Below, in pieces: positions 1 to 64,000 of a stretch of DNA of 64,000 nucleotides (within the stretch, counting starts at the first letter, position 1; each line of letters opens with the position of its first letter). The stretch is from Bacteroidota bacterium (GTDB lineage: Bacteria > Bacteroidota > Bacteroidia > Bacteroidales > GCA-2711565), in contig JAHIVC010000099.1 in the NCBI GenBank assembly GCA_018816945.1, forward strand, positions 440,554-504,553, read 5' to 3'. The position numbers and the translations under genes are program-made. The notes below the pieces were generated by a model. The model made no database searches, was not told the origin of the DNA, and saw only the letters and a program-made list of their open reading frames with translations.

Positions 1-1
1 G

Positions 2-1918
2 GATGGGAAAAACGGAATGGTACTGACCGAAACTGCCGCGAAAGCCTTGTTTGGTGATAAAAACCCAATAGGAAAAACGGTTAACTGGAACAACAATTAT
101 GATTTTGTAGTTAATGCCGTGATTCCGGATGTACCTGAAAATTCAAGTTACCATGCGGATTGTTACGTTTCGATCTTGTGCCTATTGGTTATTGACAAAG
201 CAAAGCTTATCAGTCCCGGAGACTGGACCATAACAACCTTTGTAGAGGTCAATGAAAATGTGGATATCACAAAACTGGAAAAAAAGCTGAGTACAGATTT
301 ATTGGAACAGTTCAAACAGAATACCAATTGGGGCTTGCTTCCCTATTTGGATATTTACTTTAATCAACAAAAAGTCAATACCTATGGTTTCAGACATGGA
401 AATAAACAATTTGTGCTGTTGTTTATTTGGATTGCGTTGTTTATCCTCGTCATTGCCTGCATCAATTATATAAATTTAACTACCGCCAAGACCGGAAGCC
501 GGGCAAGAGAAGTTGGAATTCGTAAGGTTGTGGGCGCTTATAAGCAGAAGCTGATAAAACAGTTTCTTGCCGAATCCATCCTCCTGATCCTTTTTTCACT
601 TGTTATTGGATTTTTATTGGCAGAATTTACAATTAATGAATTTAACCGATTGGCTGAAATAAATTTACACGTAAAGACTTTTTATGAATATCCATACAAT
701 ATCGTGTTTATTTTAGGAGCAATTATTTTGGGAATAATTTCGGGCTTGTACCCTGCATTTGTTCTGACATCTTTTAAAACTGTCGAGGTGATAAAAGGAA
801 AAGTAAATAAAAGTAAAGGTGGTGTAATTGCAAGAAAAGCACTCATGGTTTTCCAGTTTATTATATCATTGATTATGATTGTTGGTACCATTGTAATTTA
901 CCGTCAGATCAATTATGTAAAACAAATAAACCTTGGGTTTAACAAGGAACATGTGATCCATTTAAAAACCAATGATGCAGCCTATAAGAATGCACAGGAC
1001 TTTAAAAACGAATTGCTGGCCATACTTGGAGTTGAAAAAGTTTCATTTTGTGCAGGTATTCCAGGGGATGTCACCAATGGGATCTATGATGAGATTGATG
1101 GCCAGGAAATCTATATGAAACATTTGTCTTGTGATGATGAATATCTGGATTTGATGGGCATGGAACTTGTCAGTGGCCGGAACTTTTCGGGTGTGGATGC
1201 ATCTGATATAAGGAAAACCTATATGGTGAATGAAGCTGCAGTAAAAGCTTTTGGCTTGGAAAATCCATACGAGGTCAAATTTTTTGGTTTCTTAAAACTG
1301 ATCGGGATTGTTAAAGATTTTAATTTTCAAAGCCTTCATCAACCGATTGCCCCATTATTTATTACCTTTTTGGATAACATGGAGGAAATAGTTATCCGTA
1401 TTTCCGGCACAAATCAAACCGCCATAATTGATCAAATTGAAAAAGCCTGGATCAAAAAATATCCGAAAGACCCATTTTCTTTTAAGTTTGTTGATCAGGT
1501 TGTAGATCAACAATACAAATCCGAAGAACGCCTTGGCAAGATTGTGGGTTACTTTTCCATATTTGCATTGATTATTGCTTGTATGGGTTTATTGGGAATG
1601 ACTTCTTATATGATACAGCAACGACATCGTGAAATCGGAATCCGAAAAGTTCATGGCGGATCTGTTCAACAAATTATCAATATGCTTTCTTTTGAGTTTG
1701 TGAAATGGGTCATCCTTGCTTTTCTATTATCCGTTCCGGTATCATATTATCTCATGAAAACGTGGTTAGCTAAAAACTTTACCTATCAGGTCGAGGTGGA
1801 ATGGTGGATATTCATTGTAAGCGGAATTATAGTTGTTGTTATCTCACTCTTAACAGTTATTCTACAATCTTATCGGGCTGCTGTGATGAATCCGGTGGAT
1901 AGTTTGAGATATGAATAA
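2..1918 (+). CDS. FtsX-like/MacB-type ABC permease, 5' end outside window
   Basis: This is the C-terminal part of a double-FtsX permease of the inner membrane. The reading frame is open from base 2, so the start lies to the left; the first visible residues, DGKNGMVLTETAAK, belong to the end of the first MacB-like periplasmic domain. It then shows an FtsX block with three membrane helices and the signature REVGIRKVVGAYKQKLIKQF, a second periplasmic domain, and a final FtsX block with REIGIRKVHGGS. It ends in the family tail NPVDSLRYE. Full relatives in this window are 780-806 residues, so about 150-170 residues are missing here. No ATPase is seen nearby. Its stop codon abuts the stop of the convergent histidine kinase. 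It presumably belongs to a fifth module whose regulators lie outside the window. The substrate is unknown. Confidence 0.9.
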   Translation, partial: DGKNGMVLTETAAKALFGDKNPIGKTVNWNNNYDFVVNAVIPDVPENSSYHADCYVSILCLLVIDKAKLISPGDWTITTFVEVNENVDITKLEKKLSTDLLEQFKQNTNWGLLPYLDIYFNQQKVNTYGFRHGNKQFVLLFIWIALFILVIACINYINLTTAKTGSRAREVGIRKVVGAYKQKLIKQFLAESILLILFSLVIGFLLAEFTINEFNRLAEINLHVKTFYEYPYNIVFILGAIILGIISGLYPAFVLTSFKTVEVIKGKVNKSKGGVIARKALMVFQFIISLIMIVGTIVIYRQINYVKQINLGFNKEHVIHLKTNDAAYKNAQDFKNELLAILGVEKVSFCAGIPGDVTNGIYDEIDGQEIYMKHLSCDDEYLDLMGMELVSGRNFSGVDASDIRKTYMVNEAAVKAFGLENPYEVKFFGFLKLIGIVKDFNFQSLHQPIAPLFITFLDNMEEIVIRISGTNQTAIIDQIEKAWIKKYPKDPFSFKFVDQVVDQQYKSEERLGKIVGYFSIFALIIACMGLLGMTSYMIQQRHREIGIRKVHGGSVQQIINMLSFEFVKWVILAFLLSVPVSYYLMKTWLAKNFTYQVEVEWWIFIVSGIIVVVISLLTVILQSYRAAVMNPVDSLRYE

Positions 1919-3280
1919 TTAAAACATTAAAGTGAAAGTACTTCCTTTGTTTACAGTAGATTGAACAGAAATATTTCCATTATGCATCCGCATAATCTGG
2001 CGGGATAAACTCAATCCGATCCCACTGCCTTTTTCTTTGGTCGAGAAAAAAGGGATAAATATTTGATCAATGGTATCGGCCGGAATCCCCACTCCGTTAT
2101 CCCGGATATCAATTTTAATTTGTGAGTCTGATTGATAGGCCTTTATTGTAATTTCTGGTTCTTTAACGATTTCGAGTGCCTGTATTGAATTTCTGACAAT
2201 ATTGAGCAGAACTTGTGAAAGCAATTTTGGATCGGCTTCTAAAATAAGATTTTCGGGCTGGGTTTCTGTCGAAAAGTTGATGAGGTTTTGTTGTAGCTCT
2301 TTATCCATGAAAGTGCTAAAGTCTGTTAAAAATTCATGGAGTTTTATTTTTTCGGGTTCGGGTTTTGGAAAATGTGTCAGGTTCCGGAAATTATTTGCAA
2401 AATTCAGTAAGCCCGAACTTTGTTCGTCAATGATGTGCAGGCCTTTTACCGTATCCTTAATAATTGCATCATTCAAATCCTTTGTTTTTTTTGCACTTTG
2501 TCGGTCTTCATGCGTTAAAAATTCTTTTAGTGTTTTGATGGATGAAGAAATCGGGCCGATGGAATTCATAATCTCATGATTTAAAACTCTAACCATTTTA
2601 TACCAGGTTTCATATTCGTGCTTTTCGAGCTCAGTTTTAATATCTTTTACAGAGATTAGGATAAGATTCTCGTTTAAAAGTTTAAATTTTGTGGCTTGGA
2701 TAGATAGTTGAGAGTAATTCCCATTGTGCTCAAAATTAACAAGTTCCTTTTTGAAAGGCTTAATAGTCTGAAATGTTTCAAATAAATGAGGGTAATTTGA
2801 TTGTAAAAATTTACGACTAATTGATTGCTTGGCCTGAAGTAAGTTTCTTAATGCCGAATTGCTGAGTTTCACCTCTTTTTTTTCATTAAAAGCAATAAGC
2901 CCAAAATCGACATGCTCAACAACCTTTTTAAAAAAAGCTTCTTGTGCTTCATAACTGATTCGTTCGTCTGAAATTTTTACATTTAATTTTTCTAAAGAAG
3001 TTCTTAAATTATTATAGGATTTCCAATTTTGGATACTTTTGGGAAGCCAGGTAGTATCTTCATAATTGATTGAATCGAAAAAGATTGATAATTCGTTGTT
3101 TGTACTGTTTATTTTTCGAATAAGCAACCAGACTTGGATAAAAATCAATGCAATAAGATTTATATTAATTAGCAGATCTTTAACAATAAAGACAGAATAT
3201 CCCAGAAGTATAGCCGTGAGGCTAATCAGGATTACCCGTATAATTATGTTTAAATAAAATTTATTCCTCAACATCGCCAT
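1919..3280 (-). CDS. Sensor histidine kinase, short-loop two-helix membrane type (module A)
   Basis: This is an NtrY-like sensor kinase expected to phosphorylate the response regulator encoded just upstream. Two membrane helices (about residues 10-30 and 40-55) are joined by a loop of fewer than ten residues, so there is no extracytoplasmic sensing domain. A PAS-like segment follows (about 115-215), then HisKA with the phospho-acceptor His near residue 235 in RVLNHEIMNSIGPISS. The ATPase domain has N box NIVRNSIQAL, G1 DNGVGIP and G2 GSGIGLSLSRQIM. I chose the ATG at 3280; a TTG lies one codon upstream and another ATG two codons downstream. The start overlaps the regulator gene by about 20 nt, which suggests translational coupling. 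The signal sensed is unknown. Confidence 0.93.
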   Translation of the reverse strand: MAMLRNKFYLNIIIRVILISLTAILLGYSVFIVKDLLININLIALIFIQVWLLIRKINSTNNELSIFFDSINYEDTTWLPKSIQNWKSYNNLRTSLEKLNVKISDERISYEAQEAFFKKVVEHVDFGLIAFNEKKEVKLSNSALRNLLQAKQSISRKFLQSNYPHLFETFQTIKPFKKELVNFEHNGNYSQLSIQATKFKLLNENLILISVKDIKTELEKHEYETWYKMVRVLNHEIMNSIGPISSSIKTLKEFLTHEDRQSAKKTKDLNDAIIKDTVKGLHIIDEQSSGLLNFANNFRNLTHFPKPEPEKIKLHEFLTDFSTFMDKELQQNLINFSTETQPENLILEADPKLLSQVLLNIVRNSIQALEIVKEPEITIKAYQSDSQIKIDIRDNGVGIPADTIDQIFIPFFSTKEKGSGIGLSLSRQIMRMHNGNISVQSTVNKGSTFTLMF

Positions 3281-4655
3281 CAAGATTTATTTTGTACTGT
3301 TTGATTTTACGATATAATGTTTGTCGGCCAATTTTTAGTTGGATGGCCGTTTTGCTTATATTTCCATTGTTCTTATGAAGGGTACTGGAAATGAGAATTT
3401 TTTCATTATCGGAAATGCTTTGTGGGTTTAAATTTGTATTCAGCTCATTTAAGTTCCTACTTTTTAGAAATAAGTCTTCCGGCCTGATAATTTCGGATTC
3501 ACATAATATTATTGCCTTTTCAATGGTATGTTTTAATTCTCGGACATTGCCCGGCCATGGATATTGCTGTAATATTTCTATTGCTTCAGCATTAAATTTT
3601 ATGCTATTTTTTTCATATTTGCGTTTGTACCGTTCCAGAAAATATTCGGCAAGTAAAGGAATATCCTCAATTCGTTCTCTGAGTGGAGGAATTATAAGTG
3701 TAATAGTATTTATTCGAAATTGTAAATCTTCTCTGAATAATTTTTCAGTCACCAGTTTTTCCAGGTCTTTATTTGTAGCACAGATTAAGCGGAAATCGAC
3801 AGGGATTTGCTCATTGCTACCAACAGGGGTTACTTTTTTGTTTTGTAAAACATACAGGAGCTTTGATTGAAGTGAAACAGAAATATTCCCGATTTCGTCT
3901 AAAAAAAGAGTTCCGCCTGAAACGGTTTCAAATTTTCCAATACGATCTTCTTTGGCATCGGTGAATGATCCTTTTTTATGACCAAACAGTTCACTTTCGA
4001 AAATGGATTCATTCAGAGATCCAATGTCTACTTTTAAAAAATCATACTGTTTCTGTTTTGATCGTTTGTGGATTTCATAAGCCAGTACTTCTTTCCCTGT
4101 CCCGTTTTCTCCTTGAATAAGAATATTGACATCTGTTCCGGCCACTTTTTCAACTGTTTTAAATAAATGAGCAATTTGCTCGGATTTATATATAAATGAA
4201 CTGTATTCGCTTTCTTTGCTTTCCTTTAAAACAATTTGCTTCTTTTTTAATGATTTTATTTCATCTCGTGATTTTTTTAACTCTAAAGCCGATTGAAGTG
4301 TCGCCAGTAATTTATGATTATCCCATGGTTTTAATACAAAATCGGTGGCTCCCTCCTTTATAACTTTAACAGCTAATTCAACGTCTCCATAAGCAGTGAT
4401 TAGTATAATAACCATTGTAGGGTCTTCTTTCTGAATTTGTTTCATCCAAAAAATACCTTCATTACCGGTATTAATACTTGAAGTAAAATTCATGTCCAAT
4501 AAAATAACATCAATGGGAACTGCCTTTATAAGCGCCAGGATTTGATCAGGCTTACTTAAGGTATAAACGCTTGTGAATTTGTACTTTAAAAATAACTCAA
4601 GCGAATTCAACACATTTTGGTTATCATCAACAATTAAGATATTTCCTTTGTTCAT
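3261..4655 (-). CDS. Sigma-54-dependent response regulator, NtrC family (module A)
   Basis: This 464-residue transcription activator has three domains. The receiver carries phospho-acceptor D54 in ILLDMNF, T87 in ITAYGD and K109 in LKPW. The AAA+ domain has Walker A GENGTGKE (182-189), sigma-54 contact loop GSFTDA (229-234, in place of the classic GAFTGA), Walker B GTLFLDEIG and an arginine-finger region FREDLQFRINT. A Fis-type helix-turn-helix closes the protein (ISKTAIQLKIGRQTLYRKIKQY). It is the first gene of a leftward operon with the kinase and is divergent from the permease at 4880. It probably activates that permease from the paired sites at 4728-4765; this is inference from position. 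Confidence 0.94.
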   Translation of the reverse strand: MNKGNILIVDDNQNVLNSLELFLKYKFTSVYTLSKPDQILALIKAVPIDVILLDMNFTSSINTGNEGIFWMKQIQKEDPTMVIILITAYGDVELAVKVIKEGATDFVLKPWDNHKLLATLQSALELKKSRDEIKSLKKKQIVLKESKESEYSSFIYKSEQIAHLFKTVEKVAGTDVNILIQGENGTGKEVLAYEIHKRSKQKQYDFLKVDIGSLNESIFESELFGHKKGSFTDAKEDRIGKFETVSGGTLFLDEIGNISVSLQSKLLYVLQNKKVTPVGSNEQIPVDFRLICATNKDLEKLVTEKLFREDLQFRINTITLIIPPLRERIEDIPLLAEYFLERYKRKYEKNSIKFNAEAIEILQQYPWPGNVRELKHTIEKAIILCESEIIRPEDLFLKSRNLNELNTNLNPQSISDNEKILISSTLHKNNGNISKTAIQLKIGRQTLYRKIKQYKINLDGDVEE

Positions 4656-4727
4656 TATTTATACTTGATGTGATTATTTTTATTTGTTAAATATTAGGCT
4701 GGTTAAAAATAGTAAAATTTTAATTAT

Positions 4728-4765
4728 TGACTGATAGTGATACAGTGCTGTATGATTATGGTACA
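4728..4765 (+). promoter_or_regulatory. Paired 17-bp activator sites (candidate UAS), module A
   Basis: TGACTGATAGTGATACA (4728-4744) and TGTATGATTATGGTACA (4749-4765) match at 12 of 17 positions and start 21 bp apart. The second has TGTA/TACA ends. An overlapping hairpin, ATACAG-TG-CTGTAT, lies at 4740-4753. The pair ends 65 bp before the GG of the sigma-54-like promoter, where NtrC-type activators usually bind. Equivalent pairs occur in the other three modules. Confidence 0.5.
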
Positions 4766-4827
4766 ATAAAGAAAATATTTTAATTGAATAAATAATATAA
4801 TAGCTTGAAAAATAATCATATAAAAAT

Positions 4828-4844
4828 TTGGTATAAATATTGAC
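4828..4844 (+). promoter_or_regulatory. Sigma-54-type promoter for permease (module A)
   Basis: TTGGTATAAATATTGAC has GG and GA separated by 10 bases, the spacing of -24/-12 promoters (consensus TTGGCACG-N4-TTGC). It lies 36 nt upstream of the permease ATG. The -24 box is weaker than in the other modules because TA replaces CA. Confidence 0.55.
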
Positions 4845-4879
4845 TACTTCAATATTATTCATTCAAAATACTCAGAACC

Positions 4880-7300
4880 ATGTTTTATCATTATTTAAAA
4901 ATAGCTTGTCGTTCCTTAATCAGAAATAGATATTTTACGGTTTTAAATATTATTGGCCTCTCAATGGGAGTTGCTGTTATCATTCTTATTCTGCTTTGGG
5001 TGCAGGATGAGTTAAGTTATGATAACTTTCATGAAAATCGCAAGGAGATATCCAGAATTTTAATGGCCAAAGATGATTTTGAGGGCCCAAGTATGATTTA
5101 TCCACTGGCAGGTGTCATTAAAGAAGGCATTCCCGAAATATTGAATATCACACAGACTCGTTTTGTTGATCCCTTGTTAATAAACTATAACAACAAATCT
5201 TTTTACGAAAACAATGTTCTTGCAACGGATTCGGCTTTTCTTCAAATCTTTTCATTTCCATTACTGCATGGCAATATTAATGATGTATTAAAGGATCCCC
5301 AAAGTGTCGTTTTAACACAAGAAACTTCGGAAAAATATTTTGGGGATGAAGACCCGATGGGAAAGATATTAAAATTTGAAGGAAAATATAGTTTTAAAGT
5401 TACTGGGGTATTAAAAAATGTCCCTAAAAATTCACATCTGAAATTTAATATATTAGTTCCCCTGCAACCATTTATTGATGGGTCTTATGAAAATGTTGGT
5501 TATGGTACAGGCTGGGGTGATCCAAACTTTCAGGGATATATTTTATTGGGCAAGAATAGTAGCGATACGGTTGTTGCCAGAAAAATTACCCAGATCGCTC
5601 TAGAAAATAAAGCACCTCATGTTTATCGCTTGGGATATACCTTTAAAATCCAAAATCTTTCTCAAATTTATTTGTACCCAAAATCTTATTGGGATATTGC
5701 TAAAGGGGATATGAGAATGGTAATCATATTTTCATTGATTGCGGTTTTCATACTCATCATCGCCTGTTTTAATTTCATTAATCTTTCAACAGCTCTTGTT
5801 CATAAAAGGATGCGGTCGATTGGTTTCTATAAAATTATTGGGGCAAGCCGTTCACAATTAATTTTTCAATTATTGGGTGAATCATTTATCATCGCATTTC
5901 TCTCCCTGAATTTTGCTTTAATTATTGGCAGATTATTAATGCCAATTTTTAATGAAATTACGGGAAAGCAGCTTGAATTGAATATCGCAGATCCTCAATT
6001 GATAAGGTATATGCTTTTAATTTTACTTTTTACCGGTTTTGCAGCAGGCATTTACCCTTCTCTCATCCTTTCGCGTTTTAAACCTGTTGTTGCCCTTAAA
6101 GGTGAGTTTTCAAATTTAAAGAACTTAAAAGGAGGCCGTAAAGAGATATTACGAAAAACCTTGGTTGTGATGCAATTTATCATCTCTATTGCGTTAATTA
6201 TTGGAACCATTGTTATTTATCGCCAATTCAATTATGCCATTTCCTCAAGCTGGAAATCCGGTAATGATTTTGTTATCCATCTTCCGGTGAAGGAAAATGC
6301 AGCCAGGGAATTTGATCAAATGAAATCTCGTTTACTTCAACACCCAAATATTGTATCTGTAGCCATGAAAGACTGTTTGCCTACAGAACTCAATAACAGT
6401 ACGAGTGGTGTTTACTGGGATGGAAAGGGACCTGAACATGATAATGTGTGGATTGAAACTACGGCCGTTTCCTATGATTATTTTAAAACGGTTAATACTG
6501 ATGTGGTTATGGGGCGAGACTTTTCTAAGGAATATGGAACAGACTCAATACATGGATTTATCATCGACGATGCTCTTATGAAAGTAACCGGCTACCATGA
6601 TCCTATTGGACAAAATATAAAGTTGTATAGCTATCCCGGAAAAATAATCGGGGTGGTAAAAAATCAACTTTTTAAATCCATAAATAGTCCAAATAGACCA
6701 ATGTTTTTTTATTTGATACCAAAAGGAATGGAAGCAGAAATGGCCTCCGATATATTGATCAGGGTAACTGGAATTGAACCTACTCATAAGGACAGCAATT
6801 TAAATCAATTGGTCGAATTTTTAGAAAAAGAATGGAAAGCGGTAAATAAAATAGCACCCTTTGAATATCATTTTCTGGACGAAACCATTAAGGCACAATA
6901 TGCTAAAGAGCAGAACCTGGGGCGCTTGATCTCTTATTTTTCGGTTTTCACCATTTTTATTTCATGCCTGGGATTAATGGGCCTAGTGGCTGCAATCTCT
7001 CAATCCCGAACAAAAGAAATAGCCATTCGAAAAGTCAATGGTGCAAAAACCGAACAAATATTTTTTCTTTTATTAAAGGACTTTATGATATTGGTTTTTA
7101 TAGCTACCGTTATAGCTTGTCCAATTGCATGGTATTTTATGAATGAATGGCTACAAAGTTACACTCTAAGGATTCAGTTGTCACCATGGATTTTTATATT
7201 TTCTTTTGGTATTCTTTCAATTATTTCGATTTTAACATTGGGAATTCAAACCTATCATGCGGCTTTACGAAATCCGGTTAAATCATTAAAGTATGAATAA
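4880..7300 (+). CDS. FtsX-like/MacB-type ABC permease (module A)
   Basis: This 806-residue inner-membrane protein has the duplicated MacB layout. Membrane helix 1 is at about residues 21-41, followed by a large periplasmic domain. An FtsX block starts near residue 278 (IIFSLIAVFILIIACFNFINLST, with IGFYKIIGASRSQLIFQ), a second periplasmic domain follows a helix near 427-448, and a final three-helix FtsX block starts near residue 683 with KEIAIRKVNGAK. The tail NPVKSLKYE is the family signature. ABC proteins of this type need a separate ATPase, and none is encoded here. The gene is preceded by a sigma-54-type promoter and followed 42 nt later by a secreted protein. A role in export or in sensing for the divergent kinase is inferred, not shown. 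Confidence 0.93.
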   Translation: MFYHYLKIACRSLIRNRYFTVLNIIGLSMGVAVIILILLWVQDELSYDNFHENRKEISRILMAKDDFEGPSMIYPLAGVIKEGIPEILNITQTRFVDPLLINYNNKSFYENNVLATDSAFLQIFSFPLLHGNINDVLKDPQSVVLTQETSEKYFGDEDPMGKILKFEGKYSFKVTGVLKNVPKNSHLKFNILVPLQPFIDGSYENVGYGTGWGDPNFQGYILLGKNSSDTVVARKITQIALENKAPHVYRLGYTFKIQNLSQIYLYPKSYWDIAKGDMRMVIIFSLIAVFILIIACFNFINLSTALVHKRMRSIGFYKIIGASRSQLIFQLLGESFIIAFLSLNFALIIGRLLMPIFNEITGKQLELNIADPQLIRYMLLILLFTGFAAGIYPSLILSRFKPVVALKGEFSNLKNLKGGRKEILRKTLVVMQFIISIALIIGTIVIYRQFNYAISSSWKSGNDFVIHLPVKENAAREFDQMKSRLLQHPNIVSVAMKDCLPTELNNSTSGVYWDGKGPEHDNVWIETTAVSYDYFKTVNTDVVMGRDFSKEYGTDSIHGFIIDDALMKVTGYHDPIGQNIKLYSYPGKIIGVVKNQLFKSINSPNRPMFFYLIPKGMEAEMASDILIRVTGIEPTHKDSNLNQLVEFLEKEWKAVNKIAPFEYHFLDETIKAQYAKEQNLGRLISYFSVFTIFISCLGLMGLVAAISQSRTKEIAIRKVNGAKTEQIFFLLLKDFMILVFIATVIACPIAWYFMNEWLQSYTLRIQLSPWIFIFSFGILSIISILTLGIQTYHAALRNPVKSLKYE

Positions 7301-7342
7301 ATATTGCCAAGCATTAGAATTTCTATAATTTAAAAAAACAAC

Positions 7343-8164
7343 ATGGAAACAAAAAGAAAAATTAAGATGATTGGTATTTCAACACTATTTATTATTTCCG
7401 GTATTGCATTCGGACAAAACGATATCAAAACTAATAATACTTTGAGTGTTAATTCATCTTACCAGCACAATGATATTGATTTGGAAGGCAAGTGGCGGGC
7501 CGAGGGTCAATCGAAAATTATTTTGTCAGGCATTTTAAATACGAATATTGAACTTGGAAATTTATCATCAGAAGACCTTCGGGGCATGATCCGAACTTCT
7601 AAAAACGGGTTTAAAATTGAACGGGATGCCGGTATATTCTTCTTTGATAGAAAAAGCTCTGGCAGATTTTACTATCGCCCTAAAATGGAATATTTCAGTA
7701 AAATGAATGATTTAGGGTTTAAACTTTCAGCGAAAGAGGATAAGCCTTCAAGCTCATCTTTCTATCTCTATGCAGTTCACGATTTATCATACGAATATGC
7801 CATGAAATTGAAAGATGCAGGTTATGAAGGAATTTTATTAAATACACTACTCAAATTTCGTAGCACTGGAGTAAGTGTTGAATATATTAATGCAATGGCT
7901 GACGAAGGATTTAAAAATCTGTCTCCGGATGATTTAATTTTATTGAGCGTTCAAAAAATTCCAACTGAATATATTAGGTCTTTAGTCAGAATAGGTTATA
8001 AAAATCTTTCAATGGATGATTTAATTGTATTGCATGTTCAGAAAGTTCCAATCAATTTTATTAAAGATGTAATTGGTACCAGTAATTCACTCCCAACGGC
8101 TCACGAATTAACACTTATTTGGATGCATGGTAACAAGTCTTCTAAGTATAAACATCTTTTTTAA
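7343..8164 (+). CDS. Secreted protein with tandem BlaR1/M56-tail-like repeats
   Basis: This 273-residue protein begins with a signal peptide (KMIGISTLFIISGIAFG, cleavage near residue 24). Residues about 145-255 contain three degenerate repeats of roughly 30 residues, built on the pattern YAMKLKDAGYEG / YINAMADEGFKNLSPDDLI / YIRSLVRIGYKNLSMDDLI followed by LxVQKVP. Such repeats are found at the C-terminus of some M56/BlaR1-family proteins, but no metal-binding HEXXH motif is visible, so I do not call it a peptidase. It lies 42 nt after the permease and probably shares its transcript. I infer a periplasmic or envelope location. The function is unknown. Confidence 0.75.
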   Translation: METKRKIKMIGISTLFIISGIAFGQNDIKTNNTLSVNSSYQHNDIDLEGKWRAEGQSKIILSGILNTNIELGNLSSEDLRGMIRTSKNGFKIERDAGIFFFDRKSSGRFYYRPKMEYFSKMNDLGFKLSAKEDKPSSSSFYLYAVHDLSYEYAMKLKDAGYEGILLNTLLKFRSTGVSVEYINAMADEGFKNLSPDDLILLSVQKIPTEYIRSLVRIGYKNLSMDDLIVLHVQKVPINFIKDVIGTSNSLPTAHELTLIWMHGNKSSKYKHLF

Positions 8165-8225
8165 ATAATTTTCTGTTAGAAGAAGCAGGAGATTTAAGCT
8201 AAGCGATTAAATCAATGTTTGATTT

Positions 8226-9578
8226 TTAAAATTTTAAAATGAATTGGGTTTGTTTCCCAGGGGTGGAATTAACTGAAATACTACCGTTATGCATCCGCAT
8301 TATCTGGCGGGACAAACTTAAGCCTATTCCGGTTCCTTTTTCTTTGGTGGTATAAAAAGGAACAAAAATTTTGTCGATTTCATCTTTTGAAATGCCAATC
8401 CCATTGTCCTTAATTTGGATCAATACTTCATTTTTGTCAGTTCGATAGGCTTCAATAATGATCTGTCCATTATCAATTCCACTAAGCGCATCGATTGAAT
8501 TTTTTATCAGATTTATAATCACCTGGGTGATTAGCTTTTCGTCCACCGTAAGGATTAATTCATTTGCTGAAATGGCTGAAATAAGTTTAATCCCTTTTAA
8601 TTTTAGCTCCTCACTAAATAAAATATTGATGCTGTCAAAAAGTGCGCTTACCTCCACTTTTTCGAAAACCGGTAATGGGATTTTTGTAAGGTTTCGGTAA
8701 GATTCAACAAATTTTAACAATCCCTGATTACGCTTATCGATGGCATTCAGTCCTTCCAAAGCTTTTTCAATGGTTTCGGAGGAAAGCTGATCGATGGCTT
8801 TGGCTTTTTTATTGTAGGATAGTAGCCTGATGATGGTATTGGTCAGTGAATGGATGGGCGTAATCGAATTCATGATTTCATGCCTCATAACTTTAATCAG
8901 CTTTTGCCAGGCATCCAGTTCTTCATTTTCAAGTTCGGTACTAATGTTTTGAAAGGAATACAAACGCAAATGTTTCTCCTGGTTTTTAAAGCAACTACAA
9001 CTGATGTTCAACATCAACATTTCCGAACCAACCTTTAACTTAAATAAACTTTGTTCATTATTTTTTAAACTATTGAGTTGTGCAACGAATTCCGGATATA
9101 GTTCCCGAAGCTGATTAATCGTTCTGATGTTTTCAATGTTTAATAACTCACGGGCAGCTTTATTCATCAGATCAATTTTTCCATGCTCATCAAACGAAAT
9201 AATAGAGGTACCAATAATTTCGAGGGTTTGTAAGAAATACAGATGTTCTCCTTCCTTTTCAAGTTTTGAATCGGCGATTAACTGGATGATTTCATTATAA
9301 AGTTGGTTTAATTTTTCATTCGAGTCATTGGTATTTATTTTTTCGAAACGCTCCATCAATCCCTGGTTCTTGATTAGTTCCATGAAACGGGCAAATCGTC
9401 GATTGGCGTTTTTGATATAATTTGTCAGCCAAAAAATTTGCAGGATAAATAAGCCAAGAAAGGTAAATCTGGCTATTTGCAGATGTTCCTGATATAATGA
9501 CCATGAAAACAATATACTAGTTAACCCAATCAAAATTATCCTGAAAACAATCCGAAAGTTGAATTGATTATAGACCAT
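8226..9578 (-). CDS. Sensor histidine kinase, short-loop two-helix membrane type (module B)
   Basis: This 450-residue kinase is a paralogue of the module A kinase. Two helices near residues 10-27 and 36-53 are separated by a loop of about nine residues (YQEHLQIAR). A PAS-like region precedes HisKA with the acceptor His in MRHEIMNSITPIHS. The ATPase domain has NLIKNSIDAL, DNGIGIS and GTGIGLSLSRQIM. The ATG overlaps the end of the upstream regulator gene by exactly 11 nt, as in modules C and D. The likely partner is the regulator at 9568-10923. The stimulus is unknown. Confidence 0.93.
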   Translation of the reverse strand: MVYNQFNFRIVFRIILIGLTSILFSWSLYQEHLQIARFTFLGLFILQIFWLTNYIKNANRRFARFMELIKNQGLMERFEKINTNDSNEKLNQLYNEIIQLIADSKLEKEGEHLYFLQTLEIIGTSIISFDEHGKIDLMNKAARELLNIENIRTINQLRELYPEFVAQLNSLKNNEQSLFKLKVGSEMLMLNISCSCFKNQEKHLRLYSFQNISTELENEELDAWQKLIKVMRHEIMNSITPIHSLTNTIIRLLSYNKKAKAIDQLSSETIEKALEGLNAIDKRNQGLLKFVESYRNLTKIPLPVFEKVEVSALFDSINILFSEELKLKGIKLISAISANELILTVDEKLITQVIINLIKNSIDALSGIDNGQIIIEAYRTDKNEVLIQIKDNGIGISKDEIDKIFVPFYTTKEKGTGIGLSLSRQIMRMHNGSISVNSTPGKQTQFILKF

Positions 9579-10923
9579 ATTTTTTAAGTTTATTATACAA
9601 GGTTTTACGGCTGATCCCTAACTCATTAGCTGCCGAAGAATAATTACCTTTTGCTTTATTGATGGCTTTCAGGATGAGTTGTTTTTCGTTGTTTTCAAGA
9701 TTTAATGAATCATTAGAACCTGAAAATTGTCCTGATAAAGCAGATTCATTGACATTAAAAACTTCAAGATCATTTAAAATTATCGCCTTTTCAATGAGGT
9801 GTTCAAATTCCCGAATATTCCCGGGCCATGAATATTTCTGCAAATTCTGGATATGCTTTTTTGTGTAATTTAATGAAGGCATCTTGTATTTTGACGAATA
9901 TTTTTTCATGAACAAATCGAGCAAAGGTGGTATATCTTCAGTTCGCATCCGCAAAGGCGGGATTTCTATTTGGATGGTATTGATGCGATATAACAAATCT
10001 TCACGGAATTCAGAATTCCTGGCCATCTCGTACAAAGGCTTGTTTGTTGCAGTGATCAAACGAGTGTCAATGGGGATATTCCTGTTATCGCCAATTCGGG
10101 TCACTTGTTTGTTCTGAATTACCGATAACAATTTCGATTGTTGGTTTAAAGAAATATTCCCAATTTCATCTAAAAACAAAGTTCCTTCTGATGCGACCTC
10201 CATTCGGCCCGTCCGATCTTCTTTTGCGTCGGTAAAAGAACCTTTTTTATGTCCGAATAATTCGCTTTCGAACAATGATTCGCTTAATGAGGCTAAATCA
10301 ACCTTAACAAATAATTCCTTCGACCGGTTCGAAATTTTATGAATTTCCCGCGCGATAAGCTCCTTGCCTGTGCCATTCTCACCCAGAATCAGAATGTTGG
10401 CATCGGTAGTTGCAACTTTTCGGATGGTCTCCCAAACGGTTTTCATCGCTGTTGATTCACCAAAAAATAAAGGTTGTTCATCAGCTACCGATTGAGAGAT
10501 ATGTGCTTGTTTTGCCTTCAGTTTTTGGATCTCCATGCGCGAACTGCGAAGTTTATATGCCGATAAAACCGTTGCCAAAAGCTTTTCATCAACCCAGGGT
10601 TTTTGGATGAAATCGGTGGCTCCTTCTTTGATGGCCCTTACCGATAATTCGATATCACCATAAGCTGTAATAAAGATGATGATGGCTTCTTTATCCATCT
10701 TTAAAATTTCACGCATCCAGAATATGCCTTCGTTTCCGGTACTTTTCCCGGTCGAAAAATTCATGTCGATGATAAATAAATCGAACGAATTTTGTTTTAG
10801 TAATGAAGGTATCAGATTTGGATTTTTTTCGGTCACAATATCAAACTGTTCTCCTAAAAAAAGTTTTAGGGCAAGCAGAATTTCTTCATTATCATCAACA
10901 ATTAATATTTTTCCTTTTCTCAT
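9568..10923 (-). CDS. Sigma-54-dependent response regulator, NtrC family (module B)
   Basis: This 451-residue activator has a receiver domain with D53 in FIIDMNF, T in ITAYGD and K in IQKPW. The AAA+ domain has GENGTGKE, the contact loop GSFTDA, GTLFLDEIGN and FREDLLYRINT. A Fis-type helix-turn-helix (YSSAANELGISRKTLYNKLK) ends the protein. It heads the leftward regulator-kinase operon. A TATATTTG -7 box lies on the minus strand at 10943-10950, about 20 nt upstream of the ATG, so this operon is probably transcribed by the housekeeping sigma factor while the divergent permease uses sigma-54. Confidence 0.94.
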   Translation of the reverse strand: MRKGKILIVDDNEEILLALKLFLGEQFDIVTEKNPNLIPSLLKQNSFDLFIIDMNFSTGKSTGNEGIFWMREILKMDKEAIIIFITAYGDIELSVRAIKEGATDFIQKPWVDEKLLATVLSAYKLRSSRMEIQKLKAKQAHISQSVADEQPLFFGESTAMKTVWETIRKVATTDANILILGENGTGKELIAREIHKISNRSKELFVKVDLASLSESLFESELFGHKKGSFTDAKEDRTGRMEVASEGTLFLDEIGNISLNQQSKLLSVIQNKQVTRIGDNRNIPIDTRLITATNKPLYEMARNSEFREDLLYRINTIQIEIPPLRMRTEDIPPLLDLFMKKYSSKYKMPSLNYTKKHIQNLQKYSWPGNIREFEHLIEKAIILNDLEVFNVNESALSGQFSGSNDSLNLENNEKQLILKAINKAKGNYSSAANELGISRKTLYNKLKKYGL

Positions 10924-10942
10924 GTTCGCTCTAAAATATTCA

Positions 10943-10950
10943 CAAATATA
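10943..10950 (-). promoter_or_regulatory. Bacteroidota -7 box for module B regulator operon
   Basis: The minus strand reads TATATTTG, a perfect match to TAnnTTTG, 19 nt before the regulator ATG. No clear TTTG -33 element is visible. The activator sites at 10968-11006 lie where the -33 region would be, so autoregulation is plausible. Confidence 0.4.
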
Positions 10951-10967
10951 GGATTGATTTTTATAAA

Positions 10968-11006
10968 TGAGTAAAAATTACCCTGAAAGTGTGAAAAAAT
11001 TACCCA
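10968..11006 (+). promoter_or_regulatory. Paired 17-bp activator sites (candidate UAS), module B
   Basis: TGAGTAAAAATTACCCT (10968-10984) and TGTGAAAAAATTACCCA (10990-11006) match at 14 of 17 positions and start 22 bp apart, about two helical turns. The pair ends 55 bp before the GG of the sigma-54-type promoter. Confidence 0.55.
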
Positions 11007-11058
11007 TTTTAAAAAATGTATAACTTTGTATTAATCTCTATTTCAGCTTAATGTATGT

Positions 11059-11075
11059 TTGGCATGTCAATTGAC
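11059..11075 (+). promoter_or_regulatory. Sigma-54-type promoter for permease (module B)
   Basis: TTGGCATGTCAATTGAC is a close match to TTGGCACG-N4-TTGC with GG-N10-GA spacing. It lies 59 nt upstream of the permease ATG. Confidence 0.62.
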
Positions 11076-11133
11076 AATAGCTACTCAAATAATTGTTAAA
11101 TTCATGCATTGAGCTTGCTAAAAAAAAATAGCC

Positions 11134-13539
11134 ATGATCAAGAACTACCTAAAAATAGCAATAAGAAACCTGAAGCGAAATATAACGATTTCAACCATAA
11201 ATATTTTGGGTCTGACATTAGGGCTTTCCATAGCTTCATTAATCGGCTTATATGTCCAGAATGAATTGACGTATGACTCTTTTCATAAAGATGCCAAGTA
11301 TATTTACCGGATTTACCAGGTAATGGAGTTTGGAAAATCCAGAGCAGAAGGTCCTGAGGTTAATGCACCTTTGGGCCCCTATATGGTTAATCATTATCCT
11401 AAAGTAATAAACCAAACACGCGTTTCAAGAAACAATAATTTTAAGTTAATAATAGGCGAAGGGTCTTTTGAAGAGAAGTATATTTATGCTGAACCCAGTT
11501 TCTTTGAGATCTTTTCTTATCATTTTATTTTTGGTGATTCAAAAACTGCCTTGGTTGATCCATTTTCATTAGTGCTGAGTAAAAAAATGGCTGAGAAATT
11601 GTATGGCAATATTAATCCTGTTGGTTCAGTGATAAAAGATGAAAATGGAAAATCATACAAAATTACAGGGGTAATAGAAAATGTGCCTGAAAATTCTCAT
11701 CTGAAATTTGATATTATTAGTTCATTCGCCACTCAATACTCACTTAACGAAGGGAAAAACAATATTGATGGTTGGGGCTTATTAGATTATAAAACCTATT
11801 CAACATATATCAAATTAGCTAAAGATTTTTCGCCGGAAGAATTAAACGAAGGATTCGAAAATATTTCGAAAACTTATCTGTCAGACAATCCAATGTTTAC
11901 CTTCAAATTCAGGCTTCATGAGTTGGAAAAGATCTATTTGTATTATGGTGGAGAAGGCAATAGGCCAAGGGTCATTCTCTTTAGTATTATTGGGTTTTTT
12001 GTGCTCATTATAGCTTGTATCAATTACATGAATTTAAATACGGCAGATGCACTTAAACGGCTCAAAGAAATAGGTATGAGAAAAGTCTTAGGTGCAAACC
12101 GTAAACAATTGATTAGGCAATTTTTGACTGAATCCATACTACTAAGTATTATCGCATTATTTTTAGCGCTGACATTAGCCGAAATTCTATTACCGATGTT
12201 TAATTCTGTATTACAAAAGAACCTGCAGTTTGCTTATGCTGGCAATTGGAAACTTACTGTTTCTTTCATATTAATGGCGATTGTAACAGGGGTTTTGGCA
12301 GGTTCTTATCCGGCATTTTATTTATCATCAATCAAACCGGCAAATGCATTAAAAGGAAAATTTGTGTTTGGATCGGGACATGCCTTTTTCAGGAATGCAC
12401 TGGTCGTTTTTCAATTTGCAATCACAACTTTTCTGATCTGTTGTACCGGAATTATTTATATGCAAATCAGGCATACGAATAAAGCAGATTTAGGTTTTAA
12501 CAAGGATAATATTATTACCCTCCGTTTATTTCCTAAAAACAACAATACTAATATTGTAAAACGAACAGATGACTTATATAATAGCGCTTTGCTAATTAAA
12601 AATGAACTATTACAATTCCCTGAAGTATCTGATGTGACTGTCGCATCAGGTTTTCCTTTTGGCTCATTGGGATATGATCGGTACAATTGCGATGACTTTG
12701 AAAAGCCAATGTTAGCAGCAACTTATTTTGTCGAAGCAAATTATGTGAGTTTGCTTGAATTTAAATTGATAAAAGGTCGGGACTTTTCAGATGAGGGCAC
12801 TTTAGAAAATAACAGTGCTTTAATTAATGAAGCTTTTGTAAAAGAAGCAGGCTGGGTAGATCCTATCGGGAAGACATTTACACCAGGTAATGAAGCAACT
12901 AAAATATTCAGAGTGGTTGGTGTTGTTAAGGACTTTCATCAGAGACCATTTTATGATAAAATATTACCAACTTGTATAATTTATAATATTAACACAGATT
13001 ATATAAATAACATTGGAATTAAAGTGAACGCCGGAAATATTCCTCAGATTCGGGAAAAAATAGAACAACTAGGCGATGAATTGAATCTTCCTTACAATGT
13101 TAATTTTTCCTTTATCGATCAAGATGTCAAAGATGAGTATGAAGAGGAATATCGTACAGGTAAAATGTTTACAAATTTTGCCATCCTTGCTATTATAATT
13201 GCCTCAATGGGGTTATACGGACTTGCTTTGTTTATCAGTCGCCAGAAGACAAAAGAAATTGGGGTAAGAAAAGTTTTTGGCGGAAGTGTAAGTGAAATTA
13301 TTCTTATTCTTTCAAAAAATTTCATAAAACTTATTATTATTTCTGCAGCAATTAGTATTCCGGTGGCCTGGTATTATATGGATAAATGGTTACAATCATT
13401 CGTTTATCAGGTGGAAAATAGATGGATTGTATTTGTGTTGGCGACAATTTTATCCATTGTTATTGCCACCGCGACCATCTTTTATCAATCCTACAAAGCT
13501 GCTGCTGCTAATCCGGTCGATTCACTTAAGTATGAGTAA
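11134..13539 (+). CDS. FtsX-like/MacB-type ABC permease (module B)
   Basis: This 801-residue inner-membrane permease has an N-terminal helix (about 20-40), a periplasmic MacB-like domain, an FtsX block starting near residue 285 with KEIGMRKVLGANRKQLIRQF, a second periplasmic domain after a helix near 430, and a last FtsX block with KEIGVRKVFGGS. The tail is NPVDSLKYE. It is transcribed from the sigma-54-type promoter at 11059. The stop is ten bases before the preferred start of the next gene, so the two are probably co-translated. The cognate ATPase is not in the window. Confidence 0.93.
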   Translation: MIKNYLKIAIRNLKRNITISTINILGLTLGLSIASLIGLYVQNELTYDSFHKDAKYIYRIYQVMEFGKSRAEGPEVNAPLGPYMVNHYPKVINQTRVSRNNNFKLIIGEGSFEEKYIYAEPSFFEIFSYHFIFGDSKTALVDPFSLVLSKKMAEKLYGNINPVGSVIKDENGKSYKITGVIENVPENSHLKFDIISSFATQYSLNEGKNNIDGWGLLDYKTYSTYIKLAKDFSPEELNEGFENISKTYLSDNPMFTFKFRLHELEKIYLYYGGEGNRPRVILFSIIGFFVLIIACINYMNLNTADALKRLKEIGMRKVLGANRKQLIRQFLTESILLSIIALFLALTLAEILLPMFNSVLQKNLQFAYAGNWKLTVSFILMAIVTGVLAGSYPAFYLSSIKPANALKGKFVFGSGHAFFRNALVVFQFAITTFLICCTGIIYMQIRHTNKADLGFNKDNIITLRLFPKNNNTNIVKRTDDLYNSALLIKNELLQFPEVSDVTVASGFPFGSLGYDRYNCDDFEKPMLAATYFVEANYVSLLEFKLIKGRDFSDEGTLENNSALINEAFVKEAGWVDPIGKTFTPGNEATKIFRVVGVVKDFHQRPFYDKILPTCIIYNINTDYINNIGIKVNAGNIPQIREKIEQLGDELNLPYNVNFSFIDQDVKDEYEEEYRTGKMFTNFAILAIIIASMGLYGLALFISRQKTKEIGVRKVFGGSVSEIILILSKNFIKLIIISAAISIPVAWYYMDKWLQSFVYQVENRWIVFVLATILSIVIATATIFYQSYKAAAANPVDSLKYE

Positions 13540-13549
13540 TAATTTTGTT

Positions 13550-14746
13550 ATGAAGCGGTTAATTTATGTGTTCTTTTTTTTGCCGGGAATTGTGTTTGGC
13601 CAACAAAATATAACAGGCATTGTTTCTGATGCTAAAACAAAACAAGCCATACCACTTGCAACCGTTTATATAAATGGAACAACTGTTGGAACGACTACGG
13701 ATAACGAGGGGGGATTTTCAATTTCAGTTAAGAGCATCCCATGCCAGATCGTAATTAGTCATATTGGTTATGAGCCAAAAGTTTTATCTGTCGAAAATCT
13801 CAAGGAAACTCATAAAAAAGTTGAATTATTTCAAAGGTTAGTGCAGATGGATGAAGTAAATGTGAAAGGTAAAAACTTGAGAACAAAAAATATCAACGAA
13901 TTTAAAATGTGGTTTTTGGGGTTTGATGATTGGGGTAAGAATGCCATATTGCTAAACGATGAGGTTCTTTCTTTTAGCAGGGATCGGAAAAAATGGGGGA
14001 TGAAAATAATTCCTGAAATTCAGGATGGGAAAAGTATTTTTTTAAGTGACAAAAGCTGGGTTTCCGGCGATGTTGAGTGGGCCAAAGATAGCTCCGAAAT
14101 ATTTATGAATAGAGCAATCAATCTTAAAGCAAGTGCTAAGGAACCTTTAAAAGTTAATTTGCCACTTTTAGGTTATACATTGCAAATTGAGCTGGTTGAT
14201 TTCATCGTTCAATATGCATCTGAAAGTGGAGGTCTTCAAACTTACTTTTTGGGCTATTATTATTTTATTCCCAATAAAACAGAACGAGAAAAGGACCTGA
14301 AAAAATTTGAGAAAAACAGGCAAAAAGCCTATTTTAATTCAAGTCAGCATTTTTGCAGATCACTTTACGACAAAAAACTAAAGGAAAATGGGTATCAGCT
14401 TTTTGAGCAACTTATTGATAGCACCTCAAAACAAAAATCATACAAGGAATTTATAATTGATGAATATCTGAATTATCCCGAAAAAGATGAACTGCAAATT
14501 AGGGGCTTGAATAATAAGCATTTTTATCTCTTTTACAATGGTAATTCAAAAGGAGAGCCAAAAGATTTAACTACCCAAAAACCGAATGTGCCGGTTCAAT
14601 CGGAGATTTATTTTTTAAGCGATACCTGTAATATCAGTAGAAATGGGATCATTCCCAATAGCAATATTATTTTCGGAGGTGCCATTTCAGAAAAGAAAGT
14701 GGGATCAATGTTACCCGAAGATTACAAAATTGGAACATCGAAATAA
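13550..14746 (+). CDS. Secreted CarboxypepD_reg-like domain protein
   Basis: A signal peptide (MKRLIYVFFFLPGIVFG, cleavage before QQ) is followed by a carboxypeptidase regulatory-like beta-sandwich: ITGIVSDAKTKQAIPLATVY, then GTTVGTTTDNEGGFSI and IVISHIGYEPK. This domain is typical of TonB-dependent transporters and Bacteroidota surface proteins. The remaining 270 residues match nothing I recognise. The length (398 residues) and absence of a plug or barrel exclude a TonB receptor. I chose ATG 13550 because it gives a clean signal peptide; an ATG at 13532 overlaps the permease stop and adds six residues. Position behind the permease suggests shared sigma-54 control. Confidence 0.82.
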   Translation: MKRLIYVFFFLPGIVFGQQNITGIVSDAKTKQAIPLATVYINGTTVGTTTDNEGGFSISVKSIPCQIVISHIGYEPKVLSVENLKETHKKVELFQRLVQMDEVNVKGKNLRTKNINEFKMWFLGFDDWGKNAILLNDEVLSFSRDRKKWGMKIIPEIQDGKSIFLSDKSWVSGDVEWAKDSSEIFMNRAINLKASAKEPLKVNLPLLGYTLQIELVDFIVQYASESGGLQTYFLGYYYFIPNKTEREKDLKKFEKNRQKAYFNSSQHFCRSLYDKKLKENGYQLFEQLIDSTSKQKSYKEFIIDEYLNYPEKDELQIRGLNNKHFYLFYNGNSKGEPKDLTTQKPNVPVQSEIYFLSDTCNISRNGIIPNSNIIFGGAISEKKVGSMLPEDYKIGTSK

Positions 14747-15125
14747 TGAATACTTAAACATAGTCTCTCTTCAAATTGATCTTATTCGAAAAACTTTCAA
14801 GTTAAATATTTGAAGGATCGTTGCATTGATTTACAACCATTTTAGATATAAACATGAATTCTCATCAATATATGCATCACAATTGATACTACAGAAGTCT
14901 TTATTCGTGGTTTATTTTACTCTGTACATCGAAATTATTGGTTTACAAGGATTTTAAGCTGATTATTTAACAGTTTCTTAAAAGTTTTCGACAAAATAAT
15001 TGTCTAATTTTGTCATTATCTGGATGAAAGTGTATATATAAATGATGAGGATAGGAAGATTCGTTATCATGTAACTTGCATCAAAAGGTAAAACTGAATT
15101 ATTTTATTTCAATTATATCACTTTT
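14747..15125. other. Gene-free gap upstream of RND efflux operon
   Basis: No coding region or strong hairpin is seen in this 379-base AT-rich gap. The only recognisable element is a TAATTTTG -7 box on the plus strand at 15005-15012, a possible housekeeping promoter for the efflux operon with a leader of about 105 nt. Confidence 0.5.
15005..15012 (+). promoter_or_regulatory. Candidate -7 box for RND operon
   Basis: TAATTTTG matches TAnnTTTG. The expected -33 position holds only a T-rich run (TTTTC at 14985-14989), so the assignment is weak. Confidence 0.35.
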
Positions 15126-16208
15126 ATGAATAAAAATGTTAAACGTGGATTAACAATCCTAATAGTAATATTAATAGTTGGGATTATTGTATACCCCAAA
15201 ATAAAACCACTTTTAAATGCAAAAACTGGAGATTCAGGAAATCCTATGCGAGGTACTGGTCGACAGATACTGAACGTCAGTGGTTATTTGATAAAGCCCC
15301 AGCAACTGAGCGAACTGGTCAAAACGACAGGGACTTTGCGACCTGATGAAGAAGTCGATATGGCTTTCGAAACATCTGGTAAAATTGTTAGCCTCATGTT
15401 CACAGAAGGAACGAGAGTTAAAAAAGGTGATTTACTTGCGAAAATAAATGATAAGCCTTTACAGGCACAATTACAAAAATTGCAGGCGACCAAGAAACTA
15501 GTTGAAGCAAAAGAATTCAGGCAGCGAAGCTTGCTCGATAAAGATGCCATTAGCCAGGAAAGTTATGATCAGATTGTGACCGAACTCCAAACTATTTCAG
15601 CAGATATAAACCTAATCAATGCCCGAATTTCTGAAACTGAACTTCGAGCTCCATTTGACGGAATTATTGGTTTGCGTTATTTAAGCGAGGGAGCTTATGC
15701 GAATTCATCTACAAAAATTGCAAAGCTTATTAAAATTACTCCATTAAAAGTTGAATTTTCAATCCCTGGTAAATATGCTCAGGAAATAAAAATTGGTTAT
15801 CCAATAACTTTCAAGGTAAACAACAATATTTATGATGCATCTGTTTATGCTGTTGATCCTAAAATTGATATTGAGACCAGAACACTGGTGCTCCGAGCGC
15901 TATATCCAAATAAAAATGAAGAACTTAAATCCGGAAACTTTGCTGAAATCACATTGCAGATGTCAAAAATTGAGGATGCAATTTCAATTCCTACTGAAGC
16001 CTTGATTCCTGAAATGGACGGTGAAAAAGTATTTGTTTACAGATCGGGAAAAGCAAAATCAATAAAAGTTGATATTGGGCTAAGAACGGCTGCGGAGATA
16101 CAGATAACTAGTGGCCTCAAATTTGGCGATACTTTATTAACAACAGGAATACTGCAACTAAGAGAAAACCTCCCTATAGTTCTGGATACACTCTTGAATA
16201 AAAATTAA
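15126..16208 (+). CDS. RND efflux periplasmic adaptor (HlyD/AcrA family)
   Basis: This 360-residue membrane-fusion protein links an inner-membrane RND pump to an outer-membrane channel. An N-terminal anchor helix (about residues 9-25) is followed by a biotinyl-lipoyl half motif (VDMAFETSGKIVSLMFTEGT, then VKKGDLLAKIND), a coiled-coil hairpin (about 115-160), the second lipoyl half (ELRAPFDGIIGLRYLSEGAY) and beta-barrel and membrane-proximal domains. It is first of a three-gene operon with 4 nt to the pump gene. Substrates cannot be deduced; multidrug or lipid efflux is typical of the family. Confidence 0.93.
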   Translation: MNKNVKRGLTILIVILIVGIIVYPKIKPLLNAKTGDSGNPMRGTGRQILNVSGYLIKPQQLSELVKTTGTLRPDEEVDMAFETSGKIVSLMFTEGTRVKKGDLLAKINDKPLQAQLQKLQATKKLVEAKEFRQRSLLDKDAISQESYDQIVTELQTISADINLINARISETELRAPFDGIIGLRYLSEGAYANSSTKIAKLIKITPLKVEFSIPGKYAQEIKIGYPITFKVNNNIYDASVYAVDPKIDIETRTLVLRALYPNKNEELKSGNFAEITLQMSKIEDAISIPTEALIPEMDGEKVFVYRSGKAKSIKVDIGLRTAAEIQITSGLKFGDTLLTTGILQLRENLPIVLDTLLNKN

Positions 16209-16212
16209 AACT

Positions 16213-19200
16213 ATGAGTCTTTCATCAGTCAGTATAAAAAGACCCGTTCTAGCAACGGTAATGGCATTGGTAATTTTACTGTTCGGATTTGTCGGTTTGA
16301 CCTATTTGGGTGTTCGTGAATTCCCAAGTGTTGATCCGGCGATTATATCGGTAAGTACCTCATACCCGGGAGCAAATTCGGATGTTATCGAAACTCAGAT
16401 TACAGAACCACTTGAACAATCTATCAATGGAATACCCGGGGTTCGTTCACTTACTAGTTCAAGTAGCCAGGGAAATAGTAGAATAACGGTTGAGTTTGAA
16501 CTATCCGTGGATATGGAAACTGCTGCTAACGATGTAAGGGATAAGGTTTCTCAGGCCATGAGAATGTTACCACGCGATTGTGATCCATCTACAGTATCCA
16601 AAGCAGATGCAGATTCAAGTCCGATCATGTTTATAACCGTTGGCAGCAAAAAGAGATCACTACTTGAGATTTCAGAAGTTGCAGAATTAACCCTGAAAGA
16701 ACAACTTCAAACAATATCCGGGGTTTCCAGTGTAATGGTTTGGGGCCAGAAAAGATATGCCATGCGATTATGGCTCGATCCTGTTAAACTTGCCGGATAT
16801 AAACTCACCCCTCTGGATGTAAGAAATGCAATCAATCGCGAAAATGTTGAATTGCCTTCCGGGTCCATTGAAGGTGATAATACACAGTTGACCATTCGCA
16901 CCTTAGGATTAATGACTACACCCAAGGAATTTAACGATTTGATTATTAAACAATCAGGCGATCAGATTGTTCGTTTTCAAGATATAGGCCGTGCTGAATT
17001 AGGACCTGAGGATTTAAGAGGAATCCTTAAACGGGATGGCATTCCGATGGTTGGTTGTGCCATTGTACCCCAACCGGGTTCTAACCATATTGATATTGTT
17101 GATGAAGTATATCGTCGACTCGACTATATCAAAAAGGATTTAGCAGAAGATGTTGAAGTAAAAATCGGATTTGATAATACCCAATATATTCGCTCCTCAA
17201 TAAAAGAGGTAAAAGACACTATTTATATTGCTTTCGTTCTGGTTGTTATTATTATTTATTTCTTTTTGCGTAGCTGGCGTGCAACCTTAATCCCGATTTT
17301 AGTAATTCCCGTTTCATTGATTGGATCTTTCTTCATCATGTATCTTGCAGGGTTTACAATAAATGTTTTAACTCTTCTTGCCATTGTTCTTGCAATTGGT
17401 ATAGTTGTGGATGATGCCATCGTTGTGATGGAGAATATTTATGTAAAAGTTGAGGAAGGAATGAGCCCACTTGAGGCTGGTTTGCAAGGATCAAAAGAAA
17501 TTCATTTTGCCATTATTGCAACCACCATTACCCTTATTTCAGTGTTTTTCCCGATTGTGTTTTTAGAAGGTTTAACCGGAAGGCTTTTTAGGGAATTTAG
17601 TATAGTGATGGCTGGTGCTATTGGGATTTCAGCCTTCCTTGCATTATCGCTTACCCCGATGGTATCAACAAAATTATTAAAAAGAGAGACTAAACATAGC
17701 TGGTTTTTCCGAAAAACAGAACGTTTCTTTGATAATCTTAATGCCGGATACAAAAGAAGCCTGAATAAATTTTTGGAAAGACGTTGGATTTCATTCTTAA
17801 TTGTAGGTGCTTCCTTTGGTCTGATTATTTTTCTTTGGAAAGTTATTCCGGCTGAAATGGCTCCTCTTGAGGACCGTTCGCAGCTTTCAGTAAATACTTC
17901 TGCGTTTGAAGGCGCAACTTATGAATTCATGCTTGCATATACTGATGATATTGAGAAAGCAGTTATTGAGGAGGTTCCTGAGTTGGATGGAATTACCAAT
18001 ATGATTAGAGGTGGTGGTTCGGGGAATATTACGGTGATGTTGCCAAAACCGGATAAAAGAGAACGTTCTCAGCAAAAAATAGCAGAAGACTTGGCTGAGG
18101 TACTCAGAACAAAAACCAAGGCGAGAGCCTTTGTCAATCAACAATCTACTTTTGGTGGAAGACGTTCCGGACGACCAGTCCAGTATGTTCTTCAGGCAAC
18201 ATCAATTGAAAAACTGAGGGATATCATTCCTCCTTTTATGGCTAAAGTAATGGACAATCCAACTTTCCAACAAGGGGATGTTAATCTCAAGTTTACCAAG
18301 CCTGAATTGAGGATACACATCAATCGTGAAAAAGCAACATCTTTGGGCGTTTCTACTCAAAATATTGGGCAAACCCTTCAATTAGCATTAAGTGGTCAGC
18401 GATTTGGTTATTTCTTTATGAATGGGAAACAGTATCAGATATTGGGCGAACTTGAACGAAATGACCGAAACAAACCATTAGATCTCCAATCATTATATGT
18501 AAGAAATAATGCTGGCGATATGATCCAGTTTGATAATCTCGTTACTTTTTCTGAAGAAACGGCTCCTCCCCAACTCTATCGTTATAATCGATTTGTAGCC
18601 GCAACGATATCGACAGGTTTGGCTAAAGGAAAAACCATTAGTGAGGGTCTGGAAGAGATGGATAAAATTGCTGCTGAAGTGCTTGATGATACTTTCAGGA
18701 CCGCTCTGGCCGGAGATTCGAAAGATTTTAGAGAGAGTTCGTCGAGTTTGATGTTTGCTTTCGTACTAGCGTTAATCTTAATATTCTTGGTTCTTGCTGC
18801 TCAATTTGAAAGTTTTAAAGATCCACTAATTGTGATGATGACTGTGCCATTAGCGCTTACAGGTGCCTTGATTTTTATGTGGTACTTCAATATAACCATG
18901 AATATTTTTAGCCAAATCGGGATTATCATGTTGATTGGTCTGGTTTCAAAAAATGGTATTCTAATTGTTGAGTTTGCCAACCAACGAAAACAAGCCGGGA
19001 TGTCGAAGATAGAAGCTATCAAGTTTGCTTCTGCTTCACGTTTCAGGCCTATTTTGATGACCAGTATGGCTACGATATTAGGTATTGCTCCTCTGGCGCT
19101 TGGATTTGGTGAAGGAGCCCAAAGTCGTGTTGCAATGGGAACTGCTGTAATTGGTGGATTATTAATTTCTACTTTTTTAACGCTTTATGTAGTCCCGGCT

Positions 19201-19260
19201 ATTTACACATTTATTTCTAGTGAAACAAAAAAGTCTAAAAATGAGATTAATCTATCTTAG
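16213..19260 (+). CDS. RND efflux pump, AcrB/HAE1-like permease
   Basis: This 1015-residue proton-driven pump has the full RND layout of twelve membrane helices and two large periplasmic loops. The first loop begins VREFPSVDPAIISVSTSYPG and contains IETQITEPLEQSINGIPGV. The helix-4 proton-relay aspartates D400 and D401 are present in IVVDDAIVVMENI. The second half repeats the fold and ends MTSMATILGIAPLALGFGEG. Length is normal. It sits between its adaptor and channel genes, and its 3' end overlaps the channel gene by 20 nt. Confidence 0.96.
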   Translation: MSLSSVSIKRPVLATVMALVILLFGFVGLTYLGVREFPSVDPAIISVSTSYPGANSDVIETQITEPLEQSINGIPGVRSLTSSSSQGNSRITVEFELSVDMETAANDVRDKVSQAMRMLPRDCDPSTVSKADADSSPIMFITVGSKKRSLLEISEVAELTLKEQLQTISGVSSVMVWGQKRYAMRLWLDPVKLAGYKLTPLDVRNAINRENVELPSGSIEGDNTQLTIRTLGLMTTPKEFNDLIIKQSGDQIVRFQDIGRAELGPEDLRGILKRDGIPMVGCAIVPQPGSNHIDIVDEVYRRLDYIKKDLAEDVEVKIGFDNTQYIRSSIKEVKDTIYIAFVLVVIIIYFFLRSWRATLIPILVIPVSLIGSFFIMYLAGFTINVLTLLAIVLAIGIVVDDAIVVMENIYVKVEEGMSPLEAGLQGSKEIHFAIIATTITLISVFFPIVFLEGLTGRLFREFSIVMAGAIGISAFLALSLTPMVSTKLLKRETKHSWFFRKTERFFDNLNAGYKRSLNKFLERRWISFLIVGASFGLIIFLWKVIPAEMAPLEDRSQLSVNTSAFEGATYEFMLAYTDDIEKAVIEEVPELDGITNMIRGGGSGNITVMLPKPDKRERSQQKIAEDLAEVLRTKTKARAFVNQQSTFGGRRSGRPVQYVLQATSIEKLRDIIPPFMAKVMDNPTFQQGDVNLKFTKPELRIHINREKATSLGVSTQNIGQTLQLALSGQRFGYFFMNGKQYQILGELERNDRNKPLDLQSLYVRNNAGDMIQFDNLVTFSEETAPPQLYRYNRFVAATISTGLAKGKTISEGLEEMDKIAAEVLDDTFRTALAGDSKDFRESSSSLMFAFVLALILIFLVLAAQFESFKDPLIVMMTVPLALTGALIFMWYFNITMNIFSQIGIIMLIGLVSKNGILIVEFANQRKQAGMSKIEAIKFASASRFRPILMTSMATILGIAPLALGFGEGAQSRVAMGTAVIGGLLISTFLTLYVVPAIYTFISSETKKSKNEINLS

Positions 19261-20557
19261 TTTATTAATAATTTCGTCCTTTTCTGCGATTAATGCTCAA
19301 ACTGTATATGGGCTAAAAGATTGCATTGGAATCGGGTTAGAAAGAAATTTTTCTTTACGTGTTGCCCGTAATAGCGAAACTATTACAAAAAATAATAATA
19401 CAAGGGGGAATGCAGGCTATTTGCCAACATTGGATTTTAGCAGCAGATATAGTGGGACTCTCAACAATACAACTTCAAATCCGGTTGAAGGGGAACAAAC
19501 AAAAACAAAGGGTATAAATAATACGACTACAAATGCTGCATTAGCTATGGGTTGGACTATTTTCGATGGGTTCAATGTTCAAACCACATATAAAAAGCTG
19601 GGTGAATTGGAACAACTCGGGGCTTTAAATACTCAAATGTCAGCAGAAAACTTGATTGCCAATATTATTTCTGGATATTATAATTATATCCAGCAGGTTC
19701 AGATGCTGAACAACATGAAGTACGCGATGGAACTTTCAAAAGAACGTTTAAGGATTGATGAGGAAAGATACCTTCTAGGTTCCAGTTCAAAACTACAGGT
19801 TTTGCAATCGCGTGTTTATTTAAATGCCGACAGTTCAAAACTTTCTAAACAATTTGAGATAGTAAGAACAGTCCAAATTGGATTAAACGAACTTATGGCC
19901 GTTGAGGATTTAGGCACTGAATTTATAACAAAAGATGCCTCTATTGAAGTAATACAACTGTTTATGTACGAAAAATTGTTAGAAGAAACTCTGATGCGCA
20001 ATACCAGTCTTTTAATTGCATCGAAAAATAAGGTAGTTTCTGAATATGATTATAAGCTGATAGAATCAAGGTCATATCCATATCTGAATTTATCATCCGG
20101 ATATAGTTATAATTTGAATACTTATTCAAATAGCACAAATAAGAATCAAATTACCAATGGTATGAATTATGGTTTGACACTTGGGTTGAATTTGTTTGAT
20201 GGATTTAATCAGAGAAGAAGCTTGAATAACTCTTCGATAGAAATTCAAAATAAAGAATTGAAGTATGCAGAAGTTGAGCAGGGTGTAAAAGCTGATCTGA
20301 TTAGTATTTACAATGCCTATATTAATAATCTGAGACTTATAAATTTAGAAGAGCAAAACGTTCAAACCGCTTCCGAGAATCTTGATATCGCATTGGAAAG
20401 TTATAAGCTTGGAAGTCTTTCAGGACTAGAGCTTCGTGAGGTTCAGAAGAGCCTTCTGGATGCTAAGGACAGATTATTTTCTATTCATTATCAGGCTAAA
20501 CTTGCGGAGATCTCATTACAACTCATTTCTGGTAATATTATGGCTTATTACGAATAA
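19241..20557 (+). CDS. TolC-family outer-membrane efflux protein
   Basis: This 438-residue protein has a signal peptide (MRLIYLSLLIISSFSAINA) and two copies of the outer-membrane efflux repeat. Long alpha-helical segments occur around SKERLRIDEERYLLGSSSKLQVLQSR and again around ASENLDIALESYKLGSLSGLELREVQKSLLDAKDR. I chose ATG 19241, which gives a proper signal peptide; an upstream in-frame ATG at 19220 would add seven mostly polar residues inside the pump gene. The gene completes the tripartite efflux operon and is followed by a strong terminator. Confidence 0.93.
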   Translation: MRLIYLSLLIISSFSAINAQTVYGLKDCIGIGLERNFSLRVARNSETITKNNNTRGNAGYLPTLDFSSRYSGTLNNTTSNPVEGEQTKTKGINNTTTNAALAMGWTIFDGFNVQTTYKKLGELEQLGALNTQMSAENLIANIISGYYNYIQQVQMLNNMKYAMELSKERLRIDEERYLLGSSSKLQVLQSRVYLNADSSKLSKQFEIVRTVQIGLNELMAVEDLGTEFITKDASIEVIQLFMYEKLLEETLMRNTSLLIASKNKVVSEYDYKLIESRSYPYLNLSSGYSYNLNTYSNSTNKNQITNGMNYGLTLGLNLFDGFNQRRSLNNSSIEIQNKELKYAEVEQGVKADLISIYNAYINNLRLINLEEQNVQTASENLDIALESYKLGSLSGLELREVQKSLLDAKDRLFSIHYQAKLAEISLQLISGNIMAYYE

Positions 20558-20578
20558 GCCAGTTTTCTGATCGTATAA

Positions 20579-20619
20579 GGGACGCCATCCGCCAATTGGC
20601 GGATGGCGTCCCTTTTTTT
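20579..20619 (+). terminator. Rho-independent terminator of RND operon
   Basis: A perfect 15-bp arm, GGGACGCCATCCGCC, pairs with GGCGGATGGCGTCCC across a four-base AATT loop and is followed by seven T. It begins 21 nt after the TolC stop. The stem core CCGCC/GGCGG also belongs to the palindrome family seen in the 58-60 kb region. Confidence 0.9.
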
Positions 20620-20683
20620 CTGATCAATTTGGCATTTTGATACATCCCGCTAATGCATGATACTTAATTCCCAATTTATTTCA

Positions 20684-20726
20684 CACCCTGAGTGTCCCGA
20701 TTTTTATCGGGACATATCGAAGGGTG
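20684..20726. repeat. REP-like palindrome, CACCCTGAGTG family
   Basis: CACCCTGAGTG, an inner stem TCCCGAT/ATCGGGA and the closing arm CGAAGGGTG form a nested hairpin. The same outer arms recur three times at 58553-58786. It lies just 3' of the convergent hydrolase gene and may also end its transcript. Confidence 0.75.
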
Positions 20727-20729
20727 CTT

Positions 20730-23303
20730 TTAATTCCCTTTCCGAAACCCTATTTCATCTAAAATAATTATGGCTTTTGTGGTTTTATTGAAAATAAATT
20801 TGATCTGCTCCAGATTTTCAATTGAGATTTCTGGATTTTTTAATTTAAATAATTCCATCGGTATAGTAACAGTTTGCAATACTGGTTCGCTGGATTTGCC
20901 AAATTCCTTCTCAAATTTTTTGTACCTGGTATATACGATCTCAAGAGGAGGCATGATTGAAATAATTTCGGAAACCGGAATTGATGAAACATGGCCATCT
21001 GTATCTCTTAACTCAATCGTGAAATCGACAGGAATTTTAGCCTTGTCTTTTTCATCATCTTTCTTTTTATCCGTTTTCTTGTCATTTTTCTCATCCTTGT
21101 TTTTGTTCACATTTTTATTTTTGTCCTGGTTCTCATTGGTATTCTCATTCTCCTTTTCAGCTTCATCACTGTTGTTCTCATCATTGAACGACCAGTTTTC
21201 TTTTTCTTCGGCTGTATCCAAACTATCATGTTTAGGCACTTTTTCATCAAGCTGGGCAACAGAAAATATCATTGTTAAATCTGAACTCTTCAATATTTCG
21301 AGTTGAGCTGTTTTCGGTAATTTTAATGAATAAAAAGGATAAGTTTTGTTTGAATCGCAAGCATTTGGCTCTTGTATAGTATCCGTTTCAAGAACGATTG
21401 AGCTTGAATCAGAATTGATAGAATCCTTTTTAATTTCAGGGTTTTCCCAGCCCAGAAATACGGTTTTATTTTGACGAAGCCCGCTTCCTTTCCTGAAACC
21501 AAGATCTTTCTCTTTCCAAATCCTTAATTCTTCACCCAGAAGTCCGCCACCCTTCATGGTTGTTGTGGTTACATCGATGTCTTCATCATAGTCAGCAATA
21601 ATCGTTGTTTCTGAATCCTCAAAACGATTAATGTAAAGCGTTTCAGGCAACCACTTTTCGGCATTGCGGTAATCTTTAAATATTGGGAGGTACGACTGAT
21701 TTCCTTTTAAGGTCATTTCCAGAAAGGCACCCATGTAAACCTTGGCAATTTGCCTTTGTTGTTCTCCTTCTAGCAATGCTTTGGTGTTCAGGATCAATGC
21801 GCCTGGCATGCCACTATCATGATTTCCCCAAACGGTGTTGAATTGCCCGTGATTGGCCCGGTAGATGTAAATCGAAGTTTTGAATTTATAAGTCCCATCA
21901 TCAAATTTTATTCTCTTAAATTGCTTGTCACCTGAAAAGGAAGAAACATCCGAATCATGAGATCCATGAAAGAGTAAATAGTTAATGTTTTTAAGTGGAG
22001 TAGGTTGATCTGATGGTTGATACTGTCCATCAACAGGTGCAATGGCAATAATTGATTTAATGTTAAAATTGAAATCGAATTTAACCTTCGCATCATCCGG
22101 ATAATGAGATAAATTATTAAATGAGGCAGCAATAGCAACAGCTTCTCCACCTCTCGAATGTCCGATCAACGAAATATTATCCATATCAACCTTGTCATAG
22201 AAGGGATTTTCCGGATTTTTTACCCATTCTCTCCAAACCGATAAATGCTTCAGTAGAACCCAACCCCGTGCATCGCTTTCGGTTTTATAGTTTTGGGTCC
22301 AATCGCCATTTAAAAAGTTTTCATCCACCGAAACAAATATATAGCCCTTACTTGCTAAAAATTCGCCCAAATAGGCATAGCCCGGATCGGAATATTCGCG
22401 CATACTATGGTTCCCATGTACGATCAAAACCAAGGGGAATTTCCCTTCTGCATCCGGAAACCAGATCCTTCCGTTAATTGGGAATTTGGTTCGGTTGAAC
22501 CCCCAGAATTTCAACCTAAGTTTATTAAATCGTCCACTCAATTTATTTACAAATGGTTTGGCATTTACACTTTCCGTAATGATTTGGGCCTCCTTTCCGA
22601 AAATATCCCGTCTATCTTTTCCGCTTCCATAACTGGTGGTTTTTACCTCATATTCTCCATTGAGTGAAGGATTGGCAACGTTTTGAAGTTCCCTTGACTG
22701 ATATTTGTATTTATCAACTTTAATAAGACCTTTTTCGGTACCTGTTTTTCCGATCCAAATAATAAAAACAACAATGCTTGCAAAAGAAATAAGAAAAGCT
22801 ACAAGGACAAACACTTTACTTAGTACTTTGATTTTTCTAAAACCGCCAAAGAAAAATGCATAAATTGAACCTCCCAAAAGGGCAAAAGACAAATACACCC
22901 ATACAATGAATGGAAGTGCATTCACTGAAGATTCTGAAAAAAGTATCAGTGTAATAAATCCTGCGATAAATAAACCGCCATATTTTATTGGTATTTTTGA
23001 TACAATTTTTAAAACGAACCTGATACCTAAAGTTAGAAGTGCCAGGCAAAGCGCACCAATTACAATTCCGATGGTAATGTCAAAAAGAATCCCTACACCT
23101 GATTTAAGGGTAATTGCAGCCAGATATCCCAGATAAACAATAATTGCGAAAAATATGGACGCGACTGCACCCTTTTGCGTGTTCAATGATGGTCCATTCT
23201 TGACCAGCCATTTTTGAAATTTTGTAAAAATTCGTTTAATAAAACTCCAAAATTTCTTAGCTATTTTCCTGATTTTTTTAAAAAGTTTACGAACGCTTTG
23301 CAT
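20730..23303 (-). CDS. Large membrane-anchored alpha/beta hydrolase
   Basis: This 857-residue protein has a basic N-terminus and about five hydrophobic helices between residues 45 and 190. An alpha/beta hydrolase domain follows: LVLIVHGNHSMREY, ASKGYIFVSVDENFLNG and the nucleophile elbow ISLIGHSRGGEAV (Ser near residue 381), with candidate acid and base in FHGSHDSDV and RANHGQF. A later segment contains an extremely charged Asn/Lys/Glu/Asp linker near residues 708-755, followed by a beta-rich tail. The catalytic domain resembles chlorophyllase/cutinase-like esterases, but the substrate is unknown. It is leftward, 35 nt past the module C kinase stop, and could be read through from that operon. 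Confidence 0.8.
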   Translation of the reverse strand: MQSVRKLFKKIRKIAKKFWSFIKRIFTKFQKWLVKNGPSLNTQKGAVASIFFAIIVYLGYLAAITLKSGVGILFDITIGIVIGALCLALLTLGIRFVLKIVSKIPIKYGGLFIAGFITLILFSESSVNALPFIVWVYLSFALLGGSIYAFFFGGFRKIKVLSKVFVLVAFLISFASIVVFIIWIGKTGTEKGLIKVDKYKYQSRELQNVANPSLNGEYEVKTTSYGSGKDRRDIFGKEAQIITESVNAKPFVNKLSGRFNKLRLKFWGFNRTKFPINGRIWFPDAEGKFPLVLIVHGNHSMREYSDPGYAYLGEFLASKGYIFVSVDENFLNGDWTQNYKTESDARGWVLLKHLSVWREWVKNPENPFYDKVDMDNISLIGHSRGGEAVAIAASFNNLSHYPDDAKVKFDFNFNIKSIIAIAPVDGQYQPSDQPTPLKNINYLLFHGSHDSDVSSFSGDKQFKRIKFDDGTYKFKTSIYIYRANHGQFNTVWGNHDSGMPGALILNTKALLEGEQQRQIAKVYMGAFLEMTLKGNQSYLPIFKDYRNAEKWLPETLYINRFEDSETTIIADYDEDIDVTTTTMKGGGLLGEELRIWKEKDLGFRKGSGLRQNKTVFLGWENPEIKKDSINSDSSSIVLETDTIQEPNACDSNKTYPFYSLKLPKTAQLEILKSSDLTMIFSVAQLDEKVPKHDSLDTAEEKENWSFNDENNSDEAEKENENTNENQDKNKNVNKNKDEKNDKKTDKKKDDEKDKAKIPVDFTIELRDTDGHVSSIPVSEIISIMPPLEIVYTRYKKFEKEFGKSSEPVLQTVTIPMELFKLKNPEISIENLEQIKFIFNKTTKAIIILDEIGFRKGN

Positions 23304-23338
23304 ATTGAGATTTTTTTAATTGCTATAAATTTAACGAT

Positions 23339-24676
23339 TTAGAACTTAAGCGTGAATGTACTTCCAACATCTTTTTTTGATTCGACCGAAATGGAGCCTT
23401 TGTGCAATCGCATGATTTGGCGAGAAAAACTCAACCCAATCCCGCTTCCTTTTTCTTTAGTGGAGAAAAATGGGATAAAAATCTGGTCGATGATTTCATC
23501 ATCAATTCCTTGTCCGTTATCGGTTACTGTGATGATGGTATTTTGTTCTTTAAGTTTAGCGCTTAAAATAATTTTGGCTGGTTCAGTTTTCGATGTAAAA
23601 TATATGGAATTGTTGATCAGGTTAATAAGCACTTGTTCAATTAGTTTTTGATCGGCAAGAATTTTCAAATCATTTTCCACAAAAGCCTTGAATTGTATGT
23701 TTTTTTGATTGAATTCTTCTGCAAAAAGAGTTTCCATAGTTTCAAAAAGCTGACTGATTTTTAGTTCTTTAAATTGAGGAGCAGGAATTTGCATCGACGA
23801 GCGGTAATCTTCTACAAATGATGACAGGCCTTTACTTCGGCTTTGAATAACCTTCAGCCCTTGAAGTAAATCTTTGAAGTTTTCCTTCCCAAATCCTGAA
23901 GATTGATTCTTGTTTCTTTCAATATTATTGATTAACCCGGAAGAAAGTAAAGTAATAGGACTAACCGAATTTAAAATCTCATGTGTCATTACCCTAATCA
24001 ATCCTTGCCAGGCTTCCATTTCGCCTTGTTCTATTTCATTCCGGATATCCTGGATGGACACAAGTATAATGGTTTTTTTATCGATTTTGAAATTTGTGGC
24101 ATGAAAAGATAATTGCTTTAAATCGTGGCCAATTTTAAGTTTTATAAGTTCAGGCGTATTTGGCTTAAGCTTTTTTAAAGTTTCATCAAATCCGGATTTA
24201 ATTTTATTTAATGCCTCGATGTTTATAAATACCGGAAGACCTAGCAATTCATTGGCAGCCTTGTTGCATAGATGGATATGACCATTTTCGTCAAAGGCAA
24301 TAATTCCAACCCCAATGTGCTGGATGGTTGCCTGAAAAAATTGATATTCAGTTTCTTTTTCAGCCTTAATTTTACCAAAGGCATTAATTACCTCTTCGAA
24401 ACTTTGATAAAGCTCGTTAAACGGACTTTTAGCATCTTTATTAAACTTTATCGTTGTATCGCTATATTTGATGGATTGAAGAAAACGGTTCAATTCACGA
24501 TTGATTTTCTGAACGTATCTGATTAATAATATAATTTGAATAAACCATAATAGGATTAACGAATACCTTGTAATTAACATGTATTCCATCGAATAAGTCC
24601 AAACAAATAAACTGGTATTGAATCCGATCAAAACTACCTGTAGGATGATCGAAAAGTTAAAACGATTAAAGGTCAT
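23339..24676 (-). CDS. Sensor histidine kinase, short-loop two-helix membrane type (module C)
   Basis: This 445-residue kinase is built like its paralogues. Two N-terminal helices are joined by a short loop (about YSMEYMLITR). The PAS-like region contains VGIIAFDENGHIHLCN. HisKA carries the His in MTHEILNSVSPITLLS, and the ATPase domain has NLINNSIYFT, DNGQGID and GSGIGLSFSRQIM. The N box reads IYFT rather than the IQAL/IDAL of the others. The ATG overlaps the regulator gene by 11 nt. Confidence 0.93.
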   Translation of the reverse strand: MTFNRFNFSIILQVVLIGFNTSLFVWTYSMEYMLITRYSLILLWFIQIILLIRYVQKINRELNRFLQSIKYSDTTIKFNKDAKSPFNELYQSFEEVINAFGKIKAEKETEYQFFQATIQHIGVGIIAFDENGHIHLCNKAANELLGLPVFINIEALNKIKSGFDETLKKLKPNTPELIKLKIGHDLKQLSFHATNFKIDKKTIILVSIQDIRNEIEQGEMEAWQGLIRVMTHEILNSVSPITLLSSGLINNIERNKNQSSGFGKENFKDLLQGLKVIQSRSKGLSSFVEDYRSSMQIPAPQFKELKISQLFETMETLFAEEFNQKNIQFKAFVENDLKILADQKLIEQVLINLINNSIYFTSKTEPAKIILSAKLKEQNTIITVTDNGQGIDDEIIDQIFIPFFSTKEKGSGIGLSFSRQIMRLHKGSISVESKKDVGSTFTLKF

Positions 24677-26036
24677 ATTTTTTCATTTTATCGTAAAGAG
24701 TAGAGCGGTTAATACCAAGTTCTTTTGCCGTGAGGCTCATATTTCCTTTAAATTTTTGAATCGCTTTTAAAATTATTTGCTTTTCATTTTCAGCCAAATT
24801 CAGAGATTCAACATCCATGTTTTTAGAAGTTGTTTTCCCACTAAATGATAAATCGTTGGCCATAATCTGTTCCGCTTCTGTCATAATTACTGCCTTTTCA
24901 ATGGTATGCTGAAGCTCTCTGATATTTCCGAACCAGGAATGTTTTTTCAATTTTTCAATGGCTGCTTTGCTGATCGAAATTGGTTTATTTTTATATTTCT
25001 GCGCATAGAGGTTTAGAAAATGGAGGGTCAAGTTTTCTATATCAGCGGAACGTTCGCGTAAAGGCGGAATCTCAATTTGAATGGTATTGATGCGATACAG
25101 CAAATCTTCGCGAAAGCTATTTTCGTCAAGCATTTTATAGAGGTCCTTGTTGGTGGCACAAATAAGACGGATATCAATCGGAATTGTTACAGATGATCCC
25201 ACCCTTGTAATTTCCCGGTTTTGAATAACCGAAAGCAATTTGGATTGCAGATGAAGCGGTAAGTTACCGATTTCATCCAAAAACAAGGTCCCTCCGGATG
25301 CAATTTCAAATCTCCCCGTCCTGTCTTCATTTGCATCTGTAAACGCACCTTTTATATGTCCAAATAATTCTGATTCGAATAAACTTTCGCTAATAGCTCC
25401 CAAATCAATACTCACGAAAATCCCGTCTTTTCTTTTTGAAAGTTGATGAATTTCACGGGCGATTACTTCCTTGCCTGTGCCGTTTTCACCTAAAAGTAAA
25501 ATGCTTGCTTCGGTTGCCGAAATTTTTTTAATGGTTTCGATTACTTTCAGCGTTGAGGGAGAGGACCCATGAATAAAATGAAACTTTTCTTGAATGCCTT
25601 CGGTCAGGTGCTTTTGTTTTGATTTTAACTGACTGATTTCCTGTTTTGATCTTCGCAATTTATAGGCTGCCATCACCGTGGATAGAATTTTCTTTTCATC
25701 CCAAGATTTTTGGATGAAATCAGCAGCACCTTCTTTTATGGCTTTTACCGCTAATTCAACATCGCTATATGCAGTAATGAAAACGATGCAGGCATTCGAA
25801 TCAATTTTTAAGATTTCATTCATCCAGAAAAAGCCCTCGTTCCCAGAATTAATTCCAGCCGAAAAATTCATATCCAAAAGGATAATATCAAAATTATCTT
25901 TAACTAAAACAGGGATCAGATTTGGATTTTTTTCCGTTACAATTTTTGAAAAATGAGGAGCCAGAAAAACCTTCAGTGCCAATAACATTTCCTCATTGTC
26001 GTCAATAATTAAAATGTTCCCATGTTTATTCTCCAT
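24666..26036 (-). CDS. Sigma-54-dependent response regulator, NtrC family (module C)
   Basis: This 456-residue activator has a receiver with D55 in ILLDMNF and T in ITAYSD. The conserved Lys is followed by Ser (IQKSW), where the paralogues and most receivers have Pro. The AAA+ domain has GENGTGKE, the contact loop GAFTDA, GTLFLDEIGN and FREDLLYRINT. The C-terminal Fis helix-turn-helix is MSLTAKELGINRSTLYDKMKKY. It heads the leftward operon with the kinase. A near-match -7 box (minus-strand TACCTTTA, 26059-26066) lies about 22 nt upstream. It probably acts on the sites at 26077-26114. Confidence 0.94.
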   Translation of the reverse strand: MENKHGNILIIDDNEEMLLALKVFLAPHFSKIVTEKNPNLIPVLVKDNFDIILLDMNFSAGINSGNEGFFWMNEILKIDSNACIVFITAYSDVELAVKAIKEGAADFIQKSWDEKKILSTVMAAYKLRRSKQEISQLKSKQKHLTEGIQEKFHFIHGSSPSTLKVIETIKKISATEASILLLGENGTGKEVIAREIHQLSKRKDGIFVSIDLGAISESLFESELFGHIKGAFTDANEDRTGRFEIASGGTLFLDEIGNLPLHLQSKLLSVIQNREITRVGSSVTIPIDIRLICATNKDLYKMLDENSFREDLLYRINTIQIEIPPLRERSADIENLTLHFLNLYAQKYKNKPISISKAAIEKLKKHSWFGNIRELQHTIEKAVIMTEAEQIMANDLSFSGKTTSKNMDVESLNLAENEKQIILKAIQKFKGNMSLTAKELGINRSTLYDKMKKYDL

Positions 26037-26076
26037 ATTTAGATTTAAATTTACATGTTAAAGGTATAAAATAATC

Positions 26077-26114
26077 TGTCGGAAAAACAAACACAAGTGT
26101 TGGAATATCCAACA
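26077..26114 (+). promoter_or_regulatory. Paired 17-bp activator sites (candidate UAS), module C
   Basis: TGTCGGAAAAACAAACA (26077-26093) and the perfect palindrome TGTTGGA-ATA-TCCAACA (26098-26114) match at 13 of 17 positions and start 21 bp apart. The pair ends 55 bp before the GG of the sigma-54-type promoter, the same distance as in module B. Confidence 0.6.
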
Positions 26115-26166
26115 AAAAATATTGAGTTTATAAATGCAAATATCAGAAAGACAGCAACTAATGAAT

Positions 26167-26183
26167 TTGGCATGGGTATTGGG
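26167..26183 (+). promoter_or_regulatory. Sigma-54-type promoter for permease (module C)
   Basis: TTGGCATGGGTATTGGG shows GG-N10-GG spacing with a strong -24 box (TTGGCATG) and TTGG in place of TTGC. It lies 45 nt upstream of the permease ATG. Confidence 0.58.
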
Positions 26184-26227
26184 TAGTTATTTTACAAATA
26201 AAATCAGACAAAAACAGAACACATATT

Positions 26228-28624
26228 ATGATAAGTAACTATTTAAAAACCGCTTTTAGAAACTTGCTTCGTAATAAAGTATTTTCTTCAATTAATATTT
26301 TTGGACTTGCAATTGGCATGGCAGCGTGCTTGCTTATCATGCTTTGGATACAAAATGAATTGACCTTTGATATATTTCATAAAAGCAAGGATAAAATGTA
26401 TCGCATCATGACTTATGGTAAAGATCAGGTTTCTTCTACAGTACCAGCGCCCCTGGGGATGCAGGTTGCCAAAACGATGCCCGAAATTGAAAAAGCTACC
26501 TTATTTGAGGGCATTAGTGATTTGATGTTTCAGTATGGCGATAAAGGCTTTTATCAGGATGGTGGCATTTTAGCAGATAGCTCATTTTTCAATTTTTTCG
26601 ATTTTGAATTTATTGAAGGAAGTTCCAAGCACGTATTCTCAAGTGGCAATGAAATTGTAATTAATGAAGAGATTGCCCATAAATTGTTTGGGGATGAACA
26701 GGCACTGAACAAAGTTATTGAGATTGGGGGAGAGGAGCAAGTGAAAGTGGTAGGAGTTATTAAAAAAGTGCCTGATAATTCTTCGATCATTTTTAAATAT
26801 ATGGTTCCTTTTGATTACTCGAATTTGAATAGGGGTAGTTATAGCTGGGGCCGTTTTATGTTTGCTACTTTTATACAGTTAAATGAACAGGCCAATATTG
26901 ATTCGGTTGCAGTTCGTTTAACAAGATTAGCTACCGAAGCAAAATGCCCCCAGGTATTGCAATATGGATTTGCATTTAAAATCCAGGAGTTTTCAAAAGT
27001 TCATTTAGATGGTTCGAGAGAGGGTGGCAACGATTGGTCTTATTACAATCTTACCGATCGTAAATATGTGATTGCATTTAGCGTGATAGCGCTGTTTATC
27101 CTCATCAATGCATGTTTTAATTATATTAACTTATCAACGGTTAGAAGCGAAAGAAGGTCGAAAGAAGTGGGTATTCGTAAAGTTATCGGTGCTCATTTTC
27201 AAAATCTGTTCAAGCAATTTATTGGTGAATCATTGTTGGTTAGTTTTATCTCAACGGTATTGGCTTTAATTTTACTTGAGTTAGCGCGATCAATTTTTAG
27301 TGATTTAACCAGCAAACTCCTGATCATTGAATACACTAGTTTTAATTTTATTGGAAGTGTTCTTTTTCTTTTCATTGTTACCGGACTATTTGCAGGCAGT
27401 TATCCGGCGCTAATGATGTCCTCATTTAGTCCGATGAGTATTTTACGAAAATCCTCAGCAAAAAGAGGATCCGGAGTGTTCCGAAATATACTTGTCATCA
27501 TTCAGTTTTTTGTTGCTTCAGTCCTGATTATCGGATCGGTCATTATCATGAGGCAGTTGCATTTTATCGAGAAAAAAGATATTGGGTTTAGCCCCGAAAA
27601 TATTGTGATTATCCCGATGAAAGAGAATCTTGCTAATAACTATAAGTTTATAAAGTCGAACCTTTTGCTGGATCCAAACATCGTTTCTGTTACAGCTTCC
27701 GATTATTTGTGGGCCACTAATGAGAATAGCTGTGCGGGCTGCTTTTCATGGGATGGTTTTGATTGGGATAACCCCATTAATTTCCATTTGCCTGAGGTCG
27801 ATTTTGATTACTTCAAAACCCTCGGCATCAAGGTTTTGGAGGGAAGGGATTTTTCGAGCACTATTTCATCCGATTCTACCTTGGCATTTATGGTGAATGA
27901 AACAGCTGCAAAATTAATTGGGAAAGAAAGCCCGGTTGGAATGTCGGCAAAATTTGGATATTCTGCTGCCGGCCTTAAAAGTGTTCAGATTATTGGGGTA
28001 TTTCCGGATTTTAATTATGGATCATTAGAAAGAAAAATTGAAGCCCAAGCGGTTAGGATACTAAGTAATCCGGAAGAAATTGGCCGAAATGGGGTGATGC
28101 TTGTTAGAATTAATGATGCTAATGTTGATGCCGCCATAAAAGTGCTTGAGAAAGAATGGAATGCAGTAAATCATCTGATCCCGTTTGAGTATCATTTTTT
28201 GACTCAAATTTATGATGAGCTCTATAAAAACGATCAGGATATGGCTCGATTGGTAATTTATTTTACCCTGTTTTCTATCCTCATAGCTTGCCTTGGAATA
28301 CTTGGGATGACGATATTCGTTACCGAAAGAAAAACAAAAGAAATTGGAATTAGAAAAGTAAACGGAGCCAGCCTTAGTCAATTGATTTGGGCCATCATTG
28401 GGCGATTTATGATATGGATTACGATTGCATTTTTTATTGCGGTTCCGGTTAGTTACCTGCTTATGGAAGAAGTTTTAAAAAGATACTCGTATCGGATAAG
28501 CATCGGGATTCAGGATTATCTATTTGCAATTTTAATTGTGGTTTTGGTTAGTTTAAGCTCAAGTATTTATCAGGCTTACAAAGCAGCAACTTCAAATCCG
28601 GTTGATGCTTTGCAGGTTGATTAA
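26228..28624 (+). CDS. FtsX-like/MacB-type ABC permease (module C)
   Basis: This 798-residue permease has the standard layout: helix 1 at about 20-40, a periplasmic domain, an FtsX block with KEVGIRKVIGAHFQNLFKQF, a second periplasmic domain after a helix near residue 425, and a final FtsX block with KEIGIRKVNGAS. Its tail, NPVDALQVD, departs slightly from the usual NPVDSLKYE. The second periplasmic domain contains an unusual Cys pair in ENSCAGCFSWDG (CAGC), which could form a disulfide or bind a ligand. It stands alone on its transcript and its stop overlaps the convergent module D kinase stop by four bases. Confidence 0.93.
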   Translation: MISNYLKTAFRNLLRNKVFSSINIFGLAIGMAACLLIMLWIQNELTFDIFHKSKDKMYRIMTYGKDQVSSTVPAPLGMQVAKTMPEIEKATLFEGISDLMFQYGDKGFYQDGGILADSSFFNFFDFEFIEGSSKHVFSSGNEIVINEEIAHKLFGDEQALNKVIEIGGEEQVKVVGVIKKVPDNSSIIFKYMVPFDYSNLNRGSYSWGRFMFATFIQLNEQANIDSVAVRLTRLATEAKCPQVLQYGFAFKIQEFSKVHLDGSREGGNDWSYYNLTDRKYVIAFSVIALFILINACFNYINLSTVRSERRSKEVGIRKVIGAHFQNLFKQFIGESLLVSFISTVLALILLELARSIFSDLTSKLLIIEYTSFNFIGSVLFLFIVTGLFAGSYPALMMSSFSPMSILRKSSAKRGSGVFRNILVIIQFFVASVLIIGSVIIMRQLHFIEKKDIGFSPENIVIIPMKENLANNYKFIKSNLLLDPNIVSVTASDYLWATNENSCAGCFSWDGFDWDNPINFHLPEVDFDYFKTLGIKVLEGRDFSSTISSDSTLAFMVNETAAKLIGKESPVGMSAKFGYSAAGLKSVQIIGVFPDFNYGSLERKIEAQAVRILSNPEEIGRNGVMLVRINDANVDAAIKVLEKEWNAVNHLIPFEYHFLTQIYDELYKNDQDMARLVIYFTLFSILIACLGILGMTIFVTERKTKEIGIRKVNGASLSQLIWAIIGRFMIWITIAFFIAVPVSYLLMEEVLKRYSYRISIGIQDYLFAILIVVLVSLSSSIYQAYKAATSNPVDALQVD

Positions 28625-29970
28625 AATGATAAGGTAAAGATTGTTTCAACATGAGGGGTGGATTTAACAGAAATATTCCCACCATGCATCCGCATAATTT
28701 GGCGTGAAAGGCTCAGCCCTATTCCTGAGCCTTTTTCTTTGGTTGTGAAAAATGGCACAAAAATATCATTTATAATATTTGAAGAAATCCCAACACCATT
28801 GTCTTTTACCTGAATGCAAACTTTTCCCATGGTGCTGAAAGCTGTTATTGAAAGCTGTGGTTTTTCAGTATTTTCGAGTGCCTGTATACTGTTTTTTGTC
28901 AGGTTGATCAGGATTTGATCTATCAGATTTGGATCGGCATTAATAGTTAAAGAATCTTCTGCTTTGAATTCATATGCAATATTGTTTTTGATCAATTCGG
29001 GTTTCCATAATTGTTCTGCATTCTGCAAAAGTTCATTCACATTTACAACTTCAATTTTCGGTTGTGGAATTTTGGTAAGTTTACGGTATTCGGTCACAAA
29101 ATCAAATAAACCATCGCTTCGGTTTTGGATCGTTTTTACGCTTCGGATCACATCACGAATTTGTTCGGTGCTTAAATCTCCAATATTCACACTGTTTTCA
29201 TCTTTGCCTAAAATCATCAAAATGGTTTCGGTAAGTGATGAAATTGGGGTTACAGAATTCATGATTTCATGATTTAAGATTCTGATTAGTCTTATCCATG
29301 CTTCAGCTTCCTTTTGTTCAATTTCGCCTTTAATATCCTGAAAGGAAATAATGGTGTGATTTTCTTCCAATAACACGCTGTTACTTACATTCAGCGATAG
29401 CTGTTTTTTGCTTTCTCCCAATTCAATTAGTTTCTTTCCACCGGAGATTAATTTATCTACTTCTGACGTAAAGGCAAAAATCTTGACTTCAAGCTGATTC
29501 CATCTCCTGGTCTTTTTAACTCCAAGTATATTCTCGGCAGCCGAATTCATCAAAATAAGCTCATTCTTTCCATTTAATGCAATTAACCCCACATTAATTT
29601 GTTCAACGATTAACGTCAAAAATTGAAGTTGTAATTCCTTTTCAATTTTGATTTCTTTAAAAGAGTCGATAATTTCGTTAAAAGCCTGATGTAAATCACC
29701 GATATATGATTTTTTATGTTGAGTTGAATAATAAACCGAAAAATCGGAATATTTGATCGACATCAGGAACTTAGCCAGTTCCCGATTGGTACGAGTAACG
29801 TAAATAATCAGATTTGAGACCAGAAAAACAAAAATACTTATCCCAACTGTAAAAGTAAAAACCAACTGGCTTCGTTCTAAAATAAAATAGAACACGGAGA
29901 GAAACCCAAGTACAATCAGAATACCAAATATCCTGATCACCACACCGAAAATAAATTTTTTAGAGACCAT
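28621..29970 (-). CDS. Sensor histidine kinase, short-loop two-helix membrane type (module D)
   Basis: This 449-residue kinase starts at ATG 29970 (MVSKKFIFGVVIRI), which gives the same 11-nt overlap with its regulator gene as in modules B and C; a TTG three codons upstream is less likely. Two helices (about 8-30 and 36-58) are linked by a short loop. The PAS-like region contains VGLIALNGKNELILMNSAAE. HisKA has the His in LNHEIMNSVTPISS, and the ATPase domain has NLTKNSIQAL, DNGVGIS and GSGIGLSLSRQIM. It converges on the module C permease with overlapping stop codons. Confidence 0.92.
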   Translation of the reverse strand: MVSKKFIFGVVIRIFGILIVLGFLSVFYFILERSQLVFTFTVGISIFVFLVSNLIIYVTRTNRELAKFLMSIKYSDFSVYYSTQHKKSYIGDLHQAFNEIIDSFKEIKIEKELQLQFLTLIVEQINVGLIALNGKNELILMNSAAENILGVKKTRRWNQLEVKIFAFTSEVDKLISGGKKLIELGESKKQLSLNVSNSVLLEENHTIISFQDIKGEIEQKEAEAWIRLIRILNHEIMNSVTPISSLTETILMILGKDENSVNIGDLSTEQIRDVIRSVKTIQNRSDGLFDFVTEYRKLTKIPQPKIEVVNVNELLQNAEQLWKPELIKNNIAYEFKAEDSLTINADPNLIDQILINLTKNSIQALENTEKPQLSITAFSTMGKVCIQVKDNGVGISSNIINDIFVPFFTTKEKGSGIGLSLSRQIMRMHGGNISVKSTPHVETIFTLSF

Positions 29971-31333
29971 ATTTTTCAAGTCTTCGGTAAAGTGCCGTAC
30001 GGGCTATTCCCAAATCTTTGGCCGCCTTTGTTATATTACCTTTATTTTTACTAATTGCTTTTAAAATATGCCTCTTTTCCATTTCTTTCAAATTCAGGGT
30101 ATCTTCTGTTTTCCCCTGAATTTTCGCATTTGAAAAGTCACTTGCGAAATCGTGAAAATTTAATTTAATCCCATCGCTCAATATTACTGCTCTTTCAATC
30201 AGATGCCCCAATTCACGTATGTTTCCGGGCCAACTGTATTTCGATAAAAGGTTGATGATGTTTTGAGAAACCTGAAGTTTTGGTTTGTTATATTTTTTGG
30301 TAAATTTTTTAAAAAAGAAGTTTAGCAAAAGGGGAATATCTCCGATACGTTCACGCAGTGGTGGAACGTTAATTTCAACAATATTTATTCGGTATAATAA
30401 ATCTTCACGAAATTCGCCTTTTTGAACCATTTCATACAAAGGCATATTGGTAGCACAAATCAGCCGGAAATCAACCTGGATTTCCTTACCAGAGCCAATT
30501 CGATTTACTCTTCTGTTTTGCAATACGCTTAAAAGCTTAGCTTGTAAAGGAAGACTTAGATTGCCTATTTCATCCAAAAAAATTGTTCCATGATGAGCCA
30601 ATTCGAAGCGGCCGGCTTTATCAACATGCGCATCAGTAAATGATCCCTTTATATGCCCGAAGAGTTCACTCTCAAAAAGATTTTCATGAATGGCCCCCAG
30701 ATCTACCGGAATGAAAACTTCGTTTCTCCGATTAGATTGTTTATGAATTTCTCGGGCGATAAGTTCCTTACCTGTTCCGTTTTCTCCCAAAATTAAAACA
30801 TCGGCTTCGGTGATTGCTACTTTTTCAATGAGAGTAAATACCTTTTGAATTGCCAATGAATTTCCAACAAATTCCTTAAAATGCTGATTGATTTCCGAGT
30901 CAAGTGTTTCATTTGTATTTCTAAGTTTTTCAACTTCAAGTTTGGATTTTCGCAGTTGAAGTGCTGCTAAAATGCATCCTAGCAATTTATCATTTTTCCA
31001 TGGTTTTACCAGAAAGTCAAAAGAACCAATTTTCATTGCCTGAACGGCTATATCAACTCCACCATAAGCCGTAATAAAAACTACAACTGCTGCTGGATTG
31101 ATTGAAAGAATTCGGTTCAGCCAATATATTCCTTCTTCTCCATCATTTTTCCCTTTCGTGAAATTCATGTCCAGCAAAATCACATCAAAATCAATAATTT
31201 CCATTAATTCGGGGATCTTATCCGGGCGTTGTTCCACCCGAACTTCTGTGAACAATTGTTTCAGGAAAATCTGGGCACTTACCAATACATCCAGATCATC
31301 ATCAATAATTAATATGCTTGCTTCCGTTTTCAA
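29960..31333 (-). CDS. Sigma-54-dependent response regulator, NtrC family, TTG start (module D)
   Basis: This 457-residue activator has a receiver with D55 in ILLDMNF, T in ITAYGG and K in LVKPW. The AAA+ domain has GENGTGKE, the contact loop GSFTDA, GTIFLDEIGN and FREDLLYRINI. A Fis helix-turn-helix (ITKAAKDLGIARTALYRRLEKY) ends the protein. The only start that retains the receiver is TTG at 31333, because an in-frame TGA lies three codons upstream and no ATG occurs before the receiver. A minus-strand TACATTTG -7 box (31373-31380) overlaps the first activator site, suggesting autoregulation. Confidence 0.92.
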   Translation of the reverse strand: MKTEASILIIDDDLDVLVSAQIFLKQLFTEVRVEQRPDKIPELMEIIDFDVILLDMNFTKGKNDGEEGIYWLNRILSINPAAVVVFITAYGGVDIAVQAMKIGSFDFLVKPWKNDKLLGCILAALQLRKSKLEVEKLRNTNETLDSEINQHFKEFVGNSLAIQKVFTLIEKVAITEADVLILGENGTGKELIAREIHKQSNRRNEVFIPVDLGAIHENLFESELFGHIKGSFTDAHVDKAGRFELAHHGTIFLDEIGNLSLPLQAKLLSVLQNRRVNRIGSGKEIQVDFRLICATNMPLYEMVQKGEFREDLLYRINIVEINVPPLRERIGDIPLLLNFFFKKFTKKYNKPKLQVSQNIINLLSKYSWPGNIRELGHLIERAVILSDGIKLNFHDFASDFSNAKIQGKTEDTLNLKEMEKRHILKAISKNKGNITKAAKDLGIARTALYRRLEKYGL

Positions 31334-31372
31334 AACCGATCAAATTTTGTTTTAACTTCCAACATCAAACTT

Positions 31373-31380
31373 CAAATGTA
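31373..31380 (-). promoter_or_regulatory. -7 box of module D regulator operon, overlapping an activator site
   Basis: The minus strand reads TACATTTG, a perfect TAnnTTTG match, about 39 nt upstream of the TTG start. Its outer four bases are also the first four of the activator site at 31377, so bound activator could block this promoter. Confidence 0.42.
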
Positions 31381-31415
31381 CTAAAACCCGACATAAGTTG
31401 TACTAAAAACAGACA
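31377..31415 (+). promoter_or_regulatory. Paired 17-bp activator sites (candidate UAS), module D
   Basis: TGTACTAAAACCCGACA (31377-31393) and TGTACTAAAAACAGACA (31399-31415) match at 15 of 17 positions and start 22 bp apart. Both have the TGT-N11-ACA frame seen in module C. The pair ends 68 bp before the GG of the sigma-54-type promoter. Confidence 0.62.
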
Positions 31416-31480
31416 CTTAATTTACATATTTCTTCTTTTACTAACATTGTAAATATCTGATAATAAACAAAAAAAAATTA

Positions 31481-31497
31481 GTGGCACAGGCTTTGAG
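31481..31497 (+). promoter_or_regulatory. Sigma-54-type promoter for permease operon (module D)
   Basis: GTGGCACAGGCTTTGAG has TGGCAC, the textbook -24 core, with GG-N10-GA spacing. It lies 24 nt upstream of the first permease ATG. Confidence 0.65.
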
Positions 31498-31520
31498 TTA
31501 CTAAAATAAACGATGATGTT

Positions 31521-33863
31521 ATGGTTAGGAATTTATTAAAAATCACCATCCGGAATTTTAAACGCCAATTCGGGTTTTCGATGCTCAATATTCTTGGATT
31601 GACCATAGGAATGGCAAGTTTCATTATGATATACTTATGGATCTCCGATGAGTTGAGTTATGAAAGTGCCTATAGCAAAGCTGATCGGATTTATGTGGTT
31701 CATAAGGAATATCAGGTGGCTGGTCAGTCTCAATTTAACCCTTCAACTCCGGCCCCCTTGGCACCTCGATTAAAGAATGATTTTGCCGAAATTGAAAGTT
31801 CAATTCGAATCGCCAGAATGAGTGTAACCGTTGAGTATAAAGGTGAAACATATACTAATCAACGTTTATGTGCCTCAGATCCTGATTATATCAACCTGTT
31901 TGATTTAGAATTTATTAATGGCGATCGAAACAAAGTATTTGATGAGCCGCATGCTGTAATCATAGCTCAAAAAATTGCCGATCGCTATTTTAAGGGAGAA
32001 AATCCTTTGGGGAAAGTTTTGAAAATTAATGATCGAAAAAGCTTAACTGTTACCGGTGTTTATAAAGATCCTCCTGAAAAATCAACAATTAAGTACGAAT
32101 TAGTTGGGCGTTTCGATTTTTTAATTGAAAATGGTGAGAACAGGGATGATTGGGGAAATCATCGATTTCGTACCATGATTTTAGTTAATTCTGAAGTCGA
32201 TATGCAAGCCTTGGATCGAAAAATGAGTGATTTGATTCAGGCGCAAATTCCCGATGAAAAGATTGCAATAAAAACACTGGCATTGGATAAGTTAAGGCTT
32301 TATACTATTGATGGTAAGAATCAACGAATACAATACGTTCATTTATTCATGGCCATCGCCATCTTTATCATTTTCATAGCATGTATCAATTTTATGAATT
32401 TATCTACAGCCAAAGCTGCCAGAAGAAGCAAAGAAATTGGTTTAAGAAAAGTAGTTGGCAGCAGCCGGAATATGTTAATCCTTCAGTTTATTACAGAGTC
32501 GGTTTTATTTGCGGCAATATCTGCTTTGTTGGCCATGATGCTGGTTGAGTTGTTCAGGCCTGTATTTAACCAAATTACTGTTAAGCAGATCAGCATTGAT
32601 TATCAAGACATCAGGGTCTATCTGAAATTAATAAGTCTGGTCTTATTTACCGGATTTTTATCAGGCAGTTATCCGGCTTTTTTTATGTCATCGTTTAAGC
32701 CTGTACTGGCCATAAAAAATGCAATTCATTTGGGTGTGAAAGGTATTCTTTTCAGAAAAATTTTGGTTATCATCCAATTTACGATTTCTATCTTTTTAAT
32801 CATTTCTACGTTTTTTATCTTTTTTCAAATCAGGAGCATTCAGCAAAAGGATCTGGGATTTGACAAAAAAAATGTAATTGCATTCGATGCAGAAGGACGA
32901 ATAAGTACAAATTATCAGGCATTTAAAAATGAATTATTGAGCAATAAGGGAATTGTAAATGTAACGAGGGCAACCCAATTACCCAACGATATTGAAAATA
33001 TATTCAGGAATGTAACCTGGGAGGATATGCAGCAACCGGAGGGATCGACTTTTGGCGCAGGTACCATCGATTATGACTATTTCGAAACCATGAAAATGGA
33101 TATTGTTGAAGGGCGAAGTTTTTCGAAAGAATATGGCAGAGATTCGGTAAATGTAATATTTAACCAAACAGCCATTAAACTGATGGGTTATGAAAACCCC
33201 ATTGGCAGAAGTTTTTCCTTTGATGATACAAACCCCGGAAAAATAGTTGGAGTTGTGAAGGATTTTCATTCACGCCCTTTAACTGAGAAGATTGAACCTG
33301 TAATGTTCATTCTTTATCCTGCTTGGTGTAATTTAGTTTTTGTACGTCTGGAAGATAGTCATGTGGAAAAGGCCCTTAAACATATTGAGAAAATTTATAA
33401 AGATTTTGCACCGCAACATCCTTTTAATTATACCTTTTTGGATCAAAGCATCAAAGAGCAATATCAATCAGAACAAAATATTGGAAAACTTTCCGCAATT
33501 TTTTCCTTGATCGCAGTCATTATCTCTTGTTTGGGTTTATATGGGCTGGCGGCATATACCGCCGATCAGAAGAAAAAAGAAATAGGCATTAGAAAGGTGT
33601 TCGGGGCGGATATAATTGGTATCATCTATAAATTATCAACATCTTTTGCAATTTGGGTTATGATTGCTAATGTAATCGCATGGCCAATCGCTTGGCTAGT
33701 TATGGATAATTGGTTGCAAAATTTCGCCTATCGCATCGATTTGTATTGGTGGGTATTTGTTTTGTCGGGAATACTTGCTTTATTCATTGCTATTATAACC
33801 GTGGGTTTACAGGTTTATCGTGCAGCAATTTGTAATCCCATCGATTCAATTAAATATGAATAA
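31521..33863 (+). CDS. FtsX-like/MacB-type ABC permease, first of a pair (module D)
   Basis: This 780-residue permease is the shortest complete paralogue in the window. It has helix 1 (about 18-40), a periplasmic domain, an FtsX block with KEIGLRKVVGSSRNMLILQF, a second periplasmic domain, and a last FtsX block with KEIGIRKVFGAD. The tail is NPIDSIKYE. The next permease starts 33 nt downstream, so the two are co-transcribed and might form a heterodimer. Each already carries two FtsX cores, so a pair is not obviously required. No ATPase is encoded alongside. Confidence 0.93.
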   Translation: MVRNLLKITIRNFKRQFGFSMLNILGLTIGMASFIMIYLWISDELSYESAYSKADRIYVVHKEYQVAGQSQFNPSTPAPLAPRLKNDFAEIESSIRIARMSVTVEYKGETYTNQRLCASDPDYINLFDLEFINGDRNKVFDEPHAVIIAQKIADRYFKGENPLGKVLKINDRKSLTVTGVYKDPPEKSTIKYELVGRFDFLIENGENRDDWGNHRFRTMILVNSEVDMQALDRKMSDLIQAQIPDEKIAIKTLALDKLRLYTIDGKNQRIQYVHLFMAIAIFIIFIACINFMNLSTAKAARRSKEIGLRKVVGSSRNMLILQFITESVLFAAISALLAMMLVELFRPVFNQITVKQISIDYQDIRVYLKLISLVLFTGFLSGSYPAFFMSSFKPVLAIKNAIHLGVKGILFRKILVIIQFTISIFLIISTFFIFFQIRSIQQKDLGFDKKNVIAFDAEGRISTNYQAFKNELLSNKGIVNVTRATQLPNDIENIFRNVTWEDMQQPEGSTFGAGTIDYDYFETMKMDIVEGRSFSKEYGRDSVNVIFNQTAIKLMGYENPIGRSFSFDDTNPGKIVGVVKDFHSRPLTEKIEPVMFILYPAWCNLVFVRLEDSHVEKALKHIEKIYKDFAPQHPFNYTFLDQSIKEQYQSEQNIGKLSAIFSLIAVIISCLGLYGLAAYTADQKKKEIGIRKVFGADIIGIIYKLSTSFAIWVMIANVIAWPIAWLVMDNWLQNFAYRIDLYWWVFVLSGILALFIAIITVGLQVYRAAICNPIDSIKYE

Positions 33864-33896
33864 GAAAATATTTAAAAATCTTTAAGATAACATAAT

Positions 33897-36284
33897 ATGT
33901 TCAAAAATAATTTAAAAATTGCCTTTCGTCTTTTTATGTATAATAAAGGCTATTCGCTTCTCAATATTTTTGGCTTATCCATTGGAATAGCGGTAAGCAT
34001 TGTAGGGTTCTTATATGTTTTTAGCGAATTTAGTCATGACCGCTTCAATAAAAATGCGGACAGGATTCACAGGATTGCAGTAGAAGCTTTAATTGGAACA
34101 AGCGAAATACACATGGCACAAACCTCAGCGGCCTACGCAGATGCATTATATAATGACTTCCCTGAAATCGATAAGATAACCCGTATAAAAGATAATGAGT
34201 TTACCTTTGAATATCAGGATAAAAAATTTGTTGAAAATAATGTTTTTGTGGTGGACTCTACCTTTTTCGACATTTTTACGATTCCTGTTATACAAGGTAA
34301 AACATCAAATTTGTTGAATGAACCATATATGGCAGTACTAACAAAAAGTGCAGCAGAAAGATATTTTGGGGATAATAATCCTGTAAATCAGATAATACGG
34401 GAAGGGGAAACTAATTTTAAGGTTATTGCTGTTGTTGAGGATGTCCCTAAAAACTCGCACTTCCATTTTGATATTGCTGTTTCAATAGTCAGTTTTGACA
34501 GGTATTATGTTAATCCACATTGGTTTAATAACAATGTCAGGACGTATATTATGCTTCATAAGAATGTGGATTATAAAAAGGTTGAAGCAAGGTTTCCTGA
34601 ATTTGTCAATAATTACTTATACAACGGTAGATATAGTGCTAATACCGCAAAAGGAAATAAATGGGAACTTTATCTGCAGCCCCTCACGTCCATTCACCTA
34701 AACTCTGACTTACGTGGCGAATTCGAAGCAAATGGCCGTAAAGAATATATCTATATTTTCTTAATAGTTACCGTTTTCATTTTGCTTATAGCTTGTATAA
34801 ACTTTATTAATTTGTCGACGGCAAAAGCAACAAAGAGAGCCAAAGAAGTGGGGGTGTGTAAAGTTTTGGGGGCAGAAAAAAAACAACTGATCCGGCAATT
34901 TTTATTGGAGTCGGTGTTTTTTTCTTTTATTTCATTAATAATTGCCATGATGCTTGTTGAATTGTTCAAACCATTTTTGAATCAATTGATAAATAAATCC
35001 CTGATCATTGATTATACAGATCCAATATTTATCATGGTACTAATTGGCCTCATCCTTTTTACAGGTTTATTGGGTGGAGCTTATCCTGCTGTTGTTATGT
35101 CTTCATTCCGCCCCATTGTTGTATTAAAGGGCAACTCCCAAAGAGGGGGGAAATTCTTATGGTTAAGAAATGTTTTGGTCATTTTTCAATTTTTAATTTC
35201 GGTGGTTGTGATTATTGGCACATTGGTTATTTCTATCCAGCTTAATTTTATGCAAAACAAAAACTTGGGCTTTGATAAAGAAAAGGTGATTGTTATTAAA
35301 AATGTCAATACAATTGGAGGTTCAATCCAGGCAATAAAAAATGAAATCGAAAATCTTTCATTTGTCCAGCATGTTGCTTATTCCGACCGTTTGCCCGGAA
35401 GAACATTAGCTGGCAGGGGATTTAGGGTGGAAGGCGAAAAAGATGGGTTTGCCATAAATGCATTATTTACAGATGAAAATCTTGCTGATGTATTAAAGCT
35501 TAAACTCAGCAAGGGCAGGTTTTTTTCGAATGAGTATGGAACGGATACGATGGCCATCGTAATAAATAAAGAAACTGAAAAGTTGTTGGGTTTTGAAGAT
35601 CCTTTGGGTAAGCGGCTTATTATGGAAGGCCCAACGTTATCTTATTTTCATATTATTGGTGTTGTTGAAAATTTCCATTATGAATCAAAACATCAGAAAA
35701 TTCATCCGATGGCTTTTATGGCTATAGGTGCGCCCTTAAGTGAACGGGGTTATTATTTGTCTGTTCGCGTTGTTTCGGATAATTATACGAAAATGATTGC
35801 TGAATTATCTAACATTTGGGAAAATTATTCTCCGGGCGTTTCCATTGATTATACCTTTTTGGACGAGCAATATGATTCACTTTATAAAAATGAAATGCAA
35901 ACGAAAAAGTTGTTTCTGGCATTTTCGTTCCTTACAATCTTTATAGCCTGTCTTGGTTTATTGGGTTTGGCATCGTACATGATCCAACAAAAGACCAGGG
36001 AAATAGGAATACGGAAAACATTTGGGGCCTCAGCAACCACCATCATCTGGTTGTTATCAAAAGGATTTGCAAAATGGATTATTATTGCCAATATAATTGC
36101 ATGGCCATTGGCTTGGTATTTATTCGATAATTGGTTGAACAATTTTGCAGAGCGATGTCCGCTTTCTTGGTGGTATTTTGCATTGGCTACCATTATTTCA
36201 TTATTAATAGCTTGGATTACGATTGCTTATCAAACTATTAAAGCATCAAAAGCAAACCCGATAGATGAATTAAGACATGAATAA
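33897..36284 (+). CDS. FtsX-like/MacB-type ABC permease, second of a pair (module D)
   Basis: This 795-residue paralogue has the same domain order. The first FtsX block reads KEVGVCKVLGAEKKQLIRQF, with Cys where the others have Arg (GVCK versus GIRK). The last block reads REIGIRKTFGAS, and the tail is NPIDELRHE. It follows the first permease by 33 nt, presumably on one sigma-54-dependent transcript. An alternating TGTTCA/TGAACA element begins six bases after its stop. Confidence 0.93.
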   Translation: MFKNNLKIAFRLFMYNKGYSLLNIFGLSIGIAVSIVGFLYVFSEFSHDRFNKNADRIHRIAVEALIGTSEIHMAQTSAAYADALYNDFPEIDKITRIKDNEFTFEYQDKKFVENNVFVVDSTFFDIFTIPVIQGKTSNLLNEPYMAVLTKSAAERYFGDNNPVNQIIREGETNFKVIAVVEDVPKNSHFHFDIAVSIVSFDRYYVNPHWFNNNVRTYIMLHKNVDYKKVEARFPEFVNNYLYNGRYSANTAKGNKWELYLQPLTSIHLNSDLRGEFEANGRKEYIYIFLIVTVFILLIACINFINLSTAKATKRAKEVGVCKVLGAEKKQLIRQFLLESVFFSFISLIIAMMLVELFKPFLNQLINKSLIIDYTDPIFIMVLIGLILFTGLLGGAYPAVVMSSFRPIVVLKGNSQRGGKFLWLRNVLVIFQFLISVVVIIGTLVISIQLNFMQNKNLGFDKEKVIVIKNVNTIGGSIQAIKNEIENLSFVQHVAYSDRLPGRTLAGRGFRVEGEKDGFAINALFTDENLADVLKLKLSKGRFFSNEYGTDTMAIVINKETEKLLGFEDPLGKRLIMEGPTLSYFHIIGVVENFHYESKHQKIHPMAFMAIGAPLSERGYYLSVRVVSDNYTKMIAELSNIWENYSPGVSIDYTFLDEQYDSLYKNEMQTKKLFLAFSFLTIFIACLGLLGLASYMIQQKTREIGIRKTFGASATTIIWLLSKGFAKWIIIANIIAWPLAWYLFDNWLNNFAERCPLSWWYFALATIISLLIAWITIAYQTIKASKANPIDELRHE

Positions 36285-36289
36285 TCGCC

Positions 36290-36315
36290 TGTTCAAATCT
36301 GAACATTGATGTTCA
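36290..36315 (+). promoter_or_regulatory. Triple alternating palindrome, candidate operator/UAS
   Basis: TGTTCA-N4-TGAACA-N4-TGTTCA forms two overlapping perfect inverted repeats with a 10-bp period, one helical turn. It ends 68 bp upstream of the GG of the sigma-54-like site at 36381, the same distance as in module D. A terminator role for the permease transcript is possible but no T-run follows. Confidence 0.45.
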
Positions 36316-36380
36316 GCCGTGTGCGCTATTGTCCAATCAAAAAACCACTTAATATTCAGATTATCAGTATTTGAACCCAC

Positions 36381-36397
36381 ATGGCATGATCTTGGAT
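36381..36397 (+). promoter_or_regulatory. Possible sigma-54-type promoter for secreted NTF2-like gene
   Basis: ATGGCATGATCTTGGAT keeps TGGCATG and GG-N10-GA spacing but has TG instead of TT before the -12 dinucleotide. It lies 30 nt upstream of the ATG at 36428. It is weaker than the four module promoters. Confidence 0.35.
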
Positions 36398-36427
36398 ATT
36401 TATAATCAACCTAAAAATATTTATATC

Positions 36428-36877
36428 ATGAAAAAGATAACCCTAATTTTCTTTGCACTAATGTTGGGTGTGATTATTTCAGCCAAGGCGCAAACAGCTA
36501 CTGATACAACCGCAATTAAAGAAACCGTAATGAATTATATCGAAGGTTTCTATACTGCAGATGCTGCCCGTATGGAAAAAGCATTGTATTATGATTTAGC
36601 GAAAAGATATGTGACTCCTGAAAGAGATGGGAGAAACGGCGTGCAACATATGAGCGCCATGTTGCTTTATCAGGTTACTAAGATGCAAAAAGACAATACT
36701 GCTGAGCATGGCAAACTGAAATGTGATATTGTTATTAGTGAGATTTATGGACATGTTGCCATAGTGAGGGCAGAAACCGACTTTTTTACTTTTGTTGATT
36801 TTATACAATTGGGCAAAATAAACGGGGAGTGGAAAATTATAAATGTGATTTGGGAAAGAAAACCGATAAAAGAGTAA
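36428..36877 (+). CDS. Secreted NTF2-like (putative lumazine-binding) protein
   Basis: This 149-residue protein begins with a signal peptide (MKKITLIFFALMLGVIISAKA, cleavage before QTA). It has the pattern of the SnoaL/NTF2-like putative lumazine-binding family: an N-terminal helix (IKETVMNYIEGFYTADAARME), a middle strand-helix region (GVQHMSAMLL), and C-terminal strands CDIVISEIYGHVAIVRAETDFFTFVDFIQLG then KINGEWKIINVIWERK. I chose ATG 36428 for the signal peptide; an upstream in-frame start at 36371 would add 19 residues unlike a signal. It follows the paired permeases and may have its own promoter. The ligand is unknown and enzymatic activity is not implied. Confidence 0.82.
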   Translation: MKKITLIFFALMLGVIISAKAQTATDTTAIKETVMNYIEGFYTADAARMEKALYYDLAKRYVTPERDGRNGVQHMSAMLLYQVTKMQKDNTAEHGKLKCDIVISEIYGHVAIVRAETDFFTFVDFIQLGKINGEWKIINVIWERKPIKE

Positions 36878-36896
36878 TTCACTAAAATTTAATGAT

Positions 36897-37166
36897 ATGA
36901 AAAACTTATCTCAATTACCAAACATCGAAAAACCTTTGGAAGAAAAATTAATCCTGTTGGGTATTAACTCTCCAAGTGACCTTACTTATTTAGGAAGCAA
37001 AGAAGCTTACCTTCGTTTGAGATTGATTTTTCCGAATGATTCGCCTATCAACATTTTATATGCACTTGAAGGCGCAATTCGTGGAATTGGCTTGACCCAG
37101 CTAAGAGCAGATATCAAAGCTGATTTAAAAAGGTTCTATCGCTTATTCGTGAAACTCAATGTTTAA
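36897..37166 (+). CDS. TfoX C-terminal-domain protein
   Basis: This 89-residue protein consists of a helix-hairpin-helix-like TfoX C-terminal domain: LSQLPNIEKPLEEKLILLGI, then SPSDLTYLGSKEAYLRL and an ending rich in Leu, LTQLRADIKADLKRFYRL. In gammaproteobacteria TfoX regulates competence, but stand-alone C-terminal domains are common in Bacteroidota and have no established role. The gene lies 19 nt after the NTF2-like gene and is probably co-transcribed with it. Confidence 0.85.
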   Translation: MKNLSQLPNIEKPLEEKLILLGINSPSDLTYLGSKEAYLRLRLIFPNDSPINILYALEGAIRGIGLTQLRADIKADLKRFYRLFVKLNV

Positions 37167-37229
37167 AAGCGAAGTGAATTGGACATTGAAAGTTGAACAG
37201 CTGCTTGCCGAAATGAAGTACAGGCAGGA

Positions 37230-37255
37230 ATCCCGAAACGCTACGCTATCGGGAT
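37230..37255. repeat. Palindrome ATCCCGA/TCGGGAT 3' of module D
   Basis: ATCCCGA and TCGGGAT form a 7-bp stem with an inner AGCG/CGCT-like pairing. It sits between the convergent TfoX-C and lnt genes and could act as a weak two-way terminator. It belongs to the same CCCGA/TCGGG palindrome style as the repeats near 20.7 and 58.7 kb. Confidence 0.5.
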
Positions 37256-37296
37256 CAGTTCGATATGGCAATTTCAGTACACTTTCGTTTCTGAAA

Positions 37297-38925
37297 TTAC
37301 GATCTCACTGATTTAAGTGATTTTTTTCTGTTCTTCAATGCCATTGAAATAGTTATCAGTATAAAAAATGCAGTGATCAGTGAAGAAATCCTTGCCAGAT
37401 AATCACCATTTTTTACGTAGAATGTTAACTCTTTATTCAGATTAATCTTTTGCCTGATCACAGCAGGTTCCCAATACGCTGTTTGCTGGCTCACATCCCC
37501 ACGTTGATTTATAAATGCCGAAATACCTGTATTGGCCGAACGTGCTATCGATCTTCGGTTTTCAATCGCCCTGATTTTTGCATAAGCAAAATGTTGTCGG
37601 TGACCGGCAGTATTCCCCCACCAACCATCGTTGGTGATGATGAAAATAACCTGGGCACCATTCCTTACAAATTGTGAAGTAAACTCACCATAAATTGATT
37701 CGTAACAAATGGTAGTAGCAGTTTTAACGGAATCTTTAGTTACAAAATTTTTACGCAAATCGTCGGTGGCAAGGGTGCCGATTGTTCCTCCAAGGTCGAT
37801 GGCAAATTTTTCGAGTGGTCGTAAAATGCGCCACGAAGGCATCATTTCAACTCCTGGCGTAAGTTTCGATTTATGATATAATTGATAATCTTCGGATGCA
37901 TTTAAAAAAATGCCGGTATTAAATGCAAAATAGTAACCGCTGCCATTTGCAAATTTCCTTGCAGCCTGTTTTAATGTATCATTCCCGGTGACTAGTTTAA
38001 AGGTAGAAGCCCCGACAACCATATAGGTATCCGGATAATCCTGTAAATAACTTTTCAGCTTTCGGATAGTAGAATAATATTCCAGATTATGTTCGAAAAT
38101 AAGTTCCTGATTTGCGGATTCGGGGAATACCATAAAATCTACAGCCGAATCCATTTTTGGCCCGGCTATCTTTAACATTCGATTGATTACAATATTCGGA
38201 TCTAATCCGTATTGTTCACTATAAGGATCCAGGTTTGGCTGAACCACTAACACATCAATCGGATTTTCAGCTTCCGTATAATTACTGTAAATATTTAGTG
38301 AAATAATGATCGGTACAATAATGATCAATAAAATAGAAGCCAATTGAACATAGTTTTTTGTCTTCAACTCTTTATTCTCAATATAGTTGACCATAAATCG
38401 ATAGATCAAAATATTGATTAAAAGAATCCAAAACGTACCTCCCAAAGCTCCAGTATATTCGTACCATTGTATCCACTTGTGCCAGTTGGCGAATCCATTT
38501 CCAAGGTTTAACCAGGGATAGGATAAATCCCAATCCAGATGAAAATATTCAAATGCCAACCAATAAAAAAGCAATAAAAAATGACCTTTGTGATATTTAT
38601 AAAGTATCCGTCTGCTAAAATGATAAGCAGTAAACGGTATCGTCATAAAAAATGAATTCAGGAACAAAGCTCCGATGCCACCTGCCACGGTTGAATTCCA
38701 AATCCAGTAATTGGTTAAAAGATTCAGCACAAAAAACGCCAGATAGCTATATAATAAAACATTGTACCTGCTATAATCAGCTCTGTGTTTTGTGAAATAA
38801 TCTTCTACATAAAGTAACGGTATAAAACCAATAAACAACAAAACAGGGAACCCGTTCAAGGGCCAGCCCAAGGCAATTATAATCCCTGATAAAATGGATA
38901 AGGAAAGGAGGTGGATTCTTTTCAT
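37297..38925 (-). CDS. lnt: Apolipoprotein N-acyltransferase
   Basis: Lnt transfers the third acyl chain onto lipoproteins in the inner membrane. This 542-residue protein has about seven N-terminal membrane helices followed by a nitrilase-like domain. The catalytic triad is visible as Glu in FMVFPESANQ, Lys in YHKSKLTPGVE and Cys in TICYESIYGE. I chose ATG 38925 (MKRIHLLSLSIL); the open frame continues to a TTG at 38946, but that codon overlaps a minus-strand TATCTTTG -7 promoter box (38944-38951) and would not be transcribed. It is convergent with the end of module D and functionally independent of it. Confidence 0.94.
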   Translation of the reverse strand: MKRIHLLSLSILSGIIIALGWPLNGFPVLLFIGFIPLLYVEDYFTKHRADYSRYNVLLYSYLAFFVLNLLTNYWIWNSTVAGGIGALFLNSFFMTIPFTAYHFSRRILYKYHKGHFLLLFYWLAFEYFHLDWDLSYPWLNLGNGFANWHKWIQWYEYTGALGGTFWILLINILIYRFMVNYIENKELKTKNYVQLASILLIIIVPIIISLNIYSNYTEAENPIDVLVVQPNLDPYSEQYGLDPNIVINRMLKIAGPKMDSAVDFMVFPESANQELIFEHNLEYYSTIRKLKSYLQDYPDTYMVVGASTFKLVTGNDTLKQAARKFANGSGYYFAFNTGIFLNASEDYQLYHKSKLTPGVEMMPSWRILRPLEKFAIDLGGTIGTLATDDLRKNFVTKDSVKTATTICYESIYGEFTSQFVRNGAQVIFIITNDGWWGNTAGHRQHFAYAKIRAIENRRSIARSANTGISAFINQRGDVSQQTAYWEPAVIRQKINLNKELTFYVKNGDYLARISSLITAFFILITISMALKNRKKSLKSVRS

Positions 38926-38943
38926 GCAATGGAATATTTTATC

Positions 38944-38951
38944 CAAAGATA
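38944..38951 (-). promoter_or_regulatory. -7 box of lnt
   Basis: Minus-strand TATCTTTG matches TAnnTTTG and lies 18 nt upstream of the chosen ATG, implying a leader of about 11 nt. Confidence 0.45.
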
Positions 38952-38968
38952 AATGTTTTCATTTGAAA

Positions 38969-38992
38969 TTAGCCAATTCGTTGATGTGCTAA
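38969..38992. repeat. Short repeat words left of the restriction-modification gene
   Basis: TTAGCCAAT (38969-38977) and TGATGTGCTAA (38982-38992) reappear as reverse complements at 42384-42392 and 42409-42419 on the other side of the restriction-modification gene. The order of the two words is not preserved, so this is shared repeat vocabulary, not a clean terminal repeat. Confidence 0.4.
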
Positions 38993-39014
38993 TTTGAAGA
39001 TTTGATGATGTGCA

Positions 39015-39056
39015 AAATTAGGATGGCTTCCCTGTTTAGGGATGCCATCCTAATTT
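39015..39056 (-). terminator. Long hairpin terminating the restriction-modification gene
   Basis: AAATTAGGATGGC and GCCATCCTAATTT form a perfect 13-bp stem, continued inward by TCCCT/AGGGA around a GTTT loop. The stem covers the TAG stop codon of the leftward restriction-modification gene at 39050-39052. There is no good T-run, so efficiency is uncertain. Confidence 0.6.
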
Positions 39057-42000
39057 GATTTTTTAATTAGGTGCTTTATAATTTCGTCGTAATGAACATC
39101 AATTTCCGCTTGCTTTTCAAAAGTTAATTTTATCGCCGTGCATATTTTAGCAAACTCGATGGTTTCGTTTAGGCCCAGTTCCTTATCTTTCGCATTTTTG
39201 ATCCAGCGCTGCACAGGCTTATTTTTCCCTACTTCCCATTCCCAGGTTTCTTTGTTTATTCCCGTAAAATACTGGCTTTCGTTAATGTAAAGTTGTTCTT
39301 CGGCTTCCCTAAAATCAATTTCATCCACATTATTATTTCCTTTTCCGTTGAATTTAACAAGCGGTTTTGTAAGTTCTTTTGATGTTAAAAGATGCAGCTC
39401 AACCAATGATTTGCCAAGCCCCGAAAGCGTTGTAAAAAGATCGGTGTTCGAGGTGAACGGAATTTTTGGATAATCTATTTGAAGTTGCTCGGCAAAGCCC
39501 TCTCTGTATTTGGGGCAATATAATAAAGCGTAGATATAATAAAAAGCTGCTTCGGTTAAATCCTTTTTATCATATTGCTTTTCGATCAATTGCAGAAATT
39601 CAGGTTTAATATTGCTCTCTTTACTTGCCCCAAACAAATCCCCTTCTTCCTGATAAATCCAGATAGGAAATACCACACTACTTCCTCCTAGGAAATTTCT
39701 ATCAGTGATATTATTTGAGATAAAACAACTTGAATATTTTTGATCAGTACTACTTTTCTTTAATACTAAAGCATAATTCCCTCTGTCTAAAAAATTTATC
39801 ATAACCTTTCTTCTATCAAAATCAATAAATTCTTTATCGTAATAAATAAACTTTAAGGAAAAGGGTTTAAATGAATAATTCTTAATTAAATCAACATTGA
39901 ATGTTTTAAATCTTAGAATTAAATCACTCACAGAAAAGTCTCTATTATCCTCAATTTGAAAAGCCTCTTTCTTTAGATCTATTGGTAAATTAGAATTTAA
40001 AAATGATTTAAGCCTATTAATTAATGATTGCTTTTTGTCATCAAGAACAAAATGATCTCTATGTGTGGTAACACCAGTTGAATTGATATTCATTATTTCA
40101 TCCACTGCCCAAAAAGAATTATACAATTCAGCTTCATTAAAGGTTTTCTTTTCAAAGAAAAAATAATTGGGATCAATATTTAATTTTTCTAAGGTGGTGT
40201 TGGTGATATTATGCTGTTCCAAGAACTCATATTTGCTGTTCCGGTCGCCAAACAACTCGGCATAAAACAGGTCGGCAAATTCGTTGTCCTTTTTCTTTCC
40301 GGTTTTTATGGCAATTAAAATAGCCGTGCCAACCCTGATATCAAAAACATTTTGATCTTTACTGCCATCAGGTGCTTTTTCATACAATTTACCATGAAGG
40401 TTGTAAATATAAATTTTGTCGAACGATTCAAGCAGTTTTTTTCTCAGCCCTTTAAATGCCGAGGTGTTCAGGTAAGTATTTTTTGTAATCAATCCCATCA
40501 CGCCCTTGCCTACCTGATCAATTTTCCAGTGGCAAAAGCGGATAAATTTAGCATAGTCGTCAGAAAGTAATTGTATGTTTTTTTCGTCCCTTACATCCTC
40601 CTTATATAAATCCATGATCCCTTTTATTTCATCTTTTCCTTTTTTGCCGTTCCCATCGATGAAATCAGATTTGTTGTACGAAGCGATGGAATAAGGGGGA
40701 TTGCCCATGATCGCCAATATGGGTTGGTTTCTTTTAACAAGGGTGGCATTTTTGCTTTCTTCTGACAGGGATGCCATTCCGGGGATTCGCGTTTGTTCCA
40801 AATCCTCAATTTCCAAGGTATTGGTCAGGTATAATTTAAAACGGTCAGTGTCATTCATTTTATACCCGTATTCATCGAGGAGGAAAGACATTTTAAGATG
40901 TGCGATGGCGTAAGGAGCCATCATTAATTCAAATGCATAAAAGTTTTTGAGGATATGCTCTTTTATAAAGTTTGGCCTGAGGCCCTCACCATATTTTTGG
41001 GTAAAATCTTCAATGGCAAATTTCGCAGTTTGGGCCAGGAAAGTTAATGTACCTCCTGCCGGATCAAGAACTGTTACATCTGTATTTGCAAAGCCGTTTT
41101 CTTTACCAAAATCAATTTTCAATATTTCGTTTACAGAATGCACGATATAATCGACAACCGGCTGAGGGGTATAATATACGCCCCGCTGTTCTCTTGTTTT
41201 CGGGTCGTATTTGTTCAGGAAAGTTTCATAAAAATGAATGATCGGATCTTGTCCTTTTCCCCTTTTATAATAGTCCTGAAGTATTTTTGAAATGTCGGCA
41301 GCATTCAAAACAGCAGCAATATCATCAATGATAACCTCCATTTGTTGAGGAAGGCTTCCCAACGAAATAAATTGAAAAACATCTTTTAAAATACCTATTG
41401 TTGGAGGGATAAAATTATAGGCAAGTTTTCTATTAAAATTTCCTCCTGTACGGGTTCTTGCCGCAAATAAACCATAAGTAATTGTCTGAGCGTATAAATC
41501 GGCAAATTCATCCTTTGTCAACCCTGCAATTAGATATTTATGAAATGCTTCATAAAATCCCAATACCTGATTGCTATTGTTTTCTTCATCTTCTAATTCC
41601 TGATTGATAACTTCTTCTTTTAAAAACCTTGTACGCTTTGCCAACTCAATAGCAAGTGTTTCGGCTGAAAAAACTTTTGGTAAAGAGAAACTGAAAAATT
41701 TATCGAAAAGATTTAAAAAGGCTTGTTCGTTTTCAGCCGGTGGATGGGTTTTGAGTTTTTTGGCAATAAAAGGCCTTCCAATAAATGTCTTTTCAATTAT
41801 TTTCCCATCTCGATAAAGTCGGAACTCGTAAAAGTCAGTTAGGATTACATTTGGGAAAGTACCACGATAACGCTTTAATTGTTCGCTTAATTCAATGCGA
41901 TTCAGATCGGAACCCGGAATTTTAGCTTCAATATATCCTACAATATTTTGTTGTCCGTCCCAAATTCTAAAGTCTGGATTGCCTGCTTCCGTTTTTTTTG

Positions 42001-42145
42001 GCAGAATTGTGATATGTGTTTTATTCTTCCCGATTGTTTCGGAAAAAGTTTTTACAAGATTCGCAAGGTGGGGATAATAACTTTCTTCTCTTGCATCACC
42101 CTGAATAGTTGTGTTTGCTATGTCTTTTAAATATTGTTTTAGCAT
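39050..42145 (-). CDS. Type ISP-like single-chain restriction-modification enzyme
   Basis: This 1031-residue protein joins nuclease, methyltransferase and target-recognition parts. The N-terminus carries a PD-(D/E)xK-type nuclease motif, P57-D58 followed by E73-A-K75. The N6-adenine methyltransferase core has motif I DPAGGTLTFLAQ (near residue 358) and catalytic motif IV NPPY (near residue 477). The C-terminal 450 residues fit a type ISP specificity domain (FPIWIYQEEG, YYIYALLYCPKYREGFAEQL, YFTGINKETWEWEVGKNKPVQRWIK). Unlike LlaGI-type ISP enzymes, I see no helicase motor between nuclease and methyltransferase. It stands alone, with no separate restriction or specificity gene, and is bounded by short repeats, consistent with horizontal acquisition. 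Confidence 0.88.
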   Translation of the reverse strand: MLKQYLKDIANTTIQGDAREESYYPHLANLVKTFSETIGKNKTHITILPKKTEAGNPDFRIWDGQQNIVGYIEAKIPGSDLNRIELSEQLKRYRGTFPNVILTDFYEFRLYRDGKIIEKTFIGRPFIAKKLKTHPPAENEQAFLNLFDKFFSFSLPKVFSAETLAIELAKRTRFLKEEVINQELEDEENNSNQVLGFYEAFHKYLIAGLTKDEFADLYAQTITYGLFAARTRTGGNFNRKLAYNFIPPTIGILKDVFQFISLGSLPQQMEVIIDDIAAVLNAADISKILQDYYKRGKGQDPIIHFYETFLNKYDPKTREQRGVYYTPQPVVDYIVHSVNEILKIDFGKENGFANTDVTVLDPAGGTLTFLAQTAKFAIEDFTQKYGEGLRPNFIKEHILKNFYAFELMMAPYAIAHLKMSFLLDEYGYKMNDTDRFKLYLTNTLEIEDLEQTRIPGMASLSEESKNATLVKRNQPILAIMGNPPYSIASYNKSDFIDGNGKKGKDEIKGIMDLYKEDVRDEKNIQLLSDDYAKFIRFCHWKIDQVGKGVMGLITKNTYLNTSAFKGLRKKLLESFDKIYIYNLHGKLYEKAPDGSKDQNVFDIRVGTAILIAIKTGKKKDNEFADLFYAELFGDRNSKYEFLEQHNITNTTLEKLNIDPNYFFFEKKTFNEAELYNSFWAVDEIMNINSTGVTTHRDHFVLDDKKQSLINRLKSFLNSNLPIDLKKEAFQIEDNRDFSVSDLILRFKTFNVDLIKNYSFKPFSLKFIYYDKEFIDFDRRKVMINFLDRGNYALVLKKSSTDQKYSSCFISNNITDRNFLGGSSVVFPIWIYQEEGDLFGASKESNIKPEFLQLIEKQYDKKDLTEAAFYYIYALLYCPKYREGFAEQLQIDYPKIPFTSNTDLFTTLSGLGKSLVELHLLTSKELTKPLVKFNGKGNNNVDEIDFREAEEQLYINESQYFTGINKETWEWEVGKNKPVQRWIKNAKDKELGLNETIEFAKICTAIKLTFEKQAEIDVHYDEIIKHLIKKSN

Positions 42146-42459
42146 AAAGTCGTAATTTTTAATTTAAGCCAATACGAGTGCAAAAACATTTTTGCTGTCT
42201 CAGCCTATCAAATCGGGGAGACTTAAAGCTTTCATGTGGAAATTTACAAATTATTTTCTTTTGATAAATAAGATTTTAGGAATAATATAAACAGATAAGA
42301 TTTCTCCGTTGTGAGAAGTCAGGAAACTACTAATAATTTAGATTCCTCTCTTCGTTCGGAATGACAATCATTTTCATTGCCACATTGGCTAAATGACATA
42401 TTAAATCATTAGCACATCAGCAAATTAGCACACTTGCCTGCGGCAAGCAGGTCTTCAAA
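42146..42459. other. Gene-free gap between hflX and the restriction-modification gene
   Basis: No coding region is seen in this 314-base gap. It holds repeat words (ATTGGCTAA 42384-42392, TTAGCACATCA 42409-42419, then CAAATTAGCAC) and a hairpin CTTGCC-TGC-GGCAAG at 42434-42448 just 3' of hflX. I found no convincing promoter box for the leftward restriction-modification gene. Confidence 0.55.
42434..42453. repeat. TTGCCTGCGGCAAGCAGG palindrome 3' of hflX
   Basis: CTTGCC-TGC-GGCAAG is a perfect 6-bp hairpin, and CCTGC-GGCAA-GCAGG overlaps it as an alternative stem. It resembles the GCCTG/CAGGC palindrome found inside the right-hand restriction-modification gene. Confidence 0.55.
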
Positions 42460-43653
42460 TTAATATAGGAAGTTATTAAACGGAAACCGCTTTGCATGCA
42501 TTTCCTTCACTTCTTTATAAATGAGTTCTTTGAATTCTGGATAGTTTTCTTTCTTGGTAGCAGAAATGAACAAACAAGGGGTGTTTATCTTTGCCATCCA
42601 CGATTTCTGTAATTCTTCCAGATTAATATTTTCTTTAGTGGAAGGGGTCAAGTCATCATCTTCTTTTTCCACAAAAGTGAATGCATCGATCTTATTAAAG
42701 ATAATCAGGGTTGGTTTATCAACGACCTGAATTTCGGCCAATGTTTGGTTTACGATGTGAATTTGTTCTTCAAAATCAGGGTGCGAAATATCCACGACAT
42801 GAATCAGAATATCGGCTTCGCGCACTTCATCTAAAGTTGATTTAAACGATTCGACCAAACCATGAGGAAGTTTACGGATAAATCCAACGGTATCGGTAAG
42901 CAGAAATGGAAGGTTTTCGATTACAACTTTTCGAACAGTGGTGTCGAGCGTAGCAAATAATTTGTTTTCGGCAAAAACATCCGATTTGCTCAACAAATTC
43001 ATGATGGTTGATTTGCCAACATTGGTATATCCAACCAAAGCAACTCTGACCAGATTTTCACGATTTTTACGCTGGGTGATTTTTTGCTTATCAATGGAGA
43101 TCAGCCGTTCTTTTAACAAAGAAATTTTATCGCGTACTATCCGACGGTCGGTTTCAATTTCGGTTTCACCGGGGCCACGCATTCCAATCCCTCCACGCTG
43201 ACGTTCAAGGTGTGTCCACATTCGGGTTAATCGAGGTAATAAATACTGGTATTGAGCCAGCTCAACTTGTGTGCGTGCATGCGAAGTACGTGCCCGTTTG
43301 GCGAAAATATCAAGTATTAAATTGGTGCGATCCAATATTTTGCACTTTAGTTCTTTTTCAATATTTCGGAGTTGAGAGGGGCTAAGTTCATCGTCAAAAA
43401 CAGCTAAAGAAATTTCATTGGCTTCAATATATTCGGCTATTTCAGCCAATTTACCTGTTCCAACATAGGTTTTCGGATCCGGAAATTCTAAATTCTGAAT
43501 GAAACGCTTATCGGGAATGCCTCCGGCAGTATCAATTAAAAAAGCCAGTTCTTCAAGGTATTCGCTCAACCTTTCATAACTGGTAACTTTGGTAGCAACA
43601 CCAACCAGTATGGCCTTTTCAGGTTTTATTTCTGTGCTGAAACTCTTCTGCAT
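42460..43653 (-). CDS. hflX: Ribosome-associated GTPase HflX
   Basis: This 397-residue GTPase binds 50S and 70S ribosomes and helps rescue or split stalled ones. The N-terminal HflX domain (residues about 15-195) includes GGIPDKRFIQNLEFPDPKTYVGTGK and RGGIGMRGPGETEIETDRR. The G domain has G1 GYTNVGKST, G3 DTVGFI and G4 NKID. Length is normal. It ends a leftward operon behind trpS, with only 2 nt between the genes. Confidence 0.96.
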   Translation of the reverse strand: MQKSFSTEIKPEKAILVGVATKVTSYERLSEYLEELAFLIDTAGGIPDKRFIQNLEFPDPKTYVGTGKLAEIAEYIEANEISLAVFDDELSPSQLRNIEKELKCKILDRTNLILDIFAKRARTSHARTQVELAQYQYLLPRLTRMWTHLERQRGGIGMRGPGETEIETDRRIVRDKISLLKERLISIDKQKITQRKNRENLVRVALVGYTNVGKSTIMNLLSKSDVFAENKLFATLDTTVRKVVIENLPFLLTDTVGFIRKLPHGLVESFKSTLDEVREADILIHVVDISHPDFEEQIHIVNQTLAEIQVVDKPTLIIFNKIDAFTFVEKEDDDLTPSTKENINLEELQKSWMAKINTPCLFISATKKENYPEFKELIYKEVKEMHAKRFPFNNFLY

Positions 43654-43655
43654 AT

Positions 43656-44651
43656 TTAAAAGTTCTTGAAACCAATGATCTCTCGAATTTCTTTGATCGT
43701 TTTTGCTGCGCTTTCGCGCGCTTTTCCGGCGCCCATTGTCGCTACTTTTTGCAGGTAAAGGTTATTTGACGAAAGTTCCTTTATCTTTTCATGGAAAGGG
43801 GCTGTAAATTTGATCATGTCCTCTGCCAATTGCTTTTTTAAATCGCCATACCTGATTTCACAATTATTATAGGCATTTTCGAAAAAAGTTATGGTATCAG
43901 CAGTAGAAACGATATTCATCAAAGAAAATAAATTTTGAATGGCATCAGTTTTTACCTGATTTGGTTTAGTTGGTCCACTATCCGTAACCGCTCGCATTAC
44001 TTTTTTTCGAATCTCTTTCGGTTCGTCGGCAAAGAAAATTGCATTTCCTTCTCCTTCCGATTTTCCCATTTTACCGGAACCATTCAATCCCGGTATTTTA
44101 ACCAAAGCTTCCCCAAAATTATAAGCAGTCGGGATGGGGAAATATTCAACATTGTACATGCGGTTGAACCTTCGGGCAAAGGTTCGCATCATTTCCAAAT
44201 TTTGCTCCTGGTCCTTACCAACAGGCACTTTCGAGGCTTTATGAATGATTACATCGGCAGCCATTAAGGTTGGATAAGTTAATAATCCGGCATTTATGTT
44301 ATCGGGCTGCTGTCTTACTTTTTCCTTGAAAGAAGTTACCCTTTCAAGTTCGCCAACATAGGCATTCATGTTTAAAAGTAAATACAATTCAATAACCTCG
44401 GGAACATCACTCTGGATATAGAGGGTCGACTTTTCAGGATCAAGCCCCAAAGCAAGGTACTCTACCAATACTTTCTTTACATTTCCGTGCAAATCGGCAG
44501 GGGTAGGGTGTGTGGTTAATGAATGATAATCGGCAATGAAGAAATAACAATTGTTTTCTTCCTGCATCCGTAAAAAATTTTTAACGGCACCAAAGTAATT
44601 TCCCAAATGTAAATTACCCGTAGGCCGTATTCCGCTCACTACTGTTTCCAT
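43656..44651 (-). CDS. trpS: Tryptophanyl-tRNA synthetase
   Basis: This 331-residue class I synthetase charges tRNA-Trp. The HIGH-equivalent is TGNLHLGNYFGAV near residue 12 and the KMSKS-equivalent is KMGKSEG near residue 195. The signature MLLNMNAYVGELERVTSFKEK is also present, and length is typical. It is co-transcribed with hflX. A minus-strand TAATTTTG -7 box lies only about six bases before the ATG (44657-44664), so the mRNA may be nearly leaderless. Confidence 0.97.
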   Translation of the reverse strand: METVVSGIRPTGNLHLGNYFGAVKNFLRMQEENNCYFFIADYHSLTTHPTPADLHGNVKKVLVEYLALGLDPEKSTLYIQSDVPEVIELYLLLNMNAYVGELERVTSFKEKVRQQPDNINAGLLTYPTLMAADVIIHKASKVPVGKDQEQNLEMMRTFARRFNRMYNVEYFPIPTAYNFGEALVKIPGLNGSGKMGKSEGEGNAIFFADEPKEIRKKVMRAVTDSGPTKPNQVKTDAIQNLFSLMNIVSTADTITFFENAYNNCEIRYGDLKKQLAEDMIKFTAPFHEKIKELSSNNLYLQKVATMGAGKARESAAKTIKEIREIIGFKNF

Positions 44652-44656
44652 GCTTG

Positions 44657-44664
44657 CAAAATTA
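44657..44664 (-). promoter_or_regulatory. -7 box of trpS-hflX, very close to the start codon
   Basis: Minus-strand TAATTTTG matches TAnnTTTG. With the usual start about seven bases downstream, transcription would begin at or next to the trpS ATG. No clear TTTG -33 element is seen. Confidence 0.35.
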
Positions 44665-44718
44665 AAAAAATTGCGATTGCAATAATTGAATATTAAAAGG
44701 AAATAATGTTAATCGGTT

Positions 44719-46272
44719 TTACATCTTAATTTCTTCGCCCTGATCATTAAAGAAATGATATTCTAAAAAGGAATAAGATGGCATTGGTTGCATCGAGATT
44801 CGTTTCTTATACTTCCAATTCCACTTTCTTTTGGTCGATATCAAACCTTTATTCAAATAGGCGTGTATGAAAGGATGTAAAGTAATCTTTAAGCTTTTTT
44901 CATTCTGATCGTGCAATAAGTATCGGATGTTATTTTCAATTTCATCAATAATGATGATACTCGGTTTGATTTCGCCACTACCAGCACAAACAGGGCATTT
45001 TTCAAGAATATCGATATTCATCTCAGGCCGAACTCTTTGACGGGTGATTTGAACCAATCCAAATTTACTGGGAGGTAAAATGGTATGCTTGGCATGATCT
45101 TTCTCCATCTCATCTTTGAGCTTTTGATATAAGGTGCGACGATTTTTGCCATCATGCAGATCAATAAAATCAATAACGATGATCCCGCCCATATCGCGTA
45201 ATCTCAACTGACGGGCAATTTCTACTGCCGATTCCAGATTAACTTCAAGTGCATTTATTTCCTGACTGTTCTCTTTCTTGACCCGATGTCCGCTGTTCAC
45301 ATCAATAACATGAAGTGCTTCGGTATGTTCAATAATCAGGTAAACACCACTTTTAATGGTAACGGTTTTGCCAAACGAACTTTTAATTTGCTTGTCAATG
45401 CCCATTTGTTCGAAAATCGGCTTAGGCCCTTTGAAAAGCTTTACAATTTCGATTTTATCCGGAGCGATTGTACGGATATAACTCTTTATATCTTCGAAAA
45501 GGGTAGCATCGTTTATATAAATATTGTTGAAAGATTCGTTCATCAAATCCCTCAACAGTACAGAGGTACGATCAATTTCGCTGATAATTTTTTTAGGAGC
45601 CTTTGCCCCAACTATTTTTCTTGTCAGCAGGTCCCATTTTTCAACTAAATTCCGCAAGTCTGTATCTAATTCGGCAACCTTTTTATTCTCGGCAACGGTA
45701 CGAATGATTACACCAAAGTTTTTTGGTTTAATACTTTGGATGAGTCGTTTTAACCGATTGCGCTCTTCTACACTCTTTATTTTTTGCGAAATCGAGATTC
45801 TGTTTGAGAAAGGAACCAAAACTAAAAAACGTCCTGCAAACGAAATTTCAGAAGAAATCCGGGGACCTTTTGTTGAAATCGGCTCTTTGGCTATTTGAAT
45901 GAGTACCTGTTGGTTTGAAGCCAGTACTTGTGTGATTTTGCCTGTTTTTTCAATATCAGCTTCCAATTCCAACTGATCCATCCTTGGCAAATTCTCTGCA
46001 GTACTTGCCAAGCCGGCTTTGGTATATTTAATTAAACTTAGTACCTGAGGCCCTAAATCTAAATAATGTAAAAATGCATCTTTTTCGTATCCAACATCAA
46101 CGAAAGCAGCGTTAAGCCCGGGCATGATTTTTTTGACCCTTCCCAAATATACATCTCCAACAGAATAATTATTATTATTCCTTTCTTTGTGCAATTCGAC
46201 AAGGAATTTATCCTCCAACAACGCAATCTCAACCTCCGAAGAACTTGAATTAATTATTAATTCCTTATTCAC
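44719..46272 (-). CDS. rng: Ribonuclease E/G family endoribonuclease (RNase G)
   Basis: This 517-residue endonuclease takes part in rRNA maturation and mRNA decay. An S1 domain near the N-terminus reads VGDVYLGRVKKIMPGLNAAF. The DNase I-like catalytic aspartates are in LHVIDVNSG and IIVIDFIDL, and the zinc-link is CPVCAGSGE. It lacks the long C-terminal scaffold of RNase E, so RNase G is the better name. The start is GTG at 46272 (MNKELIINSSSSE); no ATG occurs before the S1 domain. It follows the HU/small basic protein genes on the same strand with a 131-nt gap containing a hairpin. Confidence 0.95.
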   Translation of the reverse strand: MNKELIINSSSSEVEIALLEDKFLVELHKERNNNNYSVGDVYLGRVKKIMPGLNAAFVDVGYEKDAFLHYLDLGPQVLSLIKYTKAGLASTAENLPRMDQLELEADIEKTGKITQVLASNQQVLIQIAKEPISTKGPRISSEISFAGRFLVLVPFSNRISISQKIKSVEERNRLKRLIQSIKPKNFGVIIRTVAENKKVAELDTDLRNLVEKWDLLTRKIVGAKAPKKIISEIDRTSVLLRDLMNESFNNIYINDATLFEDIKSYIRTIAPDKIEIVKLFKGPKPIFEQMGIDKQIKSSFGKTVTIKSGVYLIIEHTEALHVIDVNSGHRVKKENSQEINALEVNLESAVEIARQLRLRDMGGIIVIDFIDLHDGKNRRTLYQKLKDEMEKDHAKHTILPPSKFGLVQITRQRVRPEMNIDILEKCPVCAGSGEIKPSIIIIDEIENNIRYLLHDQNEKSLKITLHPFIHAYLNKGLISTKRKWNWKYKKRISMQPMPSYSFLEYHFFNDQGEEIKM

Positions 46273-46356
46273 TTTAAGAATATTTAAAATTTAGATCAAT
46301 CAATGATAATATCAAAGATTGTTTAAGTGAGGAATAGCTTTTCAGGTGTAAATAAT

Positions 46357-46388
46357 AATCACATGAGTCCGGTAAAACCCATGTGATT
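46357..46388 (-). terminator. Hairpin 3' of the HU and small basic protein genes
   Basis: AATCACATG and CATGTGATT form a perfect 9-bp stem around a 14-base loop. On the minus strand it lies 15 bases after the small gene's stop and is followed by a loose T-rich stretch, so it may separate these genes from rng. Confidence 0.5.
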
Positions 46389-46403
46389 AGAAAAAATATT
46401 GGT

Positions 46404-46493
46404 CTATTTCTTTTTGTGTCGGTTTTTCCTTAAACGTTTTTTTCGTTTGTGGGTCGACATTTTATGTCTTTTTCTTTTTTTCCCGCTTGGCAT
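46404..46493 (-). CDS. 29-residue basic protein of the AURKAIP1/COX24 (mS38-like) family
   Basis: This tiny gene encodes MPSGKKRKRHKMSTHK followed by RKKRLRKNRHKKK, then TAG. Nearly half the residues are Lys or Arg. The sequence matches the DUF1713/COX24 C-terminal domain, whose mitochondrial member AURKAIP1 is small-subunit ribosomal protein mS38; very similar short proteins are widespread in Bacteroidota. A ribosomal role is therefore likely, by family knowledge and not shown here. It lies 17 nt after the HU gene on the same strand and is probably co-transcribed with it. It is short enough to be missed by routine gene calling. Confidence 0.85.
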   Translation of the reverse strand: MPSGKKRKRHKMSTHKRKKRLRKNRHKKK

Positions 46494-46510
46494 AATAAAT
46501 ATTATTAGAA

Positions 46511-46795
46511 TTATTTAACAATTGTTTTTACCTGATTAACAAATGTTTTTGCTGGTTTGAAAGAAGGAATATTATGCGCTGGGATAATAATAGTAGTATT
46601 CTTTGAAATATTTCGACCAGTTTTTTCAGCTCTTCTTTTAATTGTAAAGCTACCAAAACCTCTTAAGTAAACATTTTCGCCTTTTACCATTGAATCCTTA
46701 ACTGCCTCCATAAAAGCTTCAACTGTTGCCTGAACTGCAACTTTTTCAATACCTGTTTTATTAGCAATTTCTGCTACGATTTCTGCTTTTGTCAT
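46511..46795 (-). CDS. HU-family DNA-binding protein
   Basis: This 94-residue nucleoid protein has the complete HU fold: N-terminal helices MTKAEIVAEIANKTGIEK, the conserved LRGFGSFTIKRRAEKTGRN arm base, and the PAHNIPSFKPAK segment (usual form P-x-x-x-P-x-F-x-P). It bends DNA and compacts the chromosome. It is divergent from mutY and upstream of the mS38-like gene. A minus-strand TATCTTTG -7 box at 46846-46853 gives a leader of about 45 nt. Confidence 0.96.
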   Translation of the reverse strand: MTKAEIVAEIANKTGIEKVAVQATVEAFMEAVKDSMVKGENVYLRGFGSFTIKRRAEKTGRNISKNTTIIIPAHNIPSFKPAKTFVNQVKTIVK

Positions 46796-46845
46796 GTCAA
46801 ATTAGTTTTTAATGATTTGATATTAAATTTATTAATTCGGGCAGC

Positions 46846-46853
46846 AAAGATAA
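46846..46853 (-). promoter_or_regulatory. -7 box of HU gene
   Basis: Minus-strand TATCTTTG matches TAnnTTTG. The -33 position is AT-rich without TTTG. Confidence 0.42.
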
Positions 46854-46911
46854 ACTTTTTTTAAATTAATATAAAACTTTAATAAATATTTTATTTCTAA
46901 TCTTCTCTATA

Positions 46912-46919
46912 TAAATTTG
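46912..46919 (+). promoter_or_regulatory. -7 box of mutY, very close to the start codon
   Basis: TAAATTTG matches TAnnTTTG and ends seven bases before the mutY ATG, implying a leader of zero or one nucleotide. Confidence 0.35.
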
Positions 46920-46926
46920 TTCACTT

Positions 46927-47997
46927 ATGACTACAAAGATAGGACAAGATTTAATAGCATGGTATAAAAAGAATAAAAGAGATCTTCCATGGAGAAATAC
47001 CAACGATCCATATTTGATTTGGGTTTCTGAAATCATTTTGCAACAAACCCGTGTTGATCAAGGTTTGTCGTATTATTTAAGGTTTGTAGAGCGGTTTCCT
47101 TCGATCGAAGATTTAGCAAATGCCAGTGAGAATGAAGTATTAAAGTATTGGCAGGGTTTGGGTTATTATTCGAGAGCCAGAAATATGCATGCTTCTGCCA
47201 GGCAAATCTGTGAATTGTTTAAAGGGAAATTCCCTGTTAATTATGATCAAATTAAATCACTGAAAGGTGTGGGACCATATACTGCCGCTGCAATTGCTTC
47301 TATTGCTTTTAATCTGCCACACGCTGTTATTGATGGAAACGTGAACCGAGTAATTAGCAGGTTGTTCGGAATAGAAATACCCGTTAATACAAATAAAGGT
47401 CAGGAACTGGTAGAAGAAAAGTTAAATACAATTTTTGTGAGAAATGATCCTGCAAATTTTAATCAGGCCATCATGGAATTGGGGGCAATGATTTGTAAGC
47501 CTTCGTCACCTGAATGCAATAAGTGTGTCCTAAATATTAATTGTGTTGCTTTTCAACAAAATAGGGTTAATGAATTTCCTGTAAAAATCAAGCTTAAATC
47601 ACCGAAACTGTTGTATCTGTTTTATTTTATCTTAAAATATCAAAACTATTCACAACAATTTGTTTATCTAAACAAGAGAGGGGAGAATGCAATTTGGAAA
47701 AATTTGTACGATTTTCCCGGATTACAATTTAATTTCAAAAGAGAAACGAACGAGGTCGTTACGGAATTTAAAAAAAAATATTTTCTGAAAAATTTTGCCC
47801 TGGATCCTGAAAAAATTATCGGCCCCATTAAACACCAACTGACACATAAAAGTATTAGGGCATTTTTTATAGAATTTAATATTGACAAGCATTCCGTAAA
47901 TAATTTTAATGATGAATTAATTGCCGTTACAGTTGAAGAATTGCAAAAATATCCGGTTTCAAAGCTTATGGAGAACTATATTAAGGCACATTTATAA
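46927..47997 (+). CDS. mutY: A/G-specific adenine DNA glycosylase
   Basis: MutY removes adenine mispaired with 8-oxoguanine. This 356-residue protein has the catalytic Glu region EIILQQTRVDQG, the helix-hairpin-helix LKGVGPYTAAAIASIAF, catalytic Asp in AVIDGNVNRV and an iron-sulfur cluster motif C-X6-C-X2-C-X5-C (ICKPSSPECNKCVLNINC). The C-terminal NUDIX-like domain that recognises 8-oxoguanine follows, with IGPIKHQLTHKSI near its middle. It begins the mutY-ssb-gldE-gldD run that is conserved in Bacteroidota. Confidence 0.96.
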   Translation: MTTKIGQDLIAWYKKNKRDLPWRNTNDPYLIWVSEIILQQTRVDQGLSYYLRFVERFPSIEDLANASENEVLKYWQGLGYYSRARNMHASARQICELFKGKFPVNYDQIKSLKGVGPYTAAAIASIAFNLPHAVIDGNVNRVISRLFGIEIPVNTNKGQELVEEKLNTIFVRNDPANFNQAIMELGAMICKPSSPECNKCVLNINCVAFQQNRVNEFPVKIKLKSPKLLYLFYFILKYQNYSQQFVYLNKRGENAIWKNLYDFPGLQFNFKRETNEVVTEFKKKYFLKNFALDPEKIIGPIKHQLTHKSIRAFFIEFNIDKHSVNNFNDELIAVTVEELQKYPVSKLMENYIKAHL

Positions 47998-48075
47998 CCG
48001 ATATTTGGAACAATAAAATGCGACAAATTTCAAGATTGTGGATAAAAGATAAAATATAAAAGCGATATTTAATCG

Positions 48076-48083
48076 TAACTTTG
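48076..48083 (+). promoter_or_regulatory. -7 box of ssb
   Basis: TAACTTTG matches TAnnTTTG and ends 22 nt before the ssb ATG, giving a leader of about 15 nt. Confidence 0.5.
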
Positions 48084-48105
48084 TTTAACTAAAAAAATTT
48101 TAATC

Positions 48106-48519
48106 ATGGCAGGAATTAATAAAGTTATTCTAATTGGAAATCTGGGCAAGGATCCGGAAACTTTTACTTTTGAAAATGGTGTAAAAAAGGTTAGTTTTTC
48201 ATTAGCCACAACCGAGAGTTACAAAGACAAAGAAGGCAATAAGGTTGATCAAACCGAATGGCATAACGTTGTTGTTTGGAGAGGTTTAGCCGATGTTGCC
48301 GAGAAGTATTTATCAAAAGGGAATCAGGTTTATATTGAGGGAAAAATAAAAACCCGTGCCTGGGATGATAAAGATGGTGTTAAGAGATATACCACTGAAA
48401 TCTACGCCGATAATATGACCATGCTCGGCGGTAAAAGGGATGATTCTCAAACGGAAAGGCCAACTCAAAAAGCTCCTGAAGTTGACATTCCCGAGCCCGA
48501 GGATGATTTGCCGTTCTAG
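48106..48519 (+). CDS. ssb: Single-stranded DNA-binding protein
   Basis: This 137-residue protein has an OB fold (INKVILIGNLGKDPE, WHNVVVWRGLADVAEKYLSKG and QVYIEGKIKTRAWDDKDG) and an acidic C-terminal tip ending EPEDDLPF, which recruits replication and repair partners. The linker is short (about 20 residues). It lies between mutY and gldE, an order typical of the phylum, and has its own promoter box and a downstream hairpin. Confidence 0.97.
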   Translation: MAGINKVILIGNLGKDPETFTFENGVKKVSFSLATTESYKDKEGNKVDQTEWHNVVVWRGLADVAEKYLSKGNQVYIEGKIKTRAWDDKDGVKRYTTEIYADNMTMLGGKRDDSQTERPTQKAPEVDIPEPEDDLPF

Positions 48520-48577
48520 GAAGCCAATTCCACGGAAATCAAATATTACCTTTACAAAGACTCTGTTTTAAACAACG

Positions 48578-48610
48578 AACCCTAAATGGCTTGTCAAGGC
48601 ATTTAGGGTT
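48578..48610 (+). terminator. Hairpin after ssb
   Basis: AACCCTAAATG and CATTTAGGGTT form an 11-bp perfect stem, followed by a moderately T-rich stretch (TTAGTTCTTTA). It separates ssb from the gldE promoter. Confidence 0.6.
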
Positions 48611-48656
48611 TAGTTCTTTACTTGTTTTATGTCGCAAATTATACGAATTCATGCAT

Positions 48657-48686
48657 TTTGCAGAGGTGTATTTTTTTATACCTTTG
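48657..48686 (+). promoter_or_regulatory. Bacteroidota promoter of gldE-gldD
   Basis: TTTG (48657-48660) and TACCTTTG (48679-48686) are separated by 18 bases, matching the -33/-7 promoter of this phylum in both boxes. Transcription should start near 48694. Confidence 0.6.
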
Positions 48687-48745
48687 CTATCGTGTCAAAA
48701 GCGTAATTTGAGTTGGCATCAAAACTGGTTTTTTATTACATATTG

Positions 48746-50047
48746 ATGATAATTCTTAGTTCACTCTTAAATCCATTCACGATAAACGCATTTATCAGTC
48801 TGTTGATAATGATTATTTTATTGTTTTTTTCAGCCATGATTTCCGGATCCGAAATCGCGTACTTTTCATTAGACCCGGCTCACATGAAAGAGCTTAAGCA
48901 AAGCAGTGGTGCCAAAGTTGATTTGGTTTTATCTTTATTGGATATGCCCAAACGACTTCTGGCTACAATTTTAATTGCCAATAATTTCGTTAATGTATCA
49001 ATTGTAATACTATCAACCTATGTGGTGAGCCAGTTATTTAATTTAATTGACTATCCGGTTCTTGCCTTCATCATTCAAGCTGTAGTTATTACTACACTGA
49101 TTTTGGTTTTTGGAGAAATAATGCCAAAGATTTTTGCAACGCAAAGATCGATTTGGTTTTGCTTTGCAATGGCAAAACCCTTAAAAAATTTGATTAGTAT
49201 TTTTCACCCGCTTAGTACACTTTTAATAAAATCCACTTCGATTATTGACAGAAGAATTTCAGGCAAAGGACACCAATTATCAAGAAGCGAACTTTCGGAT
49301 GCAATTGAAATAACTACCGACGATGATCAAGGAGATAAAGAGCGCAAAATCTTACATGGGATTGTTCGTTTCGGGGATATTGATGTAAAAGAAATTATGA
49401 AATCCCGAACAGATATAACTGCAGTTGATCGTCAAATAAAATTTGATGAATTGTTGATGATAATACTTGATTCAGGATATTCCAGATTACCCGTTTATAA
49501 TTTATCTTTCGATAATATTGAAGGGATTTTATATATCAAGGATTTACTTCTTTATTTAGATGAACCCGCAAATTTTGAGTGGCAAAAACTTATAAAACCT
49601 GCATATTTCATTCCTGAGAACAAAAAAATCAACGATCTTTTAAAGGAATTTCAACTAAAAAAGGTCCATTTGGCAGTTGTGGTAGATGAATATGGAGGTA
49701 CTTCGGGAATAGTGACATTGGAAGATGTTCTGGAGGAAATCGTAGGGGATATCAGCGATGAGTTTGATATATCTGAAGATGAGCCATCGTTTGATAAAAT
49801 CGATGATCACACCTACCTTTTTGAAGGCAAAACAACACTGATTGATTTTTGTAGGATTATTGAGGAAGATGAAAATGTTTTTGATGAAGTTAAAGGGGAC
49901 AATGATTCTTTGGCTGGCCTCATTCTAGAACTCACCGGTGAAATACCGATTGTTGATCAAAGTGTAAGGTTTAAAAAGTTTAATTTCATCGTTATTGATG
50001 TCGATCATAGAAGGATCAAGCAGATAAAAGTTATTATTGATAAATAG
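48746..50047 (+). CDS. gldE: Gliding motility-associated protein GldE (HlyC/CorC family)
   Basis: This inner-membrane protein has an N-terminal DUF21-type domain of several helices (MIILLFFSAMISGSEIAYFSL onward), a paired CBS domain (GDIDVKEIMKSRTDITAVDR; HLAVVVDEYGGTSGIVTLEDVLEEIVGDI) and a CorC/HlyC transporter-associated domain (YLFEGKTTLIDFCRII). Relatives resemble Mg/Co-efflux proteins, while GldE is linked genetically to GldD in gliding motility. I chose ATG 48746 (433 residues); a TTG at 48713 in the same frame would add 11 residues and also fits the promoter at 48657. Its stop is five bases before the gldD ATG. Confidence 0.9.
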   Translation: MIILSSLLNPFTINAFISLLIMIILLFFSAMISGSEIAYFSLDPAHMKELKQSSGAKVDLVLSLLDMPKRLLATILIANNFVNVSIVILSTYVVSQLFNLIDYPVLAFIIQAVVITTLILVFGEIMPKIFATQRSIWFCFAMAKPLKNLISIFHPLSTLLIKSTSIIDRRISGKGHQLSRSELSDAIEITTDDDQGDKERKILHGIVRFGDIDVKEIMKSRTDITAVDRQIKFDELLMIILDSGYSRLPVYNLSFDNIEGILYIKDLLLYLDEPANFEWQKLIKPAYFIPENKKINDLLKEFQLKKVHLAVVVDEYGGTSGIVTLEDVLEEIVGDISDEFDISEDEPSFDKIDDHTYLFEGKTTLIDFCRIIEEDENVFDEVKGDNDSLAGLILELTGEIPIVDQSVRFKKFNFIVIDVDHRRIKQIKVIIDK

Positions 50048-50052
50048 TGAAC

Positions 50053-50661
50053 ATGAAACAACCGATCCGAATTATTTTATACTTATTAGTTTTATCATTA
50101 ACTGTCGTTGGGTTATTTTCATGTAGTTCAGATCAAATGCCTAAACCAAGAGGTTATTTCAGAATTGATCTTCCTAAAAAATCTTATCAGACCCTTGATA
50201 GTACATTTCCTTTTACCTTTGAGTATCCCAAATATGTTACGATAAAACCCGATTTACTTTCTCCTGATAAACCATATTGGATAAATCTTGACTTTCCACA
50301 ATTTAACGGAAGCTTACATTTGAGCTATAAAATAGTGGACACAAATTTGGTTCAGTATGTCGAAGATACACATGCAATGGCTTATAAACATATTTCAAAA
50401 GCTTCAAGTATCGACAATCGGTTAATTTTTAATCAGTACGACAGTGTGTACGGTTTAATTTTTGAGATTAACGGTTTAAATGCAGCTTCACCGTATCAGT
50501 TTTTTGTAACAGATAGTATTCACCATTTTTTGAGGGGAGCCTTATATTTTAATGTTGAACCCAACAACGATTCACTTGCTCCGGTAATTAATTTTATTAA
50601 AGAAGATATTGAGCATTTGATTACCAGCTTTAAATGGAAAAGTATATCTGGTGTAAAATAA
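50053..50661 (+). CDS. gldD: Gliding motility lipoprotein GldD
   Basis: This 202-residue lipoprotein has a signal peptide with lipobox LFSC (Cys near residue 24), followed by PKPRGYFRIDLPKKSYQ, the conserved beginning of GldD. In Flavobacterium GldD is essential for gliding and for secretion-related machinery. I chose ATG 50053; GTG 50047 is two codons upstream in frame. Presence of gldD and gldE does not prove motility, because many non-gliding Bacteroidota keep them. Confidence 0.93.
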   Translation: MKQPIRIILYLLVLSLTVVGLFSCSSDQMPKPRGYFRIDLPKKSYQTLDSTFPFTFEYPKYVTIKPDLLSPDKPYWINLDFPQFNGSLHLSYKIVDTNLVQYVEDTHAMAYKHISKASSIDNRLIFNQYDSVYGLIFEINGLNAASPYQFFVTDSIHHFLRGALYFNVEPNNDSLAPVINFIKEDIEHLITSFKWKSISGVK

Positions 50662-50723
50662 GAATACCTTGGATTATCCTTCCAATTTTTATTTTAACAT
50701 TTAATTTTTAGAATTAATTTGTG

Positions 50724-50731
50724 TACTTTTG
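50724..50731 (+). promoter_or_regulatory. -7 box of corA
   Basis: TACTTTTG matches TAnnTTTG, about 67 nt upstream of the corA ATG. Confidence 0.42.
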
Positions 50732-50786
50732 AGCTACAAAAAAACAATCACGGGAATGTAAAAATTTGTTTATCAATATCTTTAAA

Positions 50787-50793
50787 AAGGAGG
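50787..50793 (+). promoter_or_regulatory. Perfect Shine-Dalgarno site of corA
   Basis: AAGGAGG lies four bases before the ATG at 50798. Such strong sites are rare in Bacteroidota, where the anti-Shine-Dalgarno sequence of 16S rRNA is masked, and none of the other genes here has one this good. Confidence 0.65.
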
Positions 50794-50797
50794 GAAG

Positions 50798-51706
50798 ATG
50801 ATTGAAACCATCAAAATAGGCACATTAAAATGGCATCACATTCTTAATCCTACGGATGATAATCTGAAGTATTTAAAAGATAATTTCTATTTTCACCCCT
50901 TAGATATTGAAGACTGCAGAACCGGTAATCAACGATCTAAAATCGATATCTACGACGATTATTATTTCATGATTTTGCATTTTCCCACCTATGATAAAAA
51001 TGGAACTTTTCTGCATACTAAAGAAGTAAAGATATTTTGGGGCGAAGACTATATTATTACTTTGGGTCAATCGCATTGGGTCGTTGACGATTTGTTTCAG
51101 GAGGCAAAAGCCAAAAAAGAACAAAATGAAGATATTGAAGTTGGAACTAGTGATGCCCTGTTGTATAAGGTACTTGAGAAATTGATGACCGAATCATTGA
51201 TGATTATCCGAAGAGTTGGAAACGAACTCGATTATATCAGTCAGGAATTGTTTAGTAAAAAAGCCGAGAAAACTATCGGGCACATTTCGGTAACACGTAA
51301 AAATATCATTTTGTTAAATACAATTTTTAAACCTCAGTTAAGGGTTTTTCACAAGTTTGAAACAGGCTCTATTGAAGGATTTGCCGAAAATATGGAAGAT
51401 TATTGGGGCAATATCCTCGATTATTATCAACGAATGTGGGATATGACCGAAGATTATGAAGAGTTGATTGATGGTCTTTCTAAAACTTTTGATTCGTTAC
51501 AGGCTAACAAAATAAATGAAATCATGAAAGTGCTCACCATGGTTTCATCCATATTACTGCCACTTACATTTATCACCGGCCTGTATGGGATGAATCTTGG
51601 GTTGCCATTCCAAAATGAACCCAATTCTTTTTGGATTGTAATATTGGCTATGGCGATAATAGCCGTGACCATGATCTCATATTTCAAAAGAAGAAAGTGG
51701 ATGTAG
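50798..51706 (+). CDS. corA: CorA-type magnesium/cobalt transporter
   Basis: This 302-residue protein has a cytosolic alpha/beta N-terminal domain, a long helical stalk, and two C-terminal membrane helices. The signature YGMNLG (GMN motif) follows helix 1 in FITGLYGMNLGLPF. The C-terminal tail KRRKW is basic, as is usual. It pentamerises to form an ion channel in the inner membrane. It is convergent with the DAHP synthase gene, with one base between the stops. Confidence 0.94.
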   Translation: MIETIKIGTLKWHHILNPTDDNLKYLKDNFYFHPLDIEDCRTGNQRSKIDIYDDYYFMILHFPTYDKNGTFLHTKEVKIFWGEDYIITLGQSHWVVDDLFQEAKAKKEQNEDIEVGTSDALLYKVLEKLMTESLMIIRRVGNELDYISQELFSKKAEKTIGHISVTRKNIILLNTIFKPQLRVFHKFETGSIEGFAENMEDYWGNILDYYQRMWDMTEDYEELIDGLSKTFDSLQANKINEIMKVLTMVSSILLPLTFITGLYGMNLGLPFQNEPNSFWIVILAMAIIAVTMISYFKRRKWM

Positions 51707-51707
51707 C

Positions 51708-52805
51708 CTATTTTTCAGGACTTTTATTCATAATTTCAGTTTGAATTCGGAGTGATTCGGCATGCATGAGTTCAAGCAACTTTTGTAAAAAATCCCTATC
51801 CAGATTATGTTTTAATCCCTTTTTAAGCCGATCTTCGATGATAAAGCTCCATCGTTTGAGTTGTAGAATGGTAATTTTATGCTCGTTTTTATACTGTCCG
51901 ATTTCATCAACAATTTTTAGTCTTCTTCCTAAAATATCAAGCAGTTCATCATCGATTTCGTCTATCTGTTTACGGTAGCTGGTCAGTTTATTTTCAAATT
52001 CTTTTGTCCCGCTCATTTCCCTGATAACAAGCTTATCAAGTAATAGTTTCAGGTTTTTTGGTTCAACCTGTTGATCCGCATCCGAAAGTGCAGCCCAGGG
52101 TTTTATATGTGATTCAATCATCAAGCCATCCATTTCTAAATCCATGGCTTTTTGAGAAATGTCTAATAATAATTCCTTGTTTCCGCAAATATGACTCGGA
52201 TCAACAATGATTGGTATATTAGGGACTAATCGTTTAAGTTCGATCGGGATTTCCCACATTGGTGGATTACGGTACTTCGATTGATTTAAAGAATAAAATC
52301 CGCGATGCACGGCTACAAGTTTTTTGATTCCTGCTTTATTAACCCTCTCAAGTGCACCCATCCATAAGGTTAAATCCGGATTAATCGGATTTTTGACCAT
52401 AACAGGAATGTCTACGCCCTTCAGTGCTTCAGCAATTTCCTGTACAGAGAACGGATTAACAACTGTACGCGCGCCAATCCATAAAATATCGATTCCATGT
52501 GCCAGGCATTTTTCAATATGCGATGGTTTTGCGACTTCAACAGCAAGCTTTAAATTTGTTTCTTCCTTTACCCTTTGCAACCAAACAAGTCCTTTTGAAC
52601 CAACGCCTTCAAAATAGTTGGGCCGTGTTCTGGGTTTCCATAATCCGGCCCTATATACTTTAACATTATTAATTTGCGCCAATTGTTTCGCAGTATTTAT
52701 AACCTGTTCTTCGTTTTCGGCACTGCAAGGGCCGCTAATTACTAAGGGATGTTCCTTGCAATCGAGCCACTCATTAATTGGAATTATTTCTAAATTTGTT
52801 GCCAT
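51708..52805 (-). CDS. aroF: Bifunctional DAHP synthase / chorismate mutase type II
   Basis: This 365-residue enzyme starts the shikimate pathway and also converts chorismate to prephenate. The N-terminal TIM barrel contains VISGPCSAENEEQV, YRAGLWKPRTRPNYFEG, the AVHRGFYSLNQSKYRNPP segment and IIVDPSHICGN. A chorismate mutase helical domain (about residues 275-355) reads LTSYRKQIDEIDDELLDILG, then KIVDEIGQYKNEH. This fusion order is typical of Bacteroidota. A minus-strand TACCTTTG -7 box lies seven bases upstream (52813-52820), so the mRNA may be leaderless. Confidence 0.95.
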   Translation of the reverse strand: MATNLEIIPINEWLDCKEHPLVISGPCSAENEEQVINTAKQLAQINNVKVYRAGLWKPRTRPNYFEGVGSKGLVWLQRVKEETNLKLAVEVAKPSHIEKCLAHGIDILWIGARTVVNPFSVQEIAEALKGVDIPVMVKNPINPDLTLWMGALERVNKAGIKKLVAVHRGFYSLNQSKYRNPPMWEIPIELKRLVPNIPIIVDPSHICGNKELLLDISQKAMDLEMDGLMIESHIKPWAALSDADQQVEPKNLKLLLDKLVIREMSGTKEFENKLTSYRKQIDEIDDELLDILGRRLKIVDEIGQYKNEHKITILQLKRWSFIIEDRLKKGLKHNLDRDFLQKLLELMHAESLRIQTEIMNKSPEK

Positions 52806-52812
52806 TACACCA

Positions 52813-52820
52813 CAAAGGTA
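52813..52820 (-). promoter_or_regulatory. -7 box of DAHP synthase gene, very close to the start codon
   Basis: Minus-strand TACCTTTG is a perfect TAnnTTTG box whose end lies seven bases before the ATG. Confidence 0.4.
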
Positions 52821-52904
52821 TAAATAATCTAAAGTGTTTTTAAATCGAAATAATGCATTGATAATAGATGAAAATGTCGTTTTTTTGTATAAAATTTAAA
52901 GCAG

Positions 52905-54344
52905 ATGAAAAGAACTAAAATCAACGAAGTATTAAAAAGTGACGCTTTTGGAACAAAGATAGTTGTAAAGGGATGGGTTAGAACCAAACGAATTAGTAAA
53001 AATGTTGCATTTATAGCATTAAACGATGGTTCTTGTTTGAGTAATTGTCAGATTGTTGTTGATTTTGAAAATTTAAATGCTGAGTTTATGTCACGAATAA
53101 GCACGGGTGCAGCGCTATCGGTTGAAGGGATCTTAAATAAATCGCAGGGTGCTGGTCAAAGTGTTGAAGTGAACGCACTCCATATTGATATTTTGGGTGA
53201 AGCCGATCCTGAAACTTATCCTTTACAACCAAAGAAACATTCACTTGAGTTTTTGCGCGAAAAGGCACATTTAAGATTTAGGACGAATACATTTGGAGCC
53301 ATTACAAGAATTCGTCACGCAATGATTTTTGCCAACCATAAATTCTTTAACGATAAAGGCTATTTTAATATTCATGCCCCAATTATCACAGGTTCAGATG
53401 CTGAAGGTGCCGGTGAAATGTTCAAAGTAACAACACTTGATCTGAAAAATCTGCCCAAGAACGATGATGGAAGCATTAACTTCAAGGAAGATTTTTTCGG
53501 CAAGGCAACAAATCTTACAGTTTCCGGACAACTGGAAGCTGAGTTGGCTGCCTTGGCCATGTCTCAGGTTTATACTTTTGGCCCAACATTTAGGGCAGAA
53601 AATTCAAACACATCAAGGCATCTGGCCGAATTCTGGATGCTTGAACCTGAAGTCGCATTCCACGATATTCATGATAATATGGATTTGGCGGAGGAGCATC
53701 TAAAATATGTTGTGAAATATGCACTTGATCATTGCAATGAGGATCTCGTTTTTTTAAGTAATCGTTTAACCGAAGAAGAAAAGAACAAAAAAGAAGATGA
53801 GCGGTCGATGGAATTGCTTGAGAAATTAAAATTTGTGTTGGACAACGATTTTGAACGTGTTACTTATACCGAGGCGATTAATATCCTGAAAGATTCAAAA
53901 CCCAATAAGAAAGGAAAATTTCAATACATTATCGACAAATGGGGCGTTGATTTGCAATCGGAACATGAGCGGTTTTTGGTTGAAAAGCATTTTAAAAAGC
54001 CTGTCATTTTAGTTGATTACCCAAAAGAGATCAAAGCTTTTTATATGAAGCAAAATGATGACGGAAAAACAGTACGGGCAATGGATGTTTTGTTTCCGCA
54101 AATTGGTGAGATTATAGGAGGTTCGCAACGGGAAGAAAACTTCGATAAATTATATGCCAGAATAAAAGAATTAAACATCCCGGAAGAAGAACTTTGGTGG
54201 TTTTTAGAAACCAGAAAATTTGGAACCGTTCCTCATAGCGGATATGGTCTTGGATTTGAAAGGCTCATGTTGTTTATTACCGGAATGGGCAATATTAGGG
54301 ATGTTATTCCATTTCCGCGAACACCTCAAAATGCCGAATTTTAG
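52905..54344 (+). CDS. asnS: Asparaginyl-tRNA synthetase
   Basis: This 479-residue class IIb synthetase has an N-terminal OB anticodon-binding domain ([21 protein letters not shown]) and a catalytic core with motif 2 [21 protein letters not shown] and motif 3 [12 protein letters not shown]. The stretch FKVTTLD in place of an aspartyl-enzyme signature, and HLAEFWM, support Asn over Asp specificity. Length is normal. It is a single gene divergent from the DAHP synthase gene. Confidence 0.96.
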
Positions 54345-54440
54345 TAATTATTGTTCTTTTAGCAATATAAAAGGAGTTAGTAACTATAAACTATCCTTTA
54401 ATATTGAATAACAGTTTGGTTTTTATTGCTCTTAAGAGGT

Positions 54441-54460
54441 TTCATGATTTTGTTCATGAA
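54441..54460. repeat. Inverted repeat upstream of rpoN
   Basis: TTCATGA and TCATGAA are separated by six bases and lie about 66 nt upstream of the rpoN ATG. It could be an operator or a leader hairpin. It overlaps TTTTG at 54448-54452, a possible -33 element for the weak TATCTTAG box at 54475-54482. Confidence 0.4.
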
Positions 54461-54525
54461 ATGAAGGATTTTTGTATCTTAGTAAATGATCAGCATAAGA
54501 GGGTCGGAAATAAAAATGATTTAAA

Positions 54526-55998
54526 ATGTTAAATCAAAGACTGCAACAAAAGTTGCTTCAAAAATTATCACCACAACAAATTCTGTTAATGAAATTGTTG
54601 CAGATACCCTCTATTGCCTTAGAACAGCGTATAAAACAGGAAATTGAAGAAAATCCGGCTTTAGATGAGTCATCTGAAAGTGAAGAAGTTGATGAGTTAA
54701 GTGAGCGTGACGAAATCGCAGGTGAGGAGACAGAAGAATTTGAAGAGTATGACAGTAAGGATGACGAATTTGATTTAAACGATTATATTGATGATGATGA
54801 GACCCCCTCTTATCGTTTAAATGTGAATAATACTAGCAGTGATGATGAGCACAAAGAAGCCCCCTTTGTTTCTGACACAAGTTTTCATGATGTGCTATTT
54901 TCTCAGCTTGGTTATCGGAAATTAAATGAAACAGAATTTATCATTGCAAGTAATATCATCGGGAATTTAGATGATTCAGGATATTTGCAAAGAGATATCA
55001 ATGCCATGGTTGATGATCTGGCATTTACTCAAAGTATCAGCACTTCTAAAGATGAAGTCTTAAAGATACTCAACATTATTCAGGAGTTCGATCCGGCAGG
55101 GGTCGGTGCACGCAGCCTGCAAGAGTGCTTACTAATTCAGTTAAGAAGAAAAGACGAGGAAGATAATCGATACATTAAATTGGCCATACAAATACTTGAT
55201 CGCTATTTTATTGAATTTACAAAAAAGCATTACGAAAAGATTATCAAAAAAATAGATATTACAGAAGATGATTTAAAGGAAGTTATTGCAGAAATTTTAA
55301 AACTAAATCCTAAACCGGGAAATTCGATAAGCGAAACGACCAAATTAAATCATTATATTCTTCCCGATTTCATGATTTTCAATAATAATGGAATTCTTGA
55401 ATTAAGTTTAAATAGCAGAAATGCTCCGGAATTAAGATTAAGCAGGTCTTATACGGATATGTTACAGGCCTACTCTGAAAGTAAAAAAACCAAACAGCAG
55501 AAGGATGCTTTCCTGTTCATCAAACAAAAAATTGATTCTGCAAAATGGTTTATTGACGCCATAAAACAACGACAGAATACCCTGTACGTTACGATGAGTG
55601 CCATAATGGAATATCAATACGAATATTTTCTGACTGGCGATGACACGCGTTTAAGACCTATGATTCTGAAAGACATCGCAGAAATCGTAAGTCTTGATAT
55701 TAGTACGATCTCGCGTGTGGCTAATAGTAAATATGTTCAAACCCCATTCGGCACATTTTTGCTTAAAAGTTTCTTTTCTGAGTCGATGCAAAAAAATGAT
55801 GGTGAAGAAGTTTCAACAAGGGAAATAAAAAGAATACTTACTGATTGTCTGGAGGCAGAAAACAAGAGTAAACCACTTACTGATGAACAATTAACAGGGA
55901 TCCTAAAAGAAAAAGGTTATGCGATTGCAAGAAGAACTGTTGCTAAATACCGTGAGCAACTCAGCATTCCGGTGGCACGACTACGTAAAGAATTATAA
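54526..55998 (+). CDS. rpoN: RNA polymerase sigma-54 factor
   Basis: This 490-residue sigma factor recognises -24/-12 promoters and needs an NtrC-type AAA+ activator. The N-terminal activator-interacting region is Q/L-rich (LSPQQILLMKLLQIPSIALEQRIKQ, then EIEENPALDE), followed by an unusually long acidic region rich in D, E and S (about residues 48-110). The core-binding domain includes EFDPAGVGARSLQECLLIQL. The DNA-binding domain ends with the RpoN box ARRTVAKYREQL. Its presence gives a direct biochemical partner for the four activators at 3-31 kb. Confidence 0.97.
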   Translation: MLNQRLQQKLLQKLSPQQILLMKLLQIPSIALEQRIKQEIEENPALDESSESEEVDELSERDEIAGEETEEFEEYDSKDDEFDLNDYIDDDETPSYRLNVNNTSSDDEHKEAPFVSDTSFHDVLFSQLGYRKLNETEFIIASNIIGNLDDSGYLQRDINAMVDDLAFTQSISTSKDEVLKILNIIQEFDPAGVGARSLQECLLIQLRRKDEEDNRYIKLAIQILDRYFIEFTKKHYEKIIKKIDITEDDLKEVIAEILKLNPKPGNSISETTKLNHYILPDFMIFNNNGILELSLNSRNAPELRLSRSYTDMLQAYSESKKTKQQKDAFLFIKQKIDSAKWFIDAIKQRQNTLYVTMSAIMEYQYEYFLTGDDTRLRPMILKDIAEIVSLDISTISRVANSKYVQTPFGTFLLKSFFSESMQKNDGEEVSTREIKRILTDCLEAENKSKPLTDEQLTGILKEKGYAIARRTVAKYREQLSIPVARLRKEL

Positions 55999-56018
55999 TC
56001 TGGAAAAACCACTAAAGA

Positions 56019-56630
56019 ATGCAATCTAAAATCGCAAAAATTATATCCTATTTATTTCATCCGCTATTGATGCCAACTTATGCATTTTTAGCCCTATTCA
56101 GTATTAAAGCCTATTTTTCACTTATCATTCCGATTGAAGGAAAGATCAGGATATTACTCCTGATTTTTATTGTCACTTTCGTTTTCCCGGTAATGGTAAT
56201 TTTGTTTTTTAGGAGTACGAACGTGATCAAATCACTTTATCAACTCAGCAGGTACGAACGAAAATTACCTTACGTCACAACAATTGCTTTTTATTTAATG
56301 GCATATTACTTATTGAAAAACGTGCAAATTTCGCCAATCTTTCACTACTTTACTTTTGGCGCTACGGTTTTAAGTATGGCTTTATTTGTTATTAACTTTT
56401 TTTGGAAAATAAGCGCTCATATGATTGCAATAGGAGGGATAAGCGGTATGTTGCTTGGATTGACGTTCACCGGAATTGTGGGTAATCCATATTTGGTCGT
56501 AATTTCTGTTTTTATTGCTGGAATAATTGGGTTTGCCCGTTTACAACTCAAAGCGAATACGCATGCTCAGGTCTACTCAGGATTTATATTGGGAGTACTT
56601 GGAATGATTTATCTGTCCCTATATTTCTAA
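56019..56630 (+). CDS. PAP2-like polytopic membrane protein
   Basis: This 203-residue protein has about six hydrophobic helices. KISAHMIAIGGISG and NTHAQVYSGFILG resemble phosphatase motifs 2 and 3 of the PAP2 superfamily, although motif 1 (KxxxxxxRP) is not clear: the basic segment SRYERKLPYV could be a remnant. It may be a lipid phosphatase or an inactive relative. It follows rpoN by 20 nt and is probably co-transcribed, but a functional link is not evident. Confidence 0.65.
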   Translation: MQSKIAKIISYLFHPLLMPTYAFLALFSIKAYFSLIIPIEGKIRILLLIFIVTFVFPVMVILFFRSTNVIKSLYQLSRYERKLPYVTTIAFYLMAYYLLKNVQISPIFHYFTFGATVLSMALFVINFFWKISAHMIAIGGISGMLLGLTFTGIVGNPYLVVISVFIAGIIGFARLQLKANTHAQVYSGFILGVLGMIYLSLYF

Positions 56631-56767
56631 AAAACAGTTACTTCAATTTTTAAAACCTTACTAATTCCTGTTTTATTGTTCAATCTATCTTTTCAGATAG
56701 GTTAAAACAATGATTTTTCAAGGTAAACGAGAAGTGTAGAATTTATACCTGAAAACTAGAAATTGAA

Positions 56768-57436
56768 CTAAAATGGCATGAATGTGAATCCAATCGAGAA
56801 TGGATGCATTTCAGGACCTCTTTCAAGTTGGAAAACCCTCGATAGTGAGTAATTAAAAACCAGATTGATTTTTTTGTATCCTGCTCTTAATGTTGAGGTC
56901 ACAAATATTTTTTCGGTATGTAAAATATCTTTTTCCTTAATAGTTTCTTTTACTCCTGAACCATCAAGTCGTTCTCCTTTATACTTTGAATGATTATCAA
57001 GCCTGAACCCAATTTTAAACCCAATGGCTAACCTGAATTGTTTTGGAGTTTTATATCTAAGTTCAATGGGGAAATCAAGGTAAGTAAATGTCACTTTACT
57101 TCTATCATAATCAATCGTACTTGCTATGGTATCAAACGTAATAACATCAGCTAAAGCATCATGAATTACGGAGTTTGAGCTCAAGCTAATGGAAGAGATT
57201 CCAACACCACCTGCAACACTTAATGGACTTTTTTTGAGCATATGGTTATACATCCCATATACACTATAACCCATATTGAGCCCTTTTTGTTCCATCTTAT
57301 CAGGCAATTTCATCCAAAAGTTGGAATAAACATCTAATCCAATATTAAAATTCTTATCGTAAAGATCATTTGCCTGTTGAGCGAAGGAAGTAATTCCGAA
57401 AAAAATAAAAGTGATAAGTATTGCAATCTTTCTCAT
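56768..57436 (-). CDS. Secreted outer-membrane beta-barrel (PorT-like) protein
   Basis: This 222-residue protein has a signal peptide (MRKIAILITFIFFGITSFA, cleavage before QQ) and alternating beta-strand segments typical of the outer-membrane beta-barrel domain: VAGGVGISSISL, FTYLDFPIELRYKTPKQFRLAIGFKIGFRLD, INLVFNYSLSRVF and the C-terminal strand HPFSIGFTFMPF ending in Phe. The middle motif (FTYLDFPIELRY) is common in PorT and related proteins, but PorT identity cannot be claimed. A minus-strand TATATTTG -7 box lies at 57456-57463. Confidence 0.75.
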   Translation of the reverse strand: MRKIAILITFIFFGITSFAQQANDLYDKNFNIGLDVYSNFWMKLPDKMEQKGLNMGYSVYGMYNHMLKKSPLSVAGGVGISSISLSSNSVIHDALADVITFDTIASTIDYDRSKVTFTYLDFPIELRYKTPKQFRLAIGFKIGFRLDNHSKYKGERLDGSGVKETIKEKDILHTEKIFVTSTLRAGYKKINLVFNYSLSRVFQLERGPEMHPFSIGFTFMPF

Positions 57437-57455
57437 AACCGTTTCAATTAAGGTG

Positions 57456-57463
57456 CAAATATA
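57456..57463 (-). promoter_or_regulatory. -7 box of beta-barrel protein gene
   Basis: Minus-strand TATATTTG matches TAnnTTTG and lies 19 nt before the ATG. Confidence 0.4.
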
Positions 57464-57560
57464 GTGTTTTTCAATAATTAATAGTAAAAACTGTAATTGA
57501 AGAATTAACGCAATTTACGCTGAATAATTTTGCGAATAAGTTAACTTAACTTTTATTAAC

Positions 57561-57594
57561 AAAAAAAGGCTGCCCTAACCACAAGGCAGCCTTT
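57561..57594 (-). terminator. Strong minus-strand terminator with no gene upstream of it
   Basis: AAAGGCTGCC and GGCAGCCTTT form a 10-bp stem. On the minus strand it runs into seven T (57567 down to 57561). No leftward gene ends near it; the nearest leftward coding region to its right is 1.2 kb away. Confidence 0.8.
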
Positions 57595-57938
57595 ATCCCA
57601 TTAAACCAATCAATTAAAATCAAACCATTAACCAAATCTAAAAAACGAGTGAACCCTTAATTTTATTCAAAAAATCACTAAATATTTATTTCCTTATAAT
57701 TGTTTTACTTAATTGTCAAACTCTTAAATGATGTTCTGTTATTAAATATGCTTGTTCAATTTGTTCCGATACTAAATTACAACAGGGGTTAGGCAAAGTA
57801 AATAGGTAGATTGCTTAATTTTCAGGTAGGTTTATTACCTAAAGTTTATGTGTTAAAAATGTATAAAGGTTAATAACAAAGAGCTAAATCATTTATTCTT
57901 AGTTTGATAATAAATTTAATCAGTAAGACTATGATTCT
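57561..57938 (-). ncRNA. Possible untranslated transcript of about 375 nt
   Basis: A minus-strand promoter-like pair (TTTG at 57974-57977 and TAATTTTG at 57945-57952, 21 bases apart) is followed by about 375 nt without a plausible coding frame and then by the strong terminator at 57561-57594. I recognise no known RNA family in it; tmRNA and RNase P signatures are absent. The call rests only on promoter-terminator pairing. Confidence 0.3.
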
Positions 57939-57944
57939 GATTCT

Positions 57945-57977
57945 CAAAATTATTTAGCCGAAATCCTGCCACACAAA
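57945..57977 (-). promoter_or_regulatory. Minus-strand -33/-7 promoter without a gene
   Basis: TTTG, 21 bases, then TAATTTTG match both boxes of the Bacteroidota promoter. Predicted transcription starts near 57938 and runs left. Confidence 0.4.
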
Positions 57978-58055
57978 GGCGGATAAATGTCTATAACTCT
58001 TTTACAACTCACCTCTCGCCTCGTTTCGGCGATGATCAACGTAAATCTCGAAGTG

Positions 58056-58071
58056 ACCCCGCTAACGCGGG
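58056..58071. repeat. CCCGCTAACGCGGG palindrome at the fumarase remnant junction
   Basis: CCCGC-TAAC-GCGGG is a perfect 5-bp stem. GCTAACGCGGGC recurs at 59691-59702. It directly abuts the 5' end of the fumarase fragment and marks the likely breakpoint. Confidence 0.55.
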
Positions 58072-58176
58072 CATGAAGATGGAAGTACTTTGCGTGAAGC
58101 TGCCATCTCACATGGTTTGGTAAGCGATAAACAATTTACCGATTGGGTTGATCCGAAGAAGATGATTGGGAGGTAG
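58072..58176 (+). pseudogene. C-terminal remnant of class II fumarase
   Basis: The frame reads HEDGSTLREAAISHGLVS then DKQFTDWVDPKKMIGR and TAG. This matches the extreme C-terminus of FumC (in E. coli: HKEGLTLKAAALALGYLS, then EAEFDSWVRPEQMVG). Only 34 codons remain. An in-frame TAA precedes it inside the palindrome CCCGCTAACGCGGG, and the sequence further left does not continue the fumarase frame. The rest of the gene was lost or moved. Confidence 0.78.
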
Positions 58177-58552
58177 ATTAAAACCCTGGTGTATCGAAGC
58201 ATTCGTTTGTCATTTTTGAAATTGGGCAGGCCTGAAAAAACGGCGGGCAAGCGCTGGGTTGTGTGCTGGGAGCATCGTTTTTTCATGTTTTTTGGTTTTA
58301 TACTGAGCTTTTTGTCGAAGTATCAAAAAAAGAACATATAACATCTTTCTTCTGTTCTTTTGTCTTCCTGCCCTTCCGGCTGGGAGTGTGGAGAAGCAAA
58401 GAAAAGAACAGTTAAACATTCTTTATATGTTCTTTTGTCTTGCCACAAAAGAACCAAAAGATCAAAAGATTCCGATCCAAACCTTCCCCCTCGCCTAAGG
58501 CGAGGCCACTCCCTGACATCGCGGAATCTTGGGCCCACGCTTAATTAAAACA
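58177..58552. repeat. Gene-free repeat stretch
   Basis: No gene is seen. TGTTCTTTTGTCTT occurs at 58353-58366 and again at 58428-58441. AGAACATATA (58331-58340) is the reverse complement of TATATGTTCT (58424-58433), so the segment could fold on itself. A perfect hairpin CCTCGCC-TAA-GGCGAGG is at 58489-58505. Confidence 0.6.
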
Positions 58553-58786
58553 GCACCCTGAGTGATTTCGAAGAAATCTTACCGAAGGGTGCACAGGGCA
58601 TTTCGGTACTTTTTGCATTCGCAAAAAACTCAATGCCCTTATTTATCGCACCCTGAGTGCGAAGCATATTGAAGGGTGCAAGCAAGGACGTTTCGATACT
58701 TTCCCGATTTCATCGGGAACACTCAACGTCCACCAAGGGCTGCACCCTGAGTGATCCCGAATTTTCGGGATCTTACCGAAGGGTGC
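58553..58786. repeat. Array of five nested REP-like palindromes
   Basis: Three units have outer arms GCACCCTGAGTG and GAAGGGTGC: 58553-58592 (inner GATTTC/GAAATC), 58648-58679 (little inner stem) and 58742-58786 (inner GATCCCGA/TCGGGATC). Between them are two units of the same design but with other arms: 58596-58638 (GGGCATT/AATGCCC with inner TTTTTGC/GCAAAAA) and 58686-58731 (GGACGTT/AACGTCC with inner CCCGAT/ATCGGG). A single related copy lies at 20684-20726. Confidence 0.85.
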
Positions 58787-58788
58787 TT

Positions 58789-59202
58789 TCAACTGTTTTC
58801 CAAACAATTAACAATGGCTTTTATGTATTCATCCCATTGCAAAGGTTTACGAAAGTATGCCTTTGCCCCTCGTATCATACAATTTTCGGCATAATGCGCT
58901 GCCGACTGCGTGCTTTGTACAATAATGGGCGTTAGCATTTCCTGCCTTAAGCTAAAAAGGTGTTCGTAATGCAAATGACCGTTAAAGTAAATTTCCGTAA
59001 GGATTAAATCGGGAGGGTTTTCCTGAACCAGCCAAAGGGCATGCCTGAGGCTTTTGGTATATTCAAGTTTTATTTTAAATTTTTTTAATTGAAAATGATG
59101 AAGCTCATAATTGATTTCATCGGGATCGATTAAAAGGATACGTTTGCCGAAGCAGGCCTGAGAAGCTTGCCCGGGCTTTTGCATCATGTGTGATTTTTGC
59201 AT
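58789..59202 (-). CDS. Lone receiver-like protein lacking the phosphoacceptor Asp
   Basis: This 137-residue protein has the fold pattern of a response-regulator receiver: RILLIDPDEINYE with acidic-pocket residues (about D26, D28), LILTEIYFNG, IIVQSTQS with the conserved Ser/Thr, and AYFRKPL with the conserved Lys (K119) followed by Pro. At the phosphorylation site the usual Asp is Glu (E70), so ordinary phosphorylation is unlikely and the protein may be locked in one state. There is no output domain and no kinase nearby. It sits among repeats, and its 3' end touches the REP-like array. Confidence 0.75.
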   Translation of the reverse strand: MQKSHMMQKPGQASQACFGKRILLIDPDEINYELHHFQLKKFKIKLEYTKSLRHALWLVQENPPDLILTEIYFNGHLHYEHLFSLRQEMLTPIIVQSTQSAAHYAENCMIRGAKAYFRKPLQWDEYIKAIVNCLENS

Positions 59203-59229
59203 AGCTGTAAAAATTAATGATTACACAAT

Positions 59230-59251
59230 GCATCCGCCAACAGGCAGATGC
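59230..59251. repeat. GCATCCGCC/GGCAGATGC palindrome
   Basis: GCATC-C-GCC and GGC-A-GATGC pair around AACA with one mismatch. The CCGCC...GGCGG style recurs in the terminator at 20579 and near 59602-59614. Confidence 0.55.
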
Positions 59252-59311
59252 TGCTATGTTCCACATTGATTGGGGAGATCCTCTTTGTGTCATAGGCAAG
59301 GAGGATAAATA

Positions 59312-59409
59312 ATTCTACTTCGCGGCACTTCGACTTAATTCGACTACCCTTCGACTTCGCTTCGGGCGGGCGCTCATAACGAGTCGCTCAGTGTACTGCT
59401 TCGTAGAAT
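59312..59409. repeat. REP-like element bounded by ATTCTAC/GTAGAAT
   Basis: ATTCTAC (59312-59318) and GTAGAAT (59403-59409) are inverted ends of a 98-base segment. Its interior repeats CTTCGACTT-like words (CACTTCGACTT, CCTTCGACTTCGCTTCGGG) and contains GCGACTCGTT-type sequence in reverse, a common style of Bacteroidota intergenic repeat. No gene is present. Confidence 0.55.
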
Positions 59410-59437
59410 AAAAAAAAGCGTGGAACTTAGCCTACTC

Positions 59438-59551
59438 GTCTGAGAGGTACCGCCAGGCACCCACACCTACAAATAAGCAAGCCCACGCCTTGGCGTGAGC
59501 GTTTCTGCTTAATCTTGTAGGTCTTAGTTATTTCTGGCGGTTTTCTCAGAC
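59438..59551. other. Unexplained 114-nt bulged hairpin (structured RNA or mobile-element fold)
   Basis: Five successive inverted segments pair in register: GTCTGAGA/TCTCAGAC, ACCGCCAG/CTGGCGGT (59449-59456/59534-59541), ACCTACAA/TTGTAGGT (59465-59472/59515-59522), TAAGCA/TGCTTA (59474-59479/59506-59511) and CACGCC/GGCGTG (59484-59489/59492-59497). Internal loops lie between the stems. On the minus strand it is followed after 20 nt by CCACGC and eight T. No coding frame covers it. It is not a tRNA. Confidence 0.6.
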
Positions 59552-59810
59552 TAGATTATTAGCTAACGCTATATTTTATATGTCTTTATTTTATAATTCC
59601 GCCATAGGCGGATAAATTCTCATAGGTTTTGTTTTTGGTTTAAACAAAGATAAATGTTTTTATACAAGATGGGGGAGGAAAAATTGGAATGGCTAACGCG
59701 GGCCTGTATTAGCTTTTATTAAATAACTTCAGTTCGATCTAACTAAGCATTTCTCTTGAAACTGATTCAATATGTCTGAAATTTTAGCCTTTTGAGCTAA
59801 TAAGACGTTA
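59552..59810. other. Gene-free stretch left of the short tandem repeats
   Basis: No gene is seen. It contains a small palindrome (CCGCCATAGGCGG, 59602-59614) and a copy of GCTAACGCGGGC (59691-59702) shared with the fumarase-remnant junction. Confidence 0.5.
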
Positions 59811-59959
59811 GAGTTATAAATTATGAGTTATGAATTATGAGTTATGATAAACCTACTAACTACTGTCTACTAACTACTATCTTGAATTGTCTTGAATCTT
59901 GTGTCTTGAATCTTGTCTTGAATCTTGAATCTAAAGTCTAATGTCTTACATCTTAATTT
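59811..59959. repeat. Short tandem repeats 3' of the RhuM gene
   Basis: Three kinds of simple repeat follow one another: GAGTTATGAATTAT-type units (59811-59848), CTACTAACTACTGT-type units (59851-59879) and TCTTGAATCTTGT-type units (59880-59932). They abut the stop of the RhuM gene. The units are too short and irregular for a CRISPR array. Confidence 0.75.
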
Positions 59960-59960
59960 G

Positions 59961-60998
59961 TTATTTAATTTTTTCTTTATTTGATTCTTTCTTTTTATTT
60001 TTAATTTCCTGCTCTAATTTTTTTAATTCTTCCAAATCTTCTTTGTCCGCTTGTATTGCTTCGTACTCTTTTCGCCTCTGGTCAAATTGTGAGTAAGTTT
60101 CACTTACTTGTTTTTCCATTTCAACTTTACTTATCGAACCTGCGTTTGTTAATATTTTTTTGTCCTGAAAATCAAGGATTCTATCAACATTCTCACGCCA
60201 AAAATCAATTGTTATATCCATTCGGTTTTTGGCTCTTAATTCTGCACTTTCAAGAAAGATAACTACCAATCGGTTTAGTATGTCAATTTCAGGATGAGTC
60301 AGGTAGTTTTTTGCAATGAAAATATCTTGTTTCCTTACAATTGAACCTTTCCAAGATGTTAAGTTCATATTTGGTTTTTCGGCATTTGCTCGCTCAACAA
60401 TTAATTCAGCAGCGGTTTTCCCGGTTACCGCAAAATGAAGTTTATTTTGTGTTTCTGCAAAAAACATTTGAGTTGATTTATCATCCGCATCATAATCACT
60501 ACAAAGTGCAAACAAGTCTTTGATTTTTTGGTAAAAACGTTTTTCCGATGCACGTATATCTCGAATTTGTTCAAGCAATTCATCGAAATAGTCGGGCCTG
60601 CCATCTGGATTTTTCAGCCGTTCATTATCCATCACAAACCCTTTTACCATATATTCTTTCAGGTTTTTATTTGCCCAAATCCTGAATTGTGTGCCTCGTT
60701 TACTTCGAACCCGAAAACCGATTGCCAAAATCATGTCGAGCGAGTAGAAAGTAACGCTATATTCTTTGCCATCGGCGGCAGTTGTTAAGTAATCCTTAAT
60801 AACTGAATTTTGCTCTAATTCTCCTTCTTTCAGTATGTTTGATATGTGCATGCTAATATTTGGAACAGAGGTGGCAAAAAGTTCGGCAAGCTGATTTTGG
60901 TTCATCCAAATATTGCCGTCTTTGGCGTATAAAGCTACCGATGCTTTTCCATCGGCAGTTTTATAAATGATTATATTTTGTTGGCTATTGTTGTCCAT
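59961..60998 (-). CDS. RhuM-family protein coupled to restriction-modification
   Basis: This 345-residue cytosolic protein belongs to the virulence RhuM family. The N-terminus contains a helix-turn-helix-like segment (WMNQNQLAELFATSVPNISMHI) followed by the conserved block SVTFYSLDMILAIGFRVRSKRGTQFRIWAN. The C-terminal 60 residues are a highly charged coiled coil. RhuM genes often sit in genomic islands and next to type I or type IIG restriction genes. Here it begins two bases after the stop of the restriction-modification gene, so the two are one transcription unit. The molecular role is not established. Confidence 0.9.
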   Translation of the reverse strand: MDNNSQQNIIIYKTADGKASVALYAKDGNIWMNQNQLAELFATSVPNISMHISNILKEGELEQNSVIKDYLTTAADGKEYSVTFYSLDMILAIGFRVRSKRGTQFRIWANKNLKEYMVKGFVMDNERLKNPDGRPDYFDELLEQIRDIRASEKRFYQKIKDLFALCSDYDADDKSTQMFFAETQNKLHFAVTGKTAAELIVERANAEKPNMNLTSWKGSIVRKQDIFIAKNYLTHPEIDILNRLVVIFLESAELRAKNRMDITIDFWRENVDRILDFQDKKILTNAGSISKVEMEKQVSETYSQFDQRRKEYEAIQADKEDLEELKKLEQEIKNKKKESNKEKIK

Positions 60999-61000
60999 AA

Positions 61001-64000
61001 TTACTTTGTCGAATTTTCTACAATGGCGATTTCTTCTGCTGTCAAACCGTAAAGTTGGTAAACCAATTGGTCGATTTGGTTTTCTAAATCCTTTGTTTCG
61101 GCTGAATTAGCAGATTGAATTTTTAAAACTAATTCTCTGATACCATAATATATTTCATTTTCCAATTTTGGAATTGGAAATGAATTCAAATATTGTGATG
61201 AGATTTTAAAAAAGCCACCTTGCTTAATCGGACATAAAGAAGTCATTAAAAAATGTGATACTTTTGAGTTGAGAATTCCCAAAATCACTTCACTCAATTG
61301 CTTATCATTAGGTTGAATTGCAAAAACTCGACCAACACTAAACATATAACCGATTTCATCTAAACAGTATGTATTTTTTGAAACAATATACCCGACTAAA
61401 ATCTTTTTTTCATCAAAAATGTTTATCAAACCTTTTCGAGTATAGGAATACCAGACTCGACCCATTTCTTTGAAGGTTTTTCTGCTGTCCATTCTATTTT
61501 CGAGTTCACTTTTAAAATTTAGCAGATAATTGTAGCAGTTTGGAAAAGAAGTCTTAAATGATAGTTTTTCTATAATTTCGGTTGCATTATTATCTCCTAA
61601 CCTGTATGGATAAATACATTTTTTAATCGGCTTCTGTAAGTTGTATTTTTTAGGCTCTTTGCCCATTATTACAGGCTTAATTATATCTTCTTCTAAATGG
61701 TGTTCTTCGATAGTTTTATGATCCACAAAAAAAGCTTTGTCAAAACCTGTGAAGCAGCCTGAATTTATGACCGCAATTGACCCAAGGTTTTGAAATGATT
61801 GAAGTTTATTCAGTAGATTATGATGTTTATTATTTTTTAGAACCCAATTTCCTTTGCCAAAATTTGCTTGGTTATAGGATTCATAACTTGACTCATTCAA
61901 ACTGTCGATAATACTGGAAAGTGAATCAATCTTTTTGAACTCAGTATTTTCAGGTTTAGACTTATTGATGAAGAATATACCTGTATAAGTTATTGCTTCT
62001 TCAAAAATTGGCAAGTCGCCAAAGTCAACAATTCTTGAAACCTTATATTGAGTTAAGAACTGTCTCAGTCCCTGCCCATATTCAGAAGACAAGAAAAGCG
62101 TTGGATTTATGAAAGATAAACCGCTGTTTTCTTTTAGCAGAGAAATTGCCTTTTCAATAAAGAGTAAGTAAATATCAGCTTTTTGAAAGAATGATTTGTA
62201 ATTGGATTTATAATAATCAATAATGTTATGCTCTAAATTTTGAACTCTTATATAAGGCGGATTCCCAATCACCGCGTCAAAGCCTACAAAATCACCATCA
62301 TCATTCAATACTTCGGGAAACTCGAAACGCCATTCAAAAGCGTTTTCGTAAATTTTATTGTTTTTTATATCTTCAAGTTCAGTTTCCAGTTTTCGGGTTT
62401 CTTCGGTAAGTTTCGATACTTTTTTGTTCCATTCAGCCTTTTCCTTTTTGCTCATTTCAAAAAGTTGTTTCTGGTTGGTCATTTGGAACAGTTCGCCGTT
62501 AAGTTTATACAGCTTTTTAACTTTAGGGTCGTTTTGTGATATTTCACTGCGGAAATTGGTTTTGATTTCATTTATCAAGCGTTCCATTTCACGCTTTTGC
62601 TCCTTGCTTTGAGCGTTTCGGTATGTATCAACAGCTAAACGATAACTATCAATTGTCCATTTGCTTGCACTCTTTTTCAATGCTTGTTTTAAATCGGCAT
62701 CAAGGGCAAAACGGCTTATTAAGGAATTTCCGCATTTTATATTGATGTCAATGTTCGGAAGCGTTTCAAGTTCCGTTTCATTTTTGTAATACGCATTTTT
62801 CAAAAGCTCAATCCATAAACGTAAACGGCAAATCTTAACAGAATTTGGGTTTATGTCAACACCAAACAAACAATTTTCAATAATAGTCTGCTTTTCGTGA
62901 AACAAGGCTTCCTGTATGCGCTGGCTTTCTTTGCGTTGCAGTGAGCCTGCCGAACTGTTTGTTGGGTTATATTCAAAAAGTTCCCCGTCTTCGTCGGTTA
63001 CAATCAACTCATCGTTTACCACTTCAAAATGGTATTCTTTCAACCGTCTGCCTTCACGGTCCTGCAATATTTTTAAATCGCTTTTTATTGCAATCATTTC
63101 ATTAAGGGCAGAAACCAAAAAGTGACCGGAACCAACGGCAGGGTCGCAAATCTTTAAGTCGTTGAATATTTTATTGGCTTCGTTCCGGTCTTCAATTTTA
63201 TCGTAAAGCGTATCTATGTCAGTGCAATTCCAACCTTTGGTTTCGTTGAACTTTTGAACCACCGCTTTTCGGATGGTTTCACGGCACATATACATGGTTA
63301 TAAAACCGGGAGTAAAGAACGAACCGTCTTTGTAGCCGTTTATTTTCTCGAAAATCAAACCAAGAACCGAAGCATTGATAAGGGTTTTATTATCTTCCTG
63401 TATTTCTTCGCTACCTTCGCTTGCAAAATCATAGGCATTTAAAAACTCAAACAAATATTCAAGCGGGTTAATATTTCCGCTCCGTTTTTTGCCTGTTGTA
63501 TCTTTTAAAACGGTTTGCGAATAAATCGGGATCGTTTTATCGTTGCGTAAATTGCTGATAAAAATGGTTGAATGTTCTATTTCTGTTGGCTCAAATAGCG
63601 AACTGTTCAGGTAAGGAACTTTTGAAAACTTTGCTTTTACATCTTCGTTTCGCTCATTTTGCTTACGTGCAAGCACTTGAAAAAACAAGCTGTTTAAATC
63701 GTCATAATCCTTTATTTTATCGAAACTGAGAAATTCATATGATCCGCCTGCCGGACGGACAGGCTTGTCGCCCTTCCTGCCATTGCGGGACGAGTTATGA
63801 TAAGTAACTAATTGAGCTTCTAATAATTTCAAAAACAGAATACGGTTTATCCATGTAATACTCAATTCAAGCCCAACATTGAAAAGCCGTTCTTGCAGGT
63901 TTGCCCCAAATTGACCTGGATTTTCAATCCTTGAAATTTTATCAAGACTATCCAACTGGATGATTGCATTTTCTAAAAATGATCCTGTGTTTCTTTCGCC
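61001..64000 (-). CDS. Eco57I-type (type IIG-like) restriction-modification enzyme, 5' end outside window
   Basis: The frame is open to the right edge (the last codons read GERNTGSFLENAIIQLDS), so the N-terminus lies outside and the TTG at 63955 is not a real start. The adenine methyltransferase core has motif I DPAVGSGHFL (near 63140) and catalytic motif IV GNPPYIRV (near 62260). A long charged helical insert separates them (about 62350-62640). The C-terminal third (LNSKVSHFLMT, GGFFKISSQYLNSFPIPK) is a target-recognition domain ending in a helix that reads LVYQLYGLTAEEIAIVE. A nuclease domain would be in the missing N-terminus. An apparent repeat-derived insertion lies at 63743-63763. Confidence 0.9.
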   Translation of the reverse strand, partial: GERNTGSFLENAIIQLDSLDKISRIENPGQFGANLQERLFNVGLELSITWINRILFLKLLEAQLVTYHNSSRNGRKGDKPVRPAGGSYEFLSFDKIKDYDDLNSLFFQVLARKQNERNEDVKAKFSKVPYLNSSLFEPTEIEHSTIFISNLRNDKTIPIYSQTVLKDTTGKKRSGNINPLEYLFEFLNAYDFASEGSEEIQEDNKTLINASVLGLIFEKINGYKDGSFFTPGFITMYMCRETIRKAVVQKFNETKGWNCTDIDTLYDKIEDRNEANKIFNDLKICDPAVGSGHFLVSALNEMIAIKSDLKILQDREGRRLKEYHFEVVNDELIVTDEDGELFEYNPTNSSAGSLQRKESQRIQEALFHEKQTIIENCLFGVDINPNSVKICRLRLWIELLKNAYYKNETELETLPNIDINIKCGNSLISRFALDADLKQALKKSASKWTIDSYRLAVDTYRNAQSKEQKREMERLINEIKTNFRSEISQNDPKVKKLYKLNGELFQMTNQKQLFEMSKKEKAEWNKKVSKLTEETRKLETELEDIKNNKIYENAFEWRFEFPEVLNDDGDFVGFDAVIGNPPYIRVQNLEHNIIDYYKSNYKSFFQKADIYLLFIEKAISLLKENSGLSFINPTLFLSSEYGQGLRQFLTQYKVSRIVDFGDLPIFEEAITYTGIFFINKSKPENTEFKKIDSLSSIIDSLNESSYESYNQANFGKGNWVLKNNKHHNLLNKLQSFQNLGSIAVINSGCFTGFDKAFFVDHKTIEEHHLEEDIIKPVIMGKEPKKYNLQKPIKKCIYPYRLGDNNATEIIEKLSFKTSFPNCYNYLLNFKSELENRMDSRKTFKEMGRVWYSYTRKGLINIFDEKKILVGYIVSKNTYCLDEIGYMFSVGRVFAIQPNDKQLSEVILGILNSKVSHFLMTSLCPIKQGGFFKISSQYLNSFPIPKLENEIYYGIRELVLKIQSANSAETKDLENQIDQLVYQLYGLTAEEIAIVENSTK
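63743..63763. repeat. 21-bp palindromic insertion inside the restriction-modification gene
   Basis: TCCGCCTGCCGGACGGACAGG contains GCCTG, nine bases, then CAGGC (the last base at 63764). On the coding strand it is exactly seven codons, PVRPAGG, splitting DK from SYEFL. It resembles the intergenic GCCTGC/GCAGGC palindromes. Confidence 0.55.

Follow-up and report, generated by a model that had tools for sequence, protein, structure and literature searches.

What does a long, bulged hairpin with a trailing T-run do in a part of a Bacteroidota genome that holds no gene, and is it RNA or DNA that takes this shape? In the 64,000-nucleotide stretch of DNA analysed here as a whole (the window), an initial annotation made from the letters alone had described five inverted segments in register, closing as a 114-nt rod on a two-base tip. 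All five were found, paired in register on the minus strand, together with eight T at 59417-59410, and there is no open reading frame (ORF) of 60 amino acids or more on either strand of 59300-59960. The minimum free energy (MFE) of 59391-59571 is -71.3 kcal/mol, as compared with -45.4 kcal/mol (sd 3.9) for 200 dinucleotide shuffles, none of which folds as low (z = -6.6). The hairpin is real, and the RNA is read off the minus strand, from 59573 to 59410 of the window. The rod itself stands as described; by the covariance model the RNA is wider (59573-59413) and includes an outer helix, AGCGT/ACGCT, and the folding program replaces the two-base tip by a tip loop of four nucleotides. The features of the locus are as follows.

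59645-59652, minus strand: putative promoter -7 element TATCTTTG, a TAnnTTTG motif by sequence.
59410-59573, minus strand: leader RNA from its outer helix to the end of the U-run (cmsearch match 59573-59413 with model R1, 103 bits; the same place in G000 gives 126.8 bits with model R2; U-run by sequence).
59551-59544/59445-59438, 59541-59534/59456-59449, 59523-59514/59473-59465, 59512-59506/59479-59474 and 59500-59492/59489-59481, minus strand: paired segments of the rod, some arms being joined by bulges.
59544-59551, minus strand: P3 5' arm GTCTGAGA, partner 59445-59438; variable and compensated, with 9 of the 11 pairs of covariance helix 3 changed on both sides.
59438-59445, minus strand: P3 3' arm TCTCAGAC, by covariation and sequence.
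59534-59541, minus strand: P4 5' arm ACCGCCAG, partner 59456-59449; variable and compensated (helix 4: 6 of 7 pairs changed on both sides, 100% of cells paired).
59449-59456, minus strand: P4 3' arm CTGGCGGT, by covariation and sequence.
59514-59523, minus strand: P5 5' arm GACCTACAAG, partner 59473-59465; variable and compensated (helix 6: 8 of 8 pairs changed on both sides).
59465-59473, minus strand: P5 3' arm TTTGTAGGT, by covariation and sequence.
59492-59500, minus strand: apical helix P8, 5' arm GCTCACGCC (helix 8: 99.1% of cells paired).
59481-59489, minus strand: P8 3' arm GGCGTGGGC, which doubles as the 5' arm of the alternative terminator, by covariation, folding and partner swaps.
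59418-59428, minus strand: tail AAGTTCCACGC, with three alternative partners: the outer helix of the rod, which takes in the 3' end of the tail, the P8 3' arm (terminator) and 59265-59258.
59410-59489, minus strand: alternative fold, a predicted terminator hairpin plus U8 (-38.8 kcal/mol folded alone), ending directly at U8.
59258-59265, minus strand: TGTGGAAC, possible second partner of the tail (tail part GTTCCACG), about 55-60 nt before the ATG at 59202; the evidence is weaker than in other lineages.
58789-59202, minus strand: downstream gene for a 137-aa protein with a response-regulator receiver domain (PF00072, E = 1.2e-10), 210 nt past the RNA.

The same strand carries, immediately upstream of the RNA (window 59961-63955), a RhuM-family gene (PF13310) and a gene for an Eco57I-type restriction-modification methylase (PF07669). 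Past the receiver gene (window 58540-58800), three like palindromic units, approximately CACCCTGAGTG...CGAAGGGTGC, have by eye the look of a dispersed repeat.

The covariance search proposed in the initial annotation returned many homologues with compensatory changes, so that the outcome which would have spoken against an RNA, a lack of homologues with compensatory changes, did not occur. A first model (R1), built on 6 copies, recovered all 30 loci, and a second (R2) was built on 29 copies. The source genome has two R2 matches at E <= 0.01; by blastn its second copy is 84% identical, and blastn matches occur in 14 of 99 related genomes, some of these 14 being short. R2 finds homologues in 121 of the 295 genomes drawn from the order (at most nine candidates being scored per genome) and, at E <= 1e-4, in 41 of 296 drawn from the phylum. 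When 150 candidates were scored at E <= 0.01, four genomes gave 8 (G003), 14 (G084), 19 (G276) and 21 (G178) matches. A pattern for the apical region occurs in at least 116 stretches of named genomes; the 80 of these that were searched with the covariance model all hold the RNA (81 matches), the hosts including Sunxiuqinia indica, Millionella massiliensis, Aequorivita echinoideorum, Capnocytophaga periodontitidis and one contig labelled Ignavibacteriales. The merging of 162 rows left 138 distinct copies, in which L189 and L192 (cores 99% alike, both at contig ends) are possibly one copy counted twice; L012 and L014 were left out of the first alignment, and A6 has L014 and not L012. Several copies (L090, L094, L091 and others) lie at or near contig ends, as expected where repeats break assemblies; two are 158 nt from a contig end, with nearly the same downstream sequence.

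That the rod is formed by an RNA with compensatory stem changes is shown by the comparison of 29 sequences. In an alignment fitted to the structure, 94.1% of the cells of the rod pairs are paired, as compared with 35.0-46.5% after sliding of the partner columns; both-side changes occur in 32 pairs (266 cells in total), and in 500 shuffles the observed value was not reached on any of five measures. An independent MAFFT alignment still gives both-side changes in 14 of 27 pairs, in P3, P4 and elsewhere; RNAalifold recovered the rod only partly from the first MAFFT alignment, so that the model-fitted alignment was needed. A U.G pair of the apical helix is kept in 26 of the 29 seed sequences, which argues for an RNA rather than a DNA cruciform.

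The position of the RNA is likewise conserved. Of 127 copies, 120 have as their next ORF (at least 80 aa) one on the strand of the RNA, four have one on the opposite strand and three have none, 11 of the 138 copies having been left out for less than 400 nt of downstream DNA. The gap between RNA and ORF is 40-69 nt in 53 of these 120 (50-59 nt in 32); upstream ORFs are on the same strand in 74 cases and on the other in 27. The motif TAnnTTTG, the Bacteroidota promoter -7 consensus, occurs within 160 nt upstream in 98 of the 136 copies with sufficient upstream sequence (two were left out), as compared with a shuffled mean of 11.6 (maximum 20) and with 21 of 136 when the other strand of that stretch is read; its median distance before the RNA is 73.5 nt. 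By a crude rule, exported-looking proteins are encoded by 66 of 101 ORFs within 150 nt downstream as against 15 of 80 upstream. Among the downstream proteins, 111 match 145 Pfam families, with BspA-type LRR (10), the receiver domain (6), the T9SS sorting tail (5) and TM2 (4), as well as DNA methylases, helicases and others; some match defence models, and proteins related to the 137-aa receiver protein also follow other copies in the genus. By comparison the RNA is linked to the downstream gene as a cis leader, the control that it would exert being a prediction. Two other settings were noticed by eye. In two Flavobacteriia (L170, L191), a gene lying 78-86 nt upstream of the RNA seems to encode a small serine recombinase, and two more divergent copies in one genome (L244 and L256, G503) lie about 230 nt before genes resembling SusC-type receptors, each with a small opposite-strand gene upstream that looks like an HTH regulator.

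How could such a leader act? The initial annotation had pointed to an alternative pairing, CCACGC with GCGTGG, as a possible switch. This pairing exists, and the homologues support it by folding, partner swaps and base covariation. In each of the 125 scored copies, the MFE structure of the 3' half folded in isolation pairs the 3' strand of P8 with the tail, immediately ahead of the U-run (mean -27.0 kcal/mol; 13 of the 138 were left out, the P8 regex having failed or downstream DNA being too short), while the antisense 3' halves average -18.6 kcal/mol. A U-run of at least five T is found in 124 of 138 copies and a shorter one in 14; the G+C-rich stem followed directly by a U-run, as in an attenuator, is the general predicted arrangement. 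Among the 68 copies lacking a matching 5' AAAA, 57 still have at least five T.

For 91 non-rumen copies, tail and P8 strand from the same copy form a better duplex (-14.33 kcal/mol) than swapped partners (-13.36, sd 0.125, best of 100 -13.67), and the same holds for the whole hairpin (-28.67 versus -26.02 for chimeras, sd 0.25, best of 40 -26.56). The base after CT in P8, just outside the helix, is Watson-Crick with a tail base in 73 of 103 copies (mean of 2000 shuffles 45.7, maximum 58) and, with the rumen clade removed, in 41 of 70 (shuffle maximum 35). In the alignment, 94.6% of the cells of the alternative-fold pairs are paired, as compared with 37.0-56.1% when slid; this support is mostly conservation, since 92.6% remain paired after partners are shuffled, and 80 loci had been picked by a pattern that fixes most P8 letters plus CTTAT, one side of these very pairs. 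Within the alternative hairpin, two inner pairings (P7-P2 strands, GGGT-TACC) fare no better than swapped partners. RNAalifold gave a weak consensus for the 3' half with model-fitted or re-aligned rows; swaps, chimeras and a named structure were therefore used to test this fold.

The tail also has a partner beyond the U-run, between it and the start codon. Over 134 copies the own duplex scores 15.51, versus 13.37 for swapped partners (sd 0.19, maximum of 20 swaps 13.74); in a larger swap set of 123 copies (15 of 138 left out, by P8 regex or downstream length), the values are 15.57 and 13.37 (maximum of 100 swaps 13.83). Clear compensations are seen, for example, in TCAGACCC/GGGTCTGA (L188), CAAACCCA/TGGGTTTG (L054), AATGTCCC/GGGACATT (L141) and TGGTTCC/GGAACCA (L168). 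In the genus of the source genome a weaker partner, GTGGAAC, is present in five of seven loci looked at, and in many copies, for instance before the LRR genes of G276 and G084, no such partner was seen. The tail and the 5' end give a slight excess (10.68 versus 10.40, maximum 10.64). All swaps and shuffles treat the copies without regard to their relatedness. The comparison demonstrates both pairings of the tail, with P8 and with the downstream sequence, as predicted duplexes, and a tail with mutually exclusive partners is the anatomy of an attenuator. In agreement with two competing folds, letters that serve both of them (the P8 3' strand, CTTATTTG and the tail) are fixed, whereas the rod-only helices P3, P4 and P5 vary with compensation; part of this comparison used 47 of 91 non-rumen segments, and part of the fixity of P8 in the later set stems from the pattern-based choice of loci.

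Based on this evidence, we consider it probable that the element is a cis-acting leader RNA of the downstream minus-strand gene and works as a transcription attenuator. We infer the course of transcription, its termination and the on and off states as follows. Transcription would start at the TAnnTTTG promoter and yield an RNA with two exclusive folds. In the rod, the 5' and 3' halves would pair over their full length, the apical GGCGTGGGC would be locked in P8 and the tail kept free of the apical strand, allowing read-through into the gene. In the alternative, the 3' half would pair with itself and the tail, AGYCCCACGC, would capture the apical strand, so that a G+C-rich stem precedes the U-run as an intrinsic terminator and the gene is off. 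In many copies the read-through transcript can also pair its tail with the sequence shortly before the start codon, which may hold the tail away or act on translation. On average, the rod exceeds the 5' half plus terminator in stability by 15.1 kcal/mol (11 of 138 copies were left out of these energies, of the swaps and chimeras and of one RNAalifold run on the 3' half, by P8 regex or downstream length); the terminator would therefore need a factor or kinetics to form, and the balance would be tipped by a factor that acts on the 5' half. Termination by the outer helix of the rod, which likewise runs up to the U-run, is also conceivable.

The stability of the rod also suits a leader without any transcription switch, in which the rod would be a stabilising or translation-controlling 5' structure and the pairing of the tail before the start codon would block or open ribosome access. 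This reading accommodates the covarying downstream pairing, which lies past the U-run and can form in a read-through transcript only, but it leaves unexplained both the covariation of the tail with P8 and the U-run kept in copies that lack matching 5' A's, and we regard it as rather unlikely. A free-standing small RNA that ends at the U-run and acts in trans, the downstream gene being incidental or separately transcribed, would account for the promoter motif of its own, the U-run, and the conserved apical strand with its unpaired segments. Such an RNA is hard to reconcile with the orientation of the downstream ORFs (120 versus 4) or with a covarying partner beyond the U-run; moreover, TAnnTTTG is not enriched on the sense strand in the 160 nt after the RNA (13 of 131, shuffled mean 11.7), and no 6S match reaches the gathering score, so that action in trans appears improbable. 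Control of each copy by an antisense RNA was rejected, as the 160 nt downstream show no enrichment of antisense TAnnTTTG (11 of 131, shuffled mean 15.7).

The history of the copies raises the question of whether the hairpin serves as DNA. The copy of the source genome and that of G001 are 96% identical over a 480-nt stretch covering the gene and 97% in the tail region, as compared with 77% in the stems (random pairs 67%). Similarly, L090 and L094 of G276 have cores 75% alike between upstream and downstream flanks 90% and 98% alike, and twelve pairs combine upstream and downstream values above 0.85 with a core below 0.78. The reverse is also observed: the cores of L096 and L113 are 98.4% alike before unrelated genes, and those of L138 and L153 (96.8%) are more alike than their flanks. 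A site next to a gene that by eye is carbamoyltransferase-like carries an RNA and an LRR gene in G276, a different RNA and another gene in G084, and no RNA match in G187. Pure hypermutation of the stems was rejected, exchange fitting better since some cores are more alike than their flanks; the simplest reading of these comparisons is that recombination exchanges cores and RNA-gene units, and it seems to separate RNA cores from flanks and genes. Donors for the cores of L001, L004, L090 and L094 were not found (best other core 83-86%), and diversifying selection may also have driven the divergence of the stems.

Shared cores between unrelated flanks and genes, near-identical flanks around different cores, and one site carrying different RNA-gene units could thus be read as the marks of a recombination or mobile-cassette site, its hairpin used as DNA and spreading with promoter and gene. 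The kept U.G pair of P8, the strand-specific alternative fold and the tight placing relative to start codon and promoter speak against this, and we consider it very improbable. The folded end of a mobile element in its simple form, suggested in the initial annotation with many identical copies as its sign, is at odds with two copies only 84% identical in the source genome, with the U.G pair and with an orientation that follows the downstream gene. A MITE or other mobile-element repeat was dismissed because the source genome lacks near-identical copies with defined ends and cores differ within one genome, as was a phage or plasmid origin, the tested pattern occurring in 0 of 2.9 million viral contigs and blastn with two copies matching no phage or plasmid record.

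To our knowledge, little has been mapped of how RNA regulates surface and accessory genes in Bacteroidota, and this class of leader RNA stands at the start of many such surface-protein and accessory genes. Returning to the attenuator, a leader found in 121 of the 295 genomes sampled from the order, in up to 21 copies per genome and built for two states, would indicate a regulon and a signal that have yet to be named. More tentatively, and with considerable doubt, the copies might form a phylum-wide class of bistable leaders that senses one shared signal, such as a second messenger or a dedicated protein, and thereby sets a surface and defence regulon, the stems being exchanged or pushed apart until every copy is distinct and the switch letters of both folds staying fixed. 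Fixed letters in both folds against varying letters in one fold offer a clean natural test of a bistable RNA, and stem divergence between near-identical flanks raises the question of its driving force.

How does this RNA compare with known systems? At the gathering score, Rfam 15 has no match anywhere in the window, and the four matches in 14 other loci are not on the RNA; under permissive settings the element scores at most 18.3 bits, for a cut-off of 55. The likeness to 6S RNA suggested at the outset did not hold: 6S RNA and 6S-Flavo (RF01685) share with it a long bulged rod in Bacteroidota, but the leader RNA differs in its many copies per genome, its position before genes and its alternative terminator fold, and neither family matches it at the gathering score in the window or the 14 other loci, nor in permissive scans of the element and of 16 loci. 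HMP2_4205 (PMC8040213), a palindromic candidate RNA of 132 bp described from Bacteroidetes in the neighbourhood of TPR genes, is alike in phylum, size, palindromic form and predicted terminator, as compared by description rather than sequence. Two further Bacteroidetes motifs, Bacteroides-2 and GUCCY-hairpin, are given without Rfam number in PMC2864571. The literature searched, supplementary motif sets being outside its scope, yielded no description of the leader RNA, which is apparently an undescribed class without an Rfam family.

The UpxY, LoaP and put-type leaders depend on proteins for antitermination; they too are leader RNAs near a promoter that could govern read-through, whereas the present RNA precedes single, varied genes and carries its own alternative terminator. 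Riboswitches with a terminator expression platform include multi-copy second-messenger classes, such as c-di-GMP-I. The leader RNA resembles these, c-di-GMP-I above all, in its leader position, its exclusive folds, its intrinsic-terminator-like 3' half and its many copies per genome before unrelated surface and regulatory genes; it differs in that its rod is long and unbranched, its stems vary strongly, its tail has a second partner past the U-run and no Rfam family matches it at the gathering score. Ligand binding being part of the definition of the class, it is a candidate riboswitch, and what comparison and folding predict is a structured cis leader (120 of 127 on the strand of the gene) with exclusive folds and an expression platform.
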